NCBI GenBank assembly: GCA_029972225.1
Contig: CP124756.1
Location: 3,764,001 to 3,828,000 of the forward strand
Reading direction: 5' to 3'
Origin: Candidatus Thiothrix putei
Lineage (GTDB): Bacteria > Pseudomonadota > Gammaproteobacteria > Thiotrichales > Thiotrichaceae
DNA: 64,000 nucleotides
The first letter of the stretch is position 1. Each line of letters starts with the position of its first letter. This document shows positions 1 to 64,000 of this stretch, one piece after another. The position numbers were made by a program, and so were the translations under genes. The notes beneath the pieces are model-generated. The model worked only from the letters and a program-made list of their open reading frames with translations. It was not told where the DNA came from and made no database searches.

Positions 1-358
1 TATTTTTAGCTGCCAGCAGATGGGTATCCACCGCCGGTTTGGCAGTGGTTGCGGGTGGAAACGTGGCGGTACTGTTAACCACGAAGGCTTGCCAGCGACT
101 ATCCAAACGGCTCAGGGCGGCTTTGCCTGCGGCGGCAATCGGCTGGGGGGCAGCCGTGTTATTGGTGTAAAACAAGGCAGGCACGTAAGCACGGCTGACT
201 TGCGCCATTTCCGCTGTCAAGGCGGGGGTCATGCTTGTCGTGGGGGTGCTGCTCAGTGTGGTGGTATCAGTGGCGAGGTTGGCGGGGCTGTCTGAATTGT
301 TGCAAGCAAACAGGCTCAAGGTCGCCAATAAGGTCGGGAAAACAATACGGTATTGCAT
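1..358 (-). CDS. Lipoprotein of unknown function, 3' part missing at window edge
   Basis: Reading leftward from the ATG at 358, an open frame of about 119 codons runs off the window start, so the C-terminus is not visible. The protein begins with a short hydrophobic stretch ending in LSLFACNN, a lipobox with the lipidated Cys near residue 19. A Ser/Thr/Pro-rich linker follows, then a soluble segment (MAQVSRAYVPALFYTNN...). A GGAG Shine-Dalgarno lies 7-8 nt before the ATG. I recognise no domain. It is probably a periplasmic-facing lipoprotein; its role is unknown. It is divergent from the DUF302 pair. Confidence 0.6.
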   Translation of the reverse strand, partial: MQYRIVFPTLLATLSLFACNNSDSPANLATDTTTLSSTPTTSMTPALTAEMAQVSRAYVPALFYTNNTAAPQPIAAAGKAALSRLDSRWQAFVVNSTATFPPATTAKPAVDTHLLAAKN

Positions 359-682
359 AGCGGTCACTCCATCCTAGTAAACATTATCTTTATTAAAAAA
401 TGCAAACCGTCTAAGTGTAGCCACAATAAACAATGGTAACACGATATTTTCACCTAAAAATACGGCATTAAGACATTTGTCCGATGCTTCTTATTCCATA
501 GCACAACGCCATGAAAAATCCAAATTAATCAAAGCCACATCAATGAAATTAAGAATATTATAATTTAATAACTAATTAATATAAATTAAAAATCAAATTT
601 ATTATTGCTATTTTTTAAAACTCAATCTAACATCTTGCTATATTAAATTTACAAATGAAGACCGTTTAGGAGATCCCACGTT
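359..682. other. AT-rich divergent intergenic region
   Basis: This stretch separates the leftward lipoprotein from the rightward DUF302 gene. From about 480 to 655 it is strongly AT-rich with poly-A and poly-T tracts, typical of a promoter or curved-DNA region. I see no gene, tRNA or terminator hairpin in it. Confidence 0.5.
636..644 (+). promoter_or_regulatory. Extended -10 promoter candidate for the DUF302 pair
   Basis: TGCTATATT matches the extended -10 pattern TGnTATAAT with one mismatch and lies about 40 bases before the ATG of the first DUF302 gene. No good -35 hexamer is placed 17 bases upstream, which fits an extended -10 promoter. Confidence 0.35.
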
Positions 683-1195
683 ATGCTAAAAAAAGTTATC
701 ACCCTGTTTGCCCCCATCGCCCTCGCCAGCATGGTTGCTTTTTCATCCGTTCAGGCATCCCCGACCCCTGATGCTTCAGGGATGTTCCTAGAAGACACGT
801 CTCCTGCTAAAGGGCAGGCTGCTTTTGTCAATGCCATCAAGCTATTCAAGGAAGAAGTGACTGCGGCGGGCTGGTCATTACTCGGCACGGATAACGTCGC
901 GGGTATTCTCTCCGAACGCGGTTTTACGGTTCAGCCCGTCATGGTGTTTTCCGTTTGTAGCGGCAAATACAGCTCTAAACTGCTGGCAAAAGACGAAACC
1001 CGTTTTGTCGCATCCATGATCCCTTGCCGGGTCGCCATTTACATGAAATCCGATGGCTCGGTGGTCATTTCACGCATGAATTCCGTCGGTATGGCACAAA
1101 TGATCGGTGGCGAAGCGGGCAGTGTCATTCAGCAATCCGGCTCCGACATGGAAGGTATTATTGCCAAAACCATGAGCCGTTTAAGTGCCAACTAA
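683..1195 (+). CDS. Exported DUF302-domain protein
   Basis: The 170-residue protein has a signal peptide (about residues 1-25, cleavage after VQA). It then has a DUF302-like domain, recognisable by the pattern GW.LLG.DN...L..RG and by SGKYSSKLL...RFVASMIPCR. Cysteines 92 and 115 are shared with the next gene product. DUF302 proteins are small and often periplasmic, and in sulfur oxidisers they are often encoded near sulfur-metabolism genes; their biochemical role is not settled. A good AGGAG site precedes the ATG. The next gene starts 11 bases downstream, so the two are co-transcribed. The close similarity of the two products indicates a tandem duplication. Confidence 0.8.
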   Translation: MLKKVITLFAPIALASMVAFSSVQASPTPDASGMFLEDTSPAKGQAAFVNAIKLFKEEVTAAGWSLLGTDNVAGILSERGFTVQPVMVFSVCSGKYSSKLLAKDETRFVASMIPCRVAIYMKSDGSVVISRMNSVGMAQMIGGEAGSVIQQSGSDMEGIIAKTMSRLSAN

Positions 1196-1206
1196 CAGGG
1201 GGCAGT

Positions 1207-1719
1207 ATGGTTGTGAAAACCTTGGCAGCTATCCTCCTGACGGTGGCGAGTTTGCATTTGGCTGGATGCGGCAACGATGACACCAGTACGCCGCTAACCA
1301 CGCCGACAAACAGCGCCGCCTTGTTTCTGGAGGACACCAGCCCCAAAAACCTGACAGCAACCAGTGCCGCTTTTCAGGCAGCAGCAGTGGCTAATGGTTG
1401 GAGCATTCTTGGCATGGACAATATCGGCGAGATCTTGGCAGAACGTGGTTACAGTGTTGCGCCAGTGCTGGTATTCCAAGCCTGTAGTGGCAAATACAGC
1501 TCCAAACTGTTGGGCAGCGATGACACCCGTTTTGTCGCCTCCATGATCCCCTGCCGCGTCGCCCTGTACCAAAAAAGCACAGGTGAAGTCATTATTTCCC
1601 GCATGAATTCCATCAGCATGGGGGACAAGATCGGTGGGGAAGCGGGCAGTGTCATGAAACAATCAGGGCAGGATATGGAAACCATCATCCAAAACACCCT
1701 GAGCAAGCTCAAATCCTGA
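1207..1719 (+). CDS. DUF302-domain lipoprotein, paralogue of the preceding gene
   Basis: I place the start at ATG 1207 because GGGGGC precedes it and it gives a clean lipoprotein signal ending LHLAGC (Cys21); an in-frame upstream extension would run through the previous gene. The 170-residue product repeats the DUF302 features of its neighbour: FLEDTSP, GWSILGMDNIGEILAERGYSV, SGKYSSKLLG and FVASMIPCRVA. The difference is anchoring: the first paralogue is predicted soluble and periplasmic, this one lipidated. A bidirectional hairpin terminator follows. Confidence 0.8.
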   Translation: MVVKTLAAILLTVASLHLAGCGNDDTSTPLTTPTNSAALFLEDTSPKNLTATSAAFQAAAVANGWSILGMDNIGEILAERGYSVAPVLVFQACSGKYSSKLLGSDDTRFVASMIPCRVALYQKSTGEVIISRMNSISMGDKIGGEAGSVMKQSGQDMETIIQNTLSKLKS

Positions 1720-1727
1720 AACAAACT

Positions 1728-1758
1728 GCCTGCTACCGGTATTGCGCCGGTAGCAGGC
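1728..1758. terminator. Bidirectional hairpin terminator between convergent genes
   Basis: A perfect 12-bp stem (GCCTGCTACCGG with its complement, arms 1728-1739 and 1747-1758) encloses a 7-base loop. It lies between the convergent DUF302 and DUF2202 genes. No long T tract is present on either side, so termination efficiency is uncertain. Confidence 0.65.
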
Positions 1759-1765
1759 GCATGAC

Positions 1766-2458
1766 TTACATCCCTCGACCTTGCCCTCTACCTTGTCCAC
1801 GCCCATTACCAGCGCCTTGTCCGCCACCACCTTGCCCACGCTCATTCGGGCTGTTAACGATGGCATCGACTTCCGCTTGTGGCATGGTTTGCGCCACATA
1901 CGCGATACCTTGGCTTTGAATCTGCCCAACAAACGCCCGCAGGTGATTACGTGACGCTCGCAGCAAACTGTCGTAAGTGTTGAGAAGATCGGGGCGGGTG
2001 GTTTCACGCATGGATTTTTGCAAGTCCACAATATCCACTTCCTCAATCAACGCACCGACGTACAGCGCATCCAAAGCGGACGCTTGTCCACGCGCCATCA
2101 GCGTGGCGTACAAGGCTGCCAAATCCGTATTCTGGAACACGCCGACGGCATCATTGATCACAGGGTCAGCAATGCGGTAGGTTTGCAGCAAGGCTTTGAC
2201 TTTATCGGTATGTTGCTGTTCAGATTGGGAAATATTGTTAAACACCGGCAATTGCCATTGCTGATACAGGCTGATGTACACATCCCGCGCCAATTTTTCT
2301 TCCTCGCGCATGAAACGCAGGGATTGGGTTTCAGCGGCGCTCAATACCTGAGCTTGCGCTTGCTGCTGTCCGTTGCCTTTAGCAAACGTGGGGGTGGTCA
2401 ACAGGCCTGTGCAAGCGATAGCAATCATGCCTGCGATGAGTGTTTTACGGAATGTCAT
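1766..2458 (-). CDS. Exported DUF2202 (ferritin-like fold) protein
   Basis: The 230-residue protein has a signal peptide (cleavage near TFA, residue 26). A DUF2202 domain spans about residues 38-200, with the typical FMREEEKLARDVY helix, SEQQHTDKVKALL and a C-terminal SRNHLRAFV. The Glu/His pattern resembles ferritin-like diiron proteins, but metal binding is not established. The last 30 residues are a Gly/Arg/Gln-rich tail (GRGQGRGQGRGM). AGGAG precedes the ATG. It is followed upstream (3' side of the window) by a paralogue in the same orientation. Confidence 0.85.
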   Translation of the reverse strand: MTFRKTLIAGMIAIACTGLLTTPTFAKGNGQQQAQAQVLSAAETQSLRFMREEEKLARDVYISLYQQWQLPVFNNISQSEQQHTDKVKALLQTYRIADPVINDAVGVFQNTDLAALYATLMARGQASALDALYVGALIEEVDIVDLQKSMRETTRPDLLNTYDSLLRASRNHLRAFVGQIQSQGIAYVAQTMPQAEVDAIVNSPNERGQGGGGQGAGNGRGQGRGQGRGM

Positions 2459-2505
2459 GGGAATATCTCCTTGTATTTATGATTGGGGGGTAACAGTTGT
2501 CGCCG

Positions 2506-3261
2506 TTATTTGCCGCATTGCTCTTCGGGGCTGTTGACGATGGCATCGACGGTGGCTTGTGGAATCACTTGCGCTTGGTAATCCACGCCGTTTTTCTCAA
2601 TTTGCCCCACGAATGAGCGCAAATGGTTGCGTGAACCGCACATCAAGTTGGTGTAAGCGGCAATAATATCGGCGGGTTTGCTGCCAGCGTTGGCTTCGTC
2701 GATGGCTTCTTGCAAATCGTTAATGTCGAATTCTTCGATGAAACCGCCGACGTGCAAACCGTCATTCAGCGAGGTAGAGCCACGCATGACCAAATCTTGG
2801 TACAGCCCCAGCAATACCGGGTCAGTGAATGCGCCGATGGTGTCGATCACTACAGGGTCTTGCAGGTTGTAAGTCGCAACCAGTGTCCCCATCACATCCA
2901 TGTGTTGCTGTTCGCTGTTGAGGGCGATGTTTTGGAAAGTTTTAGTACCCCACTTGTTGAAGAGCGTGAGGTAAACGTCGCGTGCCAGCTTTTCTTCTTC
3001 GCGCACGAACAGCAGCGTGGCGGTTTCGTCGGCTGTCAGCGTAGTGGTTGTGCTGGGCGTGGTGATGGTGGTGGTATCATCCGCAACGCCAGTAGTCGCA
3101 TCATCCGCATCGGTAGTGCTGGCTGTTGCAGCGTCCACAACAGACGCCGCCGCCGCCGTTGTGCTGAGTGCCGTAGTATCAGCAGCACTGCTACCACACC
3201 CAACCAACAACGTGACGGCACAAGCCAACAGCGCATGACGGGTCAGGGTTAAGGTTTTCAT
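2506..3261 (-). CDS. DUF2202 lipoprotein, paralogue
   Basis: The 251-residue product has a lipoprotein signal (LLVGCGSS, Cys22). A long low-complexity Ala/Thr/Asp linker follows (about residues 25-78), then a DUF2202 domain with REEEKLARDVYLTLFNKWG, NSEQQHMDVMG and CGSRNHLRSFVGQIE. The order is the same as in the neighbouring paralogue, but this copy is predicted membrane-anchored rather than free. The 47-base gap suggests one transcript with the downstream DUF2202 gene. The soluble/lipidated pairing repeats the pattern of the DUF302 pair next door. Confidence 0.85.
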   Translation of the reverse strand: MKTLTLTRHALLACAVTLLVGCGSSAADTTALSTTAAAASVVDAATASTTDADDATTGVADDTTTITTPSTTTTLTADETATLLFVREEEKLARDVYLTLFNKWGTKTFQNIALNSEQQHMDVMGTLVATYNLQDPVVIDTIGAFTDPVLLGLYQDLVMRGSTSLNDGLHVGGFIEEFDINDLQEAIDEANAGSKPADIIAAYTNLMCGSRNHLRSFVGQIEKNGVDYQAQVIPQATVDAIVNSPEEQCGK

Positions 3262-3345
3262 GGTAAGTCTCCAAACAATTCAATTAATGTATGTTTGTAG
3301 ACTAACCGGCTTATCTGAAATGAAGCTGAAAATCCCCCAAGCGCA

Positions 3346-3957
3346 TCACACCAAATACCACCCCAAGAAACCCACGATTGCCACCAGCAACACCACACCC
3401 AAACCAACATACGCCCGCGTAATACCGGCTGCTGTGGCAGATTGCTTGTAGCCGGTAAACATCGCCCGCACCAAGTTTTCCCGATGCAACACACTACTAA
3501 TCAACACCCCCGCAATGTGCACCAGCACCACCAACAACATCAGATTCGCGGCGATTTCATGCAATTCCTCCATGAAATCTTCAGCACCGATTTCCCATTC
3601 CAAGCCCAGCCCGCTGACACTGATCAGCAAGCCCAACGCCAATAGCGCAAAAATCGCCACCCCACCCGCCGGATTATGCCCCACGTAATGCGGCGGCTGC
3701 TTGCTCAGCAAACCCAGCAAATACGCTTTCACTTGCGAAGGCGTGAAGGTAAACGCGCTGAAACGCGCATACGCCGTTCCCACCAGCCCCCACACCAAGC
3801 GAAACACCAGCAGCCCCAGCAAGACATAGCCCAAGGCCAAATGAATATCGCGGTAACGTTCCGATTCCGCCGTCACATACGCCCCGGCAAAGGACAACGC
3901 TAACGACCAGTGAAACACCCGTGTCGGCACATCCCACACTAAAATACGTTGCAACAT
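3346..3957 (-). CDS. Cytochrome b561-type membrane protein of the SHP/DHC operon
   Basis: The 203-residue protein starts WDVPTRVFHWSLALSFAGAY, the hallmark of the small di-haem b-type cytochromes of the COG3658 type. It has four to five transmembrane helices and conserved His in the first helix (VFHW), in DIHLALGY and in LVHIAGV, the expected haem b ligands. It is the last gene of a tight three-gene operon after an SHP-type and a DHC-type cytochrome c (11-base gap). In known SHP clusters the cytochrome b passes electrons between the quinone pool and the periplasmic DHC/SHP pair. The physiological substrate is unknown here. Confidence 0.85.
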   Translation of the reverse strand: MLQRILVWDVPTRVFHWSLALSFAGAYVTAESERYRDIHLALGYVLLGLLVFRLVWGLVGTAYARFSAFTFTPSQVKAYLLGLLSKQPPHYVGHNPAGGVAIFALLALGLLISVSGLGLEWEIGAEDFMEELHEIAANLMLLVVLVHIAGVLISSVLHRENLVRAMFTGYKQSATAAGITRAYVGLGVVLLVAIVGFLGWYLV

Positions 3958-3968
3958 GGGAACTCTCC

Positions 3969-4496
3969 TTAACGTGGAATTTTAATGAAATCTTCGTCGT
4001 AATTACCCTGTTCCGCCGTGGTATGGCAAGCCGTACAATTGGCAGGGCTGCTCACTCGCTTCCATACCGCAGGGGATAATTCATCGTAATGCTCATGCAC
4101 AAACCAGCGCGTTTCAGTAATGCGCAACGCTGATTTGCCTGCTGCCGCCGCGTATTTGCGCTCAGAACCGGCGTTTTGTTCCAAAAATGGCAAAATCTCG
4201 GCAATGGTGGCGGCATCCAAACTCGCATCCGTGCCAAAATGTTGCCCCAGATTACCCATGATTTCGCGCCAGCCACTGGCGGGTAATAACTTCGCTGGGT
4301 ACGCAAGGTGACACTCAGCGCATTCGGTTTTCCAAGAAGGTGGCATCGCTGCCGAAGTATCGTTGCCTCCGCCTTTTTCACGGTATTCATCGCCGTCATC
4401 ATCCGCTGTCACCGGCAAACTGGCGACACTGCCTAACAGCAATGCCCCTAATACCCAAGCGATCGCGCGGTTACGCTTCATTCTTAACATCGTCAT
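3969..4496 (-). CDS. Diheme cytochrome c, DHC type
   Basis: The 175-residue protein has a signal peptide (cleavage near VTA, residue 31) and two CXXCH haem sites, C59-H63 (CAECH) and C154-H158 (CTACH). The spacing and the WKTECAECHLAYPAKLLPASGW context match the DHC family of diheme cytochromes, the partners of SHP. It sits 4 bases after the SHP gene and 11 before the cytochrome b gene, so it is the middle gene of the operon. Its likely role is electron transfer in the periplasm between the membrane cytochrome b and SHP. Confidence 0.88.
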   Translation of the reverse strand: MTMLRMKRNRAIAWVLGALLLGSVASLPVTADDDGDEYREKGGGNDTSAAMPPSWKTECAECHLAYPAKLLPASGWREIMGNLGQHFGTDASLDAATIAEILPFLEQNAGSERKYAAAAGKSALRITETRWFVHEHYDELSPAVWKRVSSPANCTACHTTAEQGNYDEDFIKIPR

Positions 4497-4500
4497 GCCC

Positions 4501-4917
4501 TCATTGAATGCTCAGTAAATAGGTCAACACATCGCCTTTTTCCAGCGATGTACAGGTGCGTTCCAGCACATCGTTGCAATTGCGTTTGAACCACTTTTCC
4601 ACCTTTTTCGGGTTGGTGAAACGCTCGGCATTCGCACTCGGTGCTAATGGGTCGATGCTTTTAGCGGTTTTGTCGTGTTTGCCCATAGCGGCAGGATTGC
4701 TGGTGTGGCAAGTCGCACAACTCCAGTCGTTGGCGTGCGTCTTATTGAAAAATTGCTCGCCGCGTTGCGGATCAAACGCTTTGAAATCAGGGCTTTCTGC
4801 TTGTGCTTGCGCCTTGTAACCGTCCAACAGTTGTTGCGGCGTGTCTGCCCATATTGGGGTACTGCCGCACACACTGCCTACGAGGATAAGCCAGCCGTAT
4901 AATCGCTGATGTTGCAT
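4501..4917 (-). CDS. SHP-type monoheme cytochrome c (DUF1924)
   Basis: The 138-residue protein has a signal peptide (cleavage near WAD, residue 25) and one CXXCH site (C67-H71, CATCH). The C-terminal part KKVEKWFKRNCNDVLERTC is typical of sphaeroides haem protein. In that family an Asn is a displaceable sixth haem ligand and two Cys form a disulfide; Asn113 or Asn115 and Cys114/Cys122 are candidates. SHP can bind small ligands such as oxygen or NO when reduced. It is the first gene of the operon SHP-DHC-cytochrome b and is divergent from a membrane LuxR-type regulator. Confidence 0.85.
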   Translation of the reverse strand: MQHQRLYGWLILVGSVCGSTPIWADTPQQLLDGYKAQAQAESPDFKAFDPQRGEQFFNKTHANDWSCATCHTSNPAAMGKHDKTAKSIDPLAPSANAERFTNPKKVEKWFKRNCNDVLERTCTSLEKGDVLTYLLSIQ

Positions 4918-5027
4918 CTCAAAAACTCCATAAACCTAACAATAGGCTTAGAATGCGCTAACATCAGCAGTTAACGCTATCCGCCAACCGTCCATTAGCC
5001 GTCAGGCATTTAACCGATAGCCAAGGC

Positions 5028-5046
5028 TTGGGACAGTTGCCTACAA
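5028..5046. promoter_or_regulatory. Operator-like motif between SHP operon and LuxR-type gene
   Basis: The segment TGGGACAGTTGCCTACAA lies in the divergent region. It closely resembles TGGGACATTTGCCCCACAA at 9645-9663, upstream of a second regulator paralogue. The core is a dyad of the form GGG(a)CA-TGCCC. Binding by the adjacent regulators is inference. Confidence 0.35.
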
Positions 5047-5082
5047 TGCTTTACCTCCACATTAGCGAGAAATGTCACCACC

Positions 5083-5607
5083 ATGGCGCGTTACAAAGAT
5101 CACTTTTTGCTGTTTATTTTGATTTTACTGGCAGTTCCCTATCTGCTTAATTTTATTCATGAATTTACTGAAGATTATCACGGTATCCATTACCTGATCA
5201 TGGAAGGCATTATCACCTTGCTGGCGTTGGGCGGTGCTACTATTGTGGTTTGGCAAATGCGGCAGCGTTACCAAGAAAACAAGGAATTGCACCGTACCTT
5301 AACGCTCACTCGTGCCGATTTACAACACGCGCATAGCGATCTTGACGCGCTCAATACAAAATTACGTGATACCAGCAAACAATACAGCGCCGTGATTCAA
5401 GAACAACTCACTGCGTGGGATTTAACCCCCAGTGAAAAAGCCGTGGCACTGTTATTGCTTAAAGGTTTGAGCTTTGAAGAAATCGCCAGCGTGCGCGATA
5501 CCAAGGAAAAAACCGTGCGCCAGCAAGCCAGCAGCATTTACCGCAAATCGGGTTTGAATGGGCGGCATGAATTTGCTGCGTGGTTTTTTGAGGATTTTTT
5601 AGGTTAA
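5083..5607 (+). CDS. Two-transmembrane LuxR-type regulator, paralogue 1
   Basis: The 174-residue protein has two transmembrane helices (about 8-26 and 38-58), a coiled coil (about 60-105) and a C-terminal LuxR/GerE-type helix-turn-helix (about 112-172: LTPSEKAVALLLLKGLSFEEIASVR...KTVRQQASSIYRKSG). It has no receiver or ligand-binding domain, so a signal would have to be sensed in or at the membrane. Two paralogues at 9008-9520 and 9736-10239 share the C-terminal half almost word for word. It is divergent from the SHP operon and is followed 50 bases later by a cytochrome c gene, so regulation of these cytochromes is the simplest inference. Confidence 0.82.
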   Translation: MARYKDHFLLFILILLAVPYLLNFIHEFTEDYHGIHYLIMEGIITLLALGGATIVVWQMRQRYQENKELHRTLTLTRADLQHAHSDLDALNTKLRDTSKQYSAVIQEQLTAWDLTPSEKAVALLLLKGLSFEEIASVRDTKEKTVRQQASSIYRKSGLNGRHEFAAWFFEDFLG

Positions 5608-5657
5608 GACACTTTGCGTTATCATTTACACTTTTATGCATTACTGGGAACTTGATT

Positions 5658-6212
5658 ATGAAACGATACTTATCCATTGGCGTACTCATTGGCTTAGCTG
5701 TCATCAGCTTGAATGGCCACGCCGACGAAAAAGCCAAACCCAATGCTTGGCAAGGCAAAACCGGCGAAGACGTTTACAACACGGTCTGTTTTGCCTGTCA
5801 TAAGGAAGGCGTTGCCGATGCCCCTAAATTGGGCGACAAAGCCGCATGGGCAGACTTGATAGAAGAAGGGCAAGCAGTACTCACCGCTCATGCATGGGTT
5901 GGGGTTCGTGCCATGCCTGCCAAAGGCGGGCAACCTGACATGCCTCTGGAAGCCTTTGCGGATGCCGTTGCATGGATGGCAAGCAATTCCGGTGGCGATT
6001 GGAAAACCCCTGATGACGCATTGTTGGCGGTTATCCGAGAAGAAGCGATTCAACGCATTGGCGTTCAAGTCACTGAAATGCAGGAAATGCAACAAGAACT
6101 CCACAAACTGACACAAGAGCATCTGGAAAATCGCCTGCAAAACATGGAGCAACAATTGCGAACACTCACCACTGCCACCGAAAAACCCGCAGAAAAAGCC
6201 AACAAAAAATAA
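5658..6212 (+). CDS. Monoheme cytochrome c (c5-like) with C-terminal coiled coil
   Basis: I start at ATG 5658 rather than the in-frame TTG two codons upstream. The 184-residue product has a signal peptide (cleavage after HA, about residue 22). A c5-like haem domain follows, with CFACH (Cys44, Cys47, His48) and a likely distal Met86 in RAMPAKGG. After about residue 115 a long Glu/Gln/Met-rich helix (about 120-170) is predicted to form a coiled coil, followed by a Lys-rich tail. That extension is unusual for c5 and suggests oligomerisation or attachment to a partner. It is probably co-transcribed with the preceding LuxR-type gene. Confidence 0.85.
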   Translation: MKRYLSIGVLIGLAVISLNGHADEKAKPNAWQGKTGEDVYNTVCFACHKEGVADAPKLGDKAAWADLIEEGQAVLTAHAWVGVRAMPAKGGQPDMPLEAFADAVAWMASNSGGDWKTPDDALLAVIREEAIQRIGVQVTEMQEMQQELHKLTQEHLENRLQNMEQQLRTLTTATEKPAEKANKK

Positions 6213-6219
6213 GCATTTG

Positions 6220-6243
6220 GGGCTGATGCCAACACATCAGCCC
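6220..6243 (+). terminator. Hairpin terminator after the cytochrome c gene
   Basis: GGGCTGATG pairs with CATCAGCCC (9 bp, 6-base loop) just after the stop codon. Only a short T-containing stretch follows (GTGCTTTG), so it is a moderate candidate. Confidence 0.55.
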
Positions 6244-6311
6244 GTGCTTTGCGCTATGCTCTTTAACAAAAACTTCACAATCAAACGCAATACCGCCGGA
6301 AGGAGCATTTC

Positions 6312-6617
6312 ATGCACAACACTGTTATTAACACCACGCGGGAGACGCTTGTCACCATCAGCAAACACTCCCGCAGCTTTTCAATGCTAGTTACCCAAGA
6401 CGACTCAGCCTTCAAAAACCTGATTTGCAGCTTTTCAGAACACGGGCAGGAACTCTATGCGGCGGTGATCGCGCCCGCTGATGAGCGACAACGGCTGGCA
6501 CGTCGCGTGGTATCGTTTTTGAATGCGCATTTGCGGATTCGGGATACACACGCGATGCAACGTGAAATTTTGCGATGCATTGAGAGTTGTTTAAGTCAAC
6601 GCCAACTGTCGGGCTAA
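6312..6617 (+). CDS. Small protein of unknown function, paralogue of 15050-15349
   Basis: The 101-residue protein lacks a signal peptide or transmembrane segment and is predicted cytoplasmic. I recognise no family. It is clearly related to the 99-residue protein encoded at 15050-15349: shared are ISKHSRSF/ISQHTHRL, the ELYAAV motif, LARRVVSFLNAHLRIRD against LAHRVVSFLSAYVRIHD, and a C-terminal REIL.CIE.CL. GGAAGGAG precedes the ATG. Both genes also carry a TATGCT box with a nearby CTTTAA upstream, so they may be regulated alike. Confidence 0.7.
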   Translation: MHNTVINTTRETLVTISKHSRSFSMLVTQDDSAFKNLICSFSEHGQELYAAVIAPADERQRLARRVVSFLNAHLRIRDTHAMQREILRCIESCLSQRQLSG

Positions 6618-6659
6618 CACGCCCAACAGTCGACAATTACCATTGCGCTTGGGTTGCGT

Positions 6660-7910
6660 CTACGCGAAGGTATCGTTGAACAAATTGGTCGTCCAATCAA
6701 ACATGCGGTTGTAATACATATTGCTGGGCGCGGCGGCAGCACCGAAGGATTCCGGCACCAGTTTCATCGTGCCACTTGCCAAATCATACGCATACACCGC
6801 CGTTAACCACGAAGCCGTATCACTGGAAATCGGGCTGTAACAAGCCGAGTTGGTGACAGGTGCGGCATAAGGCTGGCTACCGGACAACAGGCGCAAGATA
6901 GCATCCGCACACACTTTGGCTTCCGCATTAGCAATATGCCCAGCCTTGGGTTGCCCCGTACCTTGCGAGTCACCGATGATGTGGATGTTCGGTACGGCGG
7001 TGGATTCGTAACTCAGCGGATTCACCCCTGCCCAGCGCCCGCCCACATTCGCCAGCCCAGATTGCAGGACGATAGCCCCGGCACGTTGCGGCGGGATCAC
7101 GTTCAGCACATCGCCCTTGAAGTCACCCGCGCTGGTTTTCGCAATCCTCAGGTCGGAATCCACGCTTTGCAACGCCGCATTCGGCACGTATTGCACACCA
7201 TAGCTGGTAAACGCATTACCGAAAATGGTCGGCTCGACCACGATCGCCGGGTTGGCATCCAGCACCACCACCTTGGAACCGGGCTTGTTGGTACGCAGCC
7301 AGTCCGCCACCACACAGGCGCGTTCATACGGCCCCGGCGGGCAACGGTAAGGCACACCCGGAATGGTCATGACGAACGTGCCACCCGCTGGCATGTCTGC
7401 CAGTTGCTGTTGCAGCAAGGTGGTTTGCGCCCCCGCTTTCCACGCATGGGGAACCTTGTTGCTGTCCAGCCCCGGCACATCCATGAACTCGATCCCCGGC
7501 GCAATCACCAGCCGGTCGTAACTGAGGGTCGTGCCATTGCGCAGTTGCACCGACTGGTTGGGGGCATTGATGCTATCCACCCAATCATGGATGACCTTGA
7601 TGCCATACTTTTGTGACAAGGTGCTGTAATTGAAGCTGATCTGCCCCAGATTGCGCTGGTTGTTCAACACCAGATTGCTGAGGATGGGGGAATAATAGGT
7701 CGCATTGGGTTCCACCAGCGTCACATCAACCGTAGTCGACCAGTAGCGCAGGTATTTGGCAACCGTTGCCCCGGCAAACCCGCCCCCGATCACCACCACA
7801 TGTGGGCGACTGGTAGCGGCCTTGATAATGCCCGGAAATGCGACAGCAGCGCTAGCCGCCGAAGCCAGCCCCAGGGTTTGCAAAAATTGACGGCGATTTA
7901 GGTTAGCCAT
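6660..7910 (-). CDS. fccB: Flavocytochrome c sulfide dehydrogenase, flavoprotein subunit
   Basis: The 416-residue protein carries a Tat signal (RRQFLQ, residues 6-11), so it is exported folded with its flavin. The FAD-binding GGGFAG lies at 42-47. PGVPYRCPPGPYERA (Cys190) and the C-terminal CYSP (Cys357) match the redox-active disulfide pair of FccB. HAWKAG and IPPQRAG are further family marks. The Cys that covalently binds FAD in the Allochromatium enzyme (in a YYTCYLSN context, from memory) is absent; here the segment reads YYSPILSN. The enzyme oxidises sulfide to sulfur in the periplasm and passes electrons to the cytochrome subunit encoded just upstream (1-base stop/start overlap). Confidence 0.9.
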   Translation of the reverse strand: MANLNRRQFLQTLGLASAASAAVAFPGIIKAATSRPHVVVIGGGFAGATVAKYLRYWSTTVDVTLVEPNATYYSPILSNLVLNNQRNLGQISFNYSTLSQKYGIKVIHDWVDSINAPNQSVQLRNGTTLSYDRLVIAPGIEFMDVPGLDSNKVPHAWKAGAQTTLLQQQLADMPAGGTFVMTIPGVPYRCPPGPYERACVVADWLRTNKPGSKVVVLDANPAIVVEPTIFGNAFTSYGVQYVPNAALQSVDSDLRIAKTSAGDFKGDVLNVIPPQRAGAIVLQSGLANVGGRWAGVNPLSYESTAVPNIHIIGDSQGTGQPKAGHIANAEAKVCADAILRLLSGSQPYAAPVTNSACYSPISSDTASWLTAVYAYDLASGTMKLVPESFGAAAAPSNMYYNRMFDWTTNLFNDTFA

Positions 7911-8302
7911 TAGTCATTCCCTCCATTGGCGCTTTTGGGCAGTGCAGCAAGATAGGCTGACAGGGAACGGATTTCGTCTTCGCTGTAGCCTTTGGCCTGA
8001 TAGTGCATGATGTCGATTTCGGTGCTGTATTTCATTTCCAGCATTTCATCGACCAGTTCTGCGGTGCTTTCCCCTGCGATGCTTTCAATGCCGCTGGCGG
8101 AACTGCCGTTCATGCCGTGGCACTGGAAGCACTGGGAAGCCAGCAGGCGTGCGCCATCGGGTGCAGTGATATTGGGTGCAGTACCACTCCCGGCTGTCGT
8201 GGTATTACTCGTATTGCTGGTTGTGGACGTTCCACCGCCACCGCACGCTGCCATTAACACCCCTAGCGTCAACGCCAAGGGGATATTTCTACCAATTTTC
8301 AT
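7910..8302 (-). CDS. fccA: FccA-like monoheme cytochrome c lipoprotein
   Basis: The 130-residue protein has a lipobox (VLMAAC, Cys20), a Gly/Thr/Ser linker and one haem domain with CFQCH (Cys58, Cys61, His62). The C-terminal DIMHYQAKGYSEDEI resembles the distal-Met motif of FccA (IMH..AKGYT). Its stop codon overlaps the fccB start (TAATG), so translation is coupled and the two should form the sulfide dehydrogenase. Lipid anchoring would tether the complex to a membrane. It accepts electrons from the flavin and passes them to other cytochromes, perhaps the b561 encoded just upstream. Confidence 0.87.
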   Translation of the reverse strand: MKIGRNIPLALTLGVLMAACGGGGTSTTSNTSNTTTAGSGTAPNITAPDGARLLASQCFQCHGMNGSSASGIESIAGESTAELVDEMLEMKYSTEIDIMHYQAKGYSEDEIRSLSAYLAALPKSANGGND

Positions 8303-8332
8303 GAGATTATCTCCAAGTAGTGTGTCGTTTGA

Positions 8333-8875
8333 TTATCCACGCTGGGGCAACATCCGCAGCAGGGTGTTGTCACGCTGGACATAGTGATGGTACAAACCCG
8401 CCAAGGCGTGTAAGCCGATCAGGAAATAGCCCATGGTTCCCGCCGTGCCGTGTATATCTTCCAGCCATTCTGCCAGTTCTTTATCGGGTTGAATCAGGGC
8501 TGGTAATTCTAGGCCAAACCATACAACCGCCTTGCCTTCCCCACTGAGGATTGCCCACCCCAGCAGCGGCATTGCCAACAACAACGCATACAGCGCAAGG
8601 TGCATCACGCTGGCAAATAACCGTTGCCAAGGCTGAATGGCAACGTGATTGGGCGGGGGTGGATTCATCCAGCGGGTCAGCAAGCGCAGCCCTGTCAGAC
8701 CAAAGACGGTCAAACCCAGCATAAAATGCCAGCTTTTCAGGGCGGTGCGCGGGTCACTGCCTTTGGGATAAAACTCGCGCAGTTCAATACAGGCATACAC
8801 CGCCACCAGCAGTAGCAAGGTCAACCAATGGAGCGCAATGGGAAAGGGTTTATAACGTTTGGGTGTGTCGGACAT
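8333..8875 (-). CDS. Cytochrome b561 family membrane protein
   Basis: I start at ATG 8875, which has AGGAG 7 bases upstream and gives the usual short N-terminus before RYKPFPIALHWLT; an in-frame ATG 24 codons earlier lacks such a site. The 180-residue protein has four transmembrane helices. Haem-ligand His are in ALHWLT, WHFMLG, MHLALY and LIGLHALAGLYHH. Members of the COG3038 group exchange electrons between quinone and periplasmic partners. It is the first gene of b561-fccA-fccB (30-base gap), which suggests a membrane electron route for sulfide dehydrogenase. Confidence 0.85.
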   Translation of the reverse strand: MSDTPKRYKPFPIALHWLTLLLLVAVYACIELREFYPKGSDPRTALKSWHFMLGLTVFGLTGLRLLTRWMNPPPPNHVAIQPWQRLFASVMHLALYALLLAMPLLGWAILSGEGKAVVWFGLELPALIQPDKELAEWLEDIHGTAGTMGYFLIGLHALAGLYHHYVQRDNTLLRMLPQRG

Positions 8876-9007
8876 AATGGTTCTCCTGATTCCAACCTGA
8901 ATGTGTGTTGATTGGTGCAGCTTGCAGGAAAATCCCATGCTCACCAACCGACAAACCTCACAAAAGGCTCACCAAGGCATACGCCAAACAACTCACGTAC
9001 ATTTGTC

Positions 9008-9520
9008 TTAATGCAGGAAATCCTCAAAAAACCATGCCGCAAACTCATGCCGCCCATTCAACCCTGATTTGCGGTAAATAGCGGTGGCCTGCTGGCGCAC
9101 GGTCTTTTCCCTGGAATCACGGACACTCGCGATTTCGTCAAAACTCAACCCTTTCAGCAACAACATCGCAATCTCTTTTTCACTGGGGGTGAAATCCCAC
9201 GTAATTAATTGTTCTTGAATCACTTCACTGTACTGACGACTGGCTTGACGCATTTTATCATTCGTCTCACTCAGGTCTTTGCGGGTCGTTTTCAACTGCT
9301 GGCGTAAGGTATCCACTTCGCGCCCACGCTGTTGAATCACGCGCATCAGGAAGGCAATCCCCAAGGTCGATGCCAAAATCACGAAAGCTTCCAAGACAAG
9401 GTTAAAAATGCCGTAATCACCGTCCTGATACTCGCCGTAATCGTTGTAAAAATCGTAGATATTCAGCAGCGTGATCACGATGAGCAGATTAATGAAGAAT
9501 AATTCATTGGTGCGTGGCAT
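9008..9520 (-). CDS. Two-transmembrane LuxR-type regulator, paralogue 2
   Basis: The 170-residue protein has the same plan as its two paralogues: N-terminal transmembrane helix (about 8-25), a second one (about 40-60), a coiled coil (about 65-105) and a LuxR-type helix-turn-helix (FTPSEKEIAMLLLKGLSFDEIASVRDSREKTVRQQATAIYRKSG). AAGGAG lies 8 bases before the ATG. It is transcribed toward the b561-fccAB operon, 130 bases ahead of it, and is divergent from paralogue 3. A role in controlling the sulfide dehydrogenase operon is inferred from position only. Confidence 0.82.
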   Translation of the reverse strand: MPRTNELFFINLLIVITLLNIYDFYNDYGEYQDGDYGIFNLVLEAFVILASTLGIAFLMRVIQQRGREVDTLRQQLKTTRKDLSETNDKMRQASRQYSEVIQEQLITWDFTPSEKEIAMLLLKGLSFDEIASVRDSREKTVRQQATAIYRKSGLNGRHEFAAWFFEDFLH

Positions 9521-9642
9521 GTGGCTTACTCCTTCCGTGGCGGGACTTCAAAACGTAATCGACACATCATTCCCAGTTAAACGCCCATTCGTACAGTGGG
9601 CATACGCCTCGTTTTTGTGCAAAAACCGGCGGATACTGCCAC

Positions 9643-9663
9643 TGTGGGACATTTGCCCCACAA
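9643..9663. promoter_or_regulatory. Operator-like dyad between two LuxR-type genes
   Basis: TGTGGG and CCCACA form a 6-bp dyad around ACATTTGC, in the divergent region of paralogues 2 and 3. The same core (TGGGACAnTTGCC) occurs at 5028-5046. It could be an operator or, less likely, an RNA hairpin, because no T tract follows. Confidence 0.35.
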
Positions 9664-9735
9664 GTTGCTTTGCATCCCCTGCACCATCCCCTAGAATCAG
9701 CAGTCTGTTAAGACACCCTCACAGGCACAGGCCCG

Positions 9736-10239
9736 ATGTTCCGCCCCAGAGACATTTTCCTCATCGCATTGCTGTTCAGCGTCGCCGTTCTGCACACTTA
9801 CGGCTTCAGCCTTGATCTCCACCATGCTGACCGCCCGCTGTTGCACACCTTGGTGGATGCCATTGTGGTCATCATCTCATTCATGGGGGTCGGTTATTTA
9901 ATGTGGGAAAACTACCGCAAGCAACGTGAAATCACCCAACTTCACCGCCAGTTACACCATTCACACGCCCGCATTTCCGACCTGCACAGCAAGCTCCAAC
10001 AAGCAGGCAAAGGCTATGTTGCCGTGATCCACGAACAATTGAATGAATGGGAACTTAGCCCCACGGAAAAAGAAGTCGCCCTGTTATTACTTAAAGGCTT
10101 GAGCTTTGACGAGATTGCCAGCATCCGTCATACCAAAGAAAAAACCGTGCGCCAGCAAGCCATTGCGATCTACCGCAAATCGGGGCTGAATGGGCGACAC
10201 GAATTCGCCGCATGGTTCTTTGAAGACTTTCTTGGCTGA
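9736..10239 (+). CDS. Two-transmembrane LuxR-type regulator, paralogue 3
   Basis: The 167-residue protein has two hydrophobic helices (about 5-24 and 36-56), a coiled coil (about 60-100) and a LuxR-type helix-turn-helix (LSPTEKEVALLLLKGLSFDEIASIRHTKEKTVRQQAIAIYRKSG). As in the other two copies the C-terminus is NGRHEFAAWFFEDFLG, a strongly conserved extension after the DNA-binding helices. The RND metal pump genes follow 105 bases downstream in the same direction; a palindromic site in that gap (10247-10262) is a candidate target. Confidence 0.82.
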   Translation: MFRPRDIFLIALLFSVAVLHTYGFSLDLHHADRPLLHTLVDAIVVIISFMGVGYLMWENYRKQREITQLHRQLHHSHARISDLHSKLQQAGKGYVAVIHEQLNEWELSPTEKEVALLLLKGLSFDEIASIRHTKEKTVRQQAIAIYRKSGLNGRHEFAAWFFEDFLG

Positions 10240-10246
10240 GCAACGG

Positions 10247-10262
10247 TAGGGCAAATGCCCTA
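10247..10262. promoter_or_regulatory. 16-bp palindrome upstream of the RND adaptor gene
   Basis: TAGGGCAAATGCCCTA is a palindrome except for its central two bases. With only 2 unpaired bases it cannot form a good RNA hairpin, so a protein-binding operator is more likely. It lies 8 bases after the regulator stop codon and about 80 before the adaptor start, and resembles the motifs at 5028 and 9643. Confidence 0.4.
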
Positions 10263-10343
10263 AAACACCGGTTTCTGACCCTTTGCCGCCTAACCTTTAT
10301 GAGTCATGACTAATACACTCTGATAACGACTAAACCAGAGTGA

Positions 10344-11420
10344 ATGCCCGTGATCCGTAGAATAACACCCAGCCTATTGAGCTTAGCCTTGCTGCTTCCC
10401 AGCATCGCCACCGCCGCCGCTATTATTCCCATGCCAGCAGAACAACGCAGTGCGCTCGGCATTGAAGTCACCCCACTCACCACCTCCAGCGCCAACACCG
10501 CGCTGGAAGTGAATGCGCAAGTGATGTTACCGCCTTCCAGCGTGCGCGTGGTCGCCGCACCCGCCAATGGACTCATCACCACCTTACTGCATCAAGCGGG
10601 TGAAACCGTGAAAGCGGGTGACAAAGTAGCCTCGCTTTCCTCCCCTGATGTCGTGGAGGCGCAACGCCAATACCTGCAAGCTCGCCTCAAATACCAACTT
10701 GCCGCCGACAATGCCGCCCGCGACCAACGGCTGGCAGATCAAGGGTTAATCGCCAAAAACACCTGGCTGCTGACCCAAAACGACGTCAAATTGGCGCAAG
10801 CCGATCAGGAAGCCGCGATTGCCACCTTACGCTTGCTAGGCGTTAAACCCGGCAGCGACAGCGCCGAAATCACCCTAACCGCCCCCATCAGCGGCTGGAT
10901 ACTGGAAACGCTGGTCGAACCGGGGCAACGGGTCGAAGCCCCCGCCGCGCTGGTCAAAATCGGCAACTTGCGCCAACTCAGTTTAGAAATTCCCCTCACT
11001 CCCGCGCAAGCCAAAGACGTGCAAGCCGGGCAAACCGTCACGATTCGTGACAGCCAACTCAGCGGCACGGTTCGCGCCTTGCAACCCGCGCTGGATAATG
11101 CGCAAAACGTCATCGTGCGAGCGGATATAACCCAAGCAGACAGCACCACGCTACATCCGGGGCAAACCGTCAAAGTCACTCTGCAAAGTGCCAGTGCCAG
11201 CAACACCTCCGCCGCCAGCATCCCCACCAGCGGCTTAGTCTGGTCGGGCGATCAAGCGTATGTATTCACCGAAAGCACCGAAGGTTTCACCCCAACCGCC
11301 GTCAAGATTGTGCAACAAAACGATACCCAAGCCACCATCAGCGGCTTGCCAGCCGACAGCCGCATTGCCACCAAGGGCGTTGCTGCCCTCAAAGCCAAGT
11401 GGCAAGAGGCGGAGGAATAA
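10344..11420 (+). CDS. RND efflux periplasmic adaptor (CusB/CzcB-like)
   Basis: The 358-residue protein has a signal peptide (cleavage after ATA, about residue 24). A barrel-sandwich/lipoyl half-motif follows (VAAPANGLITTLLHQAGETVKAGDKVASLSSPDVVEAQRQYL), a short helical hairpin (about 100-150), the second lipoyl half and a C-terminal beta-barrel domain. Adaptors of this kind join an inner-membrane RND pump to an outer-membrane channel. The pump gene starts 3 bases downstream. No Met- or His-rich metal site is obvious, so the metal cannot be named. No outer-membrane factor gene is adjacent. Confidence 0.85.
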   Translation: MPVIRRITPSLLSLALLLPSIATAAAIIPMPAEQRSALGIEVTPLTTSSANTALEVNAQVMLPPSSVRVVAAPANGLITTLLHQAGETVKAGDKVASLSSPDVVEAQRQYLQARLKYQLAADNAARDQRLADQGLIAKNTWLLTQNDVKLAQADQEAAIATLRLLGVKPGSDSAEITLTAPISGWILETLVEPGQRVEAPAALVKIGNLRQLSLEIPLTPAQAKDVQAGQTVTIRDSQLSGTVRALQPALDNAQNVIVRADITQADSTTLHPGQTVKVTLQSASASNTSAASIPTSGLVWSGDQAYVFTESTEGFTPTAVKIVQQNDTQATISGLPADSRIATKGVAALKAKWQEAEE

Positions 11421-11423
11421 CCC

Positions 11424-14400
11424 ATGCTTAACTGGCTAACTGAATTTTCCCTCGCACAACGCTGGCTGATTCTCGGTCTGACCGTGCTGCTGACCGTGTT
11501 TGGGGTTCGCACCTTTCAGGAACTGCCGATTGATGCGTTTCCCGACGTCTCCACCACGCAAGTCAAGCTGATCCTCAAAGCCCCCGGCATGACCCCCGAA
11601 GAAGTCGAAGCGCGAATCGCCCAACCCGTCGAAACCGAATTGCTGGGGATACCCAACCAAGTCGTGTTGCGCAGTATCTCCAAATACGCCCTCACCGACA
11701 TCACCCTCGACTTTGCCGAAGGCACGGACATTTACTGGGCGCGAAGCCAAGTGGCGGAACGCTTTGCTAATGTCAAAAACGATTTGCCCGACAATGTGAC
11801 CGGCGGTTTAGCCCCGATTTCCACCCCGCTTTCCGAAATTTTCATGTTCACCGTGGAAGGCGATTTGCCGCTGCAAGACAAACGCACCTTGCTGGATTGG
11901 ACTATTCGCCCCCAACTCCGCGCCCTGCCCGGTGTTGCCGATGTCAACGCGCTGGGCGGACGTGCCACCACCTTTGAAATTACCCCCGATTTAGCCGCCC
12001 TCAACGCCCGGCACTTAACCTTGGACGATTTGCGTACCGCGCTGAACACCAATATCCGCAACGATGGCGCGGGGCGCGTCAATGAAGGCGAAGAAACCTG
12101 GGTGGTGCGTATCGAAAGTGGCATCAACGGGCTGGACGACTTGCGCCACATTGTCATCAAAAGCGTGGACGGCGTACCCGTCACCGTCGGGCAAGTCGCG
12201 CAAGTCACCCTCGGCGAACTCACCCGTTACGGCGCAGTTACCCAAAACGGCAAAGGCGAAGCGGTCGAAGGCTTGGTTCTGAGCTTGCGCGGCGCAAATG
12301 CGGGGCAACTCACCACCAGCATCAAAACCAAACTCGCGGAAATCAGCCAAACTTTGCCGCCCGGTGTCACCATTGAGCCGTTTTACGATCGCTCCACCCT
12401 CGTCGATAAAGCCATCCACACCGTCAGCAAAGCCTTGCTGGAAGCGTTTGTGTTGGTCGGCATTATTCTGTTCGCGTTCTTGGGTAATTTGCGGGCGGCT
12501 TTCGTGGTGGCGTTAATTTTACCACTGTCGGTGTTAGGCACATTCATTTTGATGCGCCAATTTGGTTTATCCGCCAATTTGATGAGTCTGGGCGGCTTAG
12601 CCATCGCTATCGGCTTATTGGTGGATGCGGCGGTGGTGATTGTCGAAAATATCGTGGCACATCTGGCGCATGACGATGAAAAAGCCAAAACCCCGCAACG
12701 CCAAAAAGTCCTGTGGGCGGTGCAAGAAGTGTCCTCCCCCGTCAGTATCGGCATCGTCATTATTGCCTTGGTATTCCTCCCACTGCTGACGCTGGAAGGG
12801 TTGGAAGGCAAGCTGTTCTCGCCAGTCGCGCTGACGATTGTTTTCGCGCTGTCCATTTCCTTGCTATTGGCATTGACGGTCATTCCGGTACTCGCGTCGT
12901 GGTTGCTCAAGCAAGCGGCGCACACTGATCCGTGGTTATTGCGCGTGTCGCGCCGCGTGTACTTGCCAGTGTTAGATGCCGCTTTGAAACGCCCTAGCTT
13001 GGTTTACATCCTGACCCTCGCGGTGATGTTAGGCGCAGGCGCTACTTACCCCTTGATTGGTAAAACCTTCATGCCGACGATGGATGAGGGCGACTTGCTG
13101 GTGCAATTGGAAAAACTGCCCTCGATCAGTCTGGATCAAAGCATCGACACCGACTTACGGGTGCAACAAGCCTTGCTGGATAGCATCCCCGAAATTGAGC
13201 GCATCGTCGCACGGGTCGGCTCGGATGAACTCGGTCTTGACCCAATGAGCCTGAATGAAACCGACAGCTTTCTGGTATTAAAGCCCCGCGAAACCTGGCG
13301 AACGCCGGATAAAGAATGGCTGCAAGAAGAAATCCGCCAAGTGTTGGAGAAATTCCCCGGCGTGGGTTACAACTTCACCCAACCGATTGATATGCGCGTC
13401 TCCGAAATGCTGACCGGCAGTCGTGGCGATATCGCCATCAAAATTTTCGGCACGGATCTGGCGGTGTTAGGCGATCTGGCGCAGAAAATCGTCACGATTT
13501 TGGAAAAAATCCCCGGTGCATCCGACGTTTACACCCAGAAAAACGCGGGCGTGCAATACCTGCGTGCCGAAATTGACCGCCAAGCCGCCGGACGCTTTGG
13601 GCTATCGGTAGACGACATTGCCAGCCTGTTACGCACCCAGCTTGAAGGTGAAATCATTGGCATTATCCAGCAAGAAGGGCGACGCATTCCGCTGCAATTA
13701 CGCGGTTCTGCCGAATTGCGCCAAGCACCTCAAGCCTTGCAGCAAATCCGCCTGACACTTCCCGACGGGCGCATTATCAGCCTTGATCAGGTGGCAAAAC
13801 TTGTCCGCACCGAAGGCCCCGTGGCGATTAAACGCGAAAATGCCGGGCGTTTCGTGGTGGCACAAAGCAATGTGGCAGGGCGCGATTTGGTGAGTTTTGT
13901 GGAAGAAGCCCAAGCTGCCGTCGCCGCTAACGTGACTTTGCCGACCGGCTACAGCATTACTTGGGGTGGGCAATTCGAGAACCAGCAACGCGCGGCGCAA
14001 CGCTTGCTGATTGTGGTGCCGATTGCGCTTGCCATGATTGGCTTGCTGCTGTTTTTGACGTTTCGGGATGTGCGCCAAACCGTTCTGGTGATGGCGAATG
14101 TGCCGTTGGCGTTGATTGGTGGCATTTTTAGCCTGGGGATTTCTGGGCAGTATTTATCCGTACCCGCGTCGGTAGGCTTCATTGCATTGCTGGGGATTGC
14201 GGTACTCAATGGCGTGGTATTGGTGACATTTTTCAACCAATTGCACCAGCAAGGCTACCGAGGCACGGCGGTGGTACGCGAAGGAGCGTTGCGCCGCCTG
14301 CGTCCGGTATTGATGACCGCCAGTATTGCGGCATGGGGTTTAGTGCCGTTGTTATTCGCCACCGGCCCCGGCTCGGAAATCCAGAAACCGCTGGCAACGG

Positions 14401-14516
14401 TGGTGATCGGCGGGTTGGTGAGTGCGACGACCTTGACGCTGATTTTGTTGCCGCTGCTGTATCGCCAGTTTGTGCTCAAAGATGAAGCTGCACGCGAACC
14501 TACTCACTCTCATTAA
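11424..14516 (+). CDS. Heavy-metal RND efflux pump (CusA/CzcA family)
   Basis: The 1030-residue protein has the length and repeats of an RND pump: transmembrane helix near residue 13, a large periplasmic domain, helices 2-6, a second periplasmic domain starting FMPTMDEGDLLVQL, and helices 8-12. MPTMDEGD and the VLNGVVLV segment mark the heavy-metal subfamily. In helix 4 the sequence reads GGLAIAIGLLVDAAVVIVEN: the second Asp and the Glu are present, while the first Asp of CzcA-type pumps (AIDFG, from memory) is Ala, as in CusA. It exports a metal cation by proton antiport. Substrate could be Cu/Ag or Zn/Co/Cd. Confidence 0.88.
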   Translation: MLNWLTEFSLAQRWLILGLTVLLTVFGVRTFQELPIDAFPDVSTTQVKLILKAPGMTPEEVEARIAQPVETELLGIPNQVVLRSISKYALTDITLDFAEGTDIYWARSQVAERFANVKNDLPDNVTGGLAPISTPLSEIFMFTVEGDLPLQDKRTLLDWTIRPQLRALPGVADVNALGGRATTFEITPDLAALNARHLTLDDLRTALNTNIRNDGAGRVNEGEETWVVRIESGINGLDDLRHIVIKSVDGVPVTVGQVAQVTLGELTRYGAVTQNGKGEAVEGLVLSLRGANAGQLTTSIKTKLAEISQTLPPGVTIEPFYDRSTLVDKAIHTVSKALLEAFVLVGIILFAFLGNLRAAFVVALILPLSVLGTFILMRQFGLSANLMSLGGLAIAIGLLVDAAVVIVENIVAHLAHDDEKAKTPQRQKVLWAVQEVSSPVSIGIVIIALVFLPLLTLEGLEGKLFSPVALTIVFALSISLLLALTVIPVLASWLLKQAAHTDPWLLRVSRRVYLPVLDAALKRPSLVYILTLAVMLGAGATYPLIGKTFMPTMDEGDLLVQLEKLPSISLDQSIDTDLRVQQALLDSIPEIERIVARVGSDELGLDPMSLNETDSFLVLKPRETWRTPDKEWLQEEIRQVLEKFPGVGYNFTQPIDMRVSEMLTGSRGDIAIKIFGTDLAVLGDLAQKIVTILEKIPGASDVYTQKNAGVQYLRAEIDRQAAGRFGLSVDDIASLLRTQLEGEIIGIIQQEGRRIPLQLRGSAELRQAPQALQQIRLTLPDGRIISLDQVAKLVRTEGPVAIKRENAGRFVVAQSNVAGRDLVSFVEEAQAAVAANVTLPTGYSITWGGQFENQQRAAQRLLIVVPIALAMIGLLLFLTFRDVRQTVLVMANVPLALIGGIFSLGISGQYLSVPASVGFIALLGIAVLNGVVLVTFFNQLHQQGYRGTAVVREGALRRLRPVLMTASIAAWGLVPLLFATGPGSEIQKPLATVVIGGLVSATTLTLILLPLLYRQFVLKDEAAREPTHSH

Positions 14517-14547
14517 CGTTCAATCAACATTCGAGGAAAAAATCATC

Positions 14548-14931
14548 ATGTTCACCGTCAAACCTCTATTAACCAGCATCGTTTTAGCGGTCAGCATCAG
14601 CGCGTGTGCCATTGCCCCAGGCGATAATACGACGAATCGCTTTGTCACTGACACCCATGCTGCCCCTGTTGCCTTTCAAGCACTGCGCGTAGAAGGTCAA
14701 ACAATCAAAGGGCAAATTCGCCTCACCGGGCGTGAACCTGTGCGTTTCGGGCATGTCGATTACGCCGTGCTGGATGTGAATGGCAAACCTCGCGAACAAG
14801 GCTGGGTGGAACATTCTGCCGCCATCCGCTTCCGCAATACACATCGCCCTGCTTTGTTCAGCATTGATTTAAAACAACCTTTAGCTGCCGGGGAAAAAGT
14901 GATGCTCACGTATCATCTTGACACCCATTAA
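14548..14931 (+). CDS. Small probable lipoprotein after the RND pump gene
   Basis: I start at ATG 14548 (GAGGAAAAAATC upstream), which gives a signal sequence ending SISAC (Cys20), a likely lipobox; an upstream in-frame ATG lies inside the pump gene. The 127-residue product has a beta-rich body and the C-terminal FSIDLKQPLAAGEKVMLTYHL. I do not recognise the family with confidence; a distant relation to YcfL/DUF1425-like lipoproteins is possible. It follows the pump by 31 bases and probably belongs to the same transcript. Confidence 0.65.
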   Translation: MFTVKPLLTSIVLAVSISACAIAPGDNTTNRFVTDTHAAPVAFQALRVEGQTIKGQIRLTGREPVRFGHVDYAVLDVNGKPREQGWVEHSAAIRFRNTHRPALFSIDLKQPLAAGEKVMLTYHLDTH

Positions 14932-14958
14932 CGCCACTCTGCTAACAGCAAGCTAAGT

Positions 14959-14987
14959 TTGTACATAAGCACCATCAAGACTATGCT
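14959..14987 (+). promoter_or_regulatory. Sigma-70-type promoter candidate
   Basis: TTGTAC (14959-14964) and TATGCT (14982-14987) are separated by 17 bases and lie upstream of the small gene at 15050. The TATGCT plus CTTTAA segment is also found upstream of its paralogue at 6312. Confidence 0.4.
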
Positions 14988-15049
14988 TCTCTTTAAATCA
15001 GACTGAAACAATCAGAATAAGGTCTTACCCTGAAGGAAAGGAGCATAGC

Positions 15050-15349
15050 GTGGAAAATCCAGTCATTACCCTGACACCAGAGGCATTTGTCGTCATTAGT
15101 CAGCATACGCACAGGCTTGCCTTGTATGTTCAACGAGAAATTTTTCCGTTGAACAGCCTCATGTGCCATTTTTTGGAAAACGAGCGTGAACTATATGCTG
15201 CCGTAAGCGACTCGCATGACAACCTGCCAAACTTAGCCCATCGGGTTGTGTCGTTTTTAAGTGCTTATGTACGCATTCATGACAGCCGCTCTATGGAGCG
15301 TGATATTCTCGATTGCATTGAACGTTGTTTACGTAGACGAGAAAGTTGA
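15050..15349 (+). CDS. Small protein of unknown function, paralogue of 6312-6617
   Basis: The start is a GTG with AAAGGAG placed 6 bases upstream, which decides it. The 99-residue product has no signal peptide or membrane helix. It shares ELYAAV, the RVVSFL.A..RI.D segment and the C-terminal ERDILDCIERCLRRRE with the 101-residue protein at 6312-6617. The C-terminal half looks helical and basic. I know no family for it. The stand-alone promoter suggests a monocistronic gene. Confidence 0.7.
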   Translation: MENPVITLTPEAFVVISQHTHRLALYVQREIFPLNSLMCHFLENERELYAAVSDSHDNLPNLAHRVVSFLSAYVRIHDSRSMERDILDCIERCLRRRES

Positions 15350-15352
15350 TGC

Positions 15353-15889
15353 TCACAATTCACGCCATTCGCCGCTGGCTAAACCTTCCAACGTCCAAGT
15401 ACCGATCCGGTAACGAATCAGGCGTAAGGTGGGGAAACCAATCGCCGCCGTCATCCGCCTGACTTGGCGATTACGCCCTTCACTGATCGTTATTTCTAAC
15501 CAGGTGTCTGGAATCGACTGGCGTACCCGAATAGGCGGATGGCGCGGCCACAAGCAGGGCGGTTCTGCCATAAGACGTACCGTAGCCGGGCGCGTCATGC
15601 CATCTTTTAAACGGATTCCTTGACGCAAGGGTTGTAAATCAGCTTCAGTCGGTGCGCCTTCTACTTGCACCCAATAAGTCTTGCTGGTTTTATGTTTGGG
15701 GTCAGCAATCCGGTGCTGCAAGTTACCATCATCCGTCAACAGCAATAGCCCTTCACTGTCACGGTCTAAGCGTCCTGCTGTGTACACATCAGGAACAGAA
15801 ATGTAATCAGCCAGTGTTGCACGACCTTCCTGATCGGTGAACTGACAGAGGACATCAAACGGTTTATTGAATAAAAGAATACGGGGCAT
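15353..15889 (-). CDS. rluE: 23S rRNA pseudouridine synthase, RluE type
   Basis: The 178-residue protein matches the short RsuA/RluE family: [14 protein letters not shown] at the N-terminus, the catalytic-loop [17 protein letters not shown] with Asp42 as the nucleophile, and the C-terminal [23 protein letters not shown]. It lacks an N-terminal S4 domain, which fits RluE rather than RsuA. RluE modifies U2457 of 23S rRNA (E. coli numbering). No Shine-Dalgarno is visible before the ATG, and the start codon sits in an 11-bp inverted repeat with an upstream segment (see findings). It converges with the small gene at 15050. Confidence 0.9.
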
Positions 15890-15940
15890 AACAACACAAG
15901 TACATGAATGACACTTGCATCATAACAAAGTTATGCCCCG
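15882..15940 (-). promoter_or_regulatory. Candidate start-codon-sequestering structure of rluE
   Basis: In the rluE mRNA, CGGGGCATAAC (15940-15930) can pair over 11 bp with GTTATGCCCCG (15892-15882), which contains the AUG. The CAUAAC part can alternatively pair with GUUAUG only 3 bases further on. Between them is a small CAAGU/ACUUG stem. The two exclusive pairings would expose or hide the start codon. No regulator is known. Confidence 0.4.
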
Positions 15941-15960
15941 TCTGCCCCCTTAGCCCTTCC

Positions 15961-16530
15961 TTACCCTTTGTGATGCAATGCCTGCATGACTTTCTTATTG
16001 CGAATGTCAAGACTCACCTTGCCACCGCCTAAGTCTTTTAGCACAGCCTCATCGTTTTCACGCTGCCAAACAACACCTTTTGCCTCGACCTCATCCGGTT
16101 TACCGAATAAGTTAATGATCTTTTTCCCATGCGCGTCATACAACGCTTCATAGTTACCGGAAGTTTTCATTTGCACTTCCAGACTACACAACTGATCTTC
16201 CACAAACACCGCTTTGAAAAAACTCAGTTTCTCATCCCAGAGTTTGCCCACTTCACCGTTTACGGGGGTCGCCTTGCATTCTTCCAGCAAGTAAGCCTTA
16301 CGCTTATCACCTAGCCCAGTCTTGCCCAGTTTACATTCCAGCGGTGCGCGTAAGAGAGTTTCCAGTGATTTAACTGCTTCTGCCCGCTTATCGCCCAACT
16401 TAACCGTCTCAAAACCATAACGATCAAGTGTGGCATCATCCGGGGCGGATAACATATCTTGTTCTAGCCGATCGCAGCCTGCCACGGCAAACAGGAGCAA
16501 CGCTGAAAGACAGTAATGGATTATTTTCAC
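15961..16530 (-). CDS. Lipoprotein of unknown function
   Basis: I favour the GTG at 16530, preceded by GAGGG at 5 bases; an ATG four codons upstream (16542) has no such site, and both give the same signal. The 189-residue product begins with a lipobox (FAVAGC, Cys19). The mature part (GDKRAEAVKSLETLL, then FFKAVFVEDQLCSLEVQMKTSGNYEAL...) is a mixed alpha/beta domain with three Cys. The layout resembles small periplasmic proteins that evaluate a ratio of fields, but I recognise no family. It is a single gene between rluE and the DUF1566 group. Confidence 0.65.
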   Translation of the reverse strand: MKIIHYCLSALLLFAVAGCDRLEQDMLSAPDDATLDRYGFETVKLGDKRAEAVKSLETLLRAPLECKLGKTGLGDKRKAYLLEECKATPVNGEVGKLWDEKLSFFKAVFVEDQLCSLEVQMKTSGNYEALYDAHGKKIINLFGKPDEVEAKGVVWQRENDEAVLKDLGGGKVSLDIRNKKVMQALHHKG

Positions 16531-16706
16531 AGTAGCCCTCATAAGCTGTGGTAAAAAATACCTCCCCGTCTGATCCGAGGAGGAAGATTGTCGGAAGAGT
16601 CCACGACCTGATACAAGATTGTCAATAACTTGCATCACCGATTATGACAAGCCATTTTGTGAAATGTTCAGCGCAATAGGAAGAAAAAAGGCAGGATAAA
16701 CAAATT

Positions 16707-16728
16707 GTGGCGACACGAAGGCCGCCAC
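16707..16728 (-). terminator. Hairpin terminator after the first DUF1566 gene
   Basis: GTGGCG and CGCCAC form a 6-bp stem with a 10-base loop; on the minus strand it is followed by AATTTGTTT. It lies 48 bases after the stop of the gene at 16776-17579. Confidence 0.5.
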
Positions 16729-16775
16729 AGAGGATGAGAGTATTGGGGATCACTCCCTACCTGATAACACGCTAC

Positions 16776-17579
16776 TTAGTCCGCAATCAAACGAACATAG
16801 TTATAATGCGAACCATGGGTAAGGTGCTCTTCTACCAAGCCATTCTTACTGCCAAAGCTGATTGCTACACGTCTGGAAGCATCCGTAGCTACTGCTGTAC
16901 TCGTCCAGTAGCCACGTGTAACCTGATTGGCTCCTGCTGGATCTTCTGCCGCAGTACTACCGAATACAGGCTTGATGTACGGCTTCTGTGTCTGCGTTGA
17001 ATCAACCAAACTCATCAATTCATCTTTCGTAGGCAGACGCCATGTCGTTTTATTGCACACTTTTGCTGCATTTACTGCTGCAATATAGTCTTTTGTATCA
17101 CATGTCTTAAGCGTCGTTCCATAGGCTTGGCATGGCGTACCACTGAACAAATTCGCGACCGTCGCAGCACCGGCTGCTGGGCCTTTAGCACCGCCTGTAC
17201 CATCAAACCAGAAATACCCATAATCCTTATCTCGGAACGTTTCGCCACTCAGTGTTTGACCCGATGGCTCATCTGTTTTGGCTTCCCAATAACGATCAGC
17301 TCGCCCACTTTGGCTATCTTTAACACAGGCAGCAGACTCAAGACCAGGCGTTACATCACCACCATTCGCATCCAACTGGGTAAACGTTCTGGTTGCAGGG
17401 GCAGTAGTTGTAGGGTTCGTGGTTCCTGGTGCCGGACTGGGAGTAGCGGCGTTATCATTACTGGCAGAAGAACCACCGCCGCCGCCGCAAGCAGTCAGTA
17501 ACGAAGCTGACAATGCAACAGCCAAGAAAAGCCCCTTGTTTGCATATAGACGGCCAGTAGATTGAGTTGTCATTTGCAT
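16776..17579 (-). CDS. DUF1566 (Lcl C-terminal-like) lipoprotein 1
   Basis: The 267-residue protein has a lipobox (SLLTAC, Cys31), a Gly stretch and a Thr/Pro/Ala linker to about residue 65. A DUF1566-like domain follows, recognisable by RLPTKDELMSLVD, GYWTSTAVA and the C-terminal HYNYVRLI. Such domains are found in surface or periplasmic proteins, including the collagen-like adhesin Lcl; their ligand is generally unknown. Two related genes follow upstream in the same orientation. Disulfides are likely (CVKDS, TPCQAYG, KTCDTKD, KVCNKTTW). Confidence 0.78.
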   Translation of the reverse strand: MQMTTQSTGRLYANKGLFLAVALSASLLTACGGGGGSSASNDNAATPSPAPGTTNPTTTAPATRTFTQLDANGGDVTPGLESAACVKDSQSGRADRYWEAKTDEPSGQTLSGETFRDKDYGYFWFDGTGGAKGPAAGAATVANLFSGTPCQAYGTTLKTCDTKDYIAAVNAAKVCNKTTWRLPTKDELMSLVDSTQTQKPYIKPVFGSTAAEDPAGANQVTRGYWTSTAVATDASRRVAISFGSKNGLVEEHLTHGSHYNYVRLIAD

Positions 17580-17716
17580 AATAATTATCCTGCTCTATAA
17601 GTTGGTTATTTCATTAGTTACGCAGCCTTACGCAACAGATATATTTATAGAACAAAATAAAAAATAGTGTGATATTTATTGATACAGACGTAATATTTTT
17701 TATGATAGATGGGCAA

Positions 17717-17740
17717 CAGGGGGAAAAACCTCCCCCCCTG
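17717..17740 (-). terminator. G/C-rich hairpin after the second DUF1566 gene
   Basis: CAGGGGG pairs with CCCCCTG (7 bp) just beyond the stop codon of the gene at 17752-18549. AT-rich sequence follows on the minus strand. It probably separates the transcripts of lipoproteins 1 and 2. Confidence 0.5.
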
Positions 17741-17751
17741 AGTGTAGATTA

Positions 17752-18549
17752 TTACTTACAAATCAGGCGTACATGTCCAGCCAATGTAGGCGCAGCTGGA
17801 GGAGCCATACCCTCATCAGATACATTGTTGAATGGAGTTCCCGCTGGAATAACTTTAGAGTAATCAACCTGCTGATCATCAGTGGAATTGAACCATAAGG
17901 CACTCGGAATTGCCTCAGGGAAGAAAGCAGCAGGGGGGGCATAATTTGTCGTCGTCGTTGATAACTTCGCATTCCCGTCAGGTTGTGGGAAAGCCGCTGT
18001 CGGAAGCGCCAAATAGATTAACTCCGTATGGGAAGGAAGACTGCAAGTCCTCGCGCCACAAGGTTTAGTCGCTGAAGCATTCACGGCTATTGCATAAGCC
18101 TCAGGCGAACAAGTTGTAAGAGTACCACCACAAGTAACACCAGATGCGCCATCCTTAGCATAAGACCAATCTTTGTCACGCAAGAGACCGTCATCGGTTT
18201 TGACTTCCCAGAAATTCTTCAGCAACGTGTCTTCCACACATGACCAAGAGGTTGCTGAATCATCCAGCATAGCCCCGGTACTGTCATATTTACAGAAACG
18301 GGCAGTTAGTTTAGTTGTATCATCTTTTGCCGCGCATTTGGGCGCTGTAGTAGTAGGTGTTGTTATACCGCCGCCAGTGCCGTCACTTGGCGTTGTGCCT
18401 GTCGGAGACGTACCTTGTTGCGCAACGCCAGTGCTGCAATCACCATCACAGTCACACGCACTTAATAAAGAAGCACATAACACCATGGCCAAAACCAAGC
18501 CACCTTTTTTAATTGCTGGGCGTTCTTTGGGTGAGAAAATTTCTGACAT
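17752..18549 (-). CDS. DUF1566-like lipoprotein 2
   Basis: The 265-residue protein has a lipobox (ASLLSAC, Cys32) followed by CDCDGDCSTG and a Thr/Gly/Pro linker. The folded part carries FCKYDSTGAMLDD, SWSCVEDTLLKNFWEVKTDDGLLRDKDWSYA, TCSLPSHTELIYLALPTA and ends GHVRLICK. It shares this whole plan with lipoprotein 3, less closely with lipoprotein 1. The Cys pattern suggests several disulfides. Spacing on both sides (>170 bases) argues for separate promoters. Confidence 0.72.
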   Translation of the reverse strand: MSEIFSPKERPAIKKGGLVLAMVLCASLLSACDCDGDCSTGVAQQGTSPTGTTPSDGTGGGITTPTTTAPKCAAKDDTTKLTARFCKYDSTGAMLDDSATSWSCVEDTLLKNFWEVKTDDGLLRDKDWSYAKDGASGVTCGGTLTTCSPEAYAIAVNASATKPCGARTCSLPSHTELIYLALPTAAFPQPDGNAKLSTTTTNYAPPAAFFPEAIPSALWFNSTDDQQVDYSKVIPAGTPFNNVSDEGMAPPAAPTLAGHVRLICK

Positions 18550-18722
18550 AGCTATTATCCTAATAAATCTTAAGCAACGAAATTCTAGCCTATACGCTTT
18601 ATGGCTAAATGTTTTATAGCACAGCTCAAGAAAATTGAAGGCACATTTTTAACGCAAATACTCCAAGCAACTGTTTTAAAAACATTAACAGTGCAGCAAC
18701 AAGCCCTGCTAAGGTCAGAGAT

Positions 18723-19490
18723 CTACTCACAAATCAAGCGAGTATGGCAAGTCGCGCCCGCATCGACAACGGGAGCCATGTATAACGTAAAAGCATCTGC
18801 CCGTGTGTTTGCTGGAATACTGACACCATATATCACTTGTCTGGAGCCAACATCCTTAATAGTGTCAGTACAATAGCTTCCACCATCCAGATGATCTGGG
18901 AAGAATTTTTTGTCAGGTAAATAGGTCTGCTCACGTTCAGTCAGTTTACCCGCCTCCGAAGGTAACAATGCTGTTGGCATAGCCAGATCAATCAACTCGG
19001 AATGAGTGGGAATTCGACAAACTTTAGTCGTACCACAAGGGCGTGGTTCCGATAGTGCAGCATTCACCGCATCAACGTAAGCCGCTGGTGTACAAGCTCC
19101 CAAGAACCCGCCACAATCCACACCCGTTGTACCGGTCAACGCATAACTCCAAAGGTTATACCGCGCACTACTGGCCTCAAGGCTTTTCACCTCCCAAAAC
19201 TTTTTGGTCGCCGTATCTTCCACACATGACCAGTTTTCAGCGAGGTCATCTAATCTAACACCCGTATTGTCGTACTTACAAAAGCGCCCCGTGCACGTTT
19301 GTGGTTGAGCCTCTTCTTGTTGAGCTCCCCCACCACCAGCAGGTAACGGCGTAGATGTTAATGGTACTGTTGAACCAATATTACAATCACCATCACAAGC
19401 CGTCATTAAAACACCGCATAACGCAGCGATCACGATGACACTAGGCATTTTTACTAGACGTATCAACTGAAATGGATTTTTTTTGAACAT
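18723..19490 (-). CDS. DUF1566-like lipoprotein 3
   Basis: I start at ATG 19490, with GGGGGC just upstream; an in-frame ATG six codons earlier has no better site. The 255-residue protein has a lipobox (GVLMTAC, Cys32) and then DGDCN. The mature domain has FCKYDNTGVRLDDLAENWSCVEDTATKKFWEVKS, VCRIPTHSELIDLAMPTALLPS and a C-terminal CHTRLICE. Together with lipoprotein 2 it forms a close pair and with lipoprotein 1 a family of three surface or periplasmic lipoproteins. The region on either side is AT-rich. Confidence 0.72.
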   Translation of the reverse strand: MFKKNPFQLIRLVKMPSVIVIAALCGVLMTACDGDCNIGSTVPLTSTPLPAGGGGAQQEEAQPQTCTGRFCKYDNTGVRLDDLAENWSCVEDTATKKFWEVKSLEASSARYNLWSYALTGTTGVDCGGFLGACTPAAYVDAVNAALSEPRPCGTTKVCRIPTHSELIDLAMPTALLPSEAGKLTEREQTYLPDKKFFPDHLDGGSYCTDTIKDVGSRQVIYGVSIPANTRADAFTLYMAPVVDAGATCHTRLICE

Positions 19491-19653
19491 AAAGCCCCCG
19501 CTAACCAATAAATTTCAACAATAAATTAATTGAAATATTTATAGCACAACGTTACTAGCTAATCATTAAAAATTAGCGCTCAAAAATATATCTCATCTAA
19601 ATTTACGGGAAAATACCTTAAACAAGGTTTTATCATTATTTTTATATATGCAT

Positions 19654-20706
19654 TTATTTTTTTAATACATATTGCATTCCCTTAGTTGCATAGACCTTAA
19701 ATCCGTCATGCACTCGCCAGATAAAATAGGCATGAATGTTATAATTATCAGCAAAATCCTTGCCTTTTTCTTCACCTAAAGCCATCAGCAACGTCGCATA
19801 CGCATCCGCACGGGTCGCATCGGCAGCCAATACCAACACAGAGGCAAGATTGTGTGTAACTGGCGCTCCGGTAACAGGATTCACCGTATGTGAATAACGT
19901 TTACCCTCTTTCATAAAGAAATTACGGTAATCGCCCGATGTCGCCAAACCGGCATCTTGCAGAGAAATGCCTTGTTGGATAGCCCGCCGCTCTTCCTGAG
20001 GTTTTTCAATCGCAATGCGCCAAGCATCACCTCGCGGACTGAGGCCACGGGTACGAACCTCTCCTGCAATTTCCACCATGTAGTCGCGGATCCCCAATGA
20101 CTCCAAATACAAACCTACCTGATCAGCAGCAAAACCATCGGCGACCGAAGCCAGCTCTACTTGCACGTCTGCCTGTGATTTGCGCAGAGCTGCTGGATCA
20201 AACCGCACCTGAAGTTTCTGATAACCAACCCGTGCAAGTGCGGTATCAATATCCGTCTGGGTCGGAATTTGGGCTTTCTCTGACTCATGTGAACCAAAGC
20301 CCCATAAACGAACCAGTGGCCCGACGGTCACATCGTATGCACCTTCACTTTGCTTGCTAATGTTTAAAGTAAGATCAACCAGTTGTGCCAATTCTGGCTC
20401 CACCGGAAACCAGTCCGTACCCTGATAACGGTTGAATTGCGAGAGAACGGAGGTTTGATCCCACGTTGCCAGTAACTGATTGGTTTTAGAAAAGGTTTTA
20501 GCCAAACCATCCCTGAGTGCAGCCTCATTGAGGTCTGGGGAAGGCGCAGTAAGTGTGACATGCCACAAAGCAGTACCTTGCATACCCTCGATATGCCATG
20601 CAGCGCTGCGTTGCTCACAAGCGCTGAGCAACGACAATAACAACCAGAGGCAAAACGCCTTAAGCAGATTTGGCTTTATCACCGGATGGACTGGTAAAGC
20701 GGTCAT
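19654..20706 (-). CDS. apbE: FAD:protein FMN transferase, lipoprotein ApbE type
   Basis: The 350-residue protein has a lipobox (LLSAC, Cys30) and the ApbE fold: MQGTALWHVTL, LATWDQTSVLSQFN, DVTVGPLVRLWGF, ELASVADGFAADQV and the C-terminal YSHTVNPVTGAPVTHNLASV...ADAYATLLMALG. ApbE attaches FMN covalently to Thr in target flavoproteins such as NqrB/RnfG-type or FMN-binding-domain proteins. No such target is encoded in this operon. Its start lies 47 bases inside the preceding GTPase gene, so the two are translationally linked. It is the last gene of the eight-gene RND operon. Confidence 0.87.
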   Translation of the reverse strand: MTALPVHPVIKPNLLKAFCLWLLLSLLSACEQRSAAWHIEGMQGTALWHVTLTAPSPDLNEAALRDGLAKTFSKTNQLLATWDQTSVLSQFNRYQGTDWFPVEPELAQLVDLTLNISKQSEGAYDVTVGPLVRLWGFGSHESEKAQIPTQTDIDTALARVGYQKLQVRFDPAALRKSQADVQVELASVADGFAADQVGLYLESLGIRDYMVEIAGEVRTRGLSPRGDAWRIAIEKPQEERRAIQQGISLQDAGLATSGDYRNFFMKEGKRYSHTVNPVTGAPVTHNLASVLVLAADATRADAYATLLMALGEEKGKDFADNYNIHAYFIWRVHDGFKVYATKGMQYVLKK

Positions 20707-22099
20707 TCAAATGCTGAACAAAACGGTCAGTGGCATGACGAATAGCATCCAAACGACCACGTGTCCGGCGGCTCCACCCCGCAGGTGAATTCTGAAAAAT
20801 GCTGCGCCAAAACTTGGTACTTTTCAAAAAAGCAGCCGACAAGTTACCATAGGATTCCGACTTACTCAGCGTAGCAGCCAGCCGCTTTGCCAAACGATTA
20901 CGAATCAGGTAGTGCAAGCCCAACGCCAATCCCACGACAACCGCAAGTACGGCTAATGTCGCCCATAGATTACCAGCAAAAGCCGCTAACCACGGTGGGT
21001 TGAATAACAACCCCTCCCAATAACCAAACTCAATACTCATCGCCACCAATGCAACCGCCAGCAAGCCAAAAACCAAAGCATCTGCTGCCAGCACTTGCTT
21101 TTTCCAACGCTGTAATGCCTCACGAATACGCGGCACAGCTTGCTGCTCTATCTCGTTGGCCTGCGACTCCATTGCCCCCACAATACGATAAACACGCTCG
21201 ATGTTTACCCCATCAACTCGGCTCATGATCCGCTGGTAATCTGCATCACGTTTCGCCACGTAACGTGCCCATACATTTTCATTGGCTACCGGCACTGCCA
21301 ACTTGTCATTGAACAAAATGTGGAAACTACCGGCCGACAATCCTTGTTGTACCAATGCCTTTTGCCAAGCCGATACAATATCTTCGAGGTTATCTTCACG
21401 GGCGGAAGTATCAATCTGATTGAGGATAAACAAGAACTTACTACTGTCATTACGGCGTAATGCACCTTTGACCAAATGCTCCAGTGTATCCTGCATCGCC
21501 CCCGGCTCTGGATGACGGGCATCAAAAAACACCATCACCAAGTCGGATAATTCAATGATATGGTCAGTAATCCGCAACGTTGCTTTACGCTGTTCATCAG
21601 CATCAAATCCCGGCGAATCAATTAAAATTTTACCGCGAATCTTTTCACTAGGGGCAACCTTCATCTGGAGATAATTATCAATTTTTGCCCCCTCACCCTT
21701 GGAGACATGTTCAATCTCTTCGCTGATTTGGTAGAAAGGAAAACGTGGGTCGCCATCCAATGCCAAACCCGGCAACGTGCGCACATGTCCATCCGGGCTG
21801 AAGGTAATTACCGTAAAACGATCATCAACCGCCTGATTACCGGTACGTTGTAAATCCATACCTAAAAAAGTGTTGATGAAACTGGATTTGCCCGCTGAGA
21901 ACGTCCCCAGAATTGAGATCATCGGCCACCACGAAATCTGGGTAGCATACGATTCTCCACCACTCAACAAACCAAGCTTTTGCGCAATGGCATCTAGTTC
22001 ACGATACTGATTGACTGCTTCAACCAAAACCGGATTCTCGCGTTTAAGATGTTCCTGCAACCGTTTAAGGCGTTGCTCCATTCGCTTGGCTGGTGTCAT
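20660..22099 (-). CDS. Dynamin-like membrane GTPase
   Basis: The 479-residue protein starts with a coiled-coil/helical segment (1-45) and then a GTPase domain: G1 GTFSAGKSS (65-73), G3 DSPG (161-164) and G4 NQID (227-230). This order and the SAGKSSFINTFLG context are those of dynamin/EHD-like GTPases. Two hydrophobic segments (about 345-400) form a membrane hairpin, followed by a basic C-terminus. Bacterial dynamin-like proteins bend or fuse membranes. It is followed by apbE (overlap) and preceded by the coiled-coil membrane protein (9-base gap), so it belongs to the RND operon. Confidence 0.85.
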   Translation of the reverse strand: MTPAKRMEQRLKRLQEHLKRENPVLVEAVNQYRELDAIAQKLGLLSGGESYATQISWWPMISILGTFSAGKSSFINTFLGMDLQRTGNQAVDDRFTVITFSPDGHVRTLPGLALDGDPRFPFYQISEEIEHVSKGEGAKIDNYLQMKVAPSEKIRGKILIDSPGFDADEQRKATLRITDHIIELSDLVMVFFDARHPEPGAMQDTLEHLVKGALRRNDSSKFLFILNQIDTSAREDNLEDIVSAWQKALVQQGLSAGSFHILFNDKLAVPVANENVWARYVAKRDADYQRIMSRVDGVNIERVYRIVGAMESQANEIEQQAVPRIREALQRWKKQVLAADALVFGLLAVALVAMSIEFGYWEGLLFNPPWLAAFAGNLWATLAVLAVVVGLALGLHYLIRNRLAKRLAATLSKSESYGNLSAAFLKSTKFWRSIFQNSPAGWSRRTRGRLDAIRHATDRFVQHLNDRFTSPSGDKAKSA

Positions 22100-22108
22100 G
22101 TCTATCCT

Positions 22109-22930
22109 TTAATTACTTAGGGAGGCGAGGCTATCACCTTCTATTGTCACCGAACTGTGTCCATCTTTCGCTGTTGCCGAATCAGTCGGCGAAGGCTCAA
22201 CGACAGGACTCCCTCCAATCGGTGGCGGTACACTGGTTGCTGCTGGTTGCACCGGCGTAGCAACTGTGGGTATTTCAGGCTGTATAGGTTGTTGCAATTG
22301 TGGTTGAACCGCTACAGATGTTCCTTGAGGGGCAACGTTTTGAGGCACTGCATAGTAATTATAGTAAGGCGTGGCAACGGCGGGAGGGGGAACAACATAC
22401 GGTGAAGTCGTGTCGTTACCAAATGGGCTAAATTTATTAAACATTTTCATTGGGCCGGAGATGTTTTTATTCATACTCCACATATCACGTTGCATATTGT
22501 ACGTGGAAACAGCCATATTTTGGGTTGAAGCATCCATCTGCTTCATGTTCCCGGCCATATCTTGAGTGCTACTGTTCATATCCACAATATTGTGGGTCAT
22601 TTCACCCACCGATTGTGTCATGTTCGTCATATGAAGCGTCATGGTATCGAAATTATCCGCCATCCGATTCATATTGGAGTCAACCGTTTGGTTCATGCTA
22701 GAAATGGTTTCAGTCAGTTTATGCACGTCGGTGGTAAGCGACTGAACTAAATAAAAGCCATAAGCCGAAAGAATGATGAACGCCACCATTGCAGGATAGA
22801 CAATCATCTGCAAAGTACGAGTGACATTAACCTGTCGCTCCTCAAAATCCTGCAACTCATCCTCAACATGGTGTAACTCATTTTTAATGTCGTTGACACC
22901 TGACTCTGAGGATTTCTCATTCGTATTCAT
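22109..22930 (-). CDS. Single-pass membrane protein with Met/Asn/Thr-rich heptad-like coiled coil
   Basis: The 273-residue protein has an acidic cytoplasmic helix (1-38), one transmembrane segment (about 42-66) and then about 115 residues of repeating short motifs (MTHNIVDMNSSTQDMAGNMKQMD...) with a hydrophobic residue, mostly Met, every 3-4 positions. This looks like a long trimeric or dimeric coiled coil in the periplasm, comparable to the signalling helices of chemoreceptors but without their conserved hairpin. A Pro/Gln/Val-rich tail ends it. No known family. It lies 9 bases before the GTPase gene. Confidence 0.72.
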   Translation of the reverse strand: MNTNEKSSESGVNDIKNELHHVEDELQDFEERQVNVTRTLQMIVYPAMVAFIILSAYGFYLVQSLTTDVHKLTETISSMNQTVDSNMNRMADNFDTMTLHMTNMTQSVGEMTHNIVDMNSSTQDMAGNMKQMDASTQNMAVSTYNMQRDMWSMNKNISGPMKMFNKFSPFGNDTTSPYVVPPPAVATPYYNYYAVPQNVAPQGTSVAVQPQLQQPIQPEIPTVATPVQPAATSVPPPIGGSPVVEPSPTDSATAKDGHSSVTIEGDSLASLSN

Positions 22931-23141
22931 ACTTGGCTCCTGATTTCCCGACGCGTCTCTATCTCTCTAGATAACAGATCGGCTACTGTGAATGCGTATC
23001 ACGCTTCATCCCATGCGTTCTACATTAATTTGTCTCCTGAACATCCTTTGGAATCTATTTTATTCTTTTACTCGTAATCTAGCAGTAGAGACAGGTCAAG
23101 TTATTGCATACTTAAACCTGCCTCTCCGCTGCTGACCTGCT

Positions 23142-23864
23142 TTATTTTTTCAGCGCAGCATCAATTTGCTTCGCAAGATCAGGGTTTACCATATCCACAT
23201 ACAACTTCATGTTTAATGCTTCGGTAACACGACCTTGCTCAGCAAGTTTAGGAGCCACCTCTGCAAACAACGTAGCCGCTTGTTGAGCATTACCTTGCTT
23301 CCAATAAACGTTTGCCAATTCGCCTTTGTATTCTAAGGAATCGGGCGTTTGTTTGAGCAGGTCATTATACAAACCAACGGCTCTATCCAGTTCGTTAGCC
23401 CAGTAAGCTTCACGGGCAGCACGTAACATATCAGCAGAGGCAACAACCTGAGCAGTAGCTGCGGTTTGAGTCGCAGCCTGCGGCTCTGCAACTGGCGCGG
23501 CTTGTTGAGTAGCTACCTCAGCAGGCGCAGCAGCTTGTGGCTCTGCAACTGGCGCGGTTTGTTGAGTAGCTACTACCTCAGCAGCCGCAGCAGCCTGTGG
23601 TTCTGCAACTGGCGCGGCTTGTTGAGTAACTACCTCAGCAGGCGCAGCAACAGCTTGTGGTTCTGCAACTGGCGCGGTTTGTTGAGCAACTACCGCAGTT
23701 TGATTGTGCTCAACAGCAGACGGCTGCTCATGAGCCGTCGCTGCGACTTCGTTACCGTGTTCACCTTGCTTACTACCCATGCTGAAATTTAACAGAATGG
23801 CAATAATAGCCAGCAACCAAGCTAGCAAAATTGGATGTTTCATTAACCAACGAAAAATATGCAT
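23142..23864 (-). CDS. TPR-type membrane-anchored protein with periodic Ala/Gln/Pro repeats
   Basis: The 240-residue protein has an N-terminal transmembrane anchor (about 10-28). Then comes a low-complexity region in which a unit of about 20 residues is repeated four times, each containing PVAEPQA and QQ.AP. The C-terminal 95 residues carry tetratricopeptide-like helices (AREAYWANELDRAVGLYNDLLKQTPDSLEYKGELANVYWKQGNAQQAATLFAEV). TPR domains bind partner proteins. The repeat-rich linker would span the periplasm. It lies between the ParA-like gene (40-base gap) and the coiled-coil gene (211-base gap). Confidence 0.78.
   Translation of the reverse strand: MHIFRWLMKHPILLAWLLAIIAILLNFSMGSKQGEHGNEVAATAHEQPSAVEHNQTAVVAQQTAPVAEPQAVAAPAEVVTQQAAPVAEPQAAAAAEVVATQQTAPVAEPQAAAPAEVATQQAAPVAEPQAATQTAATAQVVASADMLRAAREAYWANELDRAVGLYNDLLKQTPDSLEYKGELANVYWKQGNAQQAATLFAEVAPKLAEQGRVTEALNMKLYVDMVNPDLAKQIDAALKK
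23475..23700. repeat. Four imperfect ~60-nt repeats within the TPR gene
   Basis: A unit of roughly 57-66 bases containing GCAACTGGCGCGG and TTGTTGAGTA recurs four times. The differences are in-frame insertions and substitutions, so the copies encode the same PVAEPQA-type linker. It is coding repeat expansion, not a mobile element. Confidence 0.7.
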
Positions 23865-23904
23865 CTGAATCTCCTTAAAACCCCAGATTTATTAAAAATA
23901 ATGT

Positions 23905-24528
23905 TTATACAGGATACAAAGCACGTCCCAATGCATCCAGTTCTAATGCCGCTTTGGAACGCGGCTCCATTTCAAATACCGCCAAACCTTCACTAAAGGA
24001 ACGTCGGTAAGTTGTGCGCATATACAGACGCTGTTCTAGCAAGCGGATGCCGGGAAGCATTTGCATGGCTTCAGCAGCCTCTGACGTTTCACGTACTGCG
24101 TGATGGGTATCTGCTCTGTTGATAACACCTAATAGTTCAACATCGCGTCCCTTACGGACATCCCCAATCATTTTCAGAAAACGCTGGGTCGACCAAATAT
24201 CTGCTTGGCTTGGCGCAACAGGGATGACAATACGGTCAGCCTTGCTGATTGCCACTTCAACCGCAGCCATGTCAGCCAAGCCCATATCCACCAAAATTTC
24301 AGATTTACTGTCTGCCGCACCTAAATCACTGACAGAGGTTAATGGCACAATAGCAGGCAAAAATCCCTCTTCCTGACGAATCTCAAAAGCATCAGCACTC
24401 GTTCCTTGAGGGTCAAGATCGTACACCACCACATGTTTATTGTGACGGGTCGCCACCCACAACGCTAGGTTAAACGTTATGGTACTCTTGCCAGTTCCTC
24501 CTTTGAGGTTGCCAATCAGCGTAATCAT
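23905..24528 (-). CDS. Small ParA/MinD-like P-loop ATPase
   Basis: The 207-residue protein has a deviant Walker A motif KGGTGKST (9-16), the VVYDLDPQGTSAD signature (about 34-45) and the ILVDMG Walker B-like strand. It has no N-terminal DNA-binding domain, so it resembles the short orphan ParA/McdA-type positioning ATPases rather than plasmid ParA. No ParB or parS partner is nearby, so it should position or pull another cargo, possibly the RND complex encoded in the same operon. Confidence 0.85.
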   Translation of the reverse strand: MITLIGNLKGGTGKSTITFNLALWVATRHNKHVVVYDLDPQGTSADAFEIRQEEGFLPAIVPLTSVSDLGAADSKSEILVDMGLADMAAVEVAISKADRIVIPVAPSQADIWSTQRFLKMIGDVRKGRDVELLGVINRADTHHAVRETSEAAEAMQMLPGIRLLEQRLYMRTTYRRSFSEGLAVFEMEPRSKAALELDALGRALYPV

Positions 24529-24598
24529 CTAAGACTCACTTAACTCTAAGTTTGCACGAAACCCGCCCTCACGGACGGGCTAACGGTATGCGCTGTTA

Positions 24599-25684
24599 TT
24601 ACTGTGCAGGTGGTTGCTGTGGTGGCACTGGCATTTGAGCAACACCGTGACCACGCTCCATCGGCATAGGGTAACCACCTTGCGGCATGTATTGCTGCAT
24701 TTCTGGTGCTCGTTGCCCCTGCGCGGGAGGCATCATATTAGGCGCAGGAGGCATCCCATTACCAGCACCATTGCCGTAACCCGGCACTCCTTGCGGCATA
24801 GGGATAGCATACAAGTAATAGTAAGCTGCTGGCGGCTGAGGCATTGGTGGCGGAGTCGGAGCTGCTGGTACTTCAGGAGCAACTTTAGTTTCAGCCGCTG
24901 CCGGTTGAGCCGGAGCTGCTGGTACTTCTGGAATGGCTGGAGCAGCGGGTACAGCAGGTTGCTCTGGAACGGCTGGCTGTGCGGGAACAGCAGGTTGCTC
25001 TGGAACAGCTGGAGCAGCGGGTTGTGCAGGAGCTTGCTGCGCTGCTTCAGTGGCAGAAGCTGCTGCGGGCATACCAACAGGAGCAGTTGGTGCTGCCGGA
25101 GCTTCTGGAGCCTTTGTTTCTGGCGCAGTTGGTGCTGCCGGAGCTTCTGGAGCCTTTGTTTCTGGCGCAGTTGGTGCTGCCGGAGCTTCTGGAGCCTTTG
25201 TTTCTGGCGCAGTTGGTGCTGCCGGAGCTTCTGGAGCCTTTGTTTCTGGCGCAGTTGGTGCTGCCGGAGCTTCTGGAGCCTTTGTTTCTGGCGCAGTTGG
25301 TGCTGCCGGAGCCGTTGCCTCTGGAGCTGCGGGAACTTCGGGTGTTTTCAATTCAGTAGCGGCTGGAGCAGCAATAGCTGCATCTGCAACAGGAGCCGAA
25401 GGGGCTACAGGTACTTCTGGCTGTGCAGGGGCAGCAGGTACGACAGGGGCTGCCGGAGCCGCCGGAAGCTCTGGTGCTTTAGGAGCGGCTGGAGCCACAG
25501 GTGCAGCAAGTGCTCCTGCTACACCTACCATTTGCTCAGAACCTTCTGTTACAAATGGGCCTGGCGGCGGCGGCGGTAATTCTGCACCTTCAGCCCATAC
25601 ATTCGCACTCAACAACATTACAGCAGCAGATGTTGCAGCCGTTGCAACGGCTGATGCCATGCGCTTTTTGTTAAATATAGTCAT
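24599..25684 (-). CDS. Exported Pro/Ala-rich repeat protein
   Basis: The 361-residue protein has a signal peptide (cleavage after VWA, about residue 31) and is then almost wholly Pro/Ala with Glu, Lys, Thr and Val. Five exact copies of the 14-residue unit APTAPETKAPEAPA lie near residues 125-195. The C-terminal 90 residues are Pro/Gln/Met/Gly-rich (YYYLYAIPMPQGVPG...). Such rigid extended chains act as spacers through the periplasm or peptidoglycan, in the manner of TonB. It follows the pump gene by 18 bases, so a linking role in the RND assembly is plausible. No enzymatic domain is seen. Confidence 0.75.
   Translation of the reverse strand: MTIFNKKRMASAVATAATSAAVMLLSANVWAEGAELPPPPPGPFVTEGSEQMVGVAGALAAPVAPAAPKAPELPAAPAAPVVPAAPAQPEVPVAPSAPVADAAIAAPAATELKTPEVPAAPEATAPAAPTAPETKAPEAPAAPTAPETKAPEAPAAPTAPETKAPEAPAAPTAPETKAPEAPAAPTAPETKAPEAPAAPTAPVGMPAAASATEAAQQAPAQPAAPAVPEQPAVPAQPAVPEQPAVPAAPAIPEVPAAPAQPAAAETKVAPEVPAAPTPPPMPQPPAAYYYLYAIPMPQGVPGYGNGAGNGMPPAPNMMPPAQGQRAPEMQQYMPQGGYPMPMERGHGVAQMPVPPQQPPAQ
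25098..25307. repeat. Five exact 42-bp tandem repeats
   Basis: A 42-bp unit starting GGAGCTTCTGGAGCCTTTG is repeated five times without a single difference (25098, 25140, 25182, 25224, 25266), with partial copies on both sides. It encodes the 14-residue APTAPETKAPEAPA unit. The lack of any synonymous drift implies recent expansion or ongoing gene conversion. Confidence 0.9.
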
Positions 25685-25702
25685 GCTAGTCTTCCTTCCA
25701 GA

Positions 25703-28700
25703 TTAAATATCCGTCTTAAGTTTTATGCCCCGTCTACCGGAGGATTTCTTTCGCTCTTGGGAGTCACCAGAACCCAAGGGCATCTCATCTTGTTGTTGCT
25801 TACTGTCGGCGGTATCTGTCTCCGGCTTTACAGCCTCGACAACATCAATAGATTGTTCTTGTACTGCATCATCATCAACCGTCGCCGCAACAACCGCTGG
25901 CGCTGTAGTTGCTGTAACAGTCTCAGGCATCACACTAACTGTTTTACCTTCACCCGCTTGTTTAGCAACTGAGGCTATTGCTTGCTTTTTAGACTGTTGA
26001 CGTAACGCTTGCTGTTTTGCCGTTTCACGATTTTTGCGTTTTTGTAATAACTTACGTAGAGCTGCAAATATACCGATGATACCTGCCACCAAACCACCTA
26101 ACAACGACACTAAGTACATACCAATGTAAACCACCGTATCTTTAGCGATTGTTCCAACACTTTTACTAGATGTTTCAGTGTGCGCTCCACTACTTCCATG
26201 AGCACCGACAGCAGCATGTGCACCCGAAGAACCGCCACCTCCATTACTACCGGGAGCCCCCCCCAATGAATCACCCGCGCTAATACAACCCAATGGAATG
26301 ATCAACAAAGTCAGTAAGGTCGCGACAGCACCACCGAAAATAAGCGACACGGCCATGCCTTGGAAAATGGGGTCGGATAAAATAACCATCGAACCACCAA
26401 ACAAGGCCAGTGCGGTAATAATGATAGGGCGAGTCCGTGCTTCACAAGAACGAATGACCGCTTCCAGCACCGTTTCACCACTTAGGACTGCCTCACGCGC
26501 AAAGTCTACTAATAGAATAGAGTTACGCACGATAATCCCAGCCAAAGCGATGAAACCAATCATGGATGTTGCTGTGAATTCTGCATCCATCAACCAATGT
26601 CCCGGCACAATACCAATCAAGGTCAGCGGAATCGGAGCCATGATAATGGCAGGCAAGGTGAAGTTACCAAACTGCGCCACAATCAACATATAAATCAACA
26701 CCAACGCTGCGGCAAAGGCGATACCCATATCCCGGAACGTTTCCCATGTAACCGTCCATTCCCCGCCCCATTCAAAGGCTGATTTGCGCTCCACATCTTG
26801 TGGTGACTTTAACCAATATGCTTCGTCTAATAACAGCGTACCGTCGGGTGAACGATACCCTTCTCCGTTATTAAACTCTGCCAGTAAGGTTTCAACTTGT
26901 CCTTGACCGTACACGGGGGCAGCCAAACGCCCTACCGTTTCGGCGGTAACATATTCCACCGCACGCAAATCTTTACGGTAAATCGGCTTATCTTGCTTAT
27001 CGAATACGAATGTACCGAGTTCATGCAATGGAACAAATTGCCCAATTTGGTTAGTCACCGGTAATTGCGACAAACGGTAAATCTGGGAACGCGCACTCAA
27101 TGGCACTTGCATCACAATGCGTGTCGGATCAATCAGAGCATTTTTCTTAATATCCCCAAGAATGAAACCACCCATCGCCATTTCCAAGGTACGATTGACA
27201 CTTTCTGCAGTGATTCCATTTCGTTGTGCTTTATCAGAATCAACCATGAAACGTAGGATCTCATGATCCTCTTCCATCAGGTTGTCCACATCATCCAAGT
27301 TTTCCGCTTGCTCGAACAACTTGGTCAAATCAGCAGCGACTTGTCGACGAGTATTAGCATCAGGCCCATACACTTCAGCTACAACAGACTGCAATACAGG
27401 CGGGCCTGGTGGCATTTCAACCACTTGCAACTTCCCCCCCGTACCTTTCAGCATAGGCTGCAACAAAGCACGCGCCTCTACCGCAATCTCGTGACTGGTG
27501 CGTTTACGGTCATGTTTATCCGTCAATTGCACTTGAATATCAGCCTGCCAGGATTGTTGACGCAGGTAATAATGGCGAACCAAACCGTTGAAGTTAAACG
27601 GTGACGCAGTACCCGCATAAGTTTGCAGCGCCGTCACCTCCGGTATTTCTTTCAACTTAGTCGCCATGGTATGCATGAGGTTAGCCGTGACAGGCAATGC
27701 AGTACCTTCTGGCATATTAATAACGACATTGAATTCTGGCTTATTATCCAAAGGCAACATTTTCACCCGTACCGATTTGAGCGGGTAAAACAACAACATG
27801 AATGCGAAGAACACCACAATAATGGCAAGCAGGAAAGCGTAACCTTTTTTCTTATCCGTTACCAACGGCACAATCATGCCACGGAACAACTTCTCCATCC
27901 GGGCTGCTTGTTTGTGTTCCTTTTCAGCCGCATCGTGCAGACTCTTCAATGAAGGTTTGAAACGGTTCGTTAACCATGGCGTAAAGGCGAATGCCGCAAA
28001 TAACGAGATGACCATTGCCACCGACCCCAAGACGGGAATTGGTAACATATAAGGTCCCATCATGCCACTGACAAACCCCATGGGTAACAGTGCCGCAATA
28101 ACCGTACCCGTTGCCAGAATGGTCGGGTTGCCCACCTCGCGCACCGCATCCACAGCAGTTTCAACATCTGTATTTTCAATCAACAACCAACGGCGGTAAA
28201 TATTTTCCACCACCACAATGGCATCATCCACCAAAATCCCGATGGAGAAAATCAAGGCAAATAAACTTACCCGGTCAATGGTCATGCCCATAAGCCAAGC
28301 TGCAAAAACCGTGGTAGTAATAACGGCGGGAATAACGATCAATACAACCCCTGCTGCCCGCAAGCCGAGGAAGAACCATACCAACACAGTTACGATACCC
28401 GTTGCCACAAACAACTTAAAGATCAGTTCATTGACCTTTGCCTTAGCAGTTTCACCGTAATTACGGGTTATCTCAACATTAACATTATCAGGAATAATTC
28501 GCCCTTTAAGGCCGTCAAGTTTTGCTAACACAGCAGAGGCAACATCCACCCCATTGGTGCCATGCTTTTTCGCAATTGCCAAAGTCACTGCTGGGGCATT
28601 GTCAGCCTTCTCCTCAGCCTCACCAATGGCAGAACCCGTATAATAACCAACCGAACGCCCTGCATCGCTTGGCTCTTCCGTCACTGTTGCCACATCCCGC

Positions 28701-29515
28701 ACATAAACGGGTCGTCCCTCAATGACTGCCACCATTAAACGCTTAACATCTTCAGCAGAACTGAGGAACGCGCCGCTGTATACTTTAAACACACGCTCAT
28801 TGGGTTCAACCGAACCGGTATTACGCTCAGAGTTTGCCATACGGATAGCATTAGCCACTTGATCAAGTGACACCCCAAAAGTCGCCAAGCGCTCTGGCAG
28901 AATTTCCACCTTCAACTCTTCATGCCGACCGTCGACAATGAAACTCTGGCTAGTGTTTTCCACTTCACGCAGGCTTTGCAGCACATCCAACGCGACTAAG
29001 CGCAAATTAGCATCATCTACCTGATTCGACCACAAAGTCAGCGTCACCAACGGCACATCATCTGCACCTTTGGGCTTTACCATGGGTTCTTGCACCCCGA
29101 TAGGAATACGATCCTTGTTAGACGCCAGCTTGTCATAGAGCTTGACTAGCGAAGACTCCAGCTCCTCTCCCACAATGAACTGCACGGTCACCATGGAATG
29201 TTCACGAGCGGAATAAGAGTAAACGTGGTCGACACCCGTCATTTCCGACATGATACTTTCTAGTGGACGGGAAATGAGATTCTCAACTTCTTGCGCCGAC
29301 GCACCGGGGTAACGCACAAAAATATCCACCATCGGCACAGAAATCTGTGGGTCTTCCTGACGTGGCGTTACCCACATCCCTAACACACCCACTGCAAAAA
29401 AAGCCAACAGTAGCAATAATGAGAGTGGGGAGGTGATGAAGGCTTTAGCCATAGCACCCGCCATACCCAAATTATGCTGGGGCTGACTGGATGCGTTGTG
29501 CGGCGAATCATTCAT
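25703..29515 (-). CDS. RND-family pump (HAE/AcrB-like) with an unusual C-terminal extension
   Basis: The 1270-residue protein is about 200 longer than a usual RND pump. Residues 1-1076 are a complete pump: first helix at about 31-48, periplasmic domain 1, helix 4 with the proton-relay pair Asp430-Asp431 (GILVDDAIVVVEN), domain 2, and helices 8-12. The tail (1077-1270) has a Gly/Ser/His-rich linker, an extra transmembrane helix (about 1128-1152), a Lys/Arg/Gln-rich stretch and an acidic Val/Asp/Glu-rich end. The adaptor gene lies 39 bases upstream and the Pro/Ala-rich gene 18 bases downstream. Substrate unknown; no outer-membrane channel gene is nearby. Confidence 0.85.
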   Translation of the reverse strand: MNDSPHNASSQPQHNLGMAGAMAKAFITSPLSLLLLLAFFAVGVLGMWVTPRQEDPQISVPMVDIFVRYPGASAQEVENLISRPLESIMSEMTGVDHVYSYSAREHSMVTVQFIVGEELESSLVKLYDKLASNKDRIPIGVQEPMVKPKGADDVPLVTLTLWSNQVDDANLRLVALDVLQSLREVENTSQSFIVDGRHEELKVEILPERLATFGVSLDQVANAIRMANSERNTGSVEPNERVFKVYSGAFLSSAEDVKRLMVAVIEGRPVYVRDVATVTEEPSDAGRSVGYYTGSAIGEAEEKADNAPAVTLAIAKKHGTNGVDVASAVLAKLDGLKGRIIPDNVNVEITRNYGETAKAKVNELIFKLFVATGIVTVLVWFFLGLRAAGVVLIVIPAVITTTVFAAWLMGMTIDRVSLFALIFSIGILVDDAIVVVENIYRRWLLIENTDVETAVDAVREVGNPTILATGTVIAALLPMGFVSGMMGPYMLPIPVLGSVAMVISLFAAFAFTPWLTNRFKPSLKSLHDAAEKEHKQAARMEKLFRGMIVPLVTDKKKGYAFLLAIIVVFFAFMLLFYPLKSVRVKMLPLDNKPEFNVVINMPEGTALPVTANLMHTMATKLKEIPEVTALQTYAGTASPFNFNGLVRHYYLRQQSWQADIQVQLTDKHDRKRTSHEIAVEARALLQPMLKGTGGKLQVVEMPPGPPVLQSVVAEVYGPDANTRRQVAADLTKLFEQAENLDDVDNLMEEDHEILRFMVDSDKAQRNGITAESVNRTLEMAMGGFILGDIKKNALIDPTRIVMQVPLSARSQIYRLSQLPVTNQIGQFVPLHELGTFVFDKQDKPIYRKDLRAVEYVTAETVGRLAAPVYGQGQVETLLAEFNNGEGYRSPDGTLLLDEAYWLKSPQDVERKSAFEWGGEWTVTWETFRDMGIAFAAALVLIYMLIVAQFGNFTLPAIIMAPIPLTLIGIVPGHWLMDAEFTATSMIGFIALAGIIVRNSILLVDFAREAVLSGETVLEAVIRSCEARTRPIIITALALFGGSMVILSDPIFQGMAVSLIFGGAVATLLTLLIIPLGCISAGDSLGGAPGSNGGGGSSGAHAAVGAHGSSGAHTETSSKSVGTIAKDTVVYIGMYLVSLLGGLVAGIIGIFAALRKLLQKRKNRETAKQQALRQQSKKQAIASVAKQAGEGKTVSVMPETVTATTAPAVVAATVDDDAVQEQSIDVVEAVKPETDTADSKQQQDEMPLGSGDSQERKKSSGRRGIKLKTDI

Positions 29516-29554
29516 AATTACTTACATTCCTAGCAGGGAAAATCACATTCATCT

Positions 29555-30700
29555 TTATTCTGCATGGGGCATCCAGCCAGATGAGGCAGTAGCAGGAGGT
29601 TTATCAATCACCCGCTCATCTGCACTCAAACCAGAAACCACTTCTACTTTGCCATCTTCTTGTTCAGCGCCCAGTCTAACCAAGCGTAATTCGGAGGTAT
29701 TATCATTTTTTACCACTAGCACACTCGGAAGGCTGCGCCCTTTGAGCAATGCAGTTTTAGGGATCACCACAACTTTAGCATCACCGGCTTTACCCTCTGG
29801 CAAATAGACTTCGGCATACATGCCAGGAGCAGCTACCGAATCCACCGGCAAATCGAATTTAACCGTTACCGTATGGCGACTCGGATCAGCCACAGGATAA
29901 ATTTGTGAAACCTTCACCATTATCGTGGTTTTACTGTCAATTTTAGCAGGAACCAACATTCCTTCGCTCAAATTACTCACCAAACCGGAAGGCACATCCG
30001 CCTGTAAGCGTTTGTACTTAACATAACCAAACTTAATTAACGGCTGACCGGGTTGTACCGTATCACCAGCCTCAACCATTTTTTCCAATACAATACCATC
30101 AAAAGGAGCAATGGATTTAGCATCACGCAAACCTGCATCAATTTCCTGCAACTGCGACATCGCCTGCTGTAAATTACTTTGTGCTTGCGAAACCCCCGTT
30201 GCACTACTCATCAGATCAGAATAACGCCCCATGTCAGAGTCATAATTACCCATCATAGAGTCAGCAAACGGCCGAACCATCGCCATATCAAACATAGCGG
30301 GTAATCCAAAACCCGGCATCGTACCAATATCTTTACTACGCGGAGAAATCATCTCGCGGGTATATTGTGCTTGAGCGTTTTGTAACGCCGCTTGTGCGAT
30401 AGAAATTTGCGCAAATACCGCATTGCGTTTCGCCACCAATTGAGATTCATCAATACGAACAATCACATCACCTTGCTTAAAACTCGAACCTGCCTCGCCA
30501 GCAACTAATTTGACTGCCCCAGGAACTTGGGCAGACAATGTTACCTCTCTGTATGGGATAACCGTACTTCCCAATACAGAGCGAGACAATGAAGTGACAG
30601 TTTCTACACGCACGATCTCAGCCGCCTGCACTACAGCAGGTAGCCAGCCGATAATGCCAAGCACTAGCAGCAATCTCAGTGTATTTGTTCTTATACTCAT
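29555..30700 (-). CDS. RND periplasmic adaptor, first gene of the eight-gene operon
   Basis: The 381-residue protein has a signal peptide (cleavage after VQA, about residue 26) and adaptor-type lipoyl halves (LSAQVPGAVKLVAGEAGSSFKQGDVIVRID and SIAPFDGIVLEKMVEAGDTVQPGQPLIKFG). The region between them is helical but carries an insertion rich in Met and Asp (about 107-150, MISPRSKDIGTMPGFGLPAMFDMAMVRPF). C-terminal beta-barrel and membrane-proximal domains follow. It should couple the RND pump to an outer-membrane channel. The gap of about 170 bases before gspJ holds the likely operon promoter. Confidence 0.83.
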   Translation of the reverse strand: MSIRTNTLRLLLVLGIIGWLPAVVQAAEIVRVETVTSLSRSVLGSTVIPYREVTLSAQVPGAVKLVAGEAGSSFKQGDVIVRIDESQLVAKRNAVFAQISIAQAALQNAQAQYTREMISPRSKDIGTMPGFGLPAMFDMAMVRPFADSMMGNYDSDMGRYSDLMSSATGVSQAQSNLQQAMSQLQEIDAGLRDAKSIAPFDGIVLEKMVEAGDTVQPGQPLIKFGYVKYKRLQADVPSGLVSNLSEGMLVPAKIDSKTTIMVKVSQIYPVADPSRHTVTVKFDLPVDSVAAPGMYAEVYLPEGKAGDAKVVVIPKTALLKGRSLPSVLVVKNDNTSELRLVRLGAEQEDGKVEVVSGLSADERVIDKPPATASSGWMPHAE

Positions 30701-30870
30701 CGGCGGTCAGGTTTCCTCAAAGCGGCATGATCTCAAAGGCACGCAAGAGGAATGTCCCGACTGCAACCAGTGCACTCGCTCCTCTCCATCCCCTCTCAAC
30801 AATCTAGGCAGAACTATATCGTTTAAACTCCCTGAATTCCAGTCGCCCACCAATGAATATTAGCAATCTC

Positions 30871-31494
30871 TTATAAATATATACCAAAAACGCGCCTAAG
30901 CACACCAAAGCGTTTGTGCCGCAAAGAAAACTCGACTGCCATCAATGTCGCCCGCTCTTTAGGCAACTCATCCTTAAACTCACCACCCCGCACAGACAAA
31001 AAACGAAAACGCGGCTCACCTTCCAGTCCCTCTAATAAAGTCAGGGACACCGGTGTCGCCCCTTCAACATGGTCAACCAAGTTCCATGTCTGCCGCAGCA
31101 GCTTACCGTCTTCAAGTACGTAACGAACCCGCTGCAAACCACTACGCATTTGCCCCGAAGCACGCAATTGCCAGGCCACATCAGGATGACCACCGCGTGT
31201 AAACTCAAGCAACGCACCCAAATCTTCAGGCTTAACAATACTGCTATTAGCAAGACCAACATCCTGCCCAATCCCCCCGGCACTCTGCGGGCGCAACAAA
31301 GCCAGTTGACGCATATCCCGTTCGACAAACACCATCGCCCGCTGTAATTGCTGCAATTCAACTTGCGGCTGCTCAACCTGACGCCCCGCATCCAGCAACA
31401 CATTAACAGACTGATACGCCAACGTAATCAGCAAGGAAAAAATAGCCAGCGAAATCATCAACTCAACCAAGGTAAAACCACGGATACGCCTCAT
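30871..31494 (-). CDS. gspJ: Type II secretion minor pseudopilin GspJ
   Basis: The 207-residue protein has a prepilin signal (RIRGFTLVELMISLAIFSLLITLAYQSV) cleaved at G/F with Glu5 of the mature form. A GspJ-type body follows (LQQLQRAMVFVERDMRQLALLRPQ, RVRYVLEDGKLLRQTW...). It caps the type II secretion pseudopilus together with GspI and GspK. Its ATG overlaps the gspI stop by 4 bases. No gspK follows; instead the RND operon begins after a 170-base gap. Confidence 0.88.
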   Translation of the reverse strand: MRRIRGFTLVELMISLAIFSLLITLAYQSVNVLLDAGRQVEQPQVELQQLQRAMVFVERDMRQLALLRPQSAGGIGQDVGLANSSIVKPEDLGALLEFTRGGHPDVAWQLRASGQMRSGLQRVRYVLEDGKLLRQTWNLVDHVEGATPVSLTLLEGLEGEPRFRFLSVRGGEFKDELPKERATLMAVEFSLRHKRFGVLRRVFGIYL

Positions 31495-31880
31495 TGCCCC
31501 TGACTCCGCATCTTTGGCTGGGGATTAGCCACATAAGCCACCTCAACCGCGAGAATTTGCTGTGCCTGCCCCTCACGAAACACACTAACTTTCACTTTAC
31601 GTAAATCAGGGTCAGGCGTCGCTAAAATTTCCTGCTGCCATTGCCAAGCCCCCTCCCCCATTTCAGCTACCCCCTCAGACTTACCTGTTGCAGGAAAGCC
31701 TTTGCCTGTTTGCACCGCCGCAATTTGATTAAAAGCCACCCAACGTGCCAACGTAGTGTCTTTCATACGGTTATAGCTAGCAAAATCACCGCTACTGGTT
31801 TCCACACTGACCGAGATCACCAACCCCAGTAACAGCAACGCAAACATGATTTCGATTAAGTTAAAACCTTGCTGGCGCAT
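31491..31880 (-). CDS. gspI: Type II secretion minor pseudopilin GspI
   Basis: The 129-residue protein begins QQGFNLIEIMFALLLLGLVISVSVETS, a prepilin-type signal with cleavage G/F and a Glu at mature position 5. The small C-terminal domain (WVAFNQIAAVQTGKGFPATGKSEG...VKVSVFREGQAQQILAVEVAYV) agrees with GspI. It follows gspH by 1 base and overlaps gspJ by 4, so translation is coupled. Confidence 0.86.
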   Translation of the reverse strand: MRQQGFNLIEIMFALLLLGLVISVSVETSSGDFASYNRMKDTTLARWVAFNQIAAVQTGKGFPATGKSEGVAEMGEGAWQWQQEILATPDPDLRKVKVSVFREGQAQQILAVEVAYVANPQPKMRSQGQ

Positions 31881-31881
31881 T

Positions 31882-32412
31882 TCAACCAGCCTCCGTGGCT
31901 AAATCCACTAAGCGACCTACATTATCGAACTGAACAACACCCTCTCGCTGCGCGTTATCCCGCAAATGCCATTCAAACGGCATCATCTCACCCGTCGGCA
32001 AAATAAAAACCTGTGGGCGGATTTTGTCATTATCCGGCAAGCTAACCGCTTGCCCTTGCAGATACAGCACCTGCTCATAACTCCCTCGCCAAGTGTAGGC
32101 TTGCAACAAACCATCTTTATCAATCGGTTCCCATTGAAGCTGGTCGTTCTGGGCAAAAAAAGCATAGCCATTTTCCCCAAAACCCAATGCCAATGCCTGT
32201 GAACGCACAATACTTTCATCTTGAGCCATTTGCACACGCTCACGCAAACGCGTCACTTCTTCATTCAGCGGATCAGACACCGACAAATTCAACATCGAAC
32301 CCGCTAACGCATATAAAATGCCGATCACCATAATAACGATCATCATTTCCAGCAGGGAAAATCCCTGCTGGCGGGTTTGCCTGCACTTATAACTGCCAGC
32401 TACCCACATCAT
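31882..32412 (-). CDS. gspH: Type II secretion minor pseudopilin GspH
   Basis: I start at ATG 32412; upstream in-frame ATGs lie deep inside gspG. The overlap with gspG is 26 bases. The 176-residue product has the prepilin motif RQQGFSLLEMMIVIMVIGILYALAG and a GspH/FimT-type body (LRERVQMAQDESIVRSQALALGFGENGYAFF). GspH is a minor pseudopilin that sits near the pilus tip. The gene order gspG-H-I-J is that of known type II secretion operons. Confidence 0.86.
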   Translation of the reverse strand: MMWVAGSYKCRQTRQQGFSLLEMMIVIMVIGILYALAGSMLNLSVSDPLNEEVTRLRERVQMAQDESIVRSQALALGFGENGYAFFAQNDQLQWEPIDKDGLLQAYTWRGSYEQVLYLQGQAVSLPDNDKIRPQVFILPTGEMMPFEWHLRDNAQREGVVQFDNVGRLVDLATEAG

Positions 32413-32809
32413 CTTCTGTACCTTCACGTTTATCCGGCCCAATACTATAAACGTCGATTTCACCGCCACGAGTGCCCGGATTCAGGTAACGGTAGTCATT
32501 ACCCCAAGGGTCTTTAGGCAAATCTTTCATGTACTGACGCCAACGCGGTGCATTACCCGGATTCGTCACCAACGCACCCAACGCGCCAGATGGTGGGAAA
32601 ACACCATTATCCGCACGGTACATTTCCAGTTTAATTTTCAAATCACCGACTTCTTTTTTTGCTTTCAGGTTTTGTGCATCCCCCATAACATTCAGGTTAC
32701 TGAACACCAATCCCAACAAAATGCCGATGATCACAATCACGATCATCAACTCCGTTAAGGAAAAACCTACCTGACTTGGCTTACCCCGCCCCGCCTTACT
32801 GATACTCAT
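32387..32809 (-). CDS. gspG: Type II secretion major pseudopilin GspG
   Basis: The 140-residue protein has the prepilin signal QVGFSLTELMIVIVIIGILLGLVFSNL (cleavage G/F) and the conserved C-terminal calcium-site and loop region LPKDPWGNDYRYLNPG and IDVYSIGPDKREGTEDDVGSW, typical of GspG. It forms the pseudopilus shaft that pushes folded exoproteins through the outer-membrane secretin. It is the first gene of gspGHIJ and is divergent from a rhombosortase gene. The other secretion genes are outside the window. Confidence 0.92.
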   Translation of the reverse strand: MSISKAGRGKPSQVGFSLTELMIVIVIIGILLGLVFSNLNVMGDAQNLKAKKEVGDLKIKLEMYRADNGVFPPSGALGALVTNPGNAPRWRQYMKDLPKDPWGNDYRYLNPGTRGGEIDVYSIGPDKREGTEDDVGSWQL

Positions 32810-32866
32810 GCCCTTTAGTCCTCATAAACAAGATTTCGTAGTTGCGATTCTGGCATACTGTTTACC

Positions 32867-33466
32867 ATGTTGCACACTTTAGACATCAGTAAACCCACCC
32901 GACAATGCGTCAACACCTGCATTATTGCCATCATTTTCACGGTGTTGCTGCCATTATTACAGTTTTTTCATGACGAATTACTGTACCACCGCCATTGGAT
33001 TGTCGCCGGAGAATACTGGCGTATCTGGTCAGGTAGCTTAGTGCACACTAATTTTTGGCATTTAGCGCTCAATCTTGCAGGCTTATGGCTATTGGCTTTT
33101 ATTGCACCACTGCCATTCAGCAAAAGTATTCAGCTTATACAGATCGCTTTTTTAACGAGCTGTGTAGGAGCAGGTTTGTGGTGGCTCAACCCCGAATGGG
33201 TTTGGTATGCAGGCTTTTCGGGTACGCTTTACGGTCTATTCATGCTCGGCGGCATTCACCTACTGCAACAACGAGACTGGCTGATGGCAGCTCTCATCCT
33301 GCTTGGCTTAGGTGGCAAAACTGTGTGGGACTGGTGGTCAGGGGGAGAATCAGCCTCTGCCAGCCTAATCGAAGCACCTGTTATTTACGCTGCTCACCTT
33401 TATGGCATGGCAGGCAGTCTATTGCTGAGCATACCAACATTACTTAGCAACCTAAGCAAACGATGA
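32867..33466 (+). CDS. rrtA: Rhombosortase, rhomboid-family intramembrane serine protease
   Basis: The 199-residue protein has about six transmembrane helices and the rhomboid catalytic pair Ser118 (GFSGTLYG) and His177 (AAHLYG), with HTNFWHLALNLAGLWLL in helix 2. The compact size and GFSG pattern are those of rhombosortases, which cut GlyGly-CTERM tails from exported proteins. Those substrates often leave by type II secretion, and the gspGHIJ operon is divergent from this gene (57-base gap). No GlyGly-CTERM protein is encoded in the window. The comF-like gene overlaps its end by 4 bases (ATGA). Confidence 0.83.
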   Translation: MLHTLDISKPTRQCVNTCIIAIIFTVLLPLLQFFHDELLYHRHWIVAGEYWRIWSGSLVHTNFWHLALNLAGLWLLAFIAPLPFSKSIQLIQIAFLTSCVGAGLWWLNPEWVWYAGFSGTLYGLFMLGGIHLLQQRDWLMAALILLGLGGKTVWDWWSGGESASASLIEAPVIYAAHLYGMAGSLLLSIPTLLSNLSKR

Positions 33467-34155
33467 ATTACGCACAGCAACTGTGGCAAACATTAAGCCA
33501 TAGCCTTACCCCTTATTGTGCCTTTTGCTGTGAGCAACGTCTTCCTAACTACCCACTCTGCGAACACTGCCATGCGGATTTGCCCTGGCTATTACCGGAA
33601 CAGAACGTGCCCTTACCCGGCTGCATTAACAGTCTCAGTGCATTTGCTTACCAACCACCGATTAGCAACCTGTTACTCGGCATCAAATTTGGTAAGAATC
33701 TGCGCGAAATCGCCACGCTAGGTGAATTAACCGCCACAGGCATTTTGGCACAATTAACAACAAGTCCCGAGGCCATTCTCCCCGTACCATTGCACACAGC
33801 AAGACTACACAAACGCGGTTTTAATCAAGCCCTAGAACTCGCTCGCCCGTTAGCCAAGCAACTGAATATCCCACTGTTGAATCACGCGATTACACGCAGC
33901 AAATTCACCTTACCCCAAACAGAACTGGACTCCAGCCAACGTCAACGCAATGTACACGCGGCCTTCCAGTTACAATCGCCACTCACCTACCGACACATTG
34001 CCATTTTCGATGACGTCATCACCACAGGCTCAACTGCCCGCGAACTGGCCTCTTTATTGCTGGCACAGGGTATTGAACAGGTTGACATCTGGTCATGCGC
34101 CCGTGCCATCTTACGGCAAAAGCATGAACTCACGCCCCAAATCGACTACCATTAA
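33463..34155 (+). CDS. ComF-family phosphoribosyltransferase-like protein
   Basis: The 230-residue protein has an N-terminal zinc-finger-like cluster (CAFCCEQRLPNYPLCEHCH) and a C-terminal phosphoribosyltransferase fold: PVPLHTARLHKRGFNQALELARPLA and the PRPP loop IFDDVITTGSTARELA. ComF/GntX proteins are linked to DNA uptake, and to carbon use in gammaproteobacteria; the catalysed reaction is not settled. The ATGA overlap with the rhombosortase gene couples translation; yicC follows 31 bases later. Confidence 0.87.
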   Translation: MNYAQQLWQTLSHSLTPYCAFCCEQRLPNYPLCEHCHADLPWLLPEQNVPLPGCINSLSAFAYQPPISNLLLGIKFGKNLREIATLGELTATGILAQLTTSPEAILPVPLHTARLHKRGFNQALELARPLAKQLNIPLLNHAITRSKFTLPQTELDSSQRQRNVHAAFQLQSPLTYRHIAIFDDVITTGSTARELASLLLAQGIEQVDIWSCARAILRQKHELTPQIDYH

Positions 34156-34186
34156 CATTAACCAAGATAAACGGAAACCAATACCC

Positions 34187-35053
34187 ATGATTCGCAGCAT
34201 GACGGCTTTTTCTCACCGCGAACTGACTATTGAGCACGGCACGCTCCAATGGGAAGCCCGCACAGTCAACCACCGCTACCTCGACATCAGTTTACGTCTG
34301 CCAGAAGAGTTTCGCAGTCAAGAAAACAGTTTCCGGGACATTATCCAAGGCAGTCTCAAACGTGGCAAATTTGAAGCCAGCCTACGCTTTACCCCGACAA
34401 CTGGAAATACCAGCGAAATCCACATCAACGAACCACTCGCTCGCGCCCTGATTATTGCCTGCCGCCAGTTAGAAACCATCACTAACAACCCCGAACCCCT
34501 CAAAGCAGTAGACATATTGCGCTGGCCTGGCGTTACTCAAGACGCCACCCCGGACAAAGACGTCCTCACAGCTCATGCTAAAGCCTTGCTGCAAGACACC
34601 TTAGATGACTTGCTGGAAATGCGTGAACGTGAAGGCAAACGCCTCGCCGATTTCATTTACCAGCGTCTCGACCAAATTGCTGAGATTACCGTGCGTATCC
34701 GCAAGCACCGCCCCAGCATCATCTCAGCCCAACGTGAAAAAATCCTCAGTCGCATTGAAGAACTCAAAATATCACCGGATTACAACCGAATCGAACAAGA
34801 ACTCGTCATCCTTGCCCAACGACTAGACGTAGAGGAGGAACTCGACCGTCTTATGGCGCATTTGGACGAAATCAACGCCGTACTAGAACGCGATGAGCCA
34901 GTCGGGCGACGCCTAGATTTCCTAATGCAAGAACTTAACCGAGAGGCTAACACCCTTTCCTCAAAGTCCAACGATTCCGACACGACTCAAGCGGCAGTTG
35001 ACCTCAAAGTCATGATCGAACAAATGCGCGAGCAAGTACAAAATATCGAGTAA
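34187..35053 (+). CDS. YicC-family endoribonuclease
   Basis: I start at ATG 34187, giving the family start MIRSMTAFSHRE; the longer frame upstream overlaps the comF gene. The 288-residue protein has the N-terminal YicC domain (MTAFSH, WEARTVNHRYLDISLRLPEEFR) and the C-terminal DUF1732 domain (RREKIL, DYNRIEQELVILAQRLDVEEELDRLMAHLDE, VGRRLDFLMQELNREANTLSSKSND). Members of this family have endoribonuclease activity and, in E. coli, promote decay of the sRNA RyhB. The gene is probably co-transcribed with comF. Confidence 0.9.
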   Translation: MIRSMTAFSHRELTIEHGTLQWEARTVNHRYLDISLRLPEEFRSQENSFRDIIQGSLKRGKFEASLRFTPTTGNTSEIHINEPLARALIIACRQLETITNNPEPLKAVDILRWPGVTQDATPDKDVLTAHAKALLQDTLDDLLEMREREGKRLADFIYQRLDQIAEITVRIRKHRPSIISAQREKILSRIEELKISPDYNRIEQELVILAQRLDVEEELDRLMAHLDEINAVLERDEPVGRRLDFLMQELNREANTLSSKSNDSDTTQAAVDLKVMIEQMREQVQNIE

Positions 35054-35078
35054 GGCCAAAAAATACATAAAAAAACCT

Positions 35079-35106
35079 CTTGAATCCCGATGCCGCACCT
35101 CCATAT
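35079..35106 (+). promoter_or_regulatory. Heat-shock (sigma-32-like) promoter of hsp20
   Basis: CTTGAAT (35079-35085) and CTCCATAT (35099-35106) are separated by 13 bases. They fit the sigma-32 consensus CTTGAAA / CCCCATnT with one mismatch each. The hsp20 ATG is 43 bases downstream, preceded by GGAGG. Confidence 0.65.
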
Positions 35107-35148
35107 TCGCGTTAAGTTAATGAAACCATTCACAATGGAGGTTAAACC

Positions 35149-35583
35149 ATGAACATGACACGTTATGAACCTTGGTCAGTATTAAACCAATTGCAACGCG
35201 AAATGGACAGCCTGCTGCGTCGTGATTCAGACACCACCAGCCCAGTCAGCGACTGGACACCAGCGGTAGACATTCGTGAAACGGCAGATGCCTGGTTAAT
35301 CCACACCGATATTCCGGGTGTTAAAGTGGAAGACATTGAAATACACATGGAAAATGGCGTATTGTCCATCAGCGGTAAACGTGAACTGGATAACACGGAA
35401 GAAAAAGAAGGTTACAAGCGCGTTGAGCGGGTGCGAGGGCGCTTTCATCGCCGCTTCAGCCTGCCGGATACGGCTAACGGTGATAAAATCACGGCCAAGT
35501 GCAACAATGGGGTGCTGGATATTACCATTCCCAAACAAGAAAAGGTTTTGCCCCGCAAAATTGAGGTACAAATCGAATCTTAA
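35149..35583 (+). CDS. Small heat-shock protein Hsp20
   Basis: The 144-residue protein has an alpha-crystallin domain (about residues 45-135): DWTPAVDIRETADAWLIHTDIPGVKVEDIEIHMENGVLSISGKRE, GRFHRRFSLPDTAN and the closing NGVLDITIPKQ. N- and C-terminal arms flank it; the C-terminus has only a weak IxI-type motif (PRKIEVQIES). It binds unfolded proteins without ATP. The strong GGAGG site and a sigma-32-like promoter indicate heat-shock induction. A DnaJ-type gene and a DegP-type gene follow, a proteostasis cluster. Confidence 0.93.
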   Translation: MNMTRYEPWSVLNQLQREMDSLLRRDSDTTSPVSDWTPAVDIRETADAWLIHTDIPGVKVEDIEIHMENGVLSISGKRELDNTEEKEGYKRVERVRGRFHRRFSLPDTANGDKITAKCNNGVLDITIPKQEKVLPRKIEVQIES

Positions 35584-35612
35584 TAGGCTCAGATAAAGAC
35601 ATACTTCGTCAG

Positions 35613-35638
35613 AAAACGCCGCCTATGCGGCGTTTTTT
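35613..35638 (+). terminator. Rho-independent terminator after hsp20
   Basis: AACGCCGC pairs with GCGGCGTT (8 bp, 4-base loop) and is followed by TTTTTT. On the minus strand an AAAA tract mirrors it. It separates hsp20 from the dnaJ-like gene. Confidence 0.88.
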
Positions 35639-35666
35639 GTCGTAGACTCTGCGACAGAGGTATTAG

Positions 35667-36572
35667 ATGGAATACAAAGACTATTACAAAACTTTAGGCG
35701 TTGAACGCAATGCGGATCAGGATAGCATCAAAAAAGCGTTCCGGCGCATGGCAGCTAAATATCACCCTGATCGCAATCAGGACAAGGGCGCGGAAGCACG
35801 CTTCAAAGAAATTAATGAAGCTAACGAAGTCTTGAGTGACCCAAGCAAACGCGCCCGTTATGACCAACTGGGCGCAGATTGGCGTGCGGGTCAGAATTTC
35901 AAACCGCCACCCAACTGGGGCAATAGCTCTCAGTTTGATGCCTCGTTTTTTGAAGACATTGCCCGGCGCGGATTCAACCATCAACAATCCGCCTCTGGAT
36001 TCAGTGATTTTTTTGAAGGTTTATTTGGTGGTTCCCGACGCCCGGCCAATGGCACTGCCAACACCTCTCATGCTGCACAGTCTGCTTCTACTTTAGAAAT
36101 TGATATAGAAGACATCTACCGGGGACTAAAAACCATTCGGCTACCAACGGGAGACAACGTACAAATACGCATTCCCCCAGATATATCGGATGACAAAAGA
36201 ATCCGTATTCCCGGTAAAGGCTCACATGGCTCGGATGTTTACCTGAAAGTAAGGCTTAAGGAGCACCCCCTGTATCGACGCGAAGGTAGCCACATCTACC
36301 TCGACTTACCCATTACTCCTTGGGAAGCCGCGCTAGGAGAGACCATCACCGTAAAAACCCTAGCAGGCAAAATCAGTCTAAAAATCCCCCCCGGCTCCCA
36401 ATCAGGCAGAAAAATGCGCTTAAAGGGACGTGGCATTGCAGGGCAGGAAACAGGGGACTTGTATATCGTACTGCAAGTTCATACACCTCCTGCTGATACA
36501 GCAGAGCAAAAAGAGTATTATGCCAAAATGAAAACGCTGTTCACGTGGAACCCCCGACAGCACATAAGTTGA
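35667..36572 (+). CDS. CbpA-like DnaJ co-chaperone
   Basis: The 301-residue protein starts with a J-domain (YKDYYKTLGVERNADQDSIKKAFRRMAAKYHPDRNQ, HPD at 33-35). A Gly/Phe-rich linker (about 70-120) and the C-terminal substrate-binding domains follow (IDIEDIYRGLKTIRLP, then PLYRREGSHIYLDLPITPWEAALGETITV and GRKMRLKGRGI). It has no Cys-rich zinc finger, which makes it CbpA/DnaJ-B type. It stimulates DnaK ATPase. A possible CbpM partner is not encoded next to it. It follows the hsp20 terminator by about 30 bases. Confidence 0.9.
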   Translation: MEYKDYYKTLGVERNADQDSIKKAFRRMAAKYHPDRNQDKGAEARFKEINEANEVLSDPSKRARYDQLGADWRAGQNFKPPPNWGNSSQFDASFFEDIARRGFNHQQSASGFSDFFEGLFGGSRRPANGTANTSHAAQSASTLEIDIEDIYRGLKTIRLPTGDNVQIRIPPDISDDKRIRIPGKGSHGSDVYLKVRLKEHPLYRREGSHIYLDLPITPWEAALGETITVKTLAGKISLKIPPGSQSGRKMRLKGRGIAGQETGDLYIVLQVHTPPADTAEQKEYYAKMKTLFTWNPRQHIS

Positions 36573-36596
36573 CAAGGAACCTTATCCACGGATAAC
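36569..36596 (+). promoter_or_regulatory. Sigma-70-type promoter of the DegP-like gene
   Basis: TTGACA (36569-36574, overlapping the upstream stop codon) and GATAAC (36591-36596) are 16 bases apart. A CCCCATAC box at 36616 resembles the sigma-32 -10 element, but its -35 is poorly placed. Confidence 0.45.
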
Positions 36597-36638
36597 TGTC
36601 TGAAAACATTGAACACCCCATACCGAGAACAGTAGAAT

Positions 36639-37805
36639 ATGGTTATGCTTCCCATCACACGCAAGATAGTTTTATTAGCAGCGTTTGTATTGCCCATTGC
36701 CTCGCCCAATGCTGTCTTTGCTGCATTGCCAACAGAAATCAATGGGCAAGCACTTCCTTCTCTGGCAACGATGTTAGAGAAAATTACACCTGCTGTTGTC
36801 AATATTGCCACGGAAGGACGCCAGCCAATTAATGACTCGCTACTCAATGACCCCTTTTTCAAGCGTTTTTTTGGCGATGCCCCGCCCGGCGAACGGCGGA
36901 TTAATGGTACTGGCTCAGGGGTCATTATTCATGCTCAACGTGGGCACATTTTAACAAATTCTCATGTTATCGAGAATGCTGATGCTATCCACATTACCTT
37001 AAAAGACGGGCGCAAGTATTTGGCAGAAGTCGTTGGTATCGACCCCCGTGCTGATTTAGCGGTATTACAAATCCCGGCAGAACGCTTAACTGACATGCGT
37101 TTTGGTGATTCAGATCGTTTGCGCGTCGGGGACTTCGTAGTCGCGATAGGCAACCCTTACAGCATTGGTCAAACAGTAACATCCGGCATTATTAGTGCGC
37201 TACACCGTAATCCCGGCATCAGTGAATACGAGAATTTTATTCAAACTGACGCCCCCATCAACTTAGGTAACTCAGGTGGTCCTCTCGTTAATTTAAATGG
37301 CGAGTTGATCGGTATAAATACAGCAATACTGGGGGATCAAGGCGGTGGTAATTTAGGTATTGGCTTTGCTGTCCCCATCAACACTGCTGCGGGTGTTATC
37401 ACACAGATTATCCAGTACGGAAGTGTTGAACGTGGTCAACTAGGCGTCGAAGTACAAGATATTGATGCCGAAATGGCACGTAACTTTGGCATGAAACCCA
37501 ATGAGGGGGCGATTATCAACCAAATTCTCCCCGGGTCTCCTGCTGAAAAAGCCGGTATTGAGGCAGGTGACATCATCACACGGTTAAACAGTAGAAATGT
37601 TCAAAGCGCTGTTGATGTTAAAAACATCATAGGTGATTTACGGGTAGGCTCAGAAGTACATATGACATTGTTGCGGGGAGGGCGTCCTAGGAACATAACT
37701 GTCATCATTGCCCCGTCAACGCTGGAAAGATCAGCAATCCCAAGGCACACTGAGAATCTTCAGAGCGCCGCTAATAAGCCGTTCTGGGAGAAAGGTTTAC
37801 GCTAA
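36639..37805 (+). CDS. DegP/DegQ/DegS-type periplasmic serine protease
   Basis: The 388-residue protein has a signal peptide (cleavage after VFA, about 28) and a trypsin-like domain with the triad His109 (TNSHVI), Asp139 (ADLAVL) and Ser212 (GNSGGP). One PDZ domain follows (about 275-365: RGQLGVEVQDIDAEMARNFG...GSPAEKAGIEAGDII). Its length and single PDZ fit DegS/HhoB or the shorter Do proteases rather than DegP with two PDZ domains. It may degrade misfolded envelope proteins or trigger an envelope stress response. A hydrophobic N-terminal anchor instead of a cleaved signal is possible. Confidence 0.88.
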   Translation: MVMLPITRKIVLLAAFVLPIASPNAVFAALPTEINGQALPSLATMLEKITPAVVNIATEGRQPINDSLLNDPFFKRFFGDAPPGERRINGTGSGVIIHAQRGHILTNSHVIENADAIHITLKDGRKYLAEVVGIDPRADLAVLQIPAERLTDMRFGDSDRLRVGDFVVAIGNPYSIGQTVTSGIISALHRNPGISEYENFIQTDAPINLGNSGGPLVNLNGELIGINTAILGDQGGGNLGIGFAVPINTAAGVITQIIQYGSVERGQLGVEVQDIDAEMARNFGMKPNEGAIINQILPGSPAEKAGIEAGDIITRLNSRNVQSAVDVKNIIGDLRVGSEVHMTLLRGGRPRNITVIIAPSTLERSAIPRHTENLQSAANKPFWEKGLR

Positions 37806-37880
37806 ACTATATAACTTGGCAGCTCCCAAAAGAGAGCAGGCTTATCATATAAGACGCCAAGACCATTAAAGTATTTTATT

Positions 37881-37908
37881 TTTACAATACTTAGAAATGC
37901 GTTACTAT
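37881..37908 (+). promoter_or_regulatory. Promoter candidate for the structured RNA
   Basis: TTTACA (37881-37886) and TACTAT (37903-37908) are separated by 16 bases. A start near 37915 would give a transcript of about 185 bases ending at the terminator at 38100. Confidence 0.4.
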
Positions 37909-37914
37909 TCGAAA

Positions 37915-38100
37915 CAGATACTTCAAAAATATTTTTGATTTTATGAAAAGTTTCCGTGAAGTATCAAGAAATACACTAGGTGATGCTTAAGCCCGGCATC
38001 AGTATTTCTTGTTTACGGACACAGGTTTGGTGTCCCCAATCCAGACCTGTTCGTTAAACCCCGGCTTTTTAGACCCCCTGTTTGGCCGGGGTTCCTTTTT
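37915..38100 (+). ncRNA. Candidate structured non-coding RNA
   Basis: A long hairpin is formed by three consecutive pairings: 37953-37960 with 38012-38019 (8 bp, one G-U), 37965-37974 with 38002-38011 (CAAGAAATAC with GTATTTCTTG, 10 bp) and 37981-37986 with 37996-38001 (TGATGC with GCATCA). A second hairpin (GGACAC with GTGTCC, 38017-38035) competes with an alternative (ACAGGT with ACCTGT, 38021-38050). A good terminator ends the transcript. It contains no convincing reading frame. It matches no RNA family I can recall; its location next to engB is like that of Spot 42, but the sequence is not. Confidence 0.45.
38057..38100 (+). terminator. Terminator of the candidate ncRNA
   Basis: AACCCCGGC pairs with GCCGGGGTT (9 bp, arms 38057-38065 and 38085-38093) and is followed by CCTTTTT. 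The T tract is on the plus strand, so it terminates rightward transcription. Confidence 0.7.
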
Positions 38101-38154
38101 CCTACAGGAAGAAGGATACCCTTAACGAAATGAACTCTTCCTGAATAAGCACCG

Positions 38155-38754
38155 TTAAATATCCTTGCCCAACCATTTATCCAGAATACCCCAGCATTCG
38201 TCCAGCCCTTGCTTGTTAAGTGCAGAAAATGTTTGTACTGAAGCTATGCCGTAATCAGCCAAAGCCTTGCGTACTTGTAACAGCACATTCATCCCCGCAC
38301 CGCGAGTTAATTTATCTGACTTATTCAGCAACACATGCACCGGCAACATTCTGTTGCGTGCCCAACGCAACATCGCCTGATCGTAATCCGTCATTGGATG
38401 TCGAATATCCATCACCAACACCATTCCGCGTAAGGTATTCCGCTGCGTCAAATACGACTCGATGAATTTCTGCCATTCCAACTTAACCACTTCCGGTACT
38501 TTTGCATAACCGTAACCGGGCAAATCCACCAAAAAATGGGTATCCGGTAACTGAAAAAAGTTAATTAACTGGGTTCTACCTGGCGTTTTACTGGTTCTCG
38601 CCAATGACTTCTGCGAGCATACCCGATTGATTACACTTGATTTTCCCGCATTGGAACGCCCAGCAAAAGCAATCTCCAAACCACTTTCTGCTGGCAGGGT
38701 CTTACGAGTGGTCGCACTTTGTAGAAAAGTTGCTTGTTGGTAATAGTGATTCAT
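38155..38754 (-). CDS. engB: Ribosome biogenesis GTPase EngB (YihA/YsxC)
   Basis: I start at ATG 38754, giving [14 protein letters not shown], the length and wording expected of EngB; an in-frame ATG 20 codons upstream adds a tail not seen in the family. The 199-residue GTPase has G1 GRSNAGKSS (32-40), G3 DLPGYGYA, G4 LNKSDKL and a C-terminal SALNKQG. It assists assembly of the large ribosomal subunit and is usually essential. It is transcribed leftward; cytochrome c4 is divergent from it. Confidence 0.95.
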
Positions 38755-38928
38755 AATGTTAGCGTTCTCTAATATTTTTTGCGGAATACAAGCAGAATAT
38801 GTTGTACAATCCATTCGTTTTTTTCAGAATACCTTTCCCGTTACCGCGAAAGGGTGACACTGGAAAAGCTGTAGAGCGTGTGGATTATGGTATGCCTGCG
38901 TCAGGGTGGGTGCAGATTAAGATGCACT

Positions 38929-38977
38929 TGGTATGATTGCAAGTAATTGCCGCAACCGCGAGAAGACGGTTAGGCAA
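38929..38977 (+). promoter_or_regulatory. Extended -10 promoter and leader hairpin of the cytochrome c4 gene
   Basis: TGGTATGAT (38929-38937) fits an extended -10. A start near 38944 would place a bulged hairpin at the very 5' end: TTGCC/GGCAA and AACCG/CGGTT (38947-38977, 8-base loop). The leader to the ATG is then about 120 bases. A 5' hairpin can stabilise mRNA; other roles are open. Confidence 0.4.
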
Positions 38978-39062
38978 CGCATCACATTCAGTGAACATGG
39001 GGAGTCACCGAGTGTCATGCAAAAATATGACAGATTTTGTAGATATTAGGAGCACTTCGATT

Positions 39063-39677
39063 ATGAAAAAAGTACTCATGCTTGTACTGAGTGGCTTAGC
39101 TGTTAGCATCGCTGCCTCTGCTTCGGCAGAAGGTGGCAATGCTGAAGCGGGCAAAACCAAATCCGCGACTTGTGCAGCCTGCCACGGTGCAGACGGCAAC
39201 AGCGTTAACCCTGAATGGCCCAAATTGGCAGGTCAACACCCAAGCTATATCTTGAAGCAGTTAATGAATTTCAAGAATGATGAGCGTGTTAACCCATCCA
39301 TGACCCCAATGGCTAAACCATTGAGCGATGCAGACATGGCTGACCTGGCGGCTTACTTCTCCTCTCAAGTAGCAAAAGCAGGCGAAGCAGACCAAACCAA
39401 AGTCGCGTTAGGTGAGCAGATTTACAAAGGTGGCAACAATGCCACTGGCGTTGCTGCTTGCGCCGCTTGCCACGGCCCTAACGGGGCAGGCAACCCTGCT
39501 GCTAATTTCCCGGCAATCAGCGGTCAACATGTCGCTTACACCAAGCTTCAATTAAATGCTTTCCGCAAAGGTGAACGTGCTAATGATGCTGGCAAAATGA
39601 TGCGCAACATCGCCGCAGGCATGACTGATGCTGAAATCGAAGCCGTTGCTGAGTATATTGCTGGCTTACAGAAGTGA
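39063..39677 (+). CDS. Diheme cytochrome c4
   Basis: I start at ATG 39063 (AGGAG upstream), which gives a signal peptide cut after ASA (about 22). The 204-residue product has two homologous haem domains, CAACH at Cys37-His41 and again at Cys133-His137, each with distal Met motifs (SMTPMA and KMMRNIAAGMT). This is the tandem c4 type, a periplasmic or membrane-associated electron donor to terminal oxidases. ResB, CcsB and DsbA genes follow, so cytochrome and maturation genes are grouped. Confidence 0.93.
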   Translation: MKKVLMLVLSGLAVSIAASASAEGGNAEAGKTKSATCAACHGADGNSVNPEWPKLAGQHPSYILKQLMNFKNDERVNPSMTPMAKPLSDADMADLAAYFSSQVAKAGEADQTKVALGEQIYKGGNNATGVAACAACHGPNGAGNPAANFPAISGQHVAYTKLQLNAFRKGERANDAGKMMRNIAAGMTDAEIEAVAEYIAGLQK

Positions 39678-39710
39678 TATTACCATTCGGTAATGCTTTG
39701 CTGTAAAACG

Positions 39711-39741
39711 GGGGGTGGCTTTTGCCACCCTTTGTTGTTTT
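39711..39741 (+). terminator. Rho-independent terminator after cytochrome c4
   Basis: GGGTGGC pairs with GCCACCC around a TTTT loop and is followed by TTTGTTGTTTT. It shows that the in-frame ATG at 39715 cannot be the resB start. Confidence 0.85.
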
Positions 39742-39774
39742 AATGCATTCACTTTGTCAAGACGATTTTGTGGT

Positions 39775-41784
39775 ATGAGAAACTCGCCAAGCTCCAGTAC
39801 ACGCCTGATCAATTTTTTAGGTTCGATGAATTTAGCCATCAGCTTGTTGGTGGTGGTCGCCATTGCTTCCATCATTGGCACAGTGCTGCAACAGAACCAA
39901 CCCTACACCAGCTACCAAATCAAATTTGGCCCCTTCTGGTTTGATTTGTTCAAATCATTAGAGCTGTATGATGTGTATTCAGCCTTGTGGTTCTTGGCTA
40001 TCTTGGCGTTTTTGGTGGTGTCGATTGCCACCTGTGTAGGGCGTAATACCCCCGGTATTATCCGCGAACTACGCCATTTTCGTGAAAATGTGCAGGAAAA
40101 ATCCCTGCGTGCCATGAAACATCAAGCCGCCATCAACAGCGTGCAAGATGCTACTGTTACACAAGCGTTGGCAACCCGAATTCTACACGCTCAAGGCTTC
40201 AAAACCCGTCAAAAAGTGGCTGAAGATCATACCGTTGTAGCAGGTATGAAAGGCAGCGCTAACCATTGGGGTTACTGGCTGACACACCTTGGCATGATTG
40301 TTATCTTCCTCGGCGGATTGATGGATAGTCGCCTTCCCATCATGATTGCTGAATGGCAAGGCAATCTGAAACCCGAAACCCGCAATATTCCTGCATCGGA
40401 AGTCCCCGCTATTAGCCAATTATCGGACAGCAGTTTTTCTTACCGTGGCTCCGTCGACATACCAGAAGGCAGCCGTGCGAATATTATTTTCCAACCGGTA
40501 CGTGACGGCTACTTGGTACAGCACTTGCCGTTTGAAGTCGAAGTTAAAGAATTTCGTGTCGAACACTACTCCACCGGGCAGCCCAAATCGTTTGAAAGTG
40601 ACATTGTGATTCACGACAAAACGCTTGATGCACCGTTGGAAACCACTATTTCCGTGAATCACCCCTTGATTCACAACGGCGTGGCAATCTACCAAGCAAA
40701 CTTTGGTGATGGCGGTTCGGAACTCAAACTGCGCCTGCATTCACTCAGCAACCGCTATGCCTCGCAAGACGTTGATGGCAAAGTCTTCCGCGACTACACC
40801 TTAACCAGCTCCGACCAGCAATATAAACTGGAAATTAATGACTTCCGCCTGTTTAATATCAATGACATGGAAGACAGCAGTGGCAAGATCGAAAAGAAAA
40901 ATGTTGGCCCCAGTGTTACCTTCAAATTACGTGATGCCACCGGACAAGCGCTCGAATACCAAAACTACATGAACCCCTTGAGTATCAAAGGGCAAAACTA
41001 TTTCATCAGCGGGGTACGCACCACGCCGAATGAGCCTTTCCGTTATTTGCACATTCCCGTTGACACCAAAGGCAGCATGGAACGCTTTATGCGGTTTTTG
41101 TCCAATATACAAAATACCGAATTGGTGAAACAATCCGCGCTCCAGACCACCCGTAACTCCATGCAACAAACCACGGTTGCTGATCCGGCGGTCGAAGCAC
41201 AAATCGTGGAGTCGATGCAGCGCTTAACCGAACAGTTTGCGACCAAAGGTTCAGAAGGCATCATGGCTGAAATTGCGGCAAAGTTTCCGCAAGATAAGCA
41301 AGAAAGCGCCGCCGAAGCTTTCATGAAAGTGCTGAATGCCGCCTTGCGTGAGGTCTATAAAGAGACGCTCAAGCAAGAAGGCATGACCGCTGAACCGACG
41401 GAGGCTGACTGGTTATTCTTCGATGATAGCTTACTTGCGATTGATAAATTGCCTGCTTACGGGTCGCCTTGGCTGATCCACATGGACAGCTTTAAACAGA
41501 TTGAAGCGTCTGGTCTACAAATCACGCGCTCGCCCGGCAAAGATGTGGTTTATTTCGGCAGTCTCATGTTAACAATAGGGGTATTTCTCCTGTTTTACGT
41601 GGCGCATCGTAGAATATGGGTATGGATTAAACCGCTGGACAATAATCAAGCGGAAATCGTCCTGGCAGGTAGTAGTAACCGCAATCAGCCAGAATTTGAG
41701 CGTTATTTCCAACAGTTGCAGGGCCTGTTCCAGCAAGTGATGAAACAAGAGGTGAAACATGTCGACTCCCCAACAAACCATTGA
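39775..41784 (+). CDS. resB: Cytochrome c biogenesis protein ResB (system II)
   Basis: I start at ATG 39775 (MRNSPSSSTRLINFLGSMNLAISLL), because an ATG at 39715 lies within the c4 terminator. The 669-residue protein has three N-terminal transmembrane helices (about 20-38, 70-90, 165-185), a large periplasmic ResB domain and a last helix near 605-625 (VVYFGSLMLTIGVFLLFYVAH). With CcsB it carries haem across the membrane and attaches it to CXXCH cytochromes. The ccsB gene overlaps its end by 26 bases. A helical insertion (about 450-545) is longer than I expect. Confidence 0.9.
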   Translation: MRNSPSSSTRLINFLGSMNLAISLLVVVAIASIIGTVLQQNQPYTSYQIKFGPFWFDLFKSLELYDVYSALWFLAILAFLVVSIATCVGRNTPGIIRELRHFRENVQEKSLRAMKHQAAINSVQDATVTQALATRILHAQGFKTRQKVAEDHTVVAGMKGSANHWGYWLTHLGMIVIFLGGLMDSRLPIMIAEWQGNLKPETRNIPASEVPAISQLSDSSFSYRGSVDIPEGSRANIIFQPVRDGYLVQHLPFEVEVKEFRVEHYSTGQPKSFESDIVIHDKTLDAPLETTISVNHPLIHNGVAIYQANFGDGGSELKLRLHSLSNRYASQDVDGKVFRDYTLTSSDQQYKLEINDFRLFNINDMEDSSGKIEKKNVGPSVTFKLRDATGQALEYQNYMNPLSIKGQNYFISGVRTTPNEPFRYLHIPVDTKGSMERFMRFLSNIQNTELVKQSALQTTRNSMQQTTVADPAVEAQIVESMQRLTEQFATKGSEGIMAEIAAKFPQDKQESAAEAFMKVLNAALREVYKETLKQEGMTAEPTEADWLFFDDSLLAIDKLPAYGSPWLIHMDSFKQIEASGLQITRSPGKDVVYFGSLMLTIGVFLLFYVAHRRIWVWIKPLDNNQAEIVLAGSSNRNQPEFERYFQQLQGLFQQVMKQEVKHVDSPTNH

Positions 41785-42937
41785 CTCGCTCATTGATCAA
41801 CCCAGCCTATTCCAGCAACTGCGTTTGTCGGATTGGCTGTGGGCAGCATTAGTCATTGCTGCCAGCGCATGGGTATTCTTTCAATACGGTAGCGTAATGG
41901 ATGAATACGAAATCGGGATTCTTGCACTGACTGCACCTTCATGGATTGCCTTGGGTTGGTATTGGAAAGCCTTCCGCCCCTATACCATCGCCGTCGCGCT
42001 TTTGAGCTTGTTGGGCATTTGGTTGTATGGCGGCAATTACGCCAATGCTGAACAAGTGTTCGGGCTGAAATTTTTAGTCTCCAGCCAATCTGCCGTAATG
42101 TGGATGAGCGCTTTATTTGTACTGGCAACGGTGACTTATTTCGCGGGTTTATTCACAAACAATGCATTCACCTTGAAAACCGGTTCAGCCATGACATGGG
42201 TTGCCTTGGTAATGGGTTTCACCGGGTTAATGGTACGCTGGTATGAATCTTATCTGATTGACCCTGAATTTGGTCACATTCCCGTTAGCAACCTGTACGA
42301 AGTTTTCATTCTATTCTGCATTATCACCGGCTTGTTATATATGTTTTATGAGGGACGTTACAAAAATCGTTCACTCGGCGGTTTTGTATTGATGGTGATC
42401 AGCGCGGCGGTTGCTTTTCTGCTGTGGTACAGCTACACCAAAGGCGCACATGAGATTCAACCATTGGTTCCAGCCTTGAAAAGCTATTGGATGAAAATTC
42501 ACGTACCCGCCAATTTCATTGGTTACGGAGCGTTTGCTTTGGCAGCCATGACCAGTATTGCCTACCTTTTGAAACACCATGGGCAACAACGCAATGCGAA
42601 TGGCTTGCTGGCAACGCGCCTGCCCTCTTTGGAAATGCTTGATGATATAACCTACAAAGCGATTGCACTGGGCTTTGCGTTTTTCACCATTGCCACCATT
42701 CTTGGCGCAATGTGGGCTGCCGAAGCGTGGGGCGGCTACTGGTCGTGGGATCCGAAAGAAACATGGGCATTAATTGTCTGGTTAAACTATGCTGCATGGC
42801 TGCATTTACGCTTTTCCAAAGGCTGGCGCGGTGTACCCATGGCGTGGTGGGCAATCGTTGGCTTATTTGTTACCCTGTTTGCATTCCTCGGCGTAAACAT
42901 GTTCCTCTCCGGGTTGCATTCTTACGGTGAACTTTGA
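41759..42937 (+). CDS. ccsB: Cytochrome c biogenesis protein CcsB (CcsA/ResC type)
   Basis: The 392-residue protein has eight or more transmembrane helices and the haem-handling WWD segment WGGYWSWDPKETWALIVWLNYAAWLHLR. The haem-ligand His are in HIPVSNLYEVFI, in KIHVPANFIGYGAF and in the last helix SGLHSYGEL. It partners ResB in system II cytochrome c maturation, which explains the many periplasmic cytochromes in this window. It overlaps the resB end by 26 bases and is followed by dsbA after 92 bases. Confidence 0.92.
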   Translation: MSTPQQTIDSLIDQPSLFQQLRLSDWLWAALVIAASAWVFFQYGSVMDEYEIGILALTAPSWIALGWYWKAFRPYTIAVALLSLLGIWLYGGNYANAEQVFGLKFLVSSQSAVMWMSALFVLATVTYFAGLFTNNAFTLKTGSAMTWVALVMGFTGLMVRWYESYLIDPEFGHIPVSNLYEVFILFCIITGLLYMFYEGRYKNRSLGGFVLMVISAAVAFLLWYSYTKGAHEIQPLVPALKSYWMKIHVPANFIGYGAFALAAMTSIAYLLKHHGQQRNANGLLATRLPSLEMLDDITYKAIALGFAFFTIATILGAMWAAEAWGGYWSWDPKETWALIVWLNYAAWLHLRFSKGWRGVPMAWWAIVGLFVTLFAFLGVNMFLSGLHSYGEL

Positions 42938-43029
42938 GTACCTAGCCCAGTCCAACTCAAAGCGAGCGATGAAGATAACTGACAAATCAATGCAGTTCTT
43001 ACACAAACACAAGCAGGAGACAATAATTA

Positions 43030-43686
43030 ATGAAACGTACCTTAAGCCACACCCTCGGCTTTATGATGGCAGCACTGTTCGCTTTAACGGGTTGTATTCC
43101 TGAAGCCAGCCAAGCGCAGGATATCAAAGAAGGCACACATTACGTTACGCTATCACCCACGATTCCGACACAAGCACCTGCTGGTAAAGTCGAGGTTATC
43201 GACTTATTTTGGTACGGTTGCCCGCATTGTTATTCTCTGGAACCTACTATTGAGAAGTTTCTTAGCAACAAACCGGATAATGTTGTTTTCCAGCGAGTAC
43301 CCGCCACATTAAGCCCACGCTGGGAATACCACGCCAAATTATTCTATGTTGGGCAAATGCTTGACCCTGATGGCGCTAAACGCGTCCATACCAAAATCTT
43401 TGAGGCAATGCAAAAACAGCGCCGTAAGATCAACGATGACGATGCCATGACCCGTTTCTTTACGGAGCTAGGTTTTACATCTGATCAAGTTAAAAATGCT
43501 CTGAACTCCATGGAAATGAAAGCCATGATGGCACGCGCTAATGAAGTAGGTACAAAGTCCAAAGCAGATTCTGTTCCCGTCATTATCGTCAATGGCAAAT
43601 ACCGCACCAGCCCCAGCATGGTTGGCAGTGAAGAAACCTTACTACAAGTTGTTGATTATCTTGTAAAACGAGAGGCTCAACAATAA
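43030..43686 (+). CDS. dsbA: Thiol:disulfide interchange protein DsbA
   Basis: The 218-residue protein has a thioredoxin fold with the active site CPHC (Cys64-Cys67, WYGCPHCYSLEP) and the cis-Pro loop KADSVPVIIVNGKY, both typical of DsbA. The signal sequence ends ALTGC (Cys22), so it could be lipid-anchored, which is unusual for DsbA. It oxidises cysteine pairs of exported proteins, including those of apocytochromes. AGGAG lies 9 bases before the ATG. Coq7 follows 17 bases later. Confidence 0.9.
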   Translation: MKRTLSHTLGFMMAALFALTGCIPEASQAQDIKEGTHYVTLSPTIPTQAPAGKVEVIDLFWYGCPHCYSLEPTIEKFLSNKPDNVVFQRVPATLSPRWEYHAKLFYVGQMLDPDGAKRVHTKIFEAMQKQRRKINDDDAMTRFFTELGFTSDQVKNALNSMEMKAMMARANEVGTKSKADSVPVIIVNGKYRTSPSMVGSEETLLQVVDYLVKREAQQ

Positions 43687-43703
43687 CGTTAATGGAGAGT
43701 GAA

Positions 43704-44348
43704 ATGCGCAAACTCAGCTTGTTGGATAAAATTCTGACCGAAATTGACCAGTCTCTGCGCGTGGTTCATGCCACAGCACCAACCACGGAACGCCCTAATC
43801 CGGCTGCGGGGATACCAGAAACCGCCCCGCTTAGCGAAGTCGACCGTGAATTGATCAGCAGGTTGATGCGCATTAATCACACAGGCGAAGTATCTGCCCA
43901 AGGTTTATATCGAGGGCAGGCATTAACTGCTAAGCGTGAAGATATACGGGAACAGATGGAACGCTCTGCTATGGAGGAAAACGACCACCTCAACTGGACG
44001 GAAAAGCGTTTACAGGAACTAGGCGGTCGGAAAAGCCTGCTGAACCCATTATTTTATTGGGGTTCATTCACGATTGGTGCCGTCGCAGGCAAGATTGGTG
44101 ACAAATGGAGCCTTGGTTTTGTCAAAGAAACGGAAGATCAAGTCATTAAGCATTTGGAAGAACACATCAATCGCCTCCCCCCTCATGCACTAACTGATAT
44201 GGCAATTTTGCAAAAGATGAAGGCTGACGAACAGCATCATGGCGATGTTGCTATGCAAGCAGGAGGCGCAAAACTTCCCTTGCTAGCGCGTAAATTGCTG
44301 ATGCCGTTGATGTCAAAAGTCATGACTAAAAGTGCTTATTATCTCTAA
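43704..44348 (+). CDS. coq7: Ubiquinone biosynthesis hydroxylase Coq7
   Basis: I start at ATG 43704, four codons after a first ATG, because GGAGAG sits 4-5 bases before it. The 214-residue protein has the Coq7 diiron ligands: E in LMRINHTGEVSAQ, the EENDH motif and the later EEHINRLP and DEQHHGD. It hydroxylates 2-polyprenyl-3-methyl-6-methoxy-1,4-benzoquinol in aerobic ubiquinone synthesis. It ends 2 bases from the convergent lipB. Confidence 0.92.
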   Translation: MRKLSLLDKILTEIDQSLRVVHATAPTTERPNPAAGIPETAPLSEVDRELISRLMRINHTGEVSAQGLYRGQALTAKREDIREQMERSAMEENDHLNWTEKRLQELGGRKSLLNPLFYWGSFTIGAVAGKIGDKWSLGFVKETEDQVIKHLEEHINRLPPHALTDMAILQKMKADEQHHGDVAMQAGGAKLPLLARKLLMPLMSKVMTKSAYYL

Positions 44349-44350
44349 TT

Positions 44351-45004
44351 CTAAAGCCATTTTAGCGCTGCGTAACCTAAACGGTGCGTTAAACATTCAC
44401 ACAACTCACGGGCAAGTTCAAACGGTGCTTGTTCAATACCCAAGTCTTGACATTGCGTAACCTGCAAGCCTGCGTAACCACACGGGTTAATGCGCAGGAA
44501 AGGCTCTAGATCCATTGCCACATTCAGGCTCAACCCATGATAGGTACGACCTTTCGATACCCGTAATCCTAAGGCTGCAATTTTACGTCCATCGACGTAG
44601 ACGCCCGGCGCATCCCTATCCCCTCGTGCAGTAATGCCATAATGCACCAACAAATCGATCACCGATTGCTCAATGCCTGTGACCAGCTCACGCACACCTA
44701 AAGCTTTACGACGAATATCTAATAGCATATAAGCCACTAGCTGACCTGGGCCGTGATATGTCACCTGCCCACCACGATCAATGGGAATCACAGGAATATC
44801 GCCTGGCGCTAACACATGTTCCAACTTACCATTGCGTCCTAGCGTAAATACCGGCGGATGTTGTACTAGCCACACTTCATCCGGTGTATTGAGAAGACGA
44901 TTTTGGGTAAATACCTGCATCTGCTTCCAAGCGGACACATACTCTAGCAAACCCAGTTGGCGGATATGCAAAATATCCACCACTCGATGCTCTACAATGC
45001 CCAC
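44351..45004 (-). CDS. lipB: Octanoyltransferase LipB
   Basis: The 217-residue protein shows the LipB motifs [38 protein letters not shown] (with the catalytic Lys) and [13 protein letters not shown] (with the catalytic Cys). It transfers octanoyl from acyl-carrier protein to lipoyl domains in the cytoplasm. Its start overlaps the end of the YbeD-type gene by 13 bases. This ybeD-lipB pairing after dacA is conserved in gammaproteobacteria. A lipA gene is not in the window. Confidence 0.94.
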
Positions 45005-45273
45005 AGCACCAACTCACAGGCTTTCAAGTCCTGATACACTGCATCAATCTGCTCCTTGCTGATTGCACGCAAATTCACCGTTAGACTGTGGTATTTACCA
45101 GCAGAGCTATCACGTCGCTGTAACCGCACTTCAGGATCAAACACAGAGTCGTGACGGCACACAATTTCACAAATCCGCAGATGAAACTCTACATCTGCAC
45201 GACCCACCACTTTGATAGGAAAATCACAAGGAAAATCCAGTTTTAATTCATCCTGCTGTCCAAAACGCTCCAC
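44992..45273 (-). CDS. ybeD: YbeD-family protein (DUF493)
   Basis: The 93-residue protein has the DUF493 ferredoxin-like fold, with [20 protein letters not shown] at the start and [25 protein letters not shown] at the end. E. coli YbeD is 87 residues and lies between dacA and lipB, as here. Its biochemical role is unknown; an ACT-like regulatory role in lipoate metabolism has been suggested from its position. It overlaps lipB by 13 bases. Confidence 0.9.
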
Positions 45274-45297
45274 AGCCCATCCTCACGCTTGCGGTTA

Positions 45298-46539
45298 TTA
45301 ATCCGCGAACAACTTCTGAATACTATCCATTGTCCGCCGCCACCAGCCGCCTTCGGTCACATCTTCCAGCGCCAACAACGGGGTTTCCTTAACGACTTTA
45401 CCCAGCTCTTGATCAGTAATAATCACTTTGCCCAGTACGCCACCCCGTTTAATGGGGGCGTCAATCCCTTTATCAAGCTGCATTCCACCTTTCAATTGGT
45501 CGTAGCGCCCTTTGACAATACTAACAAACAAATTATCAACCACCCCAGCAGGCACTTCCGTTGCCTCACCCTTCCAAACTCGCACTTTTGCCAACACAGC
45601 CCCTGCATCGTAGAGCTTGTGTGTTTCAAAGGTACGGAAGCCGTATTCCAACAACTGTTGGCTGACATTCGCGCGTGCTTCTTCACTTTTTGCACCCAAC
45701 ACCACTGAAATCAAACGCATATTGTCACGTTTGGCAGAGGCTACCAAACAATAACCCGCTGACTCGGTATGCCCGGTTTTCAAACCATCCACCGTTGGGT
45801 CACGCCACAATAAGCGATTACGGTTTTGCTGCTTGATATTGTTGTAGCTGAATTCCTTAATAGCATACAGTTTGTAATACTCTGGAAACTCATGCACCAA
45901 GGCTTCCACCAGTTTCACAATGTCACGCGCCGTCGTGTAATGATCCTTAGCTGGCCACCCTGTGACATTCATGTAACGGGTATCCGTCATGCCGAGCTCA
46001 GCCGCCGTCTGATTCATACGCTGCACAAAGGTTTCTTCACTACCCGCCACATGCTCTGCTAACGCCATCGCCGCATCATTACCCGATTGGATAATCATGC
46101 CCTTGAGTAACTTCTCAAACTGAATTTTTTTGCCCAACTCTACGAACATGCGTGAGCCTTCCATTTTCCACGCTTTTTCGCTGATCAGTACTTCATCCTC
46201 CAGCTTAACCGTACCCTTACCTAATTCCTGATAAACCAAGTAAGCCGTCATCAGTTTAGTAATACTGGCAGGTTCCACCCGCATTCCGGGGTTTATACCA
46301 GCCAACTCCTCGCCACTTTGGAAATCAACCAGCAAATAGCTTTTCGCCTCAATTTCTGGCACACCAGGTGCCATCGCAATGATTTCCGGTGGAATATTAG
46401 GGTCATTGTAGGGAGCAGTGGACATATCTTTAGGTGCAGGCTCACCCGTGTCCGACGGTGCTGAAGCAAACTCAGCGCTAACAATGCCGCCTGCCAGCAA
46501 TCCCGCTAACAATAACGATTTAAGTATCCTTGTAAACAT
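45298..46539 (-). CDS. dacA: D-alanyl-D-alanine carboxypeptidase (PBP5/6 type)
   Basis: I start at ATG 46539 (AAGGA 7 bases upstream) rather than the GTG five codons earlier. The 413-residue protein has a signal peptide (cleavage near VSA, 22) and the low-molecular-mass PBP motifs: Ser92-Lys95 (SITK), Ser152-Gly-Asn154 (SGN) and Lys254-Thr-Gly (KTG). It trims the terminal D-Ala from peptidoglycan. The C-terminal PBP5_C domain and an amphipathic anchor helix (WWRRTMDSIQKLF) end it. Confidence 0.94.
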   Translation of the reverse strand: MFTRILKSLLLAGLLAGGIVSAEFASAPSDTGEPAPKDMSTAPYNDPNIPPEIIAMAPGVPEIEAKSYLLVDFQSGEELAGINPGMRVEPASITKLMTAYLVYQELGKGTVKLEDEVLISEKAWKMEGSRMFVELGKKIQFEKLLKGMIIQSGNDAAMALAEHVAGSEETFVQRMNQTAAELGMTDTRYMNVTGWPAKDHYTTARDIVKLVEALVHEFPEYYKLYAIKEFSYNNIKQQNRNRLLWRDPTVDGLKTGHTESAGYCLVASAKRDNMRLISVVLGAKSEEARANVSQQLLEYGFRTFETHKLYDAGAVLAKVRVWKGEATEVPAGVVDNLFVSIVKGRYDQLKGGMQLDKGIDAPIKRGGVLGKVIITDQELGKVVKETPLLALEDVTEGGWWRRTMDSIQKLFAD

Positions 46540-46609
46540 GAACAATCCTTTCACTTATAGGCATTATTTTCATGGTCAGTACGGTAGCGAAGCTAGCGCC
46601 ATCCTGCAA

Positions 46610-47434
46610 CTATTTGCCTGCAACGACCTTAAAGTTTGCCAAACCGTTACTTTCCAAAATATCTTTCACATTATCAATTTGATCTTGGTTATACAAAGGG
46701 CCAACCCTAACCTGATACATTTCGCGCCCATTTTGTTGCGCAGTAGCCATTTCTGTTTTCGCCAAGCCCACTGATGTCAAACGCACAAACATATCGAGAG
46801 ATGCATTACGATCAGGCCATGTACCCGCAATCACGTAATAAGGCTTAGACTTATCCACAGGCTCAACCGATTTCACCGGCGGTGCAGCCGCTTTAGGCTT
46901 ACTCGCGGCTTTAAGCTCAGGTGGCAATTGCTCAGGTGGAATCGCCGCCACTTCAACAGGTGCACCTGTTTTTGCCTTAATACCGAGCGCATTGGCGGCT
47001 GCAAACGACAATTGGATCAAATCCCCACTCTCAAATGGTCCACGGTCATTGATACGTACAATAATATGCTTGCCATTCTGCTGATTAGTGACTTTTGCAA
47101 AACTGGGTAATGGCAAGGTGCGGTGTGCAGCAGAATAACCGTACATATCAAAGACTTCACAGCCCGCTGTTTCCGTTCCTTGATATTCTGCTCCGTACCA
47201 TGCCGCAGTGCCGTGTTCCGCATAACCCGCTGCCGAGTCCAACACTTGGTAAGTTTTGCCTTCAATCGTGTAAGCGGGGTCATTACCACACTCACTACGG
47301 GCTTCGGTGCTTACCTTATTCTGCACTTGCGCCGTATCCATATTTGATTTTTTAGCGCCATTGCTACTGCAAGCGACCAAACTTATGGTCATGGAAGCCA
47401 ATAAGACTCCCGAAAATCGCCAGTTTATTGTCAT
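46610..47434 (-). CDS. rlpA: RlpA-family lipoprotein with SPOR domain
   Basis: I prefer ATG 47434: the extra ten residues of an upstream start (MGDDKKLDNT) would put acidic residues at a signal peptide start. The 274-residue protein has a lipobox (SLVAC, Cys22), a double-psi beta-barrel (GTAAWYGAEYQGTETAGCEVFDMYGYSAAHRTLPLPSF...VRINDRGPF) and a C-terminal SPOR domain (PYYVIAGTWPDRNASLDMF...). RlpA cleaves glycan strands lacking stem peptides, and SPOR directs it to the septum. Confidence 0.9.
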   Translation of the reverse strand: MTINWRFSGVLLASMTISLVACSSNGAKKSNMDTAQVQNKVSTEARSECGNDPAYTIEGKTYQVLDSAAGYAEHGTAAWYGAEYQGTETAGCEVFDMYGYSAAHRTLPLPSFAKVTNQQNGKHIIVRINDRGPFESGDLIQLSFAAANALGIKAKTGAPVEVAAIPPEQLPPELKAASKPKAAAPPVKSVEPVDKSKPYYVIAGTWPDRNASLDMFVRLTSVGLAKTEMATAQQNGREMYQVRVGPLYNQDQIDNVKDILESNGLANFKVVAGK

Positions 47435-47524
47435 CGTATTGTCCAGCTTTTTATCATCGCCCATTAGAACACTGACCCGCGCTGCGATACACGAGCCAGC
47501 TTATCGCTTTCACTATTATAACGT

Positions 47525-48718
47525 TTAGAAACCAAACTTACGCTTACGAATTTCCTGCGCAAGCTGATGTACTGCCATTGCATATTTTGAACTAGGATTG
47601 TAACGGGTAATCGCATAGAAATTTTCACCGCCTACCCAATACTCATCAGTCGTCCCATCCAGCTTAATCAAACTCACTTTGGCAGAGTTGATAGCCCCTT
47701 GTGGCCTTACCCCTTTAGCAGCAAGTTCACCCAAAGTACGTGATGGTTTTTTCGGTGTTGCTTCAGCAATACTAGCATAACCCGCACCGGAAACATAAGC
47801 AGGGACAGCAACACCGCCACCGCGCTTCCAACCATTTTTAGCAAAATAATTCGCAACACTGGGAATAGCATCCTGAGGATTCCACAAGTCACGCTTACCA
47901 TCACGGTTGCCATCAATCGCGTAACTGCGATAGCTGCTCGAAATAAACTGCCCTAAGCCCATTGCCCCGGCATAGGAACCGTTAAAAATCTGCGGCCTCA
48001 CCTTCTCTTCTCGCGATAACAATAAAAACTGCTCCAGTTCTTTCTGATAAAAACTGGAACGACGTGGAAAATCAAACCCTAACGTTGTTAATGCCTGCAA
48101 GGTATTGTGCTTACCCGTATTTTTACCGTACTGCGTTTCCACGCCAATAATCGCCACTAAATACTCTGTATCCACCCCGTATTGACGGGTAGCCGCATCT
48201 AACAGCGCCGCATAGCGATTCCAAAAATCAACCCCGCCATTAATACGTTCCTCTGTGAGGAAAATGGGGCGATAAGCCCGCCATACTTGCCCTTCGGTAG
48301 GTGCACCCGCCTTGGTTAACGCTTCTTTATCACGCTGCACGCTGGAAAAGGTCTGTTCCAAAAACGCAATATCAAAACCATGCTGGCTGTTCATTTTACC
48401 AATAAACTGGCGCAGTGCCGGGTAACTGGCATAATCCCCGCGTAGTCCGGCAGGATAATTAACGGGTTGACGCGGTATCGTCGTGTTAGTTGGCTGCTGT
48501 GTTGCCGTACTGCCACCAGAAGACGGGGTTCCGACTGGCTGTCTGATAACAGTTGGGGGTAAACCTTGTTGACTGGGAACATTTGCAACCGGTGGATTGA
48601 ATACCCAAGGCCACTGCGGCCCCGCAGTGCATCCCCCTAATACTCCCCCCATCATAATGACACTTACCAGCTTACCCAGCGACTTATTCCATTGAACTGA
48701 ATCATGCATGATTTTCAT
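47525..48718 (-). CDS. mltB: Membrane-bound lytic murein transglycosylase B
   Basis: I start at ATG 48718, which has a GGAG 9 bases upstream; ATGs at 48727 and 48751 are alternatives. The 397-residue protein has a lipobox (GVLGGC) and a Gln/Thr/Pro linker. An MltB/SLT-fold domain follows with the catalytic Glu in IIGVETQYGKNTG, and the SYAGAMGLGQFISSSYR motif. A C-terminal segment (YNPSSKYAMAVHQLAQEI) completes it. It cuts peptidoglycan glycan strands and leaves 1,6-anhydro ends, later imported by AmpG-type permeases such as the one at 60979-62523. Confidence 0.92.
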   Translation of the reverse strand: MKIMHDSVQWNKSLGKLVSVIMMGGVLGGCTAGPQWPWVFNPPVANVPSQQGLPPTVIRQPVGTPSSGGSTATQQPTNTTIPRQPVNYPAGLRGDYASYPALRQFIGKMNSQHGFDIAFLEQTFSSVQRDKEALTKAGAPTEGQVWRAYRPIFLTEERINGGVDFWNRYAALLDAATRQYGVDTEYLVAIIGVETQYGKNTGKHNTLQALTTLGFDFPRRSSFYQKELEQFLLLSREEKVRPQIFNGSYAGAMGLGQFISSSYRSYAIDGNRDGKRDLWNPQDAIPSVANYFAKNGWKRGGGVAVPAYVSGAGYASIAEATPKKPSRTLGELAAKGVRPQGAINSAKVSLIKLDGTTDEYWVGGENFYAITRYNPSSKYAMAVHQLAQEIRKRKFGF

Positions 48719-48763
48719 ATACTCCATCTCCAAACCTGTTGAGGAGAGCATGAAAATCCTTCT

Positions 48764-49876
48764 TCAGCTATCCCGTTGATAAATGCGTTTGCGTTTCCTC
48801 ATCCCCATGATGATCCCGAAAGCCATCATCAGCGTGACCACGGAGGTTCCCCCGTAACTCACCAAGGGCAGTGGCACACCGACAACGGGGAGCAGCCCGC
48901 TGACCATGCCGGTGTTCACAAACAAATAAAAAAAGAATGACACACTCAGACTACCACCCAGCAGACGCGCGAACGTATCCTCACCCTTACTAGCAAGGTA
49001 TAACCCCCGCCAGATGATAAATATGTACAGCCCCATTAAAATCAGGTTGCCCACTAAGCCGAACTCTTCACCAAATACAGCAAAGATAAAATCGGTGTGC
49101 CGTTCTGGCAGAAAATCCAGATGCGCTTGGTCGCCTTGCATCCAGCCTTTTCCATAAGCCCCACCAGAACCAATCGCAATTTTTGACTGATAAATATGGT
49201 ATCCAGTTCCCAACAAATCCGATTCTGGATTCAAAAGCGTATCGACCCGACGCCGTTGATAATCATGCATCCCAAAAAAGTACAACAACGGGGCAGCAAC
49301 CGTCACAAAAGCAATTGCACCACCAATCAACCACCATGACATACCTGCTAAATAAATAACAAAAAATCCAGAAGTAGCAATTAACAACGAGGTTCCCAAA
49401 TCTGGCTGCTTCATAACCAGCAGCATCGGAACCAATACCAACAACAACGCAATCACAATATCCACAAAACGCGGCGGCAGCGGTTTCTCAGAAAAATAGT
49501 AAGCCACCATCATTGGCACTGCCAACTTCATGATTTCAGCAGGTTGAATATCAACACCAATATATAACCAACGGGTTGCGCCCTTTTTCGTTACCCCAAT
49601 GATTAAGACCAAGATCAGTAACACCACCCCAATGCCATACAGCCATACTGACCACTGGCGCAGTGTCTTACTGGAAATTTGAGAAAAAATGACCAATAGC
49701 CCCAGACCGATTGAAAAATGAATAATTTGCCGCTGCACCTGCTCGATATTGCCATCGCTGGCACTGTACAACGTGGCTAACCCCAAAAAAACCAGCAGTG
49801 ACAACACCGCCAACAACACCGCATCAACACGCTGTAGCGCAATGATCAACCAAGAAGGCAACAAACCACTAATCAC
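48764..49876 (-). CDS. rodA: Rod-shape glycosyltransferase RodA
   Basis: The 370-residue protein is a SEDS polymerase with ten transmembrane helices; GWMQGDQAHLDFLPERHTDFIFAVFGEEFGLVG is the conserved periplasmic loop and PLVSYGGTSVVTLMMAFG the C-terminal motif. Asp in the WLYIGVDIQPAEIMKL segment is the catalytic-site region of SEDS proteins. With PBP2 it polymerises peptidoglycan during elongation, so the cells are presumably rods. It follows mrdA by 3 bases. Confidence 0.95.
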   Translation of the reverse strand: MISGLLPSWLIIALQRVDAVLLAVLSLLVFLGLATLYSASDGNIEQVQRQIIHFSIGLGLLVIFSQISSKTLRQWSVWLYGIGVVLLILVLIIGVTKKGATRWLYIGVDIQPAEIMKLAVPMMVAYYFSEKPLPPRFVDIVIALLLVLVPMLLVMKQPDLGTSLLIATSGFFVIYLAGMSWWLIGGAIAFVTVAAPLLYFFGMHDYQRRRVDTLLNPESDLLGTGYHIYQSKIAIGSGGAYGKGWMQGDQAHLDFLPERHTDFIFAVFGEEFGLVGNLILMGLYIFIIWRGLYLASKGEDTFARLLGGSLSVSFFFYLFVNTGMVSGLLPVVGVPLPLVSYGGTSVVTLMMAFGIIMGMRKRKRIYQRDS

Positions 49877-49879
49877 CGT

Positions 49880-51865
49880 TTACCCCCTGTTTTTCTGTTT
49901 TCCTGACTTTTTAGTAGGCTCTTGTACCGATGTAGCTGGCTGCGCTTGCTCCAGTTCCTGCTGCGCTAGCGCACCGGCTGGTTTTAATGCATTATCGCCA
50001 TATGCTTGATTCAAGTAGGCATCCATGAGCTTGCGAGCAATCGGTGCGGCCGTCGCACCACCACCACCCATAGCATTTTCCACAATCACTGCCACAGCAA
50101 TTTTAGGATTATCCGCTGGAGCGAACCCAACGAACAATGCATGGTCACGCAACCGCTTAGCAATCCGACCTGCATTGTATTTACCACCAGCCAAACCAAA
50201 TACCTGAGCTGTGCCCGTCTTACCCGCGATACGGTAGGATGCCCCAGCCCCCGCTGCCCGTGCAGTACCACCGGGACGCATCACATTTTCCATCCCTTGG
50301 ATCGTCAAATTCCAATAATTATCCTTTGCTTCAAGGGTAGGAAACGGTTCAGGCTTGAGAACGCTTTCTTCCTGATTTCGCGCAGTACGCACCCCACGCA
50401 ACACATGCGGCTTCAATCGCACCCCACGATTCGCCATAATCGTCGTCGCATGAGCCAATTGCAGGGGTGTTGCTAACCAATAACCTTGACCGATACCAAT
50501 ATTAACCGTATCCCCAGGAAACCAATCACGCTTATGACGTTTCTCTTTCCATTCCTTGGTTGGCATCAAACCTGACGCTTCTGATGGCAAATCAATCCCT
50601 GTCTTTTCTCCAAAACCAAAGCGCCTCATCGCCGCAGAGAAACGATCAATCCCCATCCGATAGGCCAAATCGTAAAAATAGGTATCACATGACTGTTGAA
50701 TCGAATACTTCAGGTCAACCGAACCGTGGCCACTCTTATTCCAACACCGAAAGGCATGTTTTTGCCCCGGCAAACGAAAGAAACCAGGGTCGTAGACCCT
50801 TGAACCAGGCGTCACGACCCCCTCAATTAAACCCGCCACGCCGACCATTGGCTTAATGGTAGACCCCGGCGGATAAGTACCTTGCAGCGCACGATTAAAC
50901 AACGGACGATCAGGATCTTCACGTAAAGCCGTATAGTCCTTCTGAGAAATGCCATTAATAAATAAATTAGGGTCAAATGTTGGTACACTTGCCAAAGCCA
51001 GTATTTCACCATTACTTGGATCCATCGCCACAATCGCCCCACGCTCATTTTTCAGCAAATTTTCCGCAAAGATTTGTAAATTAATATCCAAACCGAGAAA
51101 TAATTCCTGCCCACCAACAGGGTCTTTTTTGCTCAGCAACGACTGTTTTTTACCATGGGCATCCACCTCAATCAATTGATACCCGGCTTGCCCATGCAAG
51201 CGATCTTCATGGAAAGCCTCTATCCCCGTTTTACCGATATGGGTGGTACCGATGTATTCATCCTTGTTCAAAGTCTCCAGATCACGCGCATCAATACGCC
51301 CTACATACCCAATGACATGACTCGCTGTTTTAACTAAAGGGTAGTAACGCTCCATACGCACCTCTACCCGCGCACCAGGGAAACGCGGACGATTGACAGC
51401 CCACGCAGCGTACTCTTCTTCTGTTAAATTTCCCCGAATGAGGATAGGCTGGTATTTAAAACGCCTTGCTTGAGTTTTAAACAAACGGACATCTTTTTCC
51501 GCTAGCGGAATAATGGATCCCAAACGCTCAACGAAAATATCAACATCGGCTAACGTCGACTTGCCATCAGCATTCTCATCACCGATATTGTCACGTACCA
51601 CCTCTAGGACATATTGCGTGTGGCTATCCGCCAGCAGTACACCATTACGGTCATAAATCTGACCACGATTAGGCGGGATGGGAATGCGCTTCTGGTAATG
51701 TTGGCGGGAAAGCTCAGAATACTTGGCGTGTTCGGATACTTGGAGTTGGTAAACCCTCCCCAAGATCCCCAACAAGGCAAACAGGATAATGATACCCGCG
51801 ACCATGGCTCGCACATTGAACATGTGCTGTTCATCACGTTCTAATTTAATCGGTCTATCGCTCAT
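49880..51865 (-). CDS. mrdA: Penicillin-binding protein 2, elongation transpeptidase
   Basis: The 661-residue protein has a cytoplasmic tail, a transmembrane anchor (about 20-40), a dimerisation domain and the transpeptidase domain: Ser335-Lys338 (STIK), the SCD triad (Ser392-Cys-Asp) and Lys549-Thr-Gly (KTGTAQ). It crosslinks peptidoglycan made by RodA. A Gln/Glu/Lys-rich C-terminus follows. It is the first gene of mrdA-rodA-mltB. Confidence 0.95.
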   Translation of the reverse strand: MSDRPIKLERDEQHMFNVRAMVAGIIILFALLGILGRVYQLQVSEHAKYSELSRQHYQKRIPIPPNRGQIYDRNGVLLADSHTQYVLEVVRDNIGDENADGKSTLADVDIFVERLGSIIPLAEKDVRLFKTQARRFKYQPILIRGNLTEEEYAAWAVNRPRFPGARVEVRMERYYPLVKTASHVIGYVGRIDARDLETLNKDEYIGTTHIGKTGIEAFHEDRLHGQAGYQLIEVDAHGKKQSLLSKKDPVGGQELFLGLDINLQIFAENLLKNERGAIVAMDPSNGEILALASVPTFDPNLFINGISQKDYTALREDPDRPLFNRALQGTYPPGSTIKPMVGVAGLIEGVVTPGSRVYDPGFFRLPGQKHAFRCWNKSGHGSVDLKYSIQQSCDTYFYDLAYRMGIDRFSAAMRRFGFGEKTGIDLPSEASGLMPTKEWKEKRHKRDWFPGDTVNIGIGQGYWLATPLQLAHATTIMANRGVRLKPHVLRGVRTARNQEESVLKPEPFPTLEAKDNYWNLTIQGMENVMRPGGTARAAGAGASYRIAGKTGTAQVFGLAGGKYNAGRIAKRLRDHALFVGFAPADNPKIAVAVIVENAMGGGGATAAPIARKLMDAYLNQAYGDNALKPAGALAQQELEQAQPATSVQEPTKKSGKQKNRG

Positions 51866-51920
51866 GAATTGCTGACGAGCATCCTGTCTGCCCTGTTTGA
51901 AATCGGGCGACTATAACAGA

Positions 51921-52475
51921 TTAAGAGAACGGAATCTCCTCTGGTTGCACCGTATTATAACGCTCAATACTGTCCAAGATTTCTTGTTTGGCTTCCTCAA
52001 TCCCTGCCCAACCTTCAACTTTCACCCACTTGCCTGCATCCAGCTCTTTGTAACGCTCAAAGAAGTGTTGAATTTGGCTTAACAACAGCGGTGGCAATTG
52101 CTCATAGGAGTTAATTTCACGATACCCAGAAGACAGCTTATGTGCCGGAACTGCCACAATTTTGGCATCAATCCCCGACTCATCCGACATTTTCAACATA
52201 CCCACCGGGCGCACCGGAATCACACAACCGTGCATCAACGGCGTAGGGCTAACCACCAAAACATCAGTAGGGTCGCCATCCTGTGCCAATGTGTGCGGAA
52301 TAAACCCATAGTTAGCAGGGTAAAACATCGGCGTAGACAAGAAACGGTCAACGTACAACGCCCCGCTTTCTTTATCCAACTCATACTTCACAGGCGTGGA
52401 CAAAGCCGGAATTTCGATGATGACATTCACGCAATGCGGAACATCACGCCCAGCAGGAACTTTATCAATATTCAT
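51921..52475 (-). CDS. ppa: Soluble inorganic pyrophosphatase (family I)
   Basis: The 184-residue protein has the family I active-site features: [35 protein letters not shown], the metal-binding DGDPTDVLV and [15 protein letters not shown]. It hydrolyses cytoplasmic pyrophosphate to phosphate with Mg2+. A membrane H+-pyrophosphatase is encoded 1.6 kb away, so this cell has both a wasteful and an energy-conserving route. It is a stand-alone gene. Confidence 0.95.
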
Positions 52476-52578
52476 TGTTTACTCTACTCTTGTGTAAAAA
52501 TCACGGTATTATAACGCTTGTTAACGAATCTAACAGCAACTAACCACCACTACTTGTCGACAATTTCAAGAGAACAGC

Positions 52579-53172
52579 ATGGCACACTCACTACGCGACC
52601 AACTCCTCAAAGCAGGGTTAGTCACCGAAGCACAGATTGAAAAGGCTAACCAACCCAAACCGGCTCCCTCACGGCAACCGCAACAGCGCAACCATGCCCC
52701 GCGTCGTGACAACCGACCAGCCCCTACGCTAGAAAAACCGCAACGCACTGAAAATAAAGCGCCACGTCAAACGCCCAAAGAAAAAAGCGACCTTGAACAA
52801 TTCTACGCAGCCCGTGCCAAAACCGAACGCGAAGAGCGCGAGCAAGCCGAACAACGCCAGCGTGAAATCGCTGCCCGCCGCAAACAAACCCGCGAACAGG
52901 TTGCTGCACTGATCAACGCCAACGTCAAAAATGTCGACGATGCTGACATTCGCTATAATTTTGTGGTCGGTGACAATATCAAATACCTCTACGTCACCGA
53001 AGCCCAGCAGCAAGCCTTAGCCGATGGCGAACTCGCCATTACCTTCCTCGGTGGCAAACGCTGCCTGATTCCGCTCGACATTGCGCAACAAATTTTAGCG
53101 CTTGACCCCGACAAACTGATTGTCATCAACCGTCCAGAAGAATCCAGCGAGTCGCCAGAAGCAGTCGATTAA
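52579..53172 (+). CDS. DUF2058-family protein (YaiL type)
   Basis: The 197-residue protein starts SLRDQLLKAGLVTEAQIEKANQ, the family mark. A long charged coiled-coil/linker region (about 28-115, Arg/Glu/Gln-rich) follows, then a small folded C-terminal domain (RYNFVVGDNIKYLYVTEAQQQALADGELAITFLGG). E. coli YaiL is annotated as a nucleoprotein/polynucleotide-associated enzyme without proven activity. Its stop codon overlaps that of the convergent rsmI (shared TTAA). Confidence 0.88.
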   Translation: MAHSLRDQLLKAGLVTEAQIEKANQPKPAPSRQPQQRNHAPRRDNRPAPTLEKPQRTENKAPRQTPKEKSDLEQFYAARAKTEREEREQAEQRQREIAARRKQTREQVAALINANVKNVDDADIRYNFVVGDNIKYLYVTEAQQQALADGELAITFLGGKRCLIPLDIAQQILALDPDKLIVINRPEESSESPEAVD

Positions 53173-54011
53173 ACCATCGCCAGCGCTTGCTTGTATAACT
53201 GGTTTTTCGGCAATCCGGTCAAGCGGGCAGCAATCGCGGCTGCCTGTTTCACTGGCAATTCCTCCAGCAATACCGCCAGAATACTGTCCGCACGCAAGGC
53301 ACTGAGTTGTTCCTGATCCTCATTCGCCACCTTACCCGCCACTACCACCACGAATTCACCGCGTGACATATTCGTATCGGTACTCAGTTGCGCGACCAAT
53401 TCCCCGGCACTGCCCCGGTAAATGCTTTCAAACAGCTTGGTCAACTCACGCAATACCACCACCGGGCGCTCCTCACCCAAAGTACTTGCCACATCCGCCA
53501 GCATCTCGGCAATGCGGTGGCTGGATTCATAAAAGACCAAAGTGCGCGGCTCATCCACCAAGCTTTCCAGCCATTTGCGCCGCGACACCGCTTTTGCCGG
53601 TAAAAAACCTTCAAACACAAACCGATCCGTCGGCAACCCCGCCACCGATAGTGCTGCAATCAAGGCACTTGCCCCCGGAACCGGCACGATTTTGAACCCC
53701 GCATTCCCCAAAGCATGAACCAGCTTGTAACCGGGGTCGCTAATTAACGGCGTACCCGCATCGCTGACCAACGCCAATTGCATTCCCTGCTCCAATTCGG
53801 CTTGGATGCTAGCAACGCGACCCGCCTCATTGTAATCGTGCAAACTCGCCAACACCCCTTGAATACCGAAATGGGTCAGCAAACCACGGGTCACGCGGGT
53901 GTCTTCCGCATAAATCTTATCCACTTCCGCCAAGATGCGCTTGGCACGTTCCGTCATATCCGCCAAATTACCGATGGGCGTTGCCACGCAGTACAAAATG
54001 CCTTGTTTCAT
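53169..54011 (-). CDS. rsmI: 16S rRNA 2'-O-methyltransferase RsmI
   Basis: I start at ATG 54011; GGGGAAG lies just upstream and the longer TTG start adds only four residues. The 280-residue protein has the RsmI order: LYCVATPIGNLADMTERA, AEDTRVT, LVSDAGTPLISDPGY, PGASALIAALSVAGLPTDRFVFEGFLPAK, FYESSHRI and ELTKLFE. It methylates the 2'-OH of C1402 in 16S rRNA using SAM. In E. coli it is divergent from lpoA; here hppA lies between them. Confidence 0.95.
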   Translation of the reverse strand: MKQGILYCVATPIGNLADMTERAKRILAEVDKIYAEDTRVTRGLLTHFGIQGVLASLHDYNEAGRVASIQAELEQGMQLALVSDAGTPLISDPGYKLVHALGNAGFKIVPVPGASALIAALSVAGLPTDRFVFEGFLPAKAVSRRKWLESLVDEPRTLVFYESSHRIAEMLADVASTLGEERPVVVLRELTKLFESIYRGSAGELVAQLSTDTNMSRGEFVVVVAGKVANEDQEQLSALRADSILAVLLEELPVKQAAAIAARLTGLPKNQLYKQALAMV

Positions 54012-54028
54012 CCACTTCCCCAAACAAC

Positions 54029-54060
54029 GAAGCCCACCACGAAGGGCGGGCTTCTGGTTT
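54029..54060. terminator. Hairpin terminator between rsmI and hppA
   Basis: GAAGCCC pairs with GGGCTTC (arms 54029-54035 and 54048-54054). The minus-strand downstream sequence is GTTGTTTG, so it can end hppA mRNA just upstream of rsmI; the plus side has TTTTT. Confidence 0.6.
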
Positions 54061-54088
54061 TTGCTGGCAAAACCAGCCGTGCACTACC

Positions 54089-56110
54089 TTACGCCAGCAA
54101 AGGCACAATCAGCAACGCAACAATATTAATGATCTTGATCAACGGGTTGACCGCAGGACCTGCCGTATCCTTATACGGGTCGCCAACGGTATCGCCAGTA
54201 ACAGCCGCTTTGTGCGCCTCCGAACCTTTGCCACCGAAATTGCCTTCCTCGATATATTTCTTGGCATTATCCCAAGCACCGCCGCCGGTTGTCATGGAAA
54301 TTGCCACGAAAATCCCCGTGATAATCGTACCCACCAACACCCCGCCAAGCGCCTCTGCGCCCAAGGTCAGCCCCACAATCACCGGCACTGCCACTGGCAA
54401 TAATGACGGTACAATCATTTCCTTAATCGCCGATTTGGTCAACATATCCACACAAGTACCATATTCCGGCTTCCCTGTGCCCTCCATAATGCCGGGAATT
54501 GTCTGGAATTGCCGCCGCACTTCCACCACCACCGAGCCTGCCGCCCGCCCCACAGCTTCCATCGCCATTGCCGCAAACAGATACGGTACCATCCCACCAA
54601 TAAACAGACCGATAATGATCAAATGGTTGGAAAGATCAAAGTTCATGGTTGTTTGATGTGCTGCGGACAACGCATGGGTATAATCCGCAAACAACACCAA
54701 GGCCGCCAAGCCTGCTGAGCCAATCGCATAACCTTTGGTCACAGCTTTCGTGGTATTGCCGACGGCATCCAGTGGGTCAGTGATATTGCGAATATCTTCA
54801 GGCAAACCAGCCATTTCCGCGATCCCACCCGCATTATCGGTAATCGGGCCGTAAGCATCGAGCGCGACCACAATCCCCGCCATGGACAACATCGAGGTTG
54901 CTGCAATCGCAATCCCATACAACCCCGCGAGTTCATAGGCTCCCCAGATTGCCACACACACTGCCAACACTGGTGCAGCCGTGGAACGCATCGATACACC
55001 CAAACCTGCGATGACATTCGTGCCATGCCCAGTGGTGGATGCTTGCGCAATGTGCCTAACCGGACTGTATTCGGTTGCGGTGTAATATTCGGTAATCCAC
55101 ACCATCGCTGCTGTCAGTAACAAACCAATTACTGCTGAACCATACAACGCCGTCACCGAATAATCGGGGCTATCCCCCATCATAATGACCGTGACCGGAT
55201 AGAAAAATATCAACGATGCCACTCCGGCTACCGCCAACCCACGGTACAGCGCATTCATAATTTTGCCGCCCGCACGCGCCTTCACAAACATCGCCCCTAA
55301 GATGGAAGCCAAAATAGAAAAGCCCCCCAACACCAACGGGTAAATAATGGCATTTTCTGAGCCATTCATCAGCAACCCACCCAGCAACATGGTAGCAATA
55401 ATTGTAACAGCGTAAGTTTCAAACAAATCCGCCGCCATCCCGGCGCAATCACCCACATTATCCCCGACATTATCCGCGATTACTGCGGGGTTGCGTGGGT
55501 CATCTTCAGGAATACCCGCTTCCACTTTCCCCACCAAATCGGCACCCACATCCGCACCCTTGGTGAAAATACCGCCGCCCAAACGGGCAAAAATCGAAAT
55601 CAATGACCCACCAAACGCCAAACCGACTAACGCATGGATAGCATCAGTCGCCGATGTTCCGGTCATGGTCAATACCGCGTAATAACCAGCCACACCCAGC
55701 AATGCCAAGCCAACAACCAACATACCGGTAATCGCGCCACCTTTGAAAGCGACGTCCAAAGCCGCATTCAAACCGTTTTTCGCTGCCTCAGCCGTGCGCA
55801 CATTGGCGCGTACCGAAACATTCATGCCGATATAGCCGGTAGCACCGGATAACAATGCACCCAACGCAAAACCAATCGCGGTTTGCCAACCTAGTGCAAT
55901 AAAAATCACCGCAAACAGCAAAATACCCACCACCGCAATTGTGGTGTATTGACGATTTAAGTAGGCTTGCGCCCCTTCCTGAATCGCCTGTGCGATACTG
56001 CGCATTTTTGCATCCCCCTCAGGGCGAGCAAGCACCCAGCGGGTCGTCACAATACCGTAAACCAGTGCGGCGAGCGCACACAAAATGGCAACTGCCAAAC
56101 CTGTGGACAT
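54089..56110 (-). CDS. hppA: Membrane-bound H+-translocating pyrophosphatase
   Basis: The 673-residue protein has about 16 transmembrane helices and the pyrophosphate/Mg2+ motifs [47 protein letters not shown], with DNVGDNVGD near residue 190. The [15 protein letters not shown] segment has Lys in place of the Ala typical of K+-dependent members, which predicts a K+-independent, proton-pumping enzyme. It couples PPi hydrolysis to proton export and could run in reverse to make PPi. It sits between rsmI and lpoA. Confidence 0.94.
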
Positions 56111-56380
56111 CAGAACACCTCCGTTGTTTATGAATGTATTTTAATCATCGCAAACCATCCCCCTGTTGCAACGACAACAAGGACAATAGTTGTAACAAGC
56201 ATAGTCCTATTTTTAGCATCCAACCGCACTGTTCATAGACTTAATTGATGTTTATCAGGCAACAAACGACAGAATACCCCCAGTAAAATACCGCTTGCCG
56301 AATCAAACATGCAGCAGGCTCAACAAAAAGTGCTATATTTCGACAACAATACCCCACCAATAGGTACTAGGATTCACGTC

Positions 56381-57886
56381 ATGCAAACAAAATTTCGCCA
56401 ATGCATCCTGAAATACTGCTCGGTTGCCTTATTAGTTGTGCCATTGATATTACAAGGCTGTTCACCCAACGACTTCATGGATAGCGAGGGCAGCTCCGCA
56501 ATCCAAGGCAATGCCACTGTCGAACAAGCCAATACACTATTTAATCAAGGAAAAAAACGGGAAGCTGCTCAAACGTATTATGCGGCGGCTGCACGCTACC
56601 CCTCACCACAACGTGAGCGCGTCATTTTGCAAGCAGCCGAAATTGCCGCCTCCATCGGCGATGCCAAACTTACCAATACCTATTTAGCCAAGGTTCCCGC
56701 CTCGGCATTAGACGGTGAAAATCGTGCCCGCCAAGCCTATGTGAAAGCCTTACTGGCTTTACAACAAAACAACCCAGCCTTAGCGCTACGCACGTTGCCA
56801 GCTAATCTTGACAACCTATCGCCAGCATTGCGCGAGAAGGTCAAACACATTCAACAACGTGCTCAAACCATGAGCAAAGGCAACCCCGGCGTTCAAAATG
56901 TACAAGCAGCACTTATTCCCAGCAGCGTGACCCGTGTTGCAGCCCTACTTCCCCAGTCCGGGGCATTAGGCAGTGTCGGGCAAGAGATTTATCGTGGCAT
57001 TGATACCGCACGTAACAGTATTGCCAGCGAAACCAGCGTGCAACTGTACGATGTGAGTGCGGGCGGCGCTGTTGCTCAATACCAACGGGCTGTCGCCGAT
57101 GGTGCTGACATGATCATCGGGCCACTGGATAAAGAATCATTAGCTGATTTACTAGCGCACCCTCAAATACTTTCCAAGCCACTGCTTAGCCTGAATTACT
57201 TAACCAACAGCCGCAACATACCGGGTGCGCTTTACCAATTCGGCTTACTGCCAGAAGATGAAGCACGCCAAGTCGCTGAAACGGCGAGTGCACGCGGGCT
57301 GCGCACGGCTATCGTATTAGCACCGGCCTCCAGTTGGGGCGACCGCATCGCCGGTGCATTCCGGGCTGCTTACCAAGCCAAAGGCGGGCAAGTCATCAAT
57401 ATTCAGCAATACCCTGATGCTGCATCCAACGCTTATATGCAGAATGTGCAAAATGCACTGGCAGCCACCCAAGGCCGCGCCAGCATGGTGTTCCTTGCCG
57501 CATCCCCCAGCCAAGCACGTCTGATGCGCCCTTTGCTAGCAGCACAAGCCCCAGAACTGCCAATTTATGCAACCTCACATATCTTTTCCGGGCGCACTAA
57601 CCCCGGCAAAGATGCCGACCTTGATGATATTCTGTACACCGAAATTCCGTGGGTTATCGAAGGCTTACAATCCGGCACATTAAACAACTCCAATTTCCCG
57701 CGCATGTTCGCGTTGGGAATGGATGCTTTCCTAATTGCTAAAAACCTGCCCAGCATTGCCCGCAACCCGAATACGCAAGTCAACGGCAAAACCGGCAACA
57801 TCCGTTTAGCAGGCAATCGTCAAATCCAACGTACCTTGCTATTCGCCACTTTCGTTAACGGCGTACCGCAAGCTGTTGGACAATAA
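56381..57886 (+). CDS. lpoA: Penicillin-binding protein activator LpoA
   Basis: I start at ATG 56381 (AGGA at 8 bases), which gives a lipobox (LILQGC, Cys27). The upstream ATG in frame adds 24 residues that break the signal. The 501-residue protein has an N-terminal TPR-type domain (about 40-185, NQGKKREAAQTYYAAAARYPSPQ) and a C-terminal periplasmic-binding-protein fold (RVAALLPQSGALGSVGQEIYRGIDTARNSI...). LpoA is an outer-membrane lipoprotein that activates PBP1A. It heads lpoA-yraN-diaA. Confidence 0.9.
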   Translation: MQTKFRQCILKYCSVALLVVPLILQGCSPNDFMDSEGSSAIQGNATVEQANTLFNQGKKREAAQTYYAAAARYPSPQRERVILQAAEIAASIGDAKLTNTYLAKVPASALDGENRARQAYVKALLALQQNNPALALRTLPANLDNLSPALREKVKHIQQRAQTMSKGNPGVQNVQAALIPSSVTRVAALLPQSGALGSVGQEIYRGIDTARNSIASETSVQLYDVSAGGAVAQYQRAVADGADMIIGPLDKESLADLLAHPQILSKPLLSLNYLTNSRNIPGALYQFGLLPEDEARQVAETASARGLRTAIVLAPASSWGDRIAGAFRAAYQAKGGQVINIQQYPDAASNAYMQNVQNALAATQGRASMVFLAASPSQARLMRPLLAAQAPELPIYATSHIFSGRTNPGKDADLDDILYTEIPWVIEGLQSGTLNNSNFPRMFALGMDAFLIAKNLPSIARNPNTQVNGKTGNIRLAGNRQIQRTLLFATFVNGVPQAVGQ

Positions 57887-58241
57887 GCCTACCGCGCCGC
57901 ACCTGCAACGCGGCATCAGCACCGAACAACTGGCTTGTGAACACTTGCAAGCCAGTGGTTTACACCTGCTGCACCAGAATTACCGCCTGAAAATGGGCGA
58001 AATCGACCTGATTATGCGCGACGGCAGCATCATCGTGTTTGTCGAAGTCCGTTACCGCAAAACCCGCCGTTACGGCGGCGCATTGCACAGTATTGACCCT
58101 CGCAAGCAAGCGCGTATCATCCGCACCGCACAACACTATTTGCAATACCGCGCACCGGATGCCCAGGCACGTTTTGACGTGGTAGCGGTCGAAGGTGATA
58201 ACACTATCCTTTGGATCAAAAACGCTTTCGACACGGGCTAA
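57876..58241 (+). CDS. yraN: UPF0102 family protein YraN
   Basis: The 121-residue product starts at a TTG inside the last codons of lpoA (11-base overlap); no better ATG exists before the conserved part. The nuclease-like fold has GISTEQLACEHLQASGLHLLHQNYRLKMGEIDLIMRDG and VFVEVRYRKTRRYGG, with the conserved Glu-Asp-Glu pattern of the Holliday-junction-resolvase-like superfamily. Its function is unknown. DiaA follows 3 bases later. Confidence 0.9.
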   Translation: MDNKPTAPHLQRGISTEQLACEHLQASGLHLLHQNYRLKMGEIDLIMRDGSIIVFVEVRYRKTRRYGGALHSIDPRKQARIIRTAQHYLQYRAPDAQARFDVVAVEGDNTILWIKNAFDTG

Positions 58242-58835
<594 letters not shown>

Positions 58836-58840
58836 TCAAC

Positions 58841-60121
58841 ATGAGGCCAGCACCCAGCCCGCACAGCGTCACATTTTTCCGCGAAGCCGCACCCTACATT
58901 CACAACCATCGGGGCAAAACCTTCGTGATCGCCTTTGCCGGTGAAGTGATTGCCACACCACGCTTTCGGCAAATTGTGCAAGACCTCGCCATTATTTCCA
59001 GCCTCGGCGCACGGCTGGTACTGGTACATGGCACTCGCCCGCAAATTGACGAACGCTTACACCGTACCAACACCCCGATTCGCTTGCACAAAGGCATTCG
59101 TATTACCGACAGCGTATCGTTGCTCGCCGCTCAGGAAGCCATCGGTTTTTTGCGCATTCGCATCGAAAATCTGCTGACTCACGCGCTCAATCAGCCGTCG
59201 CTGAACAATGAAGGGCTGGGGATTATTTCCGGCAATTACCTTACTGCGCGTCCGCTCGGTATTTGCGATGGCATCGACTACGGTTACAGCGGGCAAGTCC
59301 GCAAAATCAATCACGCGCTGATTAAGCAACAACTCGACTCCGGTAATATCGTGCTGCTCTCGCCGATGGGTTATTCACCGACGGGCGAAGCCTACAACCT
59401 GCGTTACGAACAAGTCGCAGTTGCCGCCACCAAAGCCATTAAAGCTGACAAGCTAATTTTCCTCAGCCATCAGCCCTTGAATTTGCCGCACGAACTCACC
59501 CTTGAGGAAGCCAAAGCCAGCTTGCCCTACAACCCGCTGCTACCCGCCGTGATTGAAGCATCGGAAAACCAAGTGGAACGCATCCACCTGCTTGACGCCG
59601 AGATTGATGGCGCATTACTGCTGGAACTGTATACCCGCGACGGCGTAGGCAGCATGATTGCCGCCGAACAATTTGAACGCCTACGTCCGGCAACGATTGA
59701 AGACATCAGCGGCATTATGGAACTGATCCGCCCGTTGGAAGAACGCGGCATTTTGATCAAACGTTCCCGCGAACAACTGGAACTGGAAATCGACAACTTC
59801 CACATTATCCTCCGCGACCGTGACGTGATTGCGTGCGTTGCCCTTTATGATACCGCTGATCCACAAGTCGCCGAACTCGCCTGCCTTGCCGTCAGCCAAC
59901 AAGACCGTGGCGGCAATCGCGGCGATAAACTACTCAAACACGTCGCGCAACTTGCTAAAACACAAGGAAAAACCCGTTTGCTGGTGCTGACTACCCAGAC
60001 CACGGATTGGTTTCGGGAACGCGGTTTTGAAAAAGGCAGCGTAGACGACCTGCCTGCCAATAAGAAATCGCTGTACAACTACCAACGTAATTCGCAAATA
60101 TTGTTCAAAACTATCAGCTAG
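58841..60121 (+). CDS. argA: N-acetylglutamate synthase ArgA
   Basis: The 426-residue protein joins an amino-acid-kinase-like domain (about 1-285: KTFVIAFAGEVIATPRFRQIVQDLAIISSLGARLVLVHGTRPQIDERL) to a C-terminal GNAT acetyltransferase (about 290-420: RPATIEDISGIMELIRPLEERGILIKRSREQLE, LAVSQQDRGGNRGDKLLKHV). It makes N-acetylglutamate from glutamate and acetyl-CoA, the first step of arginine synthesis; arginine usually inhibits it through the kinase-like domain. The short spacing to diaA suggests co-transcription. Confidence 0.94.
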   Translation: MRPAPSPHSVTFFREAAPYIHNHRGKTFVIAFAGEVIATPRFRQIVQDLAIISSLGARLVLVHGTRPQIDERLHRTNTPIRLHKGIRITDSVSLLAAQEAIGFLRIRIENLLTHALNQPSLNNEGLGIISGNYLTARPLGICDGIDYGYSGQVRKINHALIKQQLDSGNIVLLSPMGYSPTGEAYNLRYEQVAVAATKAIKADKLIFLSHQPLNLPHELTLEEAKASLPYNPLLPAVIEASENQVERIHLLDAEIDGALLLELYTRDGVGSMIAAEQFERLRPATIEDISGIMELIRPLEERGILIKRSREQLELEIDNFHIILRDRDVIACVALYDTADPQVAELACLAVSQQDRGGNRGDKLLKHVAQLAKTQGKTRLLVLTTQTTDWFRERGFEKGSVDDLPANKKSLYNYQRNSQILFKTIS

Positions 60122-60221
60122 TAAGCAAACTGTTAACGCTCATCCCCCCAATACTATACCCACACCTACTGCTGGCATAAGTTGTTGTTAACTTGATGTC
60201 TTAGAAACACGAGGGACAGCT

Positions 60222-61052
60222 ATGCTAGACCAACCGATGATACCTAACCTTGCCATGCAAGCACGGATTCCCCGCGTTATTCACCAAACGTATTACACCA
60301 AAACCGCGTTGCCGCCACCGCTACAAAAAAATACCTGCCAGATTCAGCAACTCAACCCTGATTGGGAATACCGCCTTTACGACGATGCGGATATTGAAAC
60401 CTTTATTCTGCAACACTACGGGCAAGACTTGTTCAACATCTACCAACGCATCGACACCGCTTACGGCGCGGCGCGGGCGGATTTGTTTCGGTATTTGTTG
60501 ATTTATGCCGTGGGTGGGGTCTATCTCGACATGAAAAGCACCATCACCCGCCCGCTCGATGCGGTATTGTTACCCGATGACCGTTACATCCTTTCCAAAT
60601 GGGATGACGACAACTACTACGGCTGGGGGCTACACCCAGAACTTGCGGGAATTGAGCGCGGTGAGTTTCAACAATGGCATGTGATAGGCGTCGCCGGACA
60701 CCCTTTCCTGCAAGCGGTCATCCGCCAAGTGCTCCACAATATTTTACACTACGACCCCCATACCGTTGGCGTCGGGTTCAAAGGCGTGATTCGCACCACG
60801 GGGCCGATACCCTATACCTTGAGCATTGAAGCGCTCCGACCATTTCATCCCTACCGTCAAGTCGAAATCGAACGAGATTTGGGCATTATCTACAGCATAT
60901 ACGACTCTCAGAGCACTGACCGCAACCAGAATCATCGCCACATTTCCAAAAAACACTACACCGAATTAGACATCCGGGTCATTGCTCCACCTGCAAATGC
61001 TTACCCGCCGCCCACACCAACCACAGAACGGGAATCCCGATCAGGGTGGTAA
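60222..61052 (+). CDS. GT32-type glycosyltransferase (DXD sugar-binding family)
   Basis: The 276-residue protein starts IPRVIHQTYYTKTALPP and has NPDWEYRLYDDADIETFI and AARADLFRYLLIYAVGGVYLDMKSTITRPLD, the Gly_transf_sug/OCH1 pattern, with Asp103 in the metal-binding region. No transmembrane segment is seen. It probably transfers a sugar in cell-surface glycan synthesis; donor and acceptor are unknown. It overlaps the convergent permease gene by 74 bases, so their 3' ends share sequence. GGGACAG precedes the ATG. Confidence 0.8.
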   Translation: MLDQPMIPNLAMQARIPRVIHQTYYTKTALPPPLQKNTCQIQQLNPDWEYRLYDDADIETFILQHYGQDLFNIYQRIDTAYGAARADLFRYLLIYAVGGVYLDMKSTITRPLDAVLLPDDRYILSKWDDDNYYGWGLHPELAGIERGEFQQWHVIGVAGHPFLQAVIRQVLHNILHYDPHTVGVGFKGVIRTTGPIPYTLSIEALRPFHPYRQVEIERDLGIIYSIYDSQSTDRNQNHRHISKKHYTELDIRVIAPPANAYPPPTPTTERESRSGW

Positions 61053-62523
61053 ACGTGAAAAAGCCTGGGTAGCCAATATTATCCACAATCGTGCCGGAAT
61101 ACCCGCCAATGGTTTTCGGCAACAAGGTCATTAACGAGCTAAAAATCGCGTACTGCACCGCCGTAAACGACACGCTGGTTAGTGAAGACAAAAACGCCAC
61201 GAACGCCGCACTCGCAAACCCGGCGGCCAAATTATCTGCTGTCACAGCGGTATACATTACCATCACGTCATGCCCCACATACGCCAGCCACACGAACACC
61301 AAATTCGTAAACGCCGTCAAAATCGCCCCCAACATCAAGGTACGCATCACCCCGTAGCGCGTGGCAAACAATCCGCCCAAAAAGCCACCCGCAATACTCA
61401 CCACCACCCCGAAAGTTTTCACCGCCGTTGCAATTTCTGGCTTACTAAACCCCAAATCTTGATAAAACACATTGGAAATCACGCCGGGAACAATATCGGT
61501 AATCCGATACAAGCCAATCAATGCCAGCAATAACAACGCAGTACGCACCCCGTAGCGGCGGAAAAAATCCGCAATCGGTGCAATCCACGTATCCCGTGCC
61601 ATCACCTTATTGGCTGCACCCAGCCGCACCAACACCCACCCAACCAACAATCCCAGCGCCAGCCCGCTCAATAAATGCAACGCTTCCAAACCAAAACCGA
61701 CAAACGCATCATCAAACCGTTCCTGCCACACGCCAAACATGCCCTTGGTATACGCAAATACCAACACAAATCCCGCCACACCTGCCGCAAATACCAACAC
61801 CAAGCGCAGATAATCCAGCGCCGCATAATGGTAACGCTCTGCCTGCTTTTGCTCCGGTTCGGGAATCACCAACGTTGTCACTACGCCGACCAACATCGTC
61901 GCCGCCATTGCCCAATACGTCCACTGCCAAGCCGTGTACACATAATGCTCTTTTTCCGACCCCAGCCAAGACGCCAAAAACAACGCGCCCGCGCCCGCCA
62001 CAATCATCCCCAGCCGATAACCCGCGATATAAGTCGAAGACATCATCGCCTGCAAGCGTGTTTCTGCCGCCTCAATCCGGTACGCATCAATCACCACATC
62101 CTGCGTTGCCGATGAAAAACCCAGCAACACCGCCGCCCACGCCATTAACACCAAATGATCTTGCCCCAAAGACGGGTCGATATTGCCCATCAACACAATC
62201 GCCAAAATAATCAACGCCTGCGCGACCAATAACCACGCCCGGCGTTTCCCCAACCATGCGGTTAAAAAAGGCAATGGCAATTTGTCGATTAACGGTGCCC
62301 ACACAAATTTGAACGAATACCCCAACGCCGCCCAACTGAAGAATGTCACCGCTTTGCGCTCCACCCCCGCTTCGCCCAACCATAACGACAAGGAAGAAAA
62401 GATCAGCAAGATCGGAATCCCTGCCGAAAACCCTAGAAACAACATCGTGATAACGCGCGGATGCAGAAACGCCTGCAACGCTTCAGCCCAGCTCAATGGC
62501 TTGGCAGGAGAGGATTCAATCAT
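60979..62523 (-). CDS. AmpG-type MFS permease
   Basis: The 514-residue protein has about 14 transmembrane helices. It carries AmpG-like motifs: FLGFSAGIPILLIFSSLSLWLGEAGVERKAVTFFSWAALGYSFKFVWAPLID, LVLMAWAAVLLGFSSATQDVVIDAYRIE and SNVFYQDLGFSKPEIA. AmpG imports anhydromuropeptides for peptidoglycan recycling; the nearby MltB makes such products. An acetyl-CoA or other solute transporter of the same family is possible. It overlaps the convergent glycosyltransferase gene by 74 bases. Confidence 0.87.
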   Translation of the reverse strand: MIESSPAKPLSWAEALQAFLHPRVITMLFLGFSAGIPILLIFSSLSLWLGEAGVERKAVTFFSWAALGYSFKFVWAPLIDKLPLPFLTAWLGKRRAWLLVAQALIILAIVLMGNIDPSLGQDHLVLMAWAAVLLGFSSATQDVVIDAYRIEAAETRLQAMMSSTYIAGYRLGMIVAGAGALFLASWLGSEKEHYVYTAWQWTYWAMAATMLVGVVTTLVIPEPEQKQAERYHYAALDYLRLVLVFAAGVAGFVLVFAYTKGMFGVWQERFDDAFVGFGLEALHLLSGLALGLLVGWVLVRLGAANKVMARDTWIAPIADFFRRYGVRTALLLLALIGLYRITDIVPGVISNVFYQDLGFSKPEIATAVKTFGVVVSIAGGFLGGLFATRYGVMRTLMLGAILTAFTNLVFVWLAYVGHDVMVMYTAVTADNLAAGFASAAFVAFLSSLTSVSFTAVQYAIFSSLMTLLPKTIGGYSGTIVDNIGYPGFFTFTTLIGIPVLWLVWAAGKHLQVEQ

Positions 62524-62590
62524 GAGGCAGCGACCTTCTAATGTGATGGATTAATGCTTAAGACCGCATCATCAGCGAATCATTCCCCAT

Positions 62591-62621
62591 TGTAAATGCT
62601 CAAACAACACCTGCATTTACA
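62591..62621. repeat. Perfect 9-bp inverted repeat
   Basis: TGTAAATGC (62591-62599) and GCATTTACA (62613-62621) flank 13 bases. No T tract follows, so it could be an operator for either neighbouring gene. Confidence 0.5.
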
Positions 62622-62784
62622 CCGCTCGTAAGCGAGTTTGCAACTTTCATCCCTCCTGCCATCACGAACCAAAAAAGCTTGGCACATACTCCAGAACATC
62701 GCGCAACGCACCACAACCCCAAAGCAGAGCGCAACAAAATTTATTCTGCGTGAAACAGAAACAGGACGTCTGATATGGATTTTC

Positions 62785-62800
62785 TGGCACGTCTGTTGAC
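62785..62800 (+). promoter_or_regulatory. Sigma-54-like promoter of the collagen-like gene
   Basis: TGGCACGTCTGTTGAC matches the -24/-12 consensus TGGCACG-N4-TTGC except that the final GC is GA, a change in an important position. A start near 62811 would give a leader of about 78 bases. The same TTGAC could instead be read as a sigma-70 -35, but no -10 fits it. Confidence 0.35.
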
Positions 62801-62841
62801 CCTGAACCACTCAGGCTGTTGCACACGGAATAATAAAAAGC

Positions 62842-62860
62842 GGCTGAAATGACTTCAGCC
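62842..62860 (+). promoter_or_regulatory. Leader hairpin before the collagen-like gene
   Basis: GGCTGAA pairs with TTCAGCC (7 bp, 5-base loop), 16 bases before an AAAGGAG ribosome-binding site. It could stabilise the mRNA or act as a weak attenuator; no T tract follows. Confidence 0.4.
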
Positions 62861-62888
62861 ACGATTAGTAAAGGCAAAGGAGCATAAA

Positions 62889-64000
62889 ATGTCCAATCTC
62901 AATCCTCTCAACAGCACCAACAATCACTCTGTGATTAGCGGCAGCTATGGCAGCAATAATACCAATTCAACCTCTGGTTCAGGCTCATCCAGCACATCCA
63001 TGACGGGTGGCACAAGTGGAATGCCGGGGCTAAGTGGTGATTCCACCCAATTACTAATGAACCTGCTGCAAATGATCATGCAGCTACTGCAACAAATGCA
63101 AAGTGGCAACAGCGGCGGCAACCAAGGCCAAGACTGCGACGGTTCCAACGGCACTGGCGGTACCCATGGTAACGGCGGTTCCAACGGCACTGGCGGTACC
63201 CATGGTAACGGCGGCTCCAACGGCACTGGCGGTACCCATGGTAACGGCGGCTCCAACGGCACTGGCGGTACCCATGGTAACGGCGGCTCCAACGGCACTG
63301 GCGGTACCCATGGTAACGGCGGTTCCAACGGCACTGGCGGTACCCATGGTAACGGCAGTCCCAACGGCGGCGTAAATGGCGAACATAATAATGGTCGCGG
63401 TCATGGGCGTGGGCGTGGTCATTACGGCCCTCGTGGTCCACAAGGGGCGACTGGTGCTACTGGTGCTACTGGTGCTACTGGTGCTACTGGTGCAACTGGT
63501 GCTACTGGTGCTACTGGTGCTACTGGTGCTACTGGTGCAGCAGGTACCAATGGTGCAACCGGTGCTACTGGTGCTACTGGTGCTACTGGTGCTACTGGTG
63601 CTACTGGTGCTACTGGTGCTACTGGTGCTACTGGTGCTACTGGTGCTACTGGTGCTACTGGTGCTACTGGTGCTACTGGTGCTACTGGTGCTACTGGTGC
63701 TACTGGTGCTACTGGTGCTACTGGTGCTACTGGTGCTACTGGTGCTACTGGTGCTACTGGTGCAGCAGGTATCAATGGTGCTAACGGCGCTACTGGTGCG
63801 ACCGGTGCTACTGGTGCAGCAGGTACCAATGGTGCTAACGGCGCTACTGGTGCGACCGGTGCTACTGGTGCTACTGGTGCAGCAGGTACCAATGGTGCTA
63901 ACGGCGCTACTGGTGCGACCGGTGCTACTGGTGCTACTGGTGCTACTGGTGCTGCAGGTACCAATGGTGCTAACGGCGCTACTGGTGCAACCGGTGCTAC
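62889..64000 (+). CDS. Collagen-like repeat protein, 3' end beyond the window
   Basis: From ATG 62889 (AAAGGAG upstream) the frame stays open to the window end, at least 370 codons. Residues 1-84 are Asn/Ser/Gly-rich with a Met/Leu/Gln helix ([16 protein letters not shown], about 58-74) suited to trimer nucleation. Then six copies of the 12-residue [12 protein letters not shown], a His/Arg/Gly hinge, and from 63426 an unbroken Gly-X-Y tract of more than 190 residues, mostly Gly-Ala-Thr with GPRGPQG at its start and GAAGTNGAN interruptions that keep the triplet frame. No signal peptide is visible, so export would be by a non-Sec route or a later signal. It is probably a surface or sheath fibre; the Thr-rich Y positions are possible glycosylation sites. 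Confidence 0.8.
63141..63356. repeat. Six 36-bp tandem repeats
   Basis: A 36-bp unit (starting GGTTCCAACGGCACTGGCGG) is present six times, at 63141, 63177, 63213, 63249, 63285 and 63321. Copies differ only at the third base (GGTTCC or GGCTCC). It encodes [12 protein letters not shown]. Confidence 0.92.
63447..64000. repeat. Nine-base GGTGCTACT tandem array
   Basis: A 9-bp unit coding Gly-Ala-Thr is repeated about 60 times, with GGTGCAGCAGGTACCAAT-type segments at several places. The array continues past the window edge. It is a coding minisatellite prone to length change, and sequence assembly there may be unreliable. Confidence 0.9.

Follow-up and report, generated by a model that had tools for sequence, protein, structure and literature searches.

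A candidate small RNA beside engB in Thiothrix, a probable divergent branch of the sRNAs of the polA/engB locus

In Candidatus Thiothrix putei, which belongs to the filamentous sulfur bacteria of the genus Thiothrix, a compact + strand unit sits between the stop codon of a gene for a DegP-type serine protease and the end of the opposing gene engB. The nature of this unit, found in the region 37881-38100 of the 64,000-nucleotide stretch analysed here (the window), raises two questions: is it a gene for a small RNA (sRNA) in its own right, and does it stand alone or belong with the sRNAs that neighbour engB or polA in other bacteria? A first-pass annotation had proposed a new small RNA at this place; the elements that it listed from the sequence alone were all found where it had put them, which confirms the observation, and the candidate is supported by a conserved structure and by its spread among relatives. 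In keeping with a new RNA, the Rfam search returned no family at its cut-off anywhere in the window. Among the papers listed in searches of open-licence literature, none describes this RNA for Thiothrix or brings sX13, ErsA and anti-hemB together.

We put at about 75% the probability that this is an independent sRNA gene and that its RNA, acting by pairing through C-rich loops, is a divergent Thiotrichaceae offshoot of a long-standing family of trans-acting sRNAs found at the polA/engB locus of Gammaproteobacteria. Known members of the proposed family are, among others, sX13 from Xanthomonas, anti-hemB from Burkholderia and its relatives, and ErsA from Pseudomonas.

The locus and its promoter region

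The transcript would be ~185 nt long (37914-38100, + strand), its start being placed by the -10 box and its end by the T-tract. Its upstream neighbour is the DegP-type gene (36639-37805, + strand) and its opposing neighbour is engB (yihA/ysxC), a GTPase gene (38155-38814, - strand); each adjoins the RNA in 23 of the 25 family loci. The fetched flanks of L023 and L024 lack engB, and in L015 and L024 the RNA is present with no degP alongside. The DegP-type gene occupies the place held by polA in many other families; in this genome polA is found at C1:4138133, and 336 kb separate it from both engB and the sRNA. The closest relative sampled (G012) shares 97% identity over the 220 bases. The phage collection gave no match to the RNA, and a phage origin was rejected.

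The promoter-like element of the first-pass annotation was borne out at 37881-37908 (+ strand), with a -35 box TTTACA (37881-37886), a 16-bp spacer and a -10 box TACTAT (37903-37908). Ahead of it stands an A/T-rich upstream element, ATTAAAGTATTTTATT (37865-37880, + strand), possibly an UP element or a regulator site. Among ten aligned genomes, mean identity is 0.37-0.41 in the first 30 bases after degP and 37-65% in the spacer ahead of the A/T-rich element; it is 0.96 at 37866-37880 and 0.88 at 37896-37910. Identity then drops to 0.60-0.64 in the leader and rises to 0.83-1.00 between 37941 and the end of the terminator. The almost invariant A/T-rich stretch before the -35 box, TTAAAGTATTTTATT (37866-37880), appears near-palindromic by eye. 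Across the family, the core of the A/T element is found in 10 of the 25 loci (L001-L010), none of which has a TTGACA-type promoter, while nine others (L011-L018 and L024) have TTGACA with a TATA-type -10 box upstream instead. The remaining six (L019-L023 and L025) have neither the A/T element nor a TTGACA-type promoter.

Pattern scans of 37500-38400 returned three promoter-like sites against 1.8 expected and two terminator-like sites against 1.0 expected. Both results are little above chance, and the case for a real RNA, as read from these sequences, is instead a comparative one.

The 5' region of the RNA (37914-37952, + strand) is variable. Here GATACTTC can pair with GAAGTATC as an alternative to helix P1 described below, and the single-sequence minimum free energy (MFE) fold prefers this pairing over P1. 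By eye it is present in two of the ten aligned genomes (this one and L002), so that it seems to be lineage-limited, with P1 as the conserved partner.

Beyond the RNA terminator, the block that extends to the engB stop codon (38106-38150) shows 85-88% identity in ten genomes. Within it GAAATGAACTCTTCCTGAA is almost invariant, and in this genome there is an inverted repeat, CAGGAAGA/TCTTCCTG; the block could be the 3' end of engB or a binding site.

Fold, conserved loops and predicted action

The three stacked pairings in a hairpin of roughly 65 bases, the second hairpin and the rho-independent terminator that had been proposed for this RNA are all present in the conserved fold. Helices P1 (37953-37960/38012-38019), P2 (37965-37972/38004-38011) and P3 (37981-37987/37995-38001) stack into a 5' domain of 67 nt (37953-38019, + strand), which ends in the loop UAAGCCC at 37988-37994. 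The second hairpin, P4 (38021-38030/38041-38050), carries the C-rich loop UGUCCCCAAU at 38031-38040. It is followed by the intrinsic terminator P5 (38057-38065/38085-38093), with a C-rich loop containing AGACCCCCUGUUU, and then by CCTTTTT, with the T-tract at 38096-38100.

Folded by itself, the sequence reaches -67 kcal/mol, where its shuffles average -44.75 (z -5.36), and none of 200 shuffles folds as low. The comparison of the 25 family genomes gives the same fold a covariation signal: 32 of the 42 base pairs are changed on both sides, where shuffled alignments average 15.5 and none of 500 reaches the observed count. In this 25-row alignment 93.4% of cells are paired, against a shuffle mean of 84.7%, and when the partners are shifted by 1 to 3 columns the paired cells fall to 33-50%. 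Two-sided changes are found in 21 of the 23 pairs of the 5' domain, in 7 of the 9 pairs of P5 and in 4 of the 10 pairs of P4, where 100% of cells are paired. When P2 and P3 are taken alone, their covariation score is reached by none of 500 shuffles, and two coarser covariation measures are reached by 8 and 14 of 500.

In the loops it is the sequence that is kept. Invariant columns make up 6 of 7 in the P3 loop, 8 of 10 in the P4 loop and all five of the terminator CCCCC, and variability is 0.06 bits in the P3 loop and 0.14 bits in the P4 loop against 0.75-1.11 bits in the stems of P1-P3; the P4 stem is also conserved (0.24 bits). Stems that covary and loops that keep their identity are what one would expect of an antisense RNA that uses its loops as seeds, and we read the alignment as pointing that way.

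How such an RNA might act is suggested by sX13. The sX13 authors describe three apical C-rich loops, repression that requires both these loops and G-rich motifs in the mRNA, and, in the accessible text of the paper, action through loops 2 and 3 with no need of Hfq (PMC3771888). The C-rich loops of sX13 have apparent counterparts in the Thiothrix RNA, and therefore pairing of the loops to G-rich ribosome-binding regions is proposed here. A sigma-70-type promoter would give rise to an RNA of ~185 nt, predicted to fold into the long three-helix 5' hairpin, the second hairpin and the terminator hairpin, each presenting one C-rich loop (UAAGCCC, UGUCCCCAAU and AGACCCCCUG). By analogy with sX13, these loops would reduce the translation of several mRNAs by pairing with G-rich stretches at or close to their ribosome-binding sites, an outcome established by experiment for sX13; for the Thiothrix RNA we infer transcription, loop pairing and repression alike. 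Such pairing may not be common to all relatives. For ErsA, a U-rich unpaired region is the predicted site of pairing with amrZ and anr, and Hfq is required for anr, according to the accessible text of its reports (PMC5819304, PMC8575079); the loops may therefore not be needed by every member.

Within the window, the pairing of the three loops with the start regions of 54 open reading frames is no better than that of shuffled loops, 18, 14 and 30 of 30 shuffles being as good or better, in what is a small sample with uncertain start codons. The genome has an hfq gene, whose start region contains no GGGG run; the hfq target of sX13 is thus not obviously kept.

Occurrence in relatives and the readings of the locus

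Among 40 relatives searched by blastn, the RNA was found in all 25 sampled genomes of the genus and family. Three other blastn matches, all weak, were set aside as chance since they are without the core motifs: L026 and L027, from class genomes, and L028, which is an additional match in G023. A covariance model built from the 25 Thiotrichaceae RNAs (R1) recovers the RNA from 60 of the 63 order genomes and misses it in G391, G404 and G423 (completeness 85, 93 and 67). In 369 genomes of the class it gives 52 matches at E<=0.1, of which 49 fall outside the family, and under the stricter filters used the other 317 genomes are without a match. For 44 of these 49 matches the fetched flanks contain engB, polA or cytochrome c4; the five without any of them are L041, L043 and L122, which are short pieces, and L121 and L129. 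The phylum search with strict filters returned 3 of 398 genomes at E<=0.01, namely this genome, one of the class, and G603, whose match is weak (E 0.0099) and whose 3-kb locus (L230) shows no engB, polA or c4.

Two observations concern copy number. In L087 (1090-1810, genome G194) four related copies of the RNA stand in tandem between polA and engB, and paired or multiple nearby matches of the anti-hemB type occur in G129, G171, G173, G285 and G286.

The link to engB was also examined in loci chosen blind to the RNA, that is, 80 loci (481 kb) picked by similarity of the EngB protein alone. R1 gives 25 matches here at E<=1. Twenty-four lie in different loci, downstream of and opposing engB, 22 of them within 200 bp of it and two farther off (L214 at 0.8 kb, L158 at 1.2 kb); the last is a chance match (E 0.92). 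No match stands beside engB in 56 of the 80 loci. Nine of the 24 positive loci are Thiotrichaceae, in or near the training set, so the independent evidence is the 15 matches among 71 loci from outside that family. The reverse test employed a profile HMM built from 32 RNAs, none from Thiotrichaceae; a profile was preferred to a class-wide covariance model because in the class-wide MAFFT alignment A2 (31 sequences, L054 left out) the hairpins were out of register and RNAalifold kept the terminator only. The profile also yields 25 matches in the 80 loci, all opposing engB and 24 of them within 200 bp, and it recovers all nine Thiotrichaceae loci of the set (E 2e-9 to 1e-8). None of its training sequences recurs among the test loci, and on the reversed sequences it gave a single match (E 0.25).

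Ten of the EngB loci were scanned with Rfam. At the places found by R1, ErsA passes its threshold in L168 (80.8 bits), L211 (73.0), L210 (72.6) and L214 (65.6), and anti-hemB does so in L209 (64.9), L207 (60.6) and L216 (50.7), while three further loci give anti-hemB below the cut-off. L216, from a Thiotrichales MAG, also bears a c-di-GMP-I riboswitch (4145-4229, - strand) some 0.4-0.5 kb from the sRNA. A scan of 20 class loci found by R1 placed anti-hemB over its cut-off in five (L035, L036, L038, L043 and L051), with weaker anti-hemB, ar14, sX13, ErsA and CcsR1 scores in some others. The 49 class matches, the matches at the engB loci and the ErsA and anti-hemB scores over threshold together lead us to regard the Thiothrix RNA as an unlisted divergent branch of the sRNAs with C-rich loops at the polA/engB locus.

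Most of the class members compared share two hairpins, one with a CCUCCC-type loop and one with a UCCCCAA-type loop, and a CCCCGG terminator whose own loop is usually C-rich. The first of these hairpins is common but not universal (L057 and L058 lack it), and it is absent from the Thiotrichaceae alignment. This absence lends some weight to a different account, in which a new sRNA arrived at the engB locus independently and its likeness to sX13, ErsA and anti-hemB is convergent, loop pairing being its mode of action all the same. The low direct scores to the known families also fit this account, as does the finding that RF02837 at E 0.01, below its cut-off, occurs in 5 of 14 control genomes, distant ones included; moreover, features as simple as C-rich loops and a CCCCGG terminator stem can arise by convergence. 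Nevertheless, the matches cluster at one locus and in one orientation in loci selected without regard to the RNA. In addition, four loci of one family (L035, L036, L038 and L044) carry the P3 hairpin of Thiothrix, GCGCUUAAGCCCAGCGC, as well as the CCUCCC-loop hairpin and so look intermediate; three of them score as anti-hemB over threshold, as intermediates should. We therefore consider independent arrival unlikely.

Descent from the old polA/engB-locus family, as an independent gene, must also be weighed against the possibility that the RNA is the tail of the degP transcript, made up of its 3' untranslated region and its terminator, and is kept for stability or processed to an sRNA. That degP lies upstream on the same strand in nearly all family loci is what this possibility would predict. 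The first-pass annotation had named a degP mRNA 3' end as the explanation that would count against a new RNA, and it is disfavoured: a conserved promoter-like block separates a variable spacer from the RNA, with 96% identity at 37866-37880, L015 and L024 have no adjacent degP, and many other families have polA upstream instead. It is, in our estimate, very improbable.

Less credible still is an RNA that sequesters a protein, like 6S or CsrB, rather than acting as an antisense. The RNA is near 6S RNA (RF00013) in length and has a long imperfect hairpin, but the 6S gene of this genome is elsewhere (C1:3396457-3396635, 81 bits) with none in the window, so that 6S identity was rejected; the first-pass annotation had already remarked that the length recalls 6S RNA but that the 6S layout is not matched. 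Sites for CsrA bear a GGA motif, whereas the conserved loops here are C-rich. Finally, we give scarcely any credence to an RNA with two functions, one of them to encode a short peptide like that annotated as SpfP in E. coli Spot 42, since the 15-codon ATG reading frame at 37943-37990, which ends at the loop UAA and equals SpfP in its 15 codons, has its ATG in only 2 of the 25 family loci, the others being without it or broken in frame, and is probably a chance occurrence that leaves the small peptide unsupported.

Comparison with sX13, anti-hemB, ErsA and Spot 42

The models and the shared position connect the Thiothrix RNA, as a divergent relative, to named sRNAs of which it is not a direct member. 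Below cut-off, the Rfam models that match 37700-38260 best are rnk_pseudo, with 18.5 bits, and ErsA, with 17.7 bits; ErsA (RF01719), sX13 (RF02232) and anti-hemB (RF02837) have no match at threshold in the window, and the latter two have none in this genome (G000) at E 0.01. Direct membership in these families or in Spot 42 was rejected on scores below threshold. Direct scoring by R1 gives low values, and what ties the RNA to sX13, anti-hemB and ErsA is the intermediates together with the shared position.

The sX13 RNA of Xanthomonadaceae lies beside polA in L231-L233, which score 103-125 bits as sX13; according to its authors, the gene is always downstream of polA (PMC3771888). R1 without filters lands exactly on sX13 in these three loci, at low scores of 14.1-16.8 bits. 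The sX13 RNA of L232 shows apical loops rich in C, UCCCCAA among them, and its terminator loop contains GACCCCC and CUG. Where it has UUCCUCCCCAAAU and GACCCCCCCCUGGUC, the Thiothrix RNA has UGUCCCCAAU and AGACCCCCUG, and the hairpins with the latter loops are what we take to be the counterparts of the sX13 hairpins. The two RNAs differ in the long three-helix 5' domain of the Thiothrix RNA and in that engB is not found in the 3-kb sX13 loci; the function of sX13 is known in Xanthomonas only.

Like the Thiothrix RNA, anti-hemB (Burkholderia RNA 7) has hairpins with C-rich loops and a terminator, and it passes threshold at R1 places beside engB in the loci given above, whereas the Thiothrix RNA does not reach its gathering cut-off of 49.5 bits. 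The literature searched, as far as its accessible text goes, gave no described function for anti-hemB. ErsA (Pseudomon-1), found in the polA-engB intergenic region of P. aeruginosa in the accessible text of its reports (PMC5819304, PMC8575079), shares a C-rich loop and a C-rich terminator loop with the Thiothrix RNA. It is sigma-22 dependent. Against its gathering cut-off of 50 bits, the window scores 17.7 bits and the corresponding locus of G008 scores 25.9 bits; R1 gives 12.6 bits on ErsA of the one genome in the class search that is over the ErsA cut-off.

The order polA, spf and opposing yihA/engB in E. coli gives Spot 42 (spf, RF00021) the same place and orientation as the Thiothrix RNA. 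The first-pass annotation had remarked that the position beside engB recalls Spot 42 and the sequence does not, and indeed the region has no Spot 42 match in Rfam up to E 10 and the class profile does not match Spot 42 of E. coli. The best R1 match in a 5.5-kb E. coli stretch falls on spf (8.6 bits, E 0.058), which is not evidence, and the tie to Spot 42 is one of position only. The sX13 paper itself notes the parallel of the polA locus with Spot 42 and with the alphaproteobacterial ar7 family, the latter sharing C-rich loops with sX13 and, in the accessible text, no sequence similarity (PMC3771888).

Set against the proposed group, then, the Thiothrix RNA has the engB-opposing position, the conserved C-rich hairpin loops with a C-rich-loop terminator, and a relation to other members that is detectable in 49 class genomes and by the reverse profile; it lacks the CCUCCC-type-loop hairpin. 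On balance we lean towards an ancestral engB-side sRNA in early Gammaproteobacteria (including the former Betaproteobacteria) from which sX13, anti-hemB, ErsA and the Thiotrichaceae RNA descend, and perhaps Spot 42 as well, with C-rich seed loops kept while hairpins were gained and lost. If this is true, the polA/engB locus would be among the oldest continuously occupied sRNA loci known. The RNA family described here offers a way to trace how an sRNA keeps its seed loops while the remaining sequence drifts, and it provides Thiothrix with a predicted regulator of translation that would act globally. The sX13 authors had raised the question in 2013 whether such sRNAs are also encoded at the polA locus in other bacteria (PMC3771888). 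Their question is now directly testable, and the evidence points to yes: an RNA family with no Rfam entry, near-universal in Thiotrichaceae, joins the separately described sX13, anti-hemB and ErsA in one locus and one plan.
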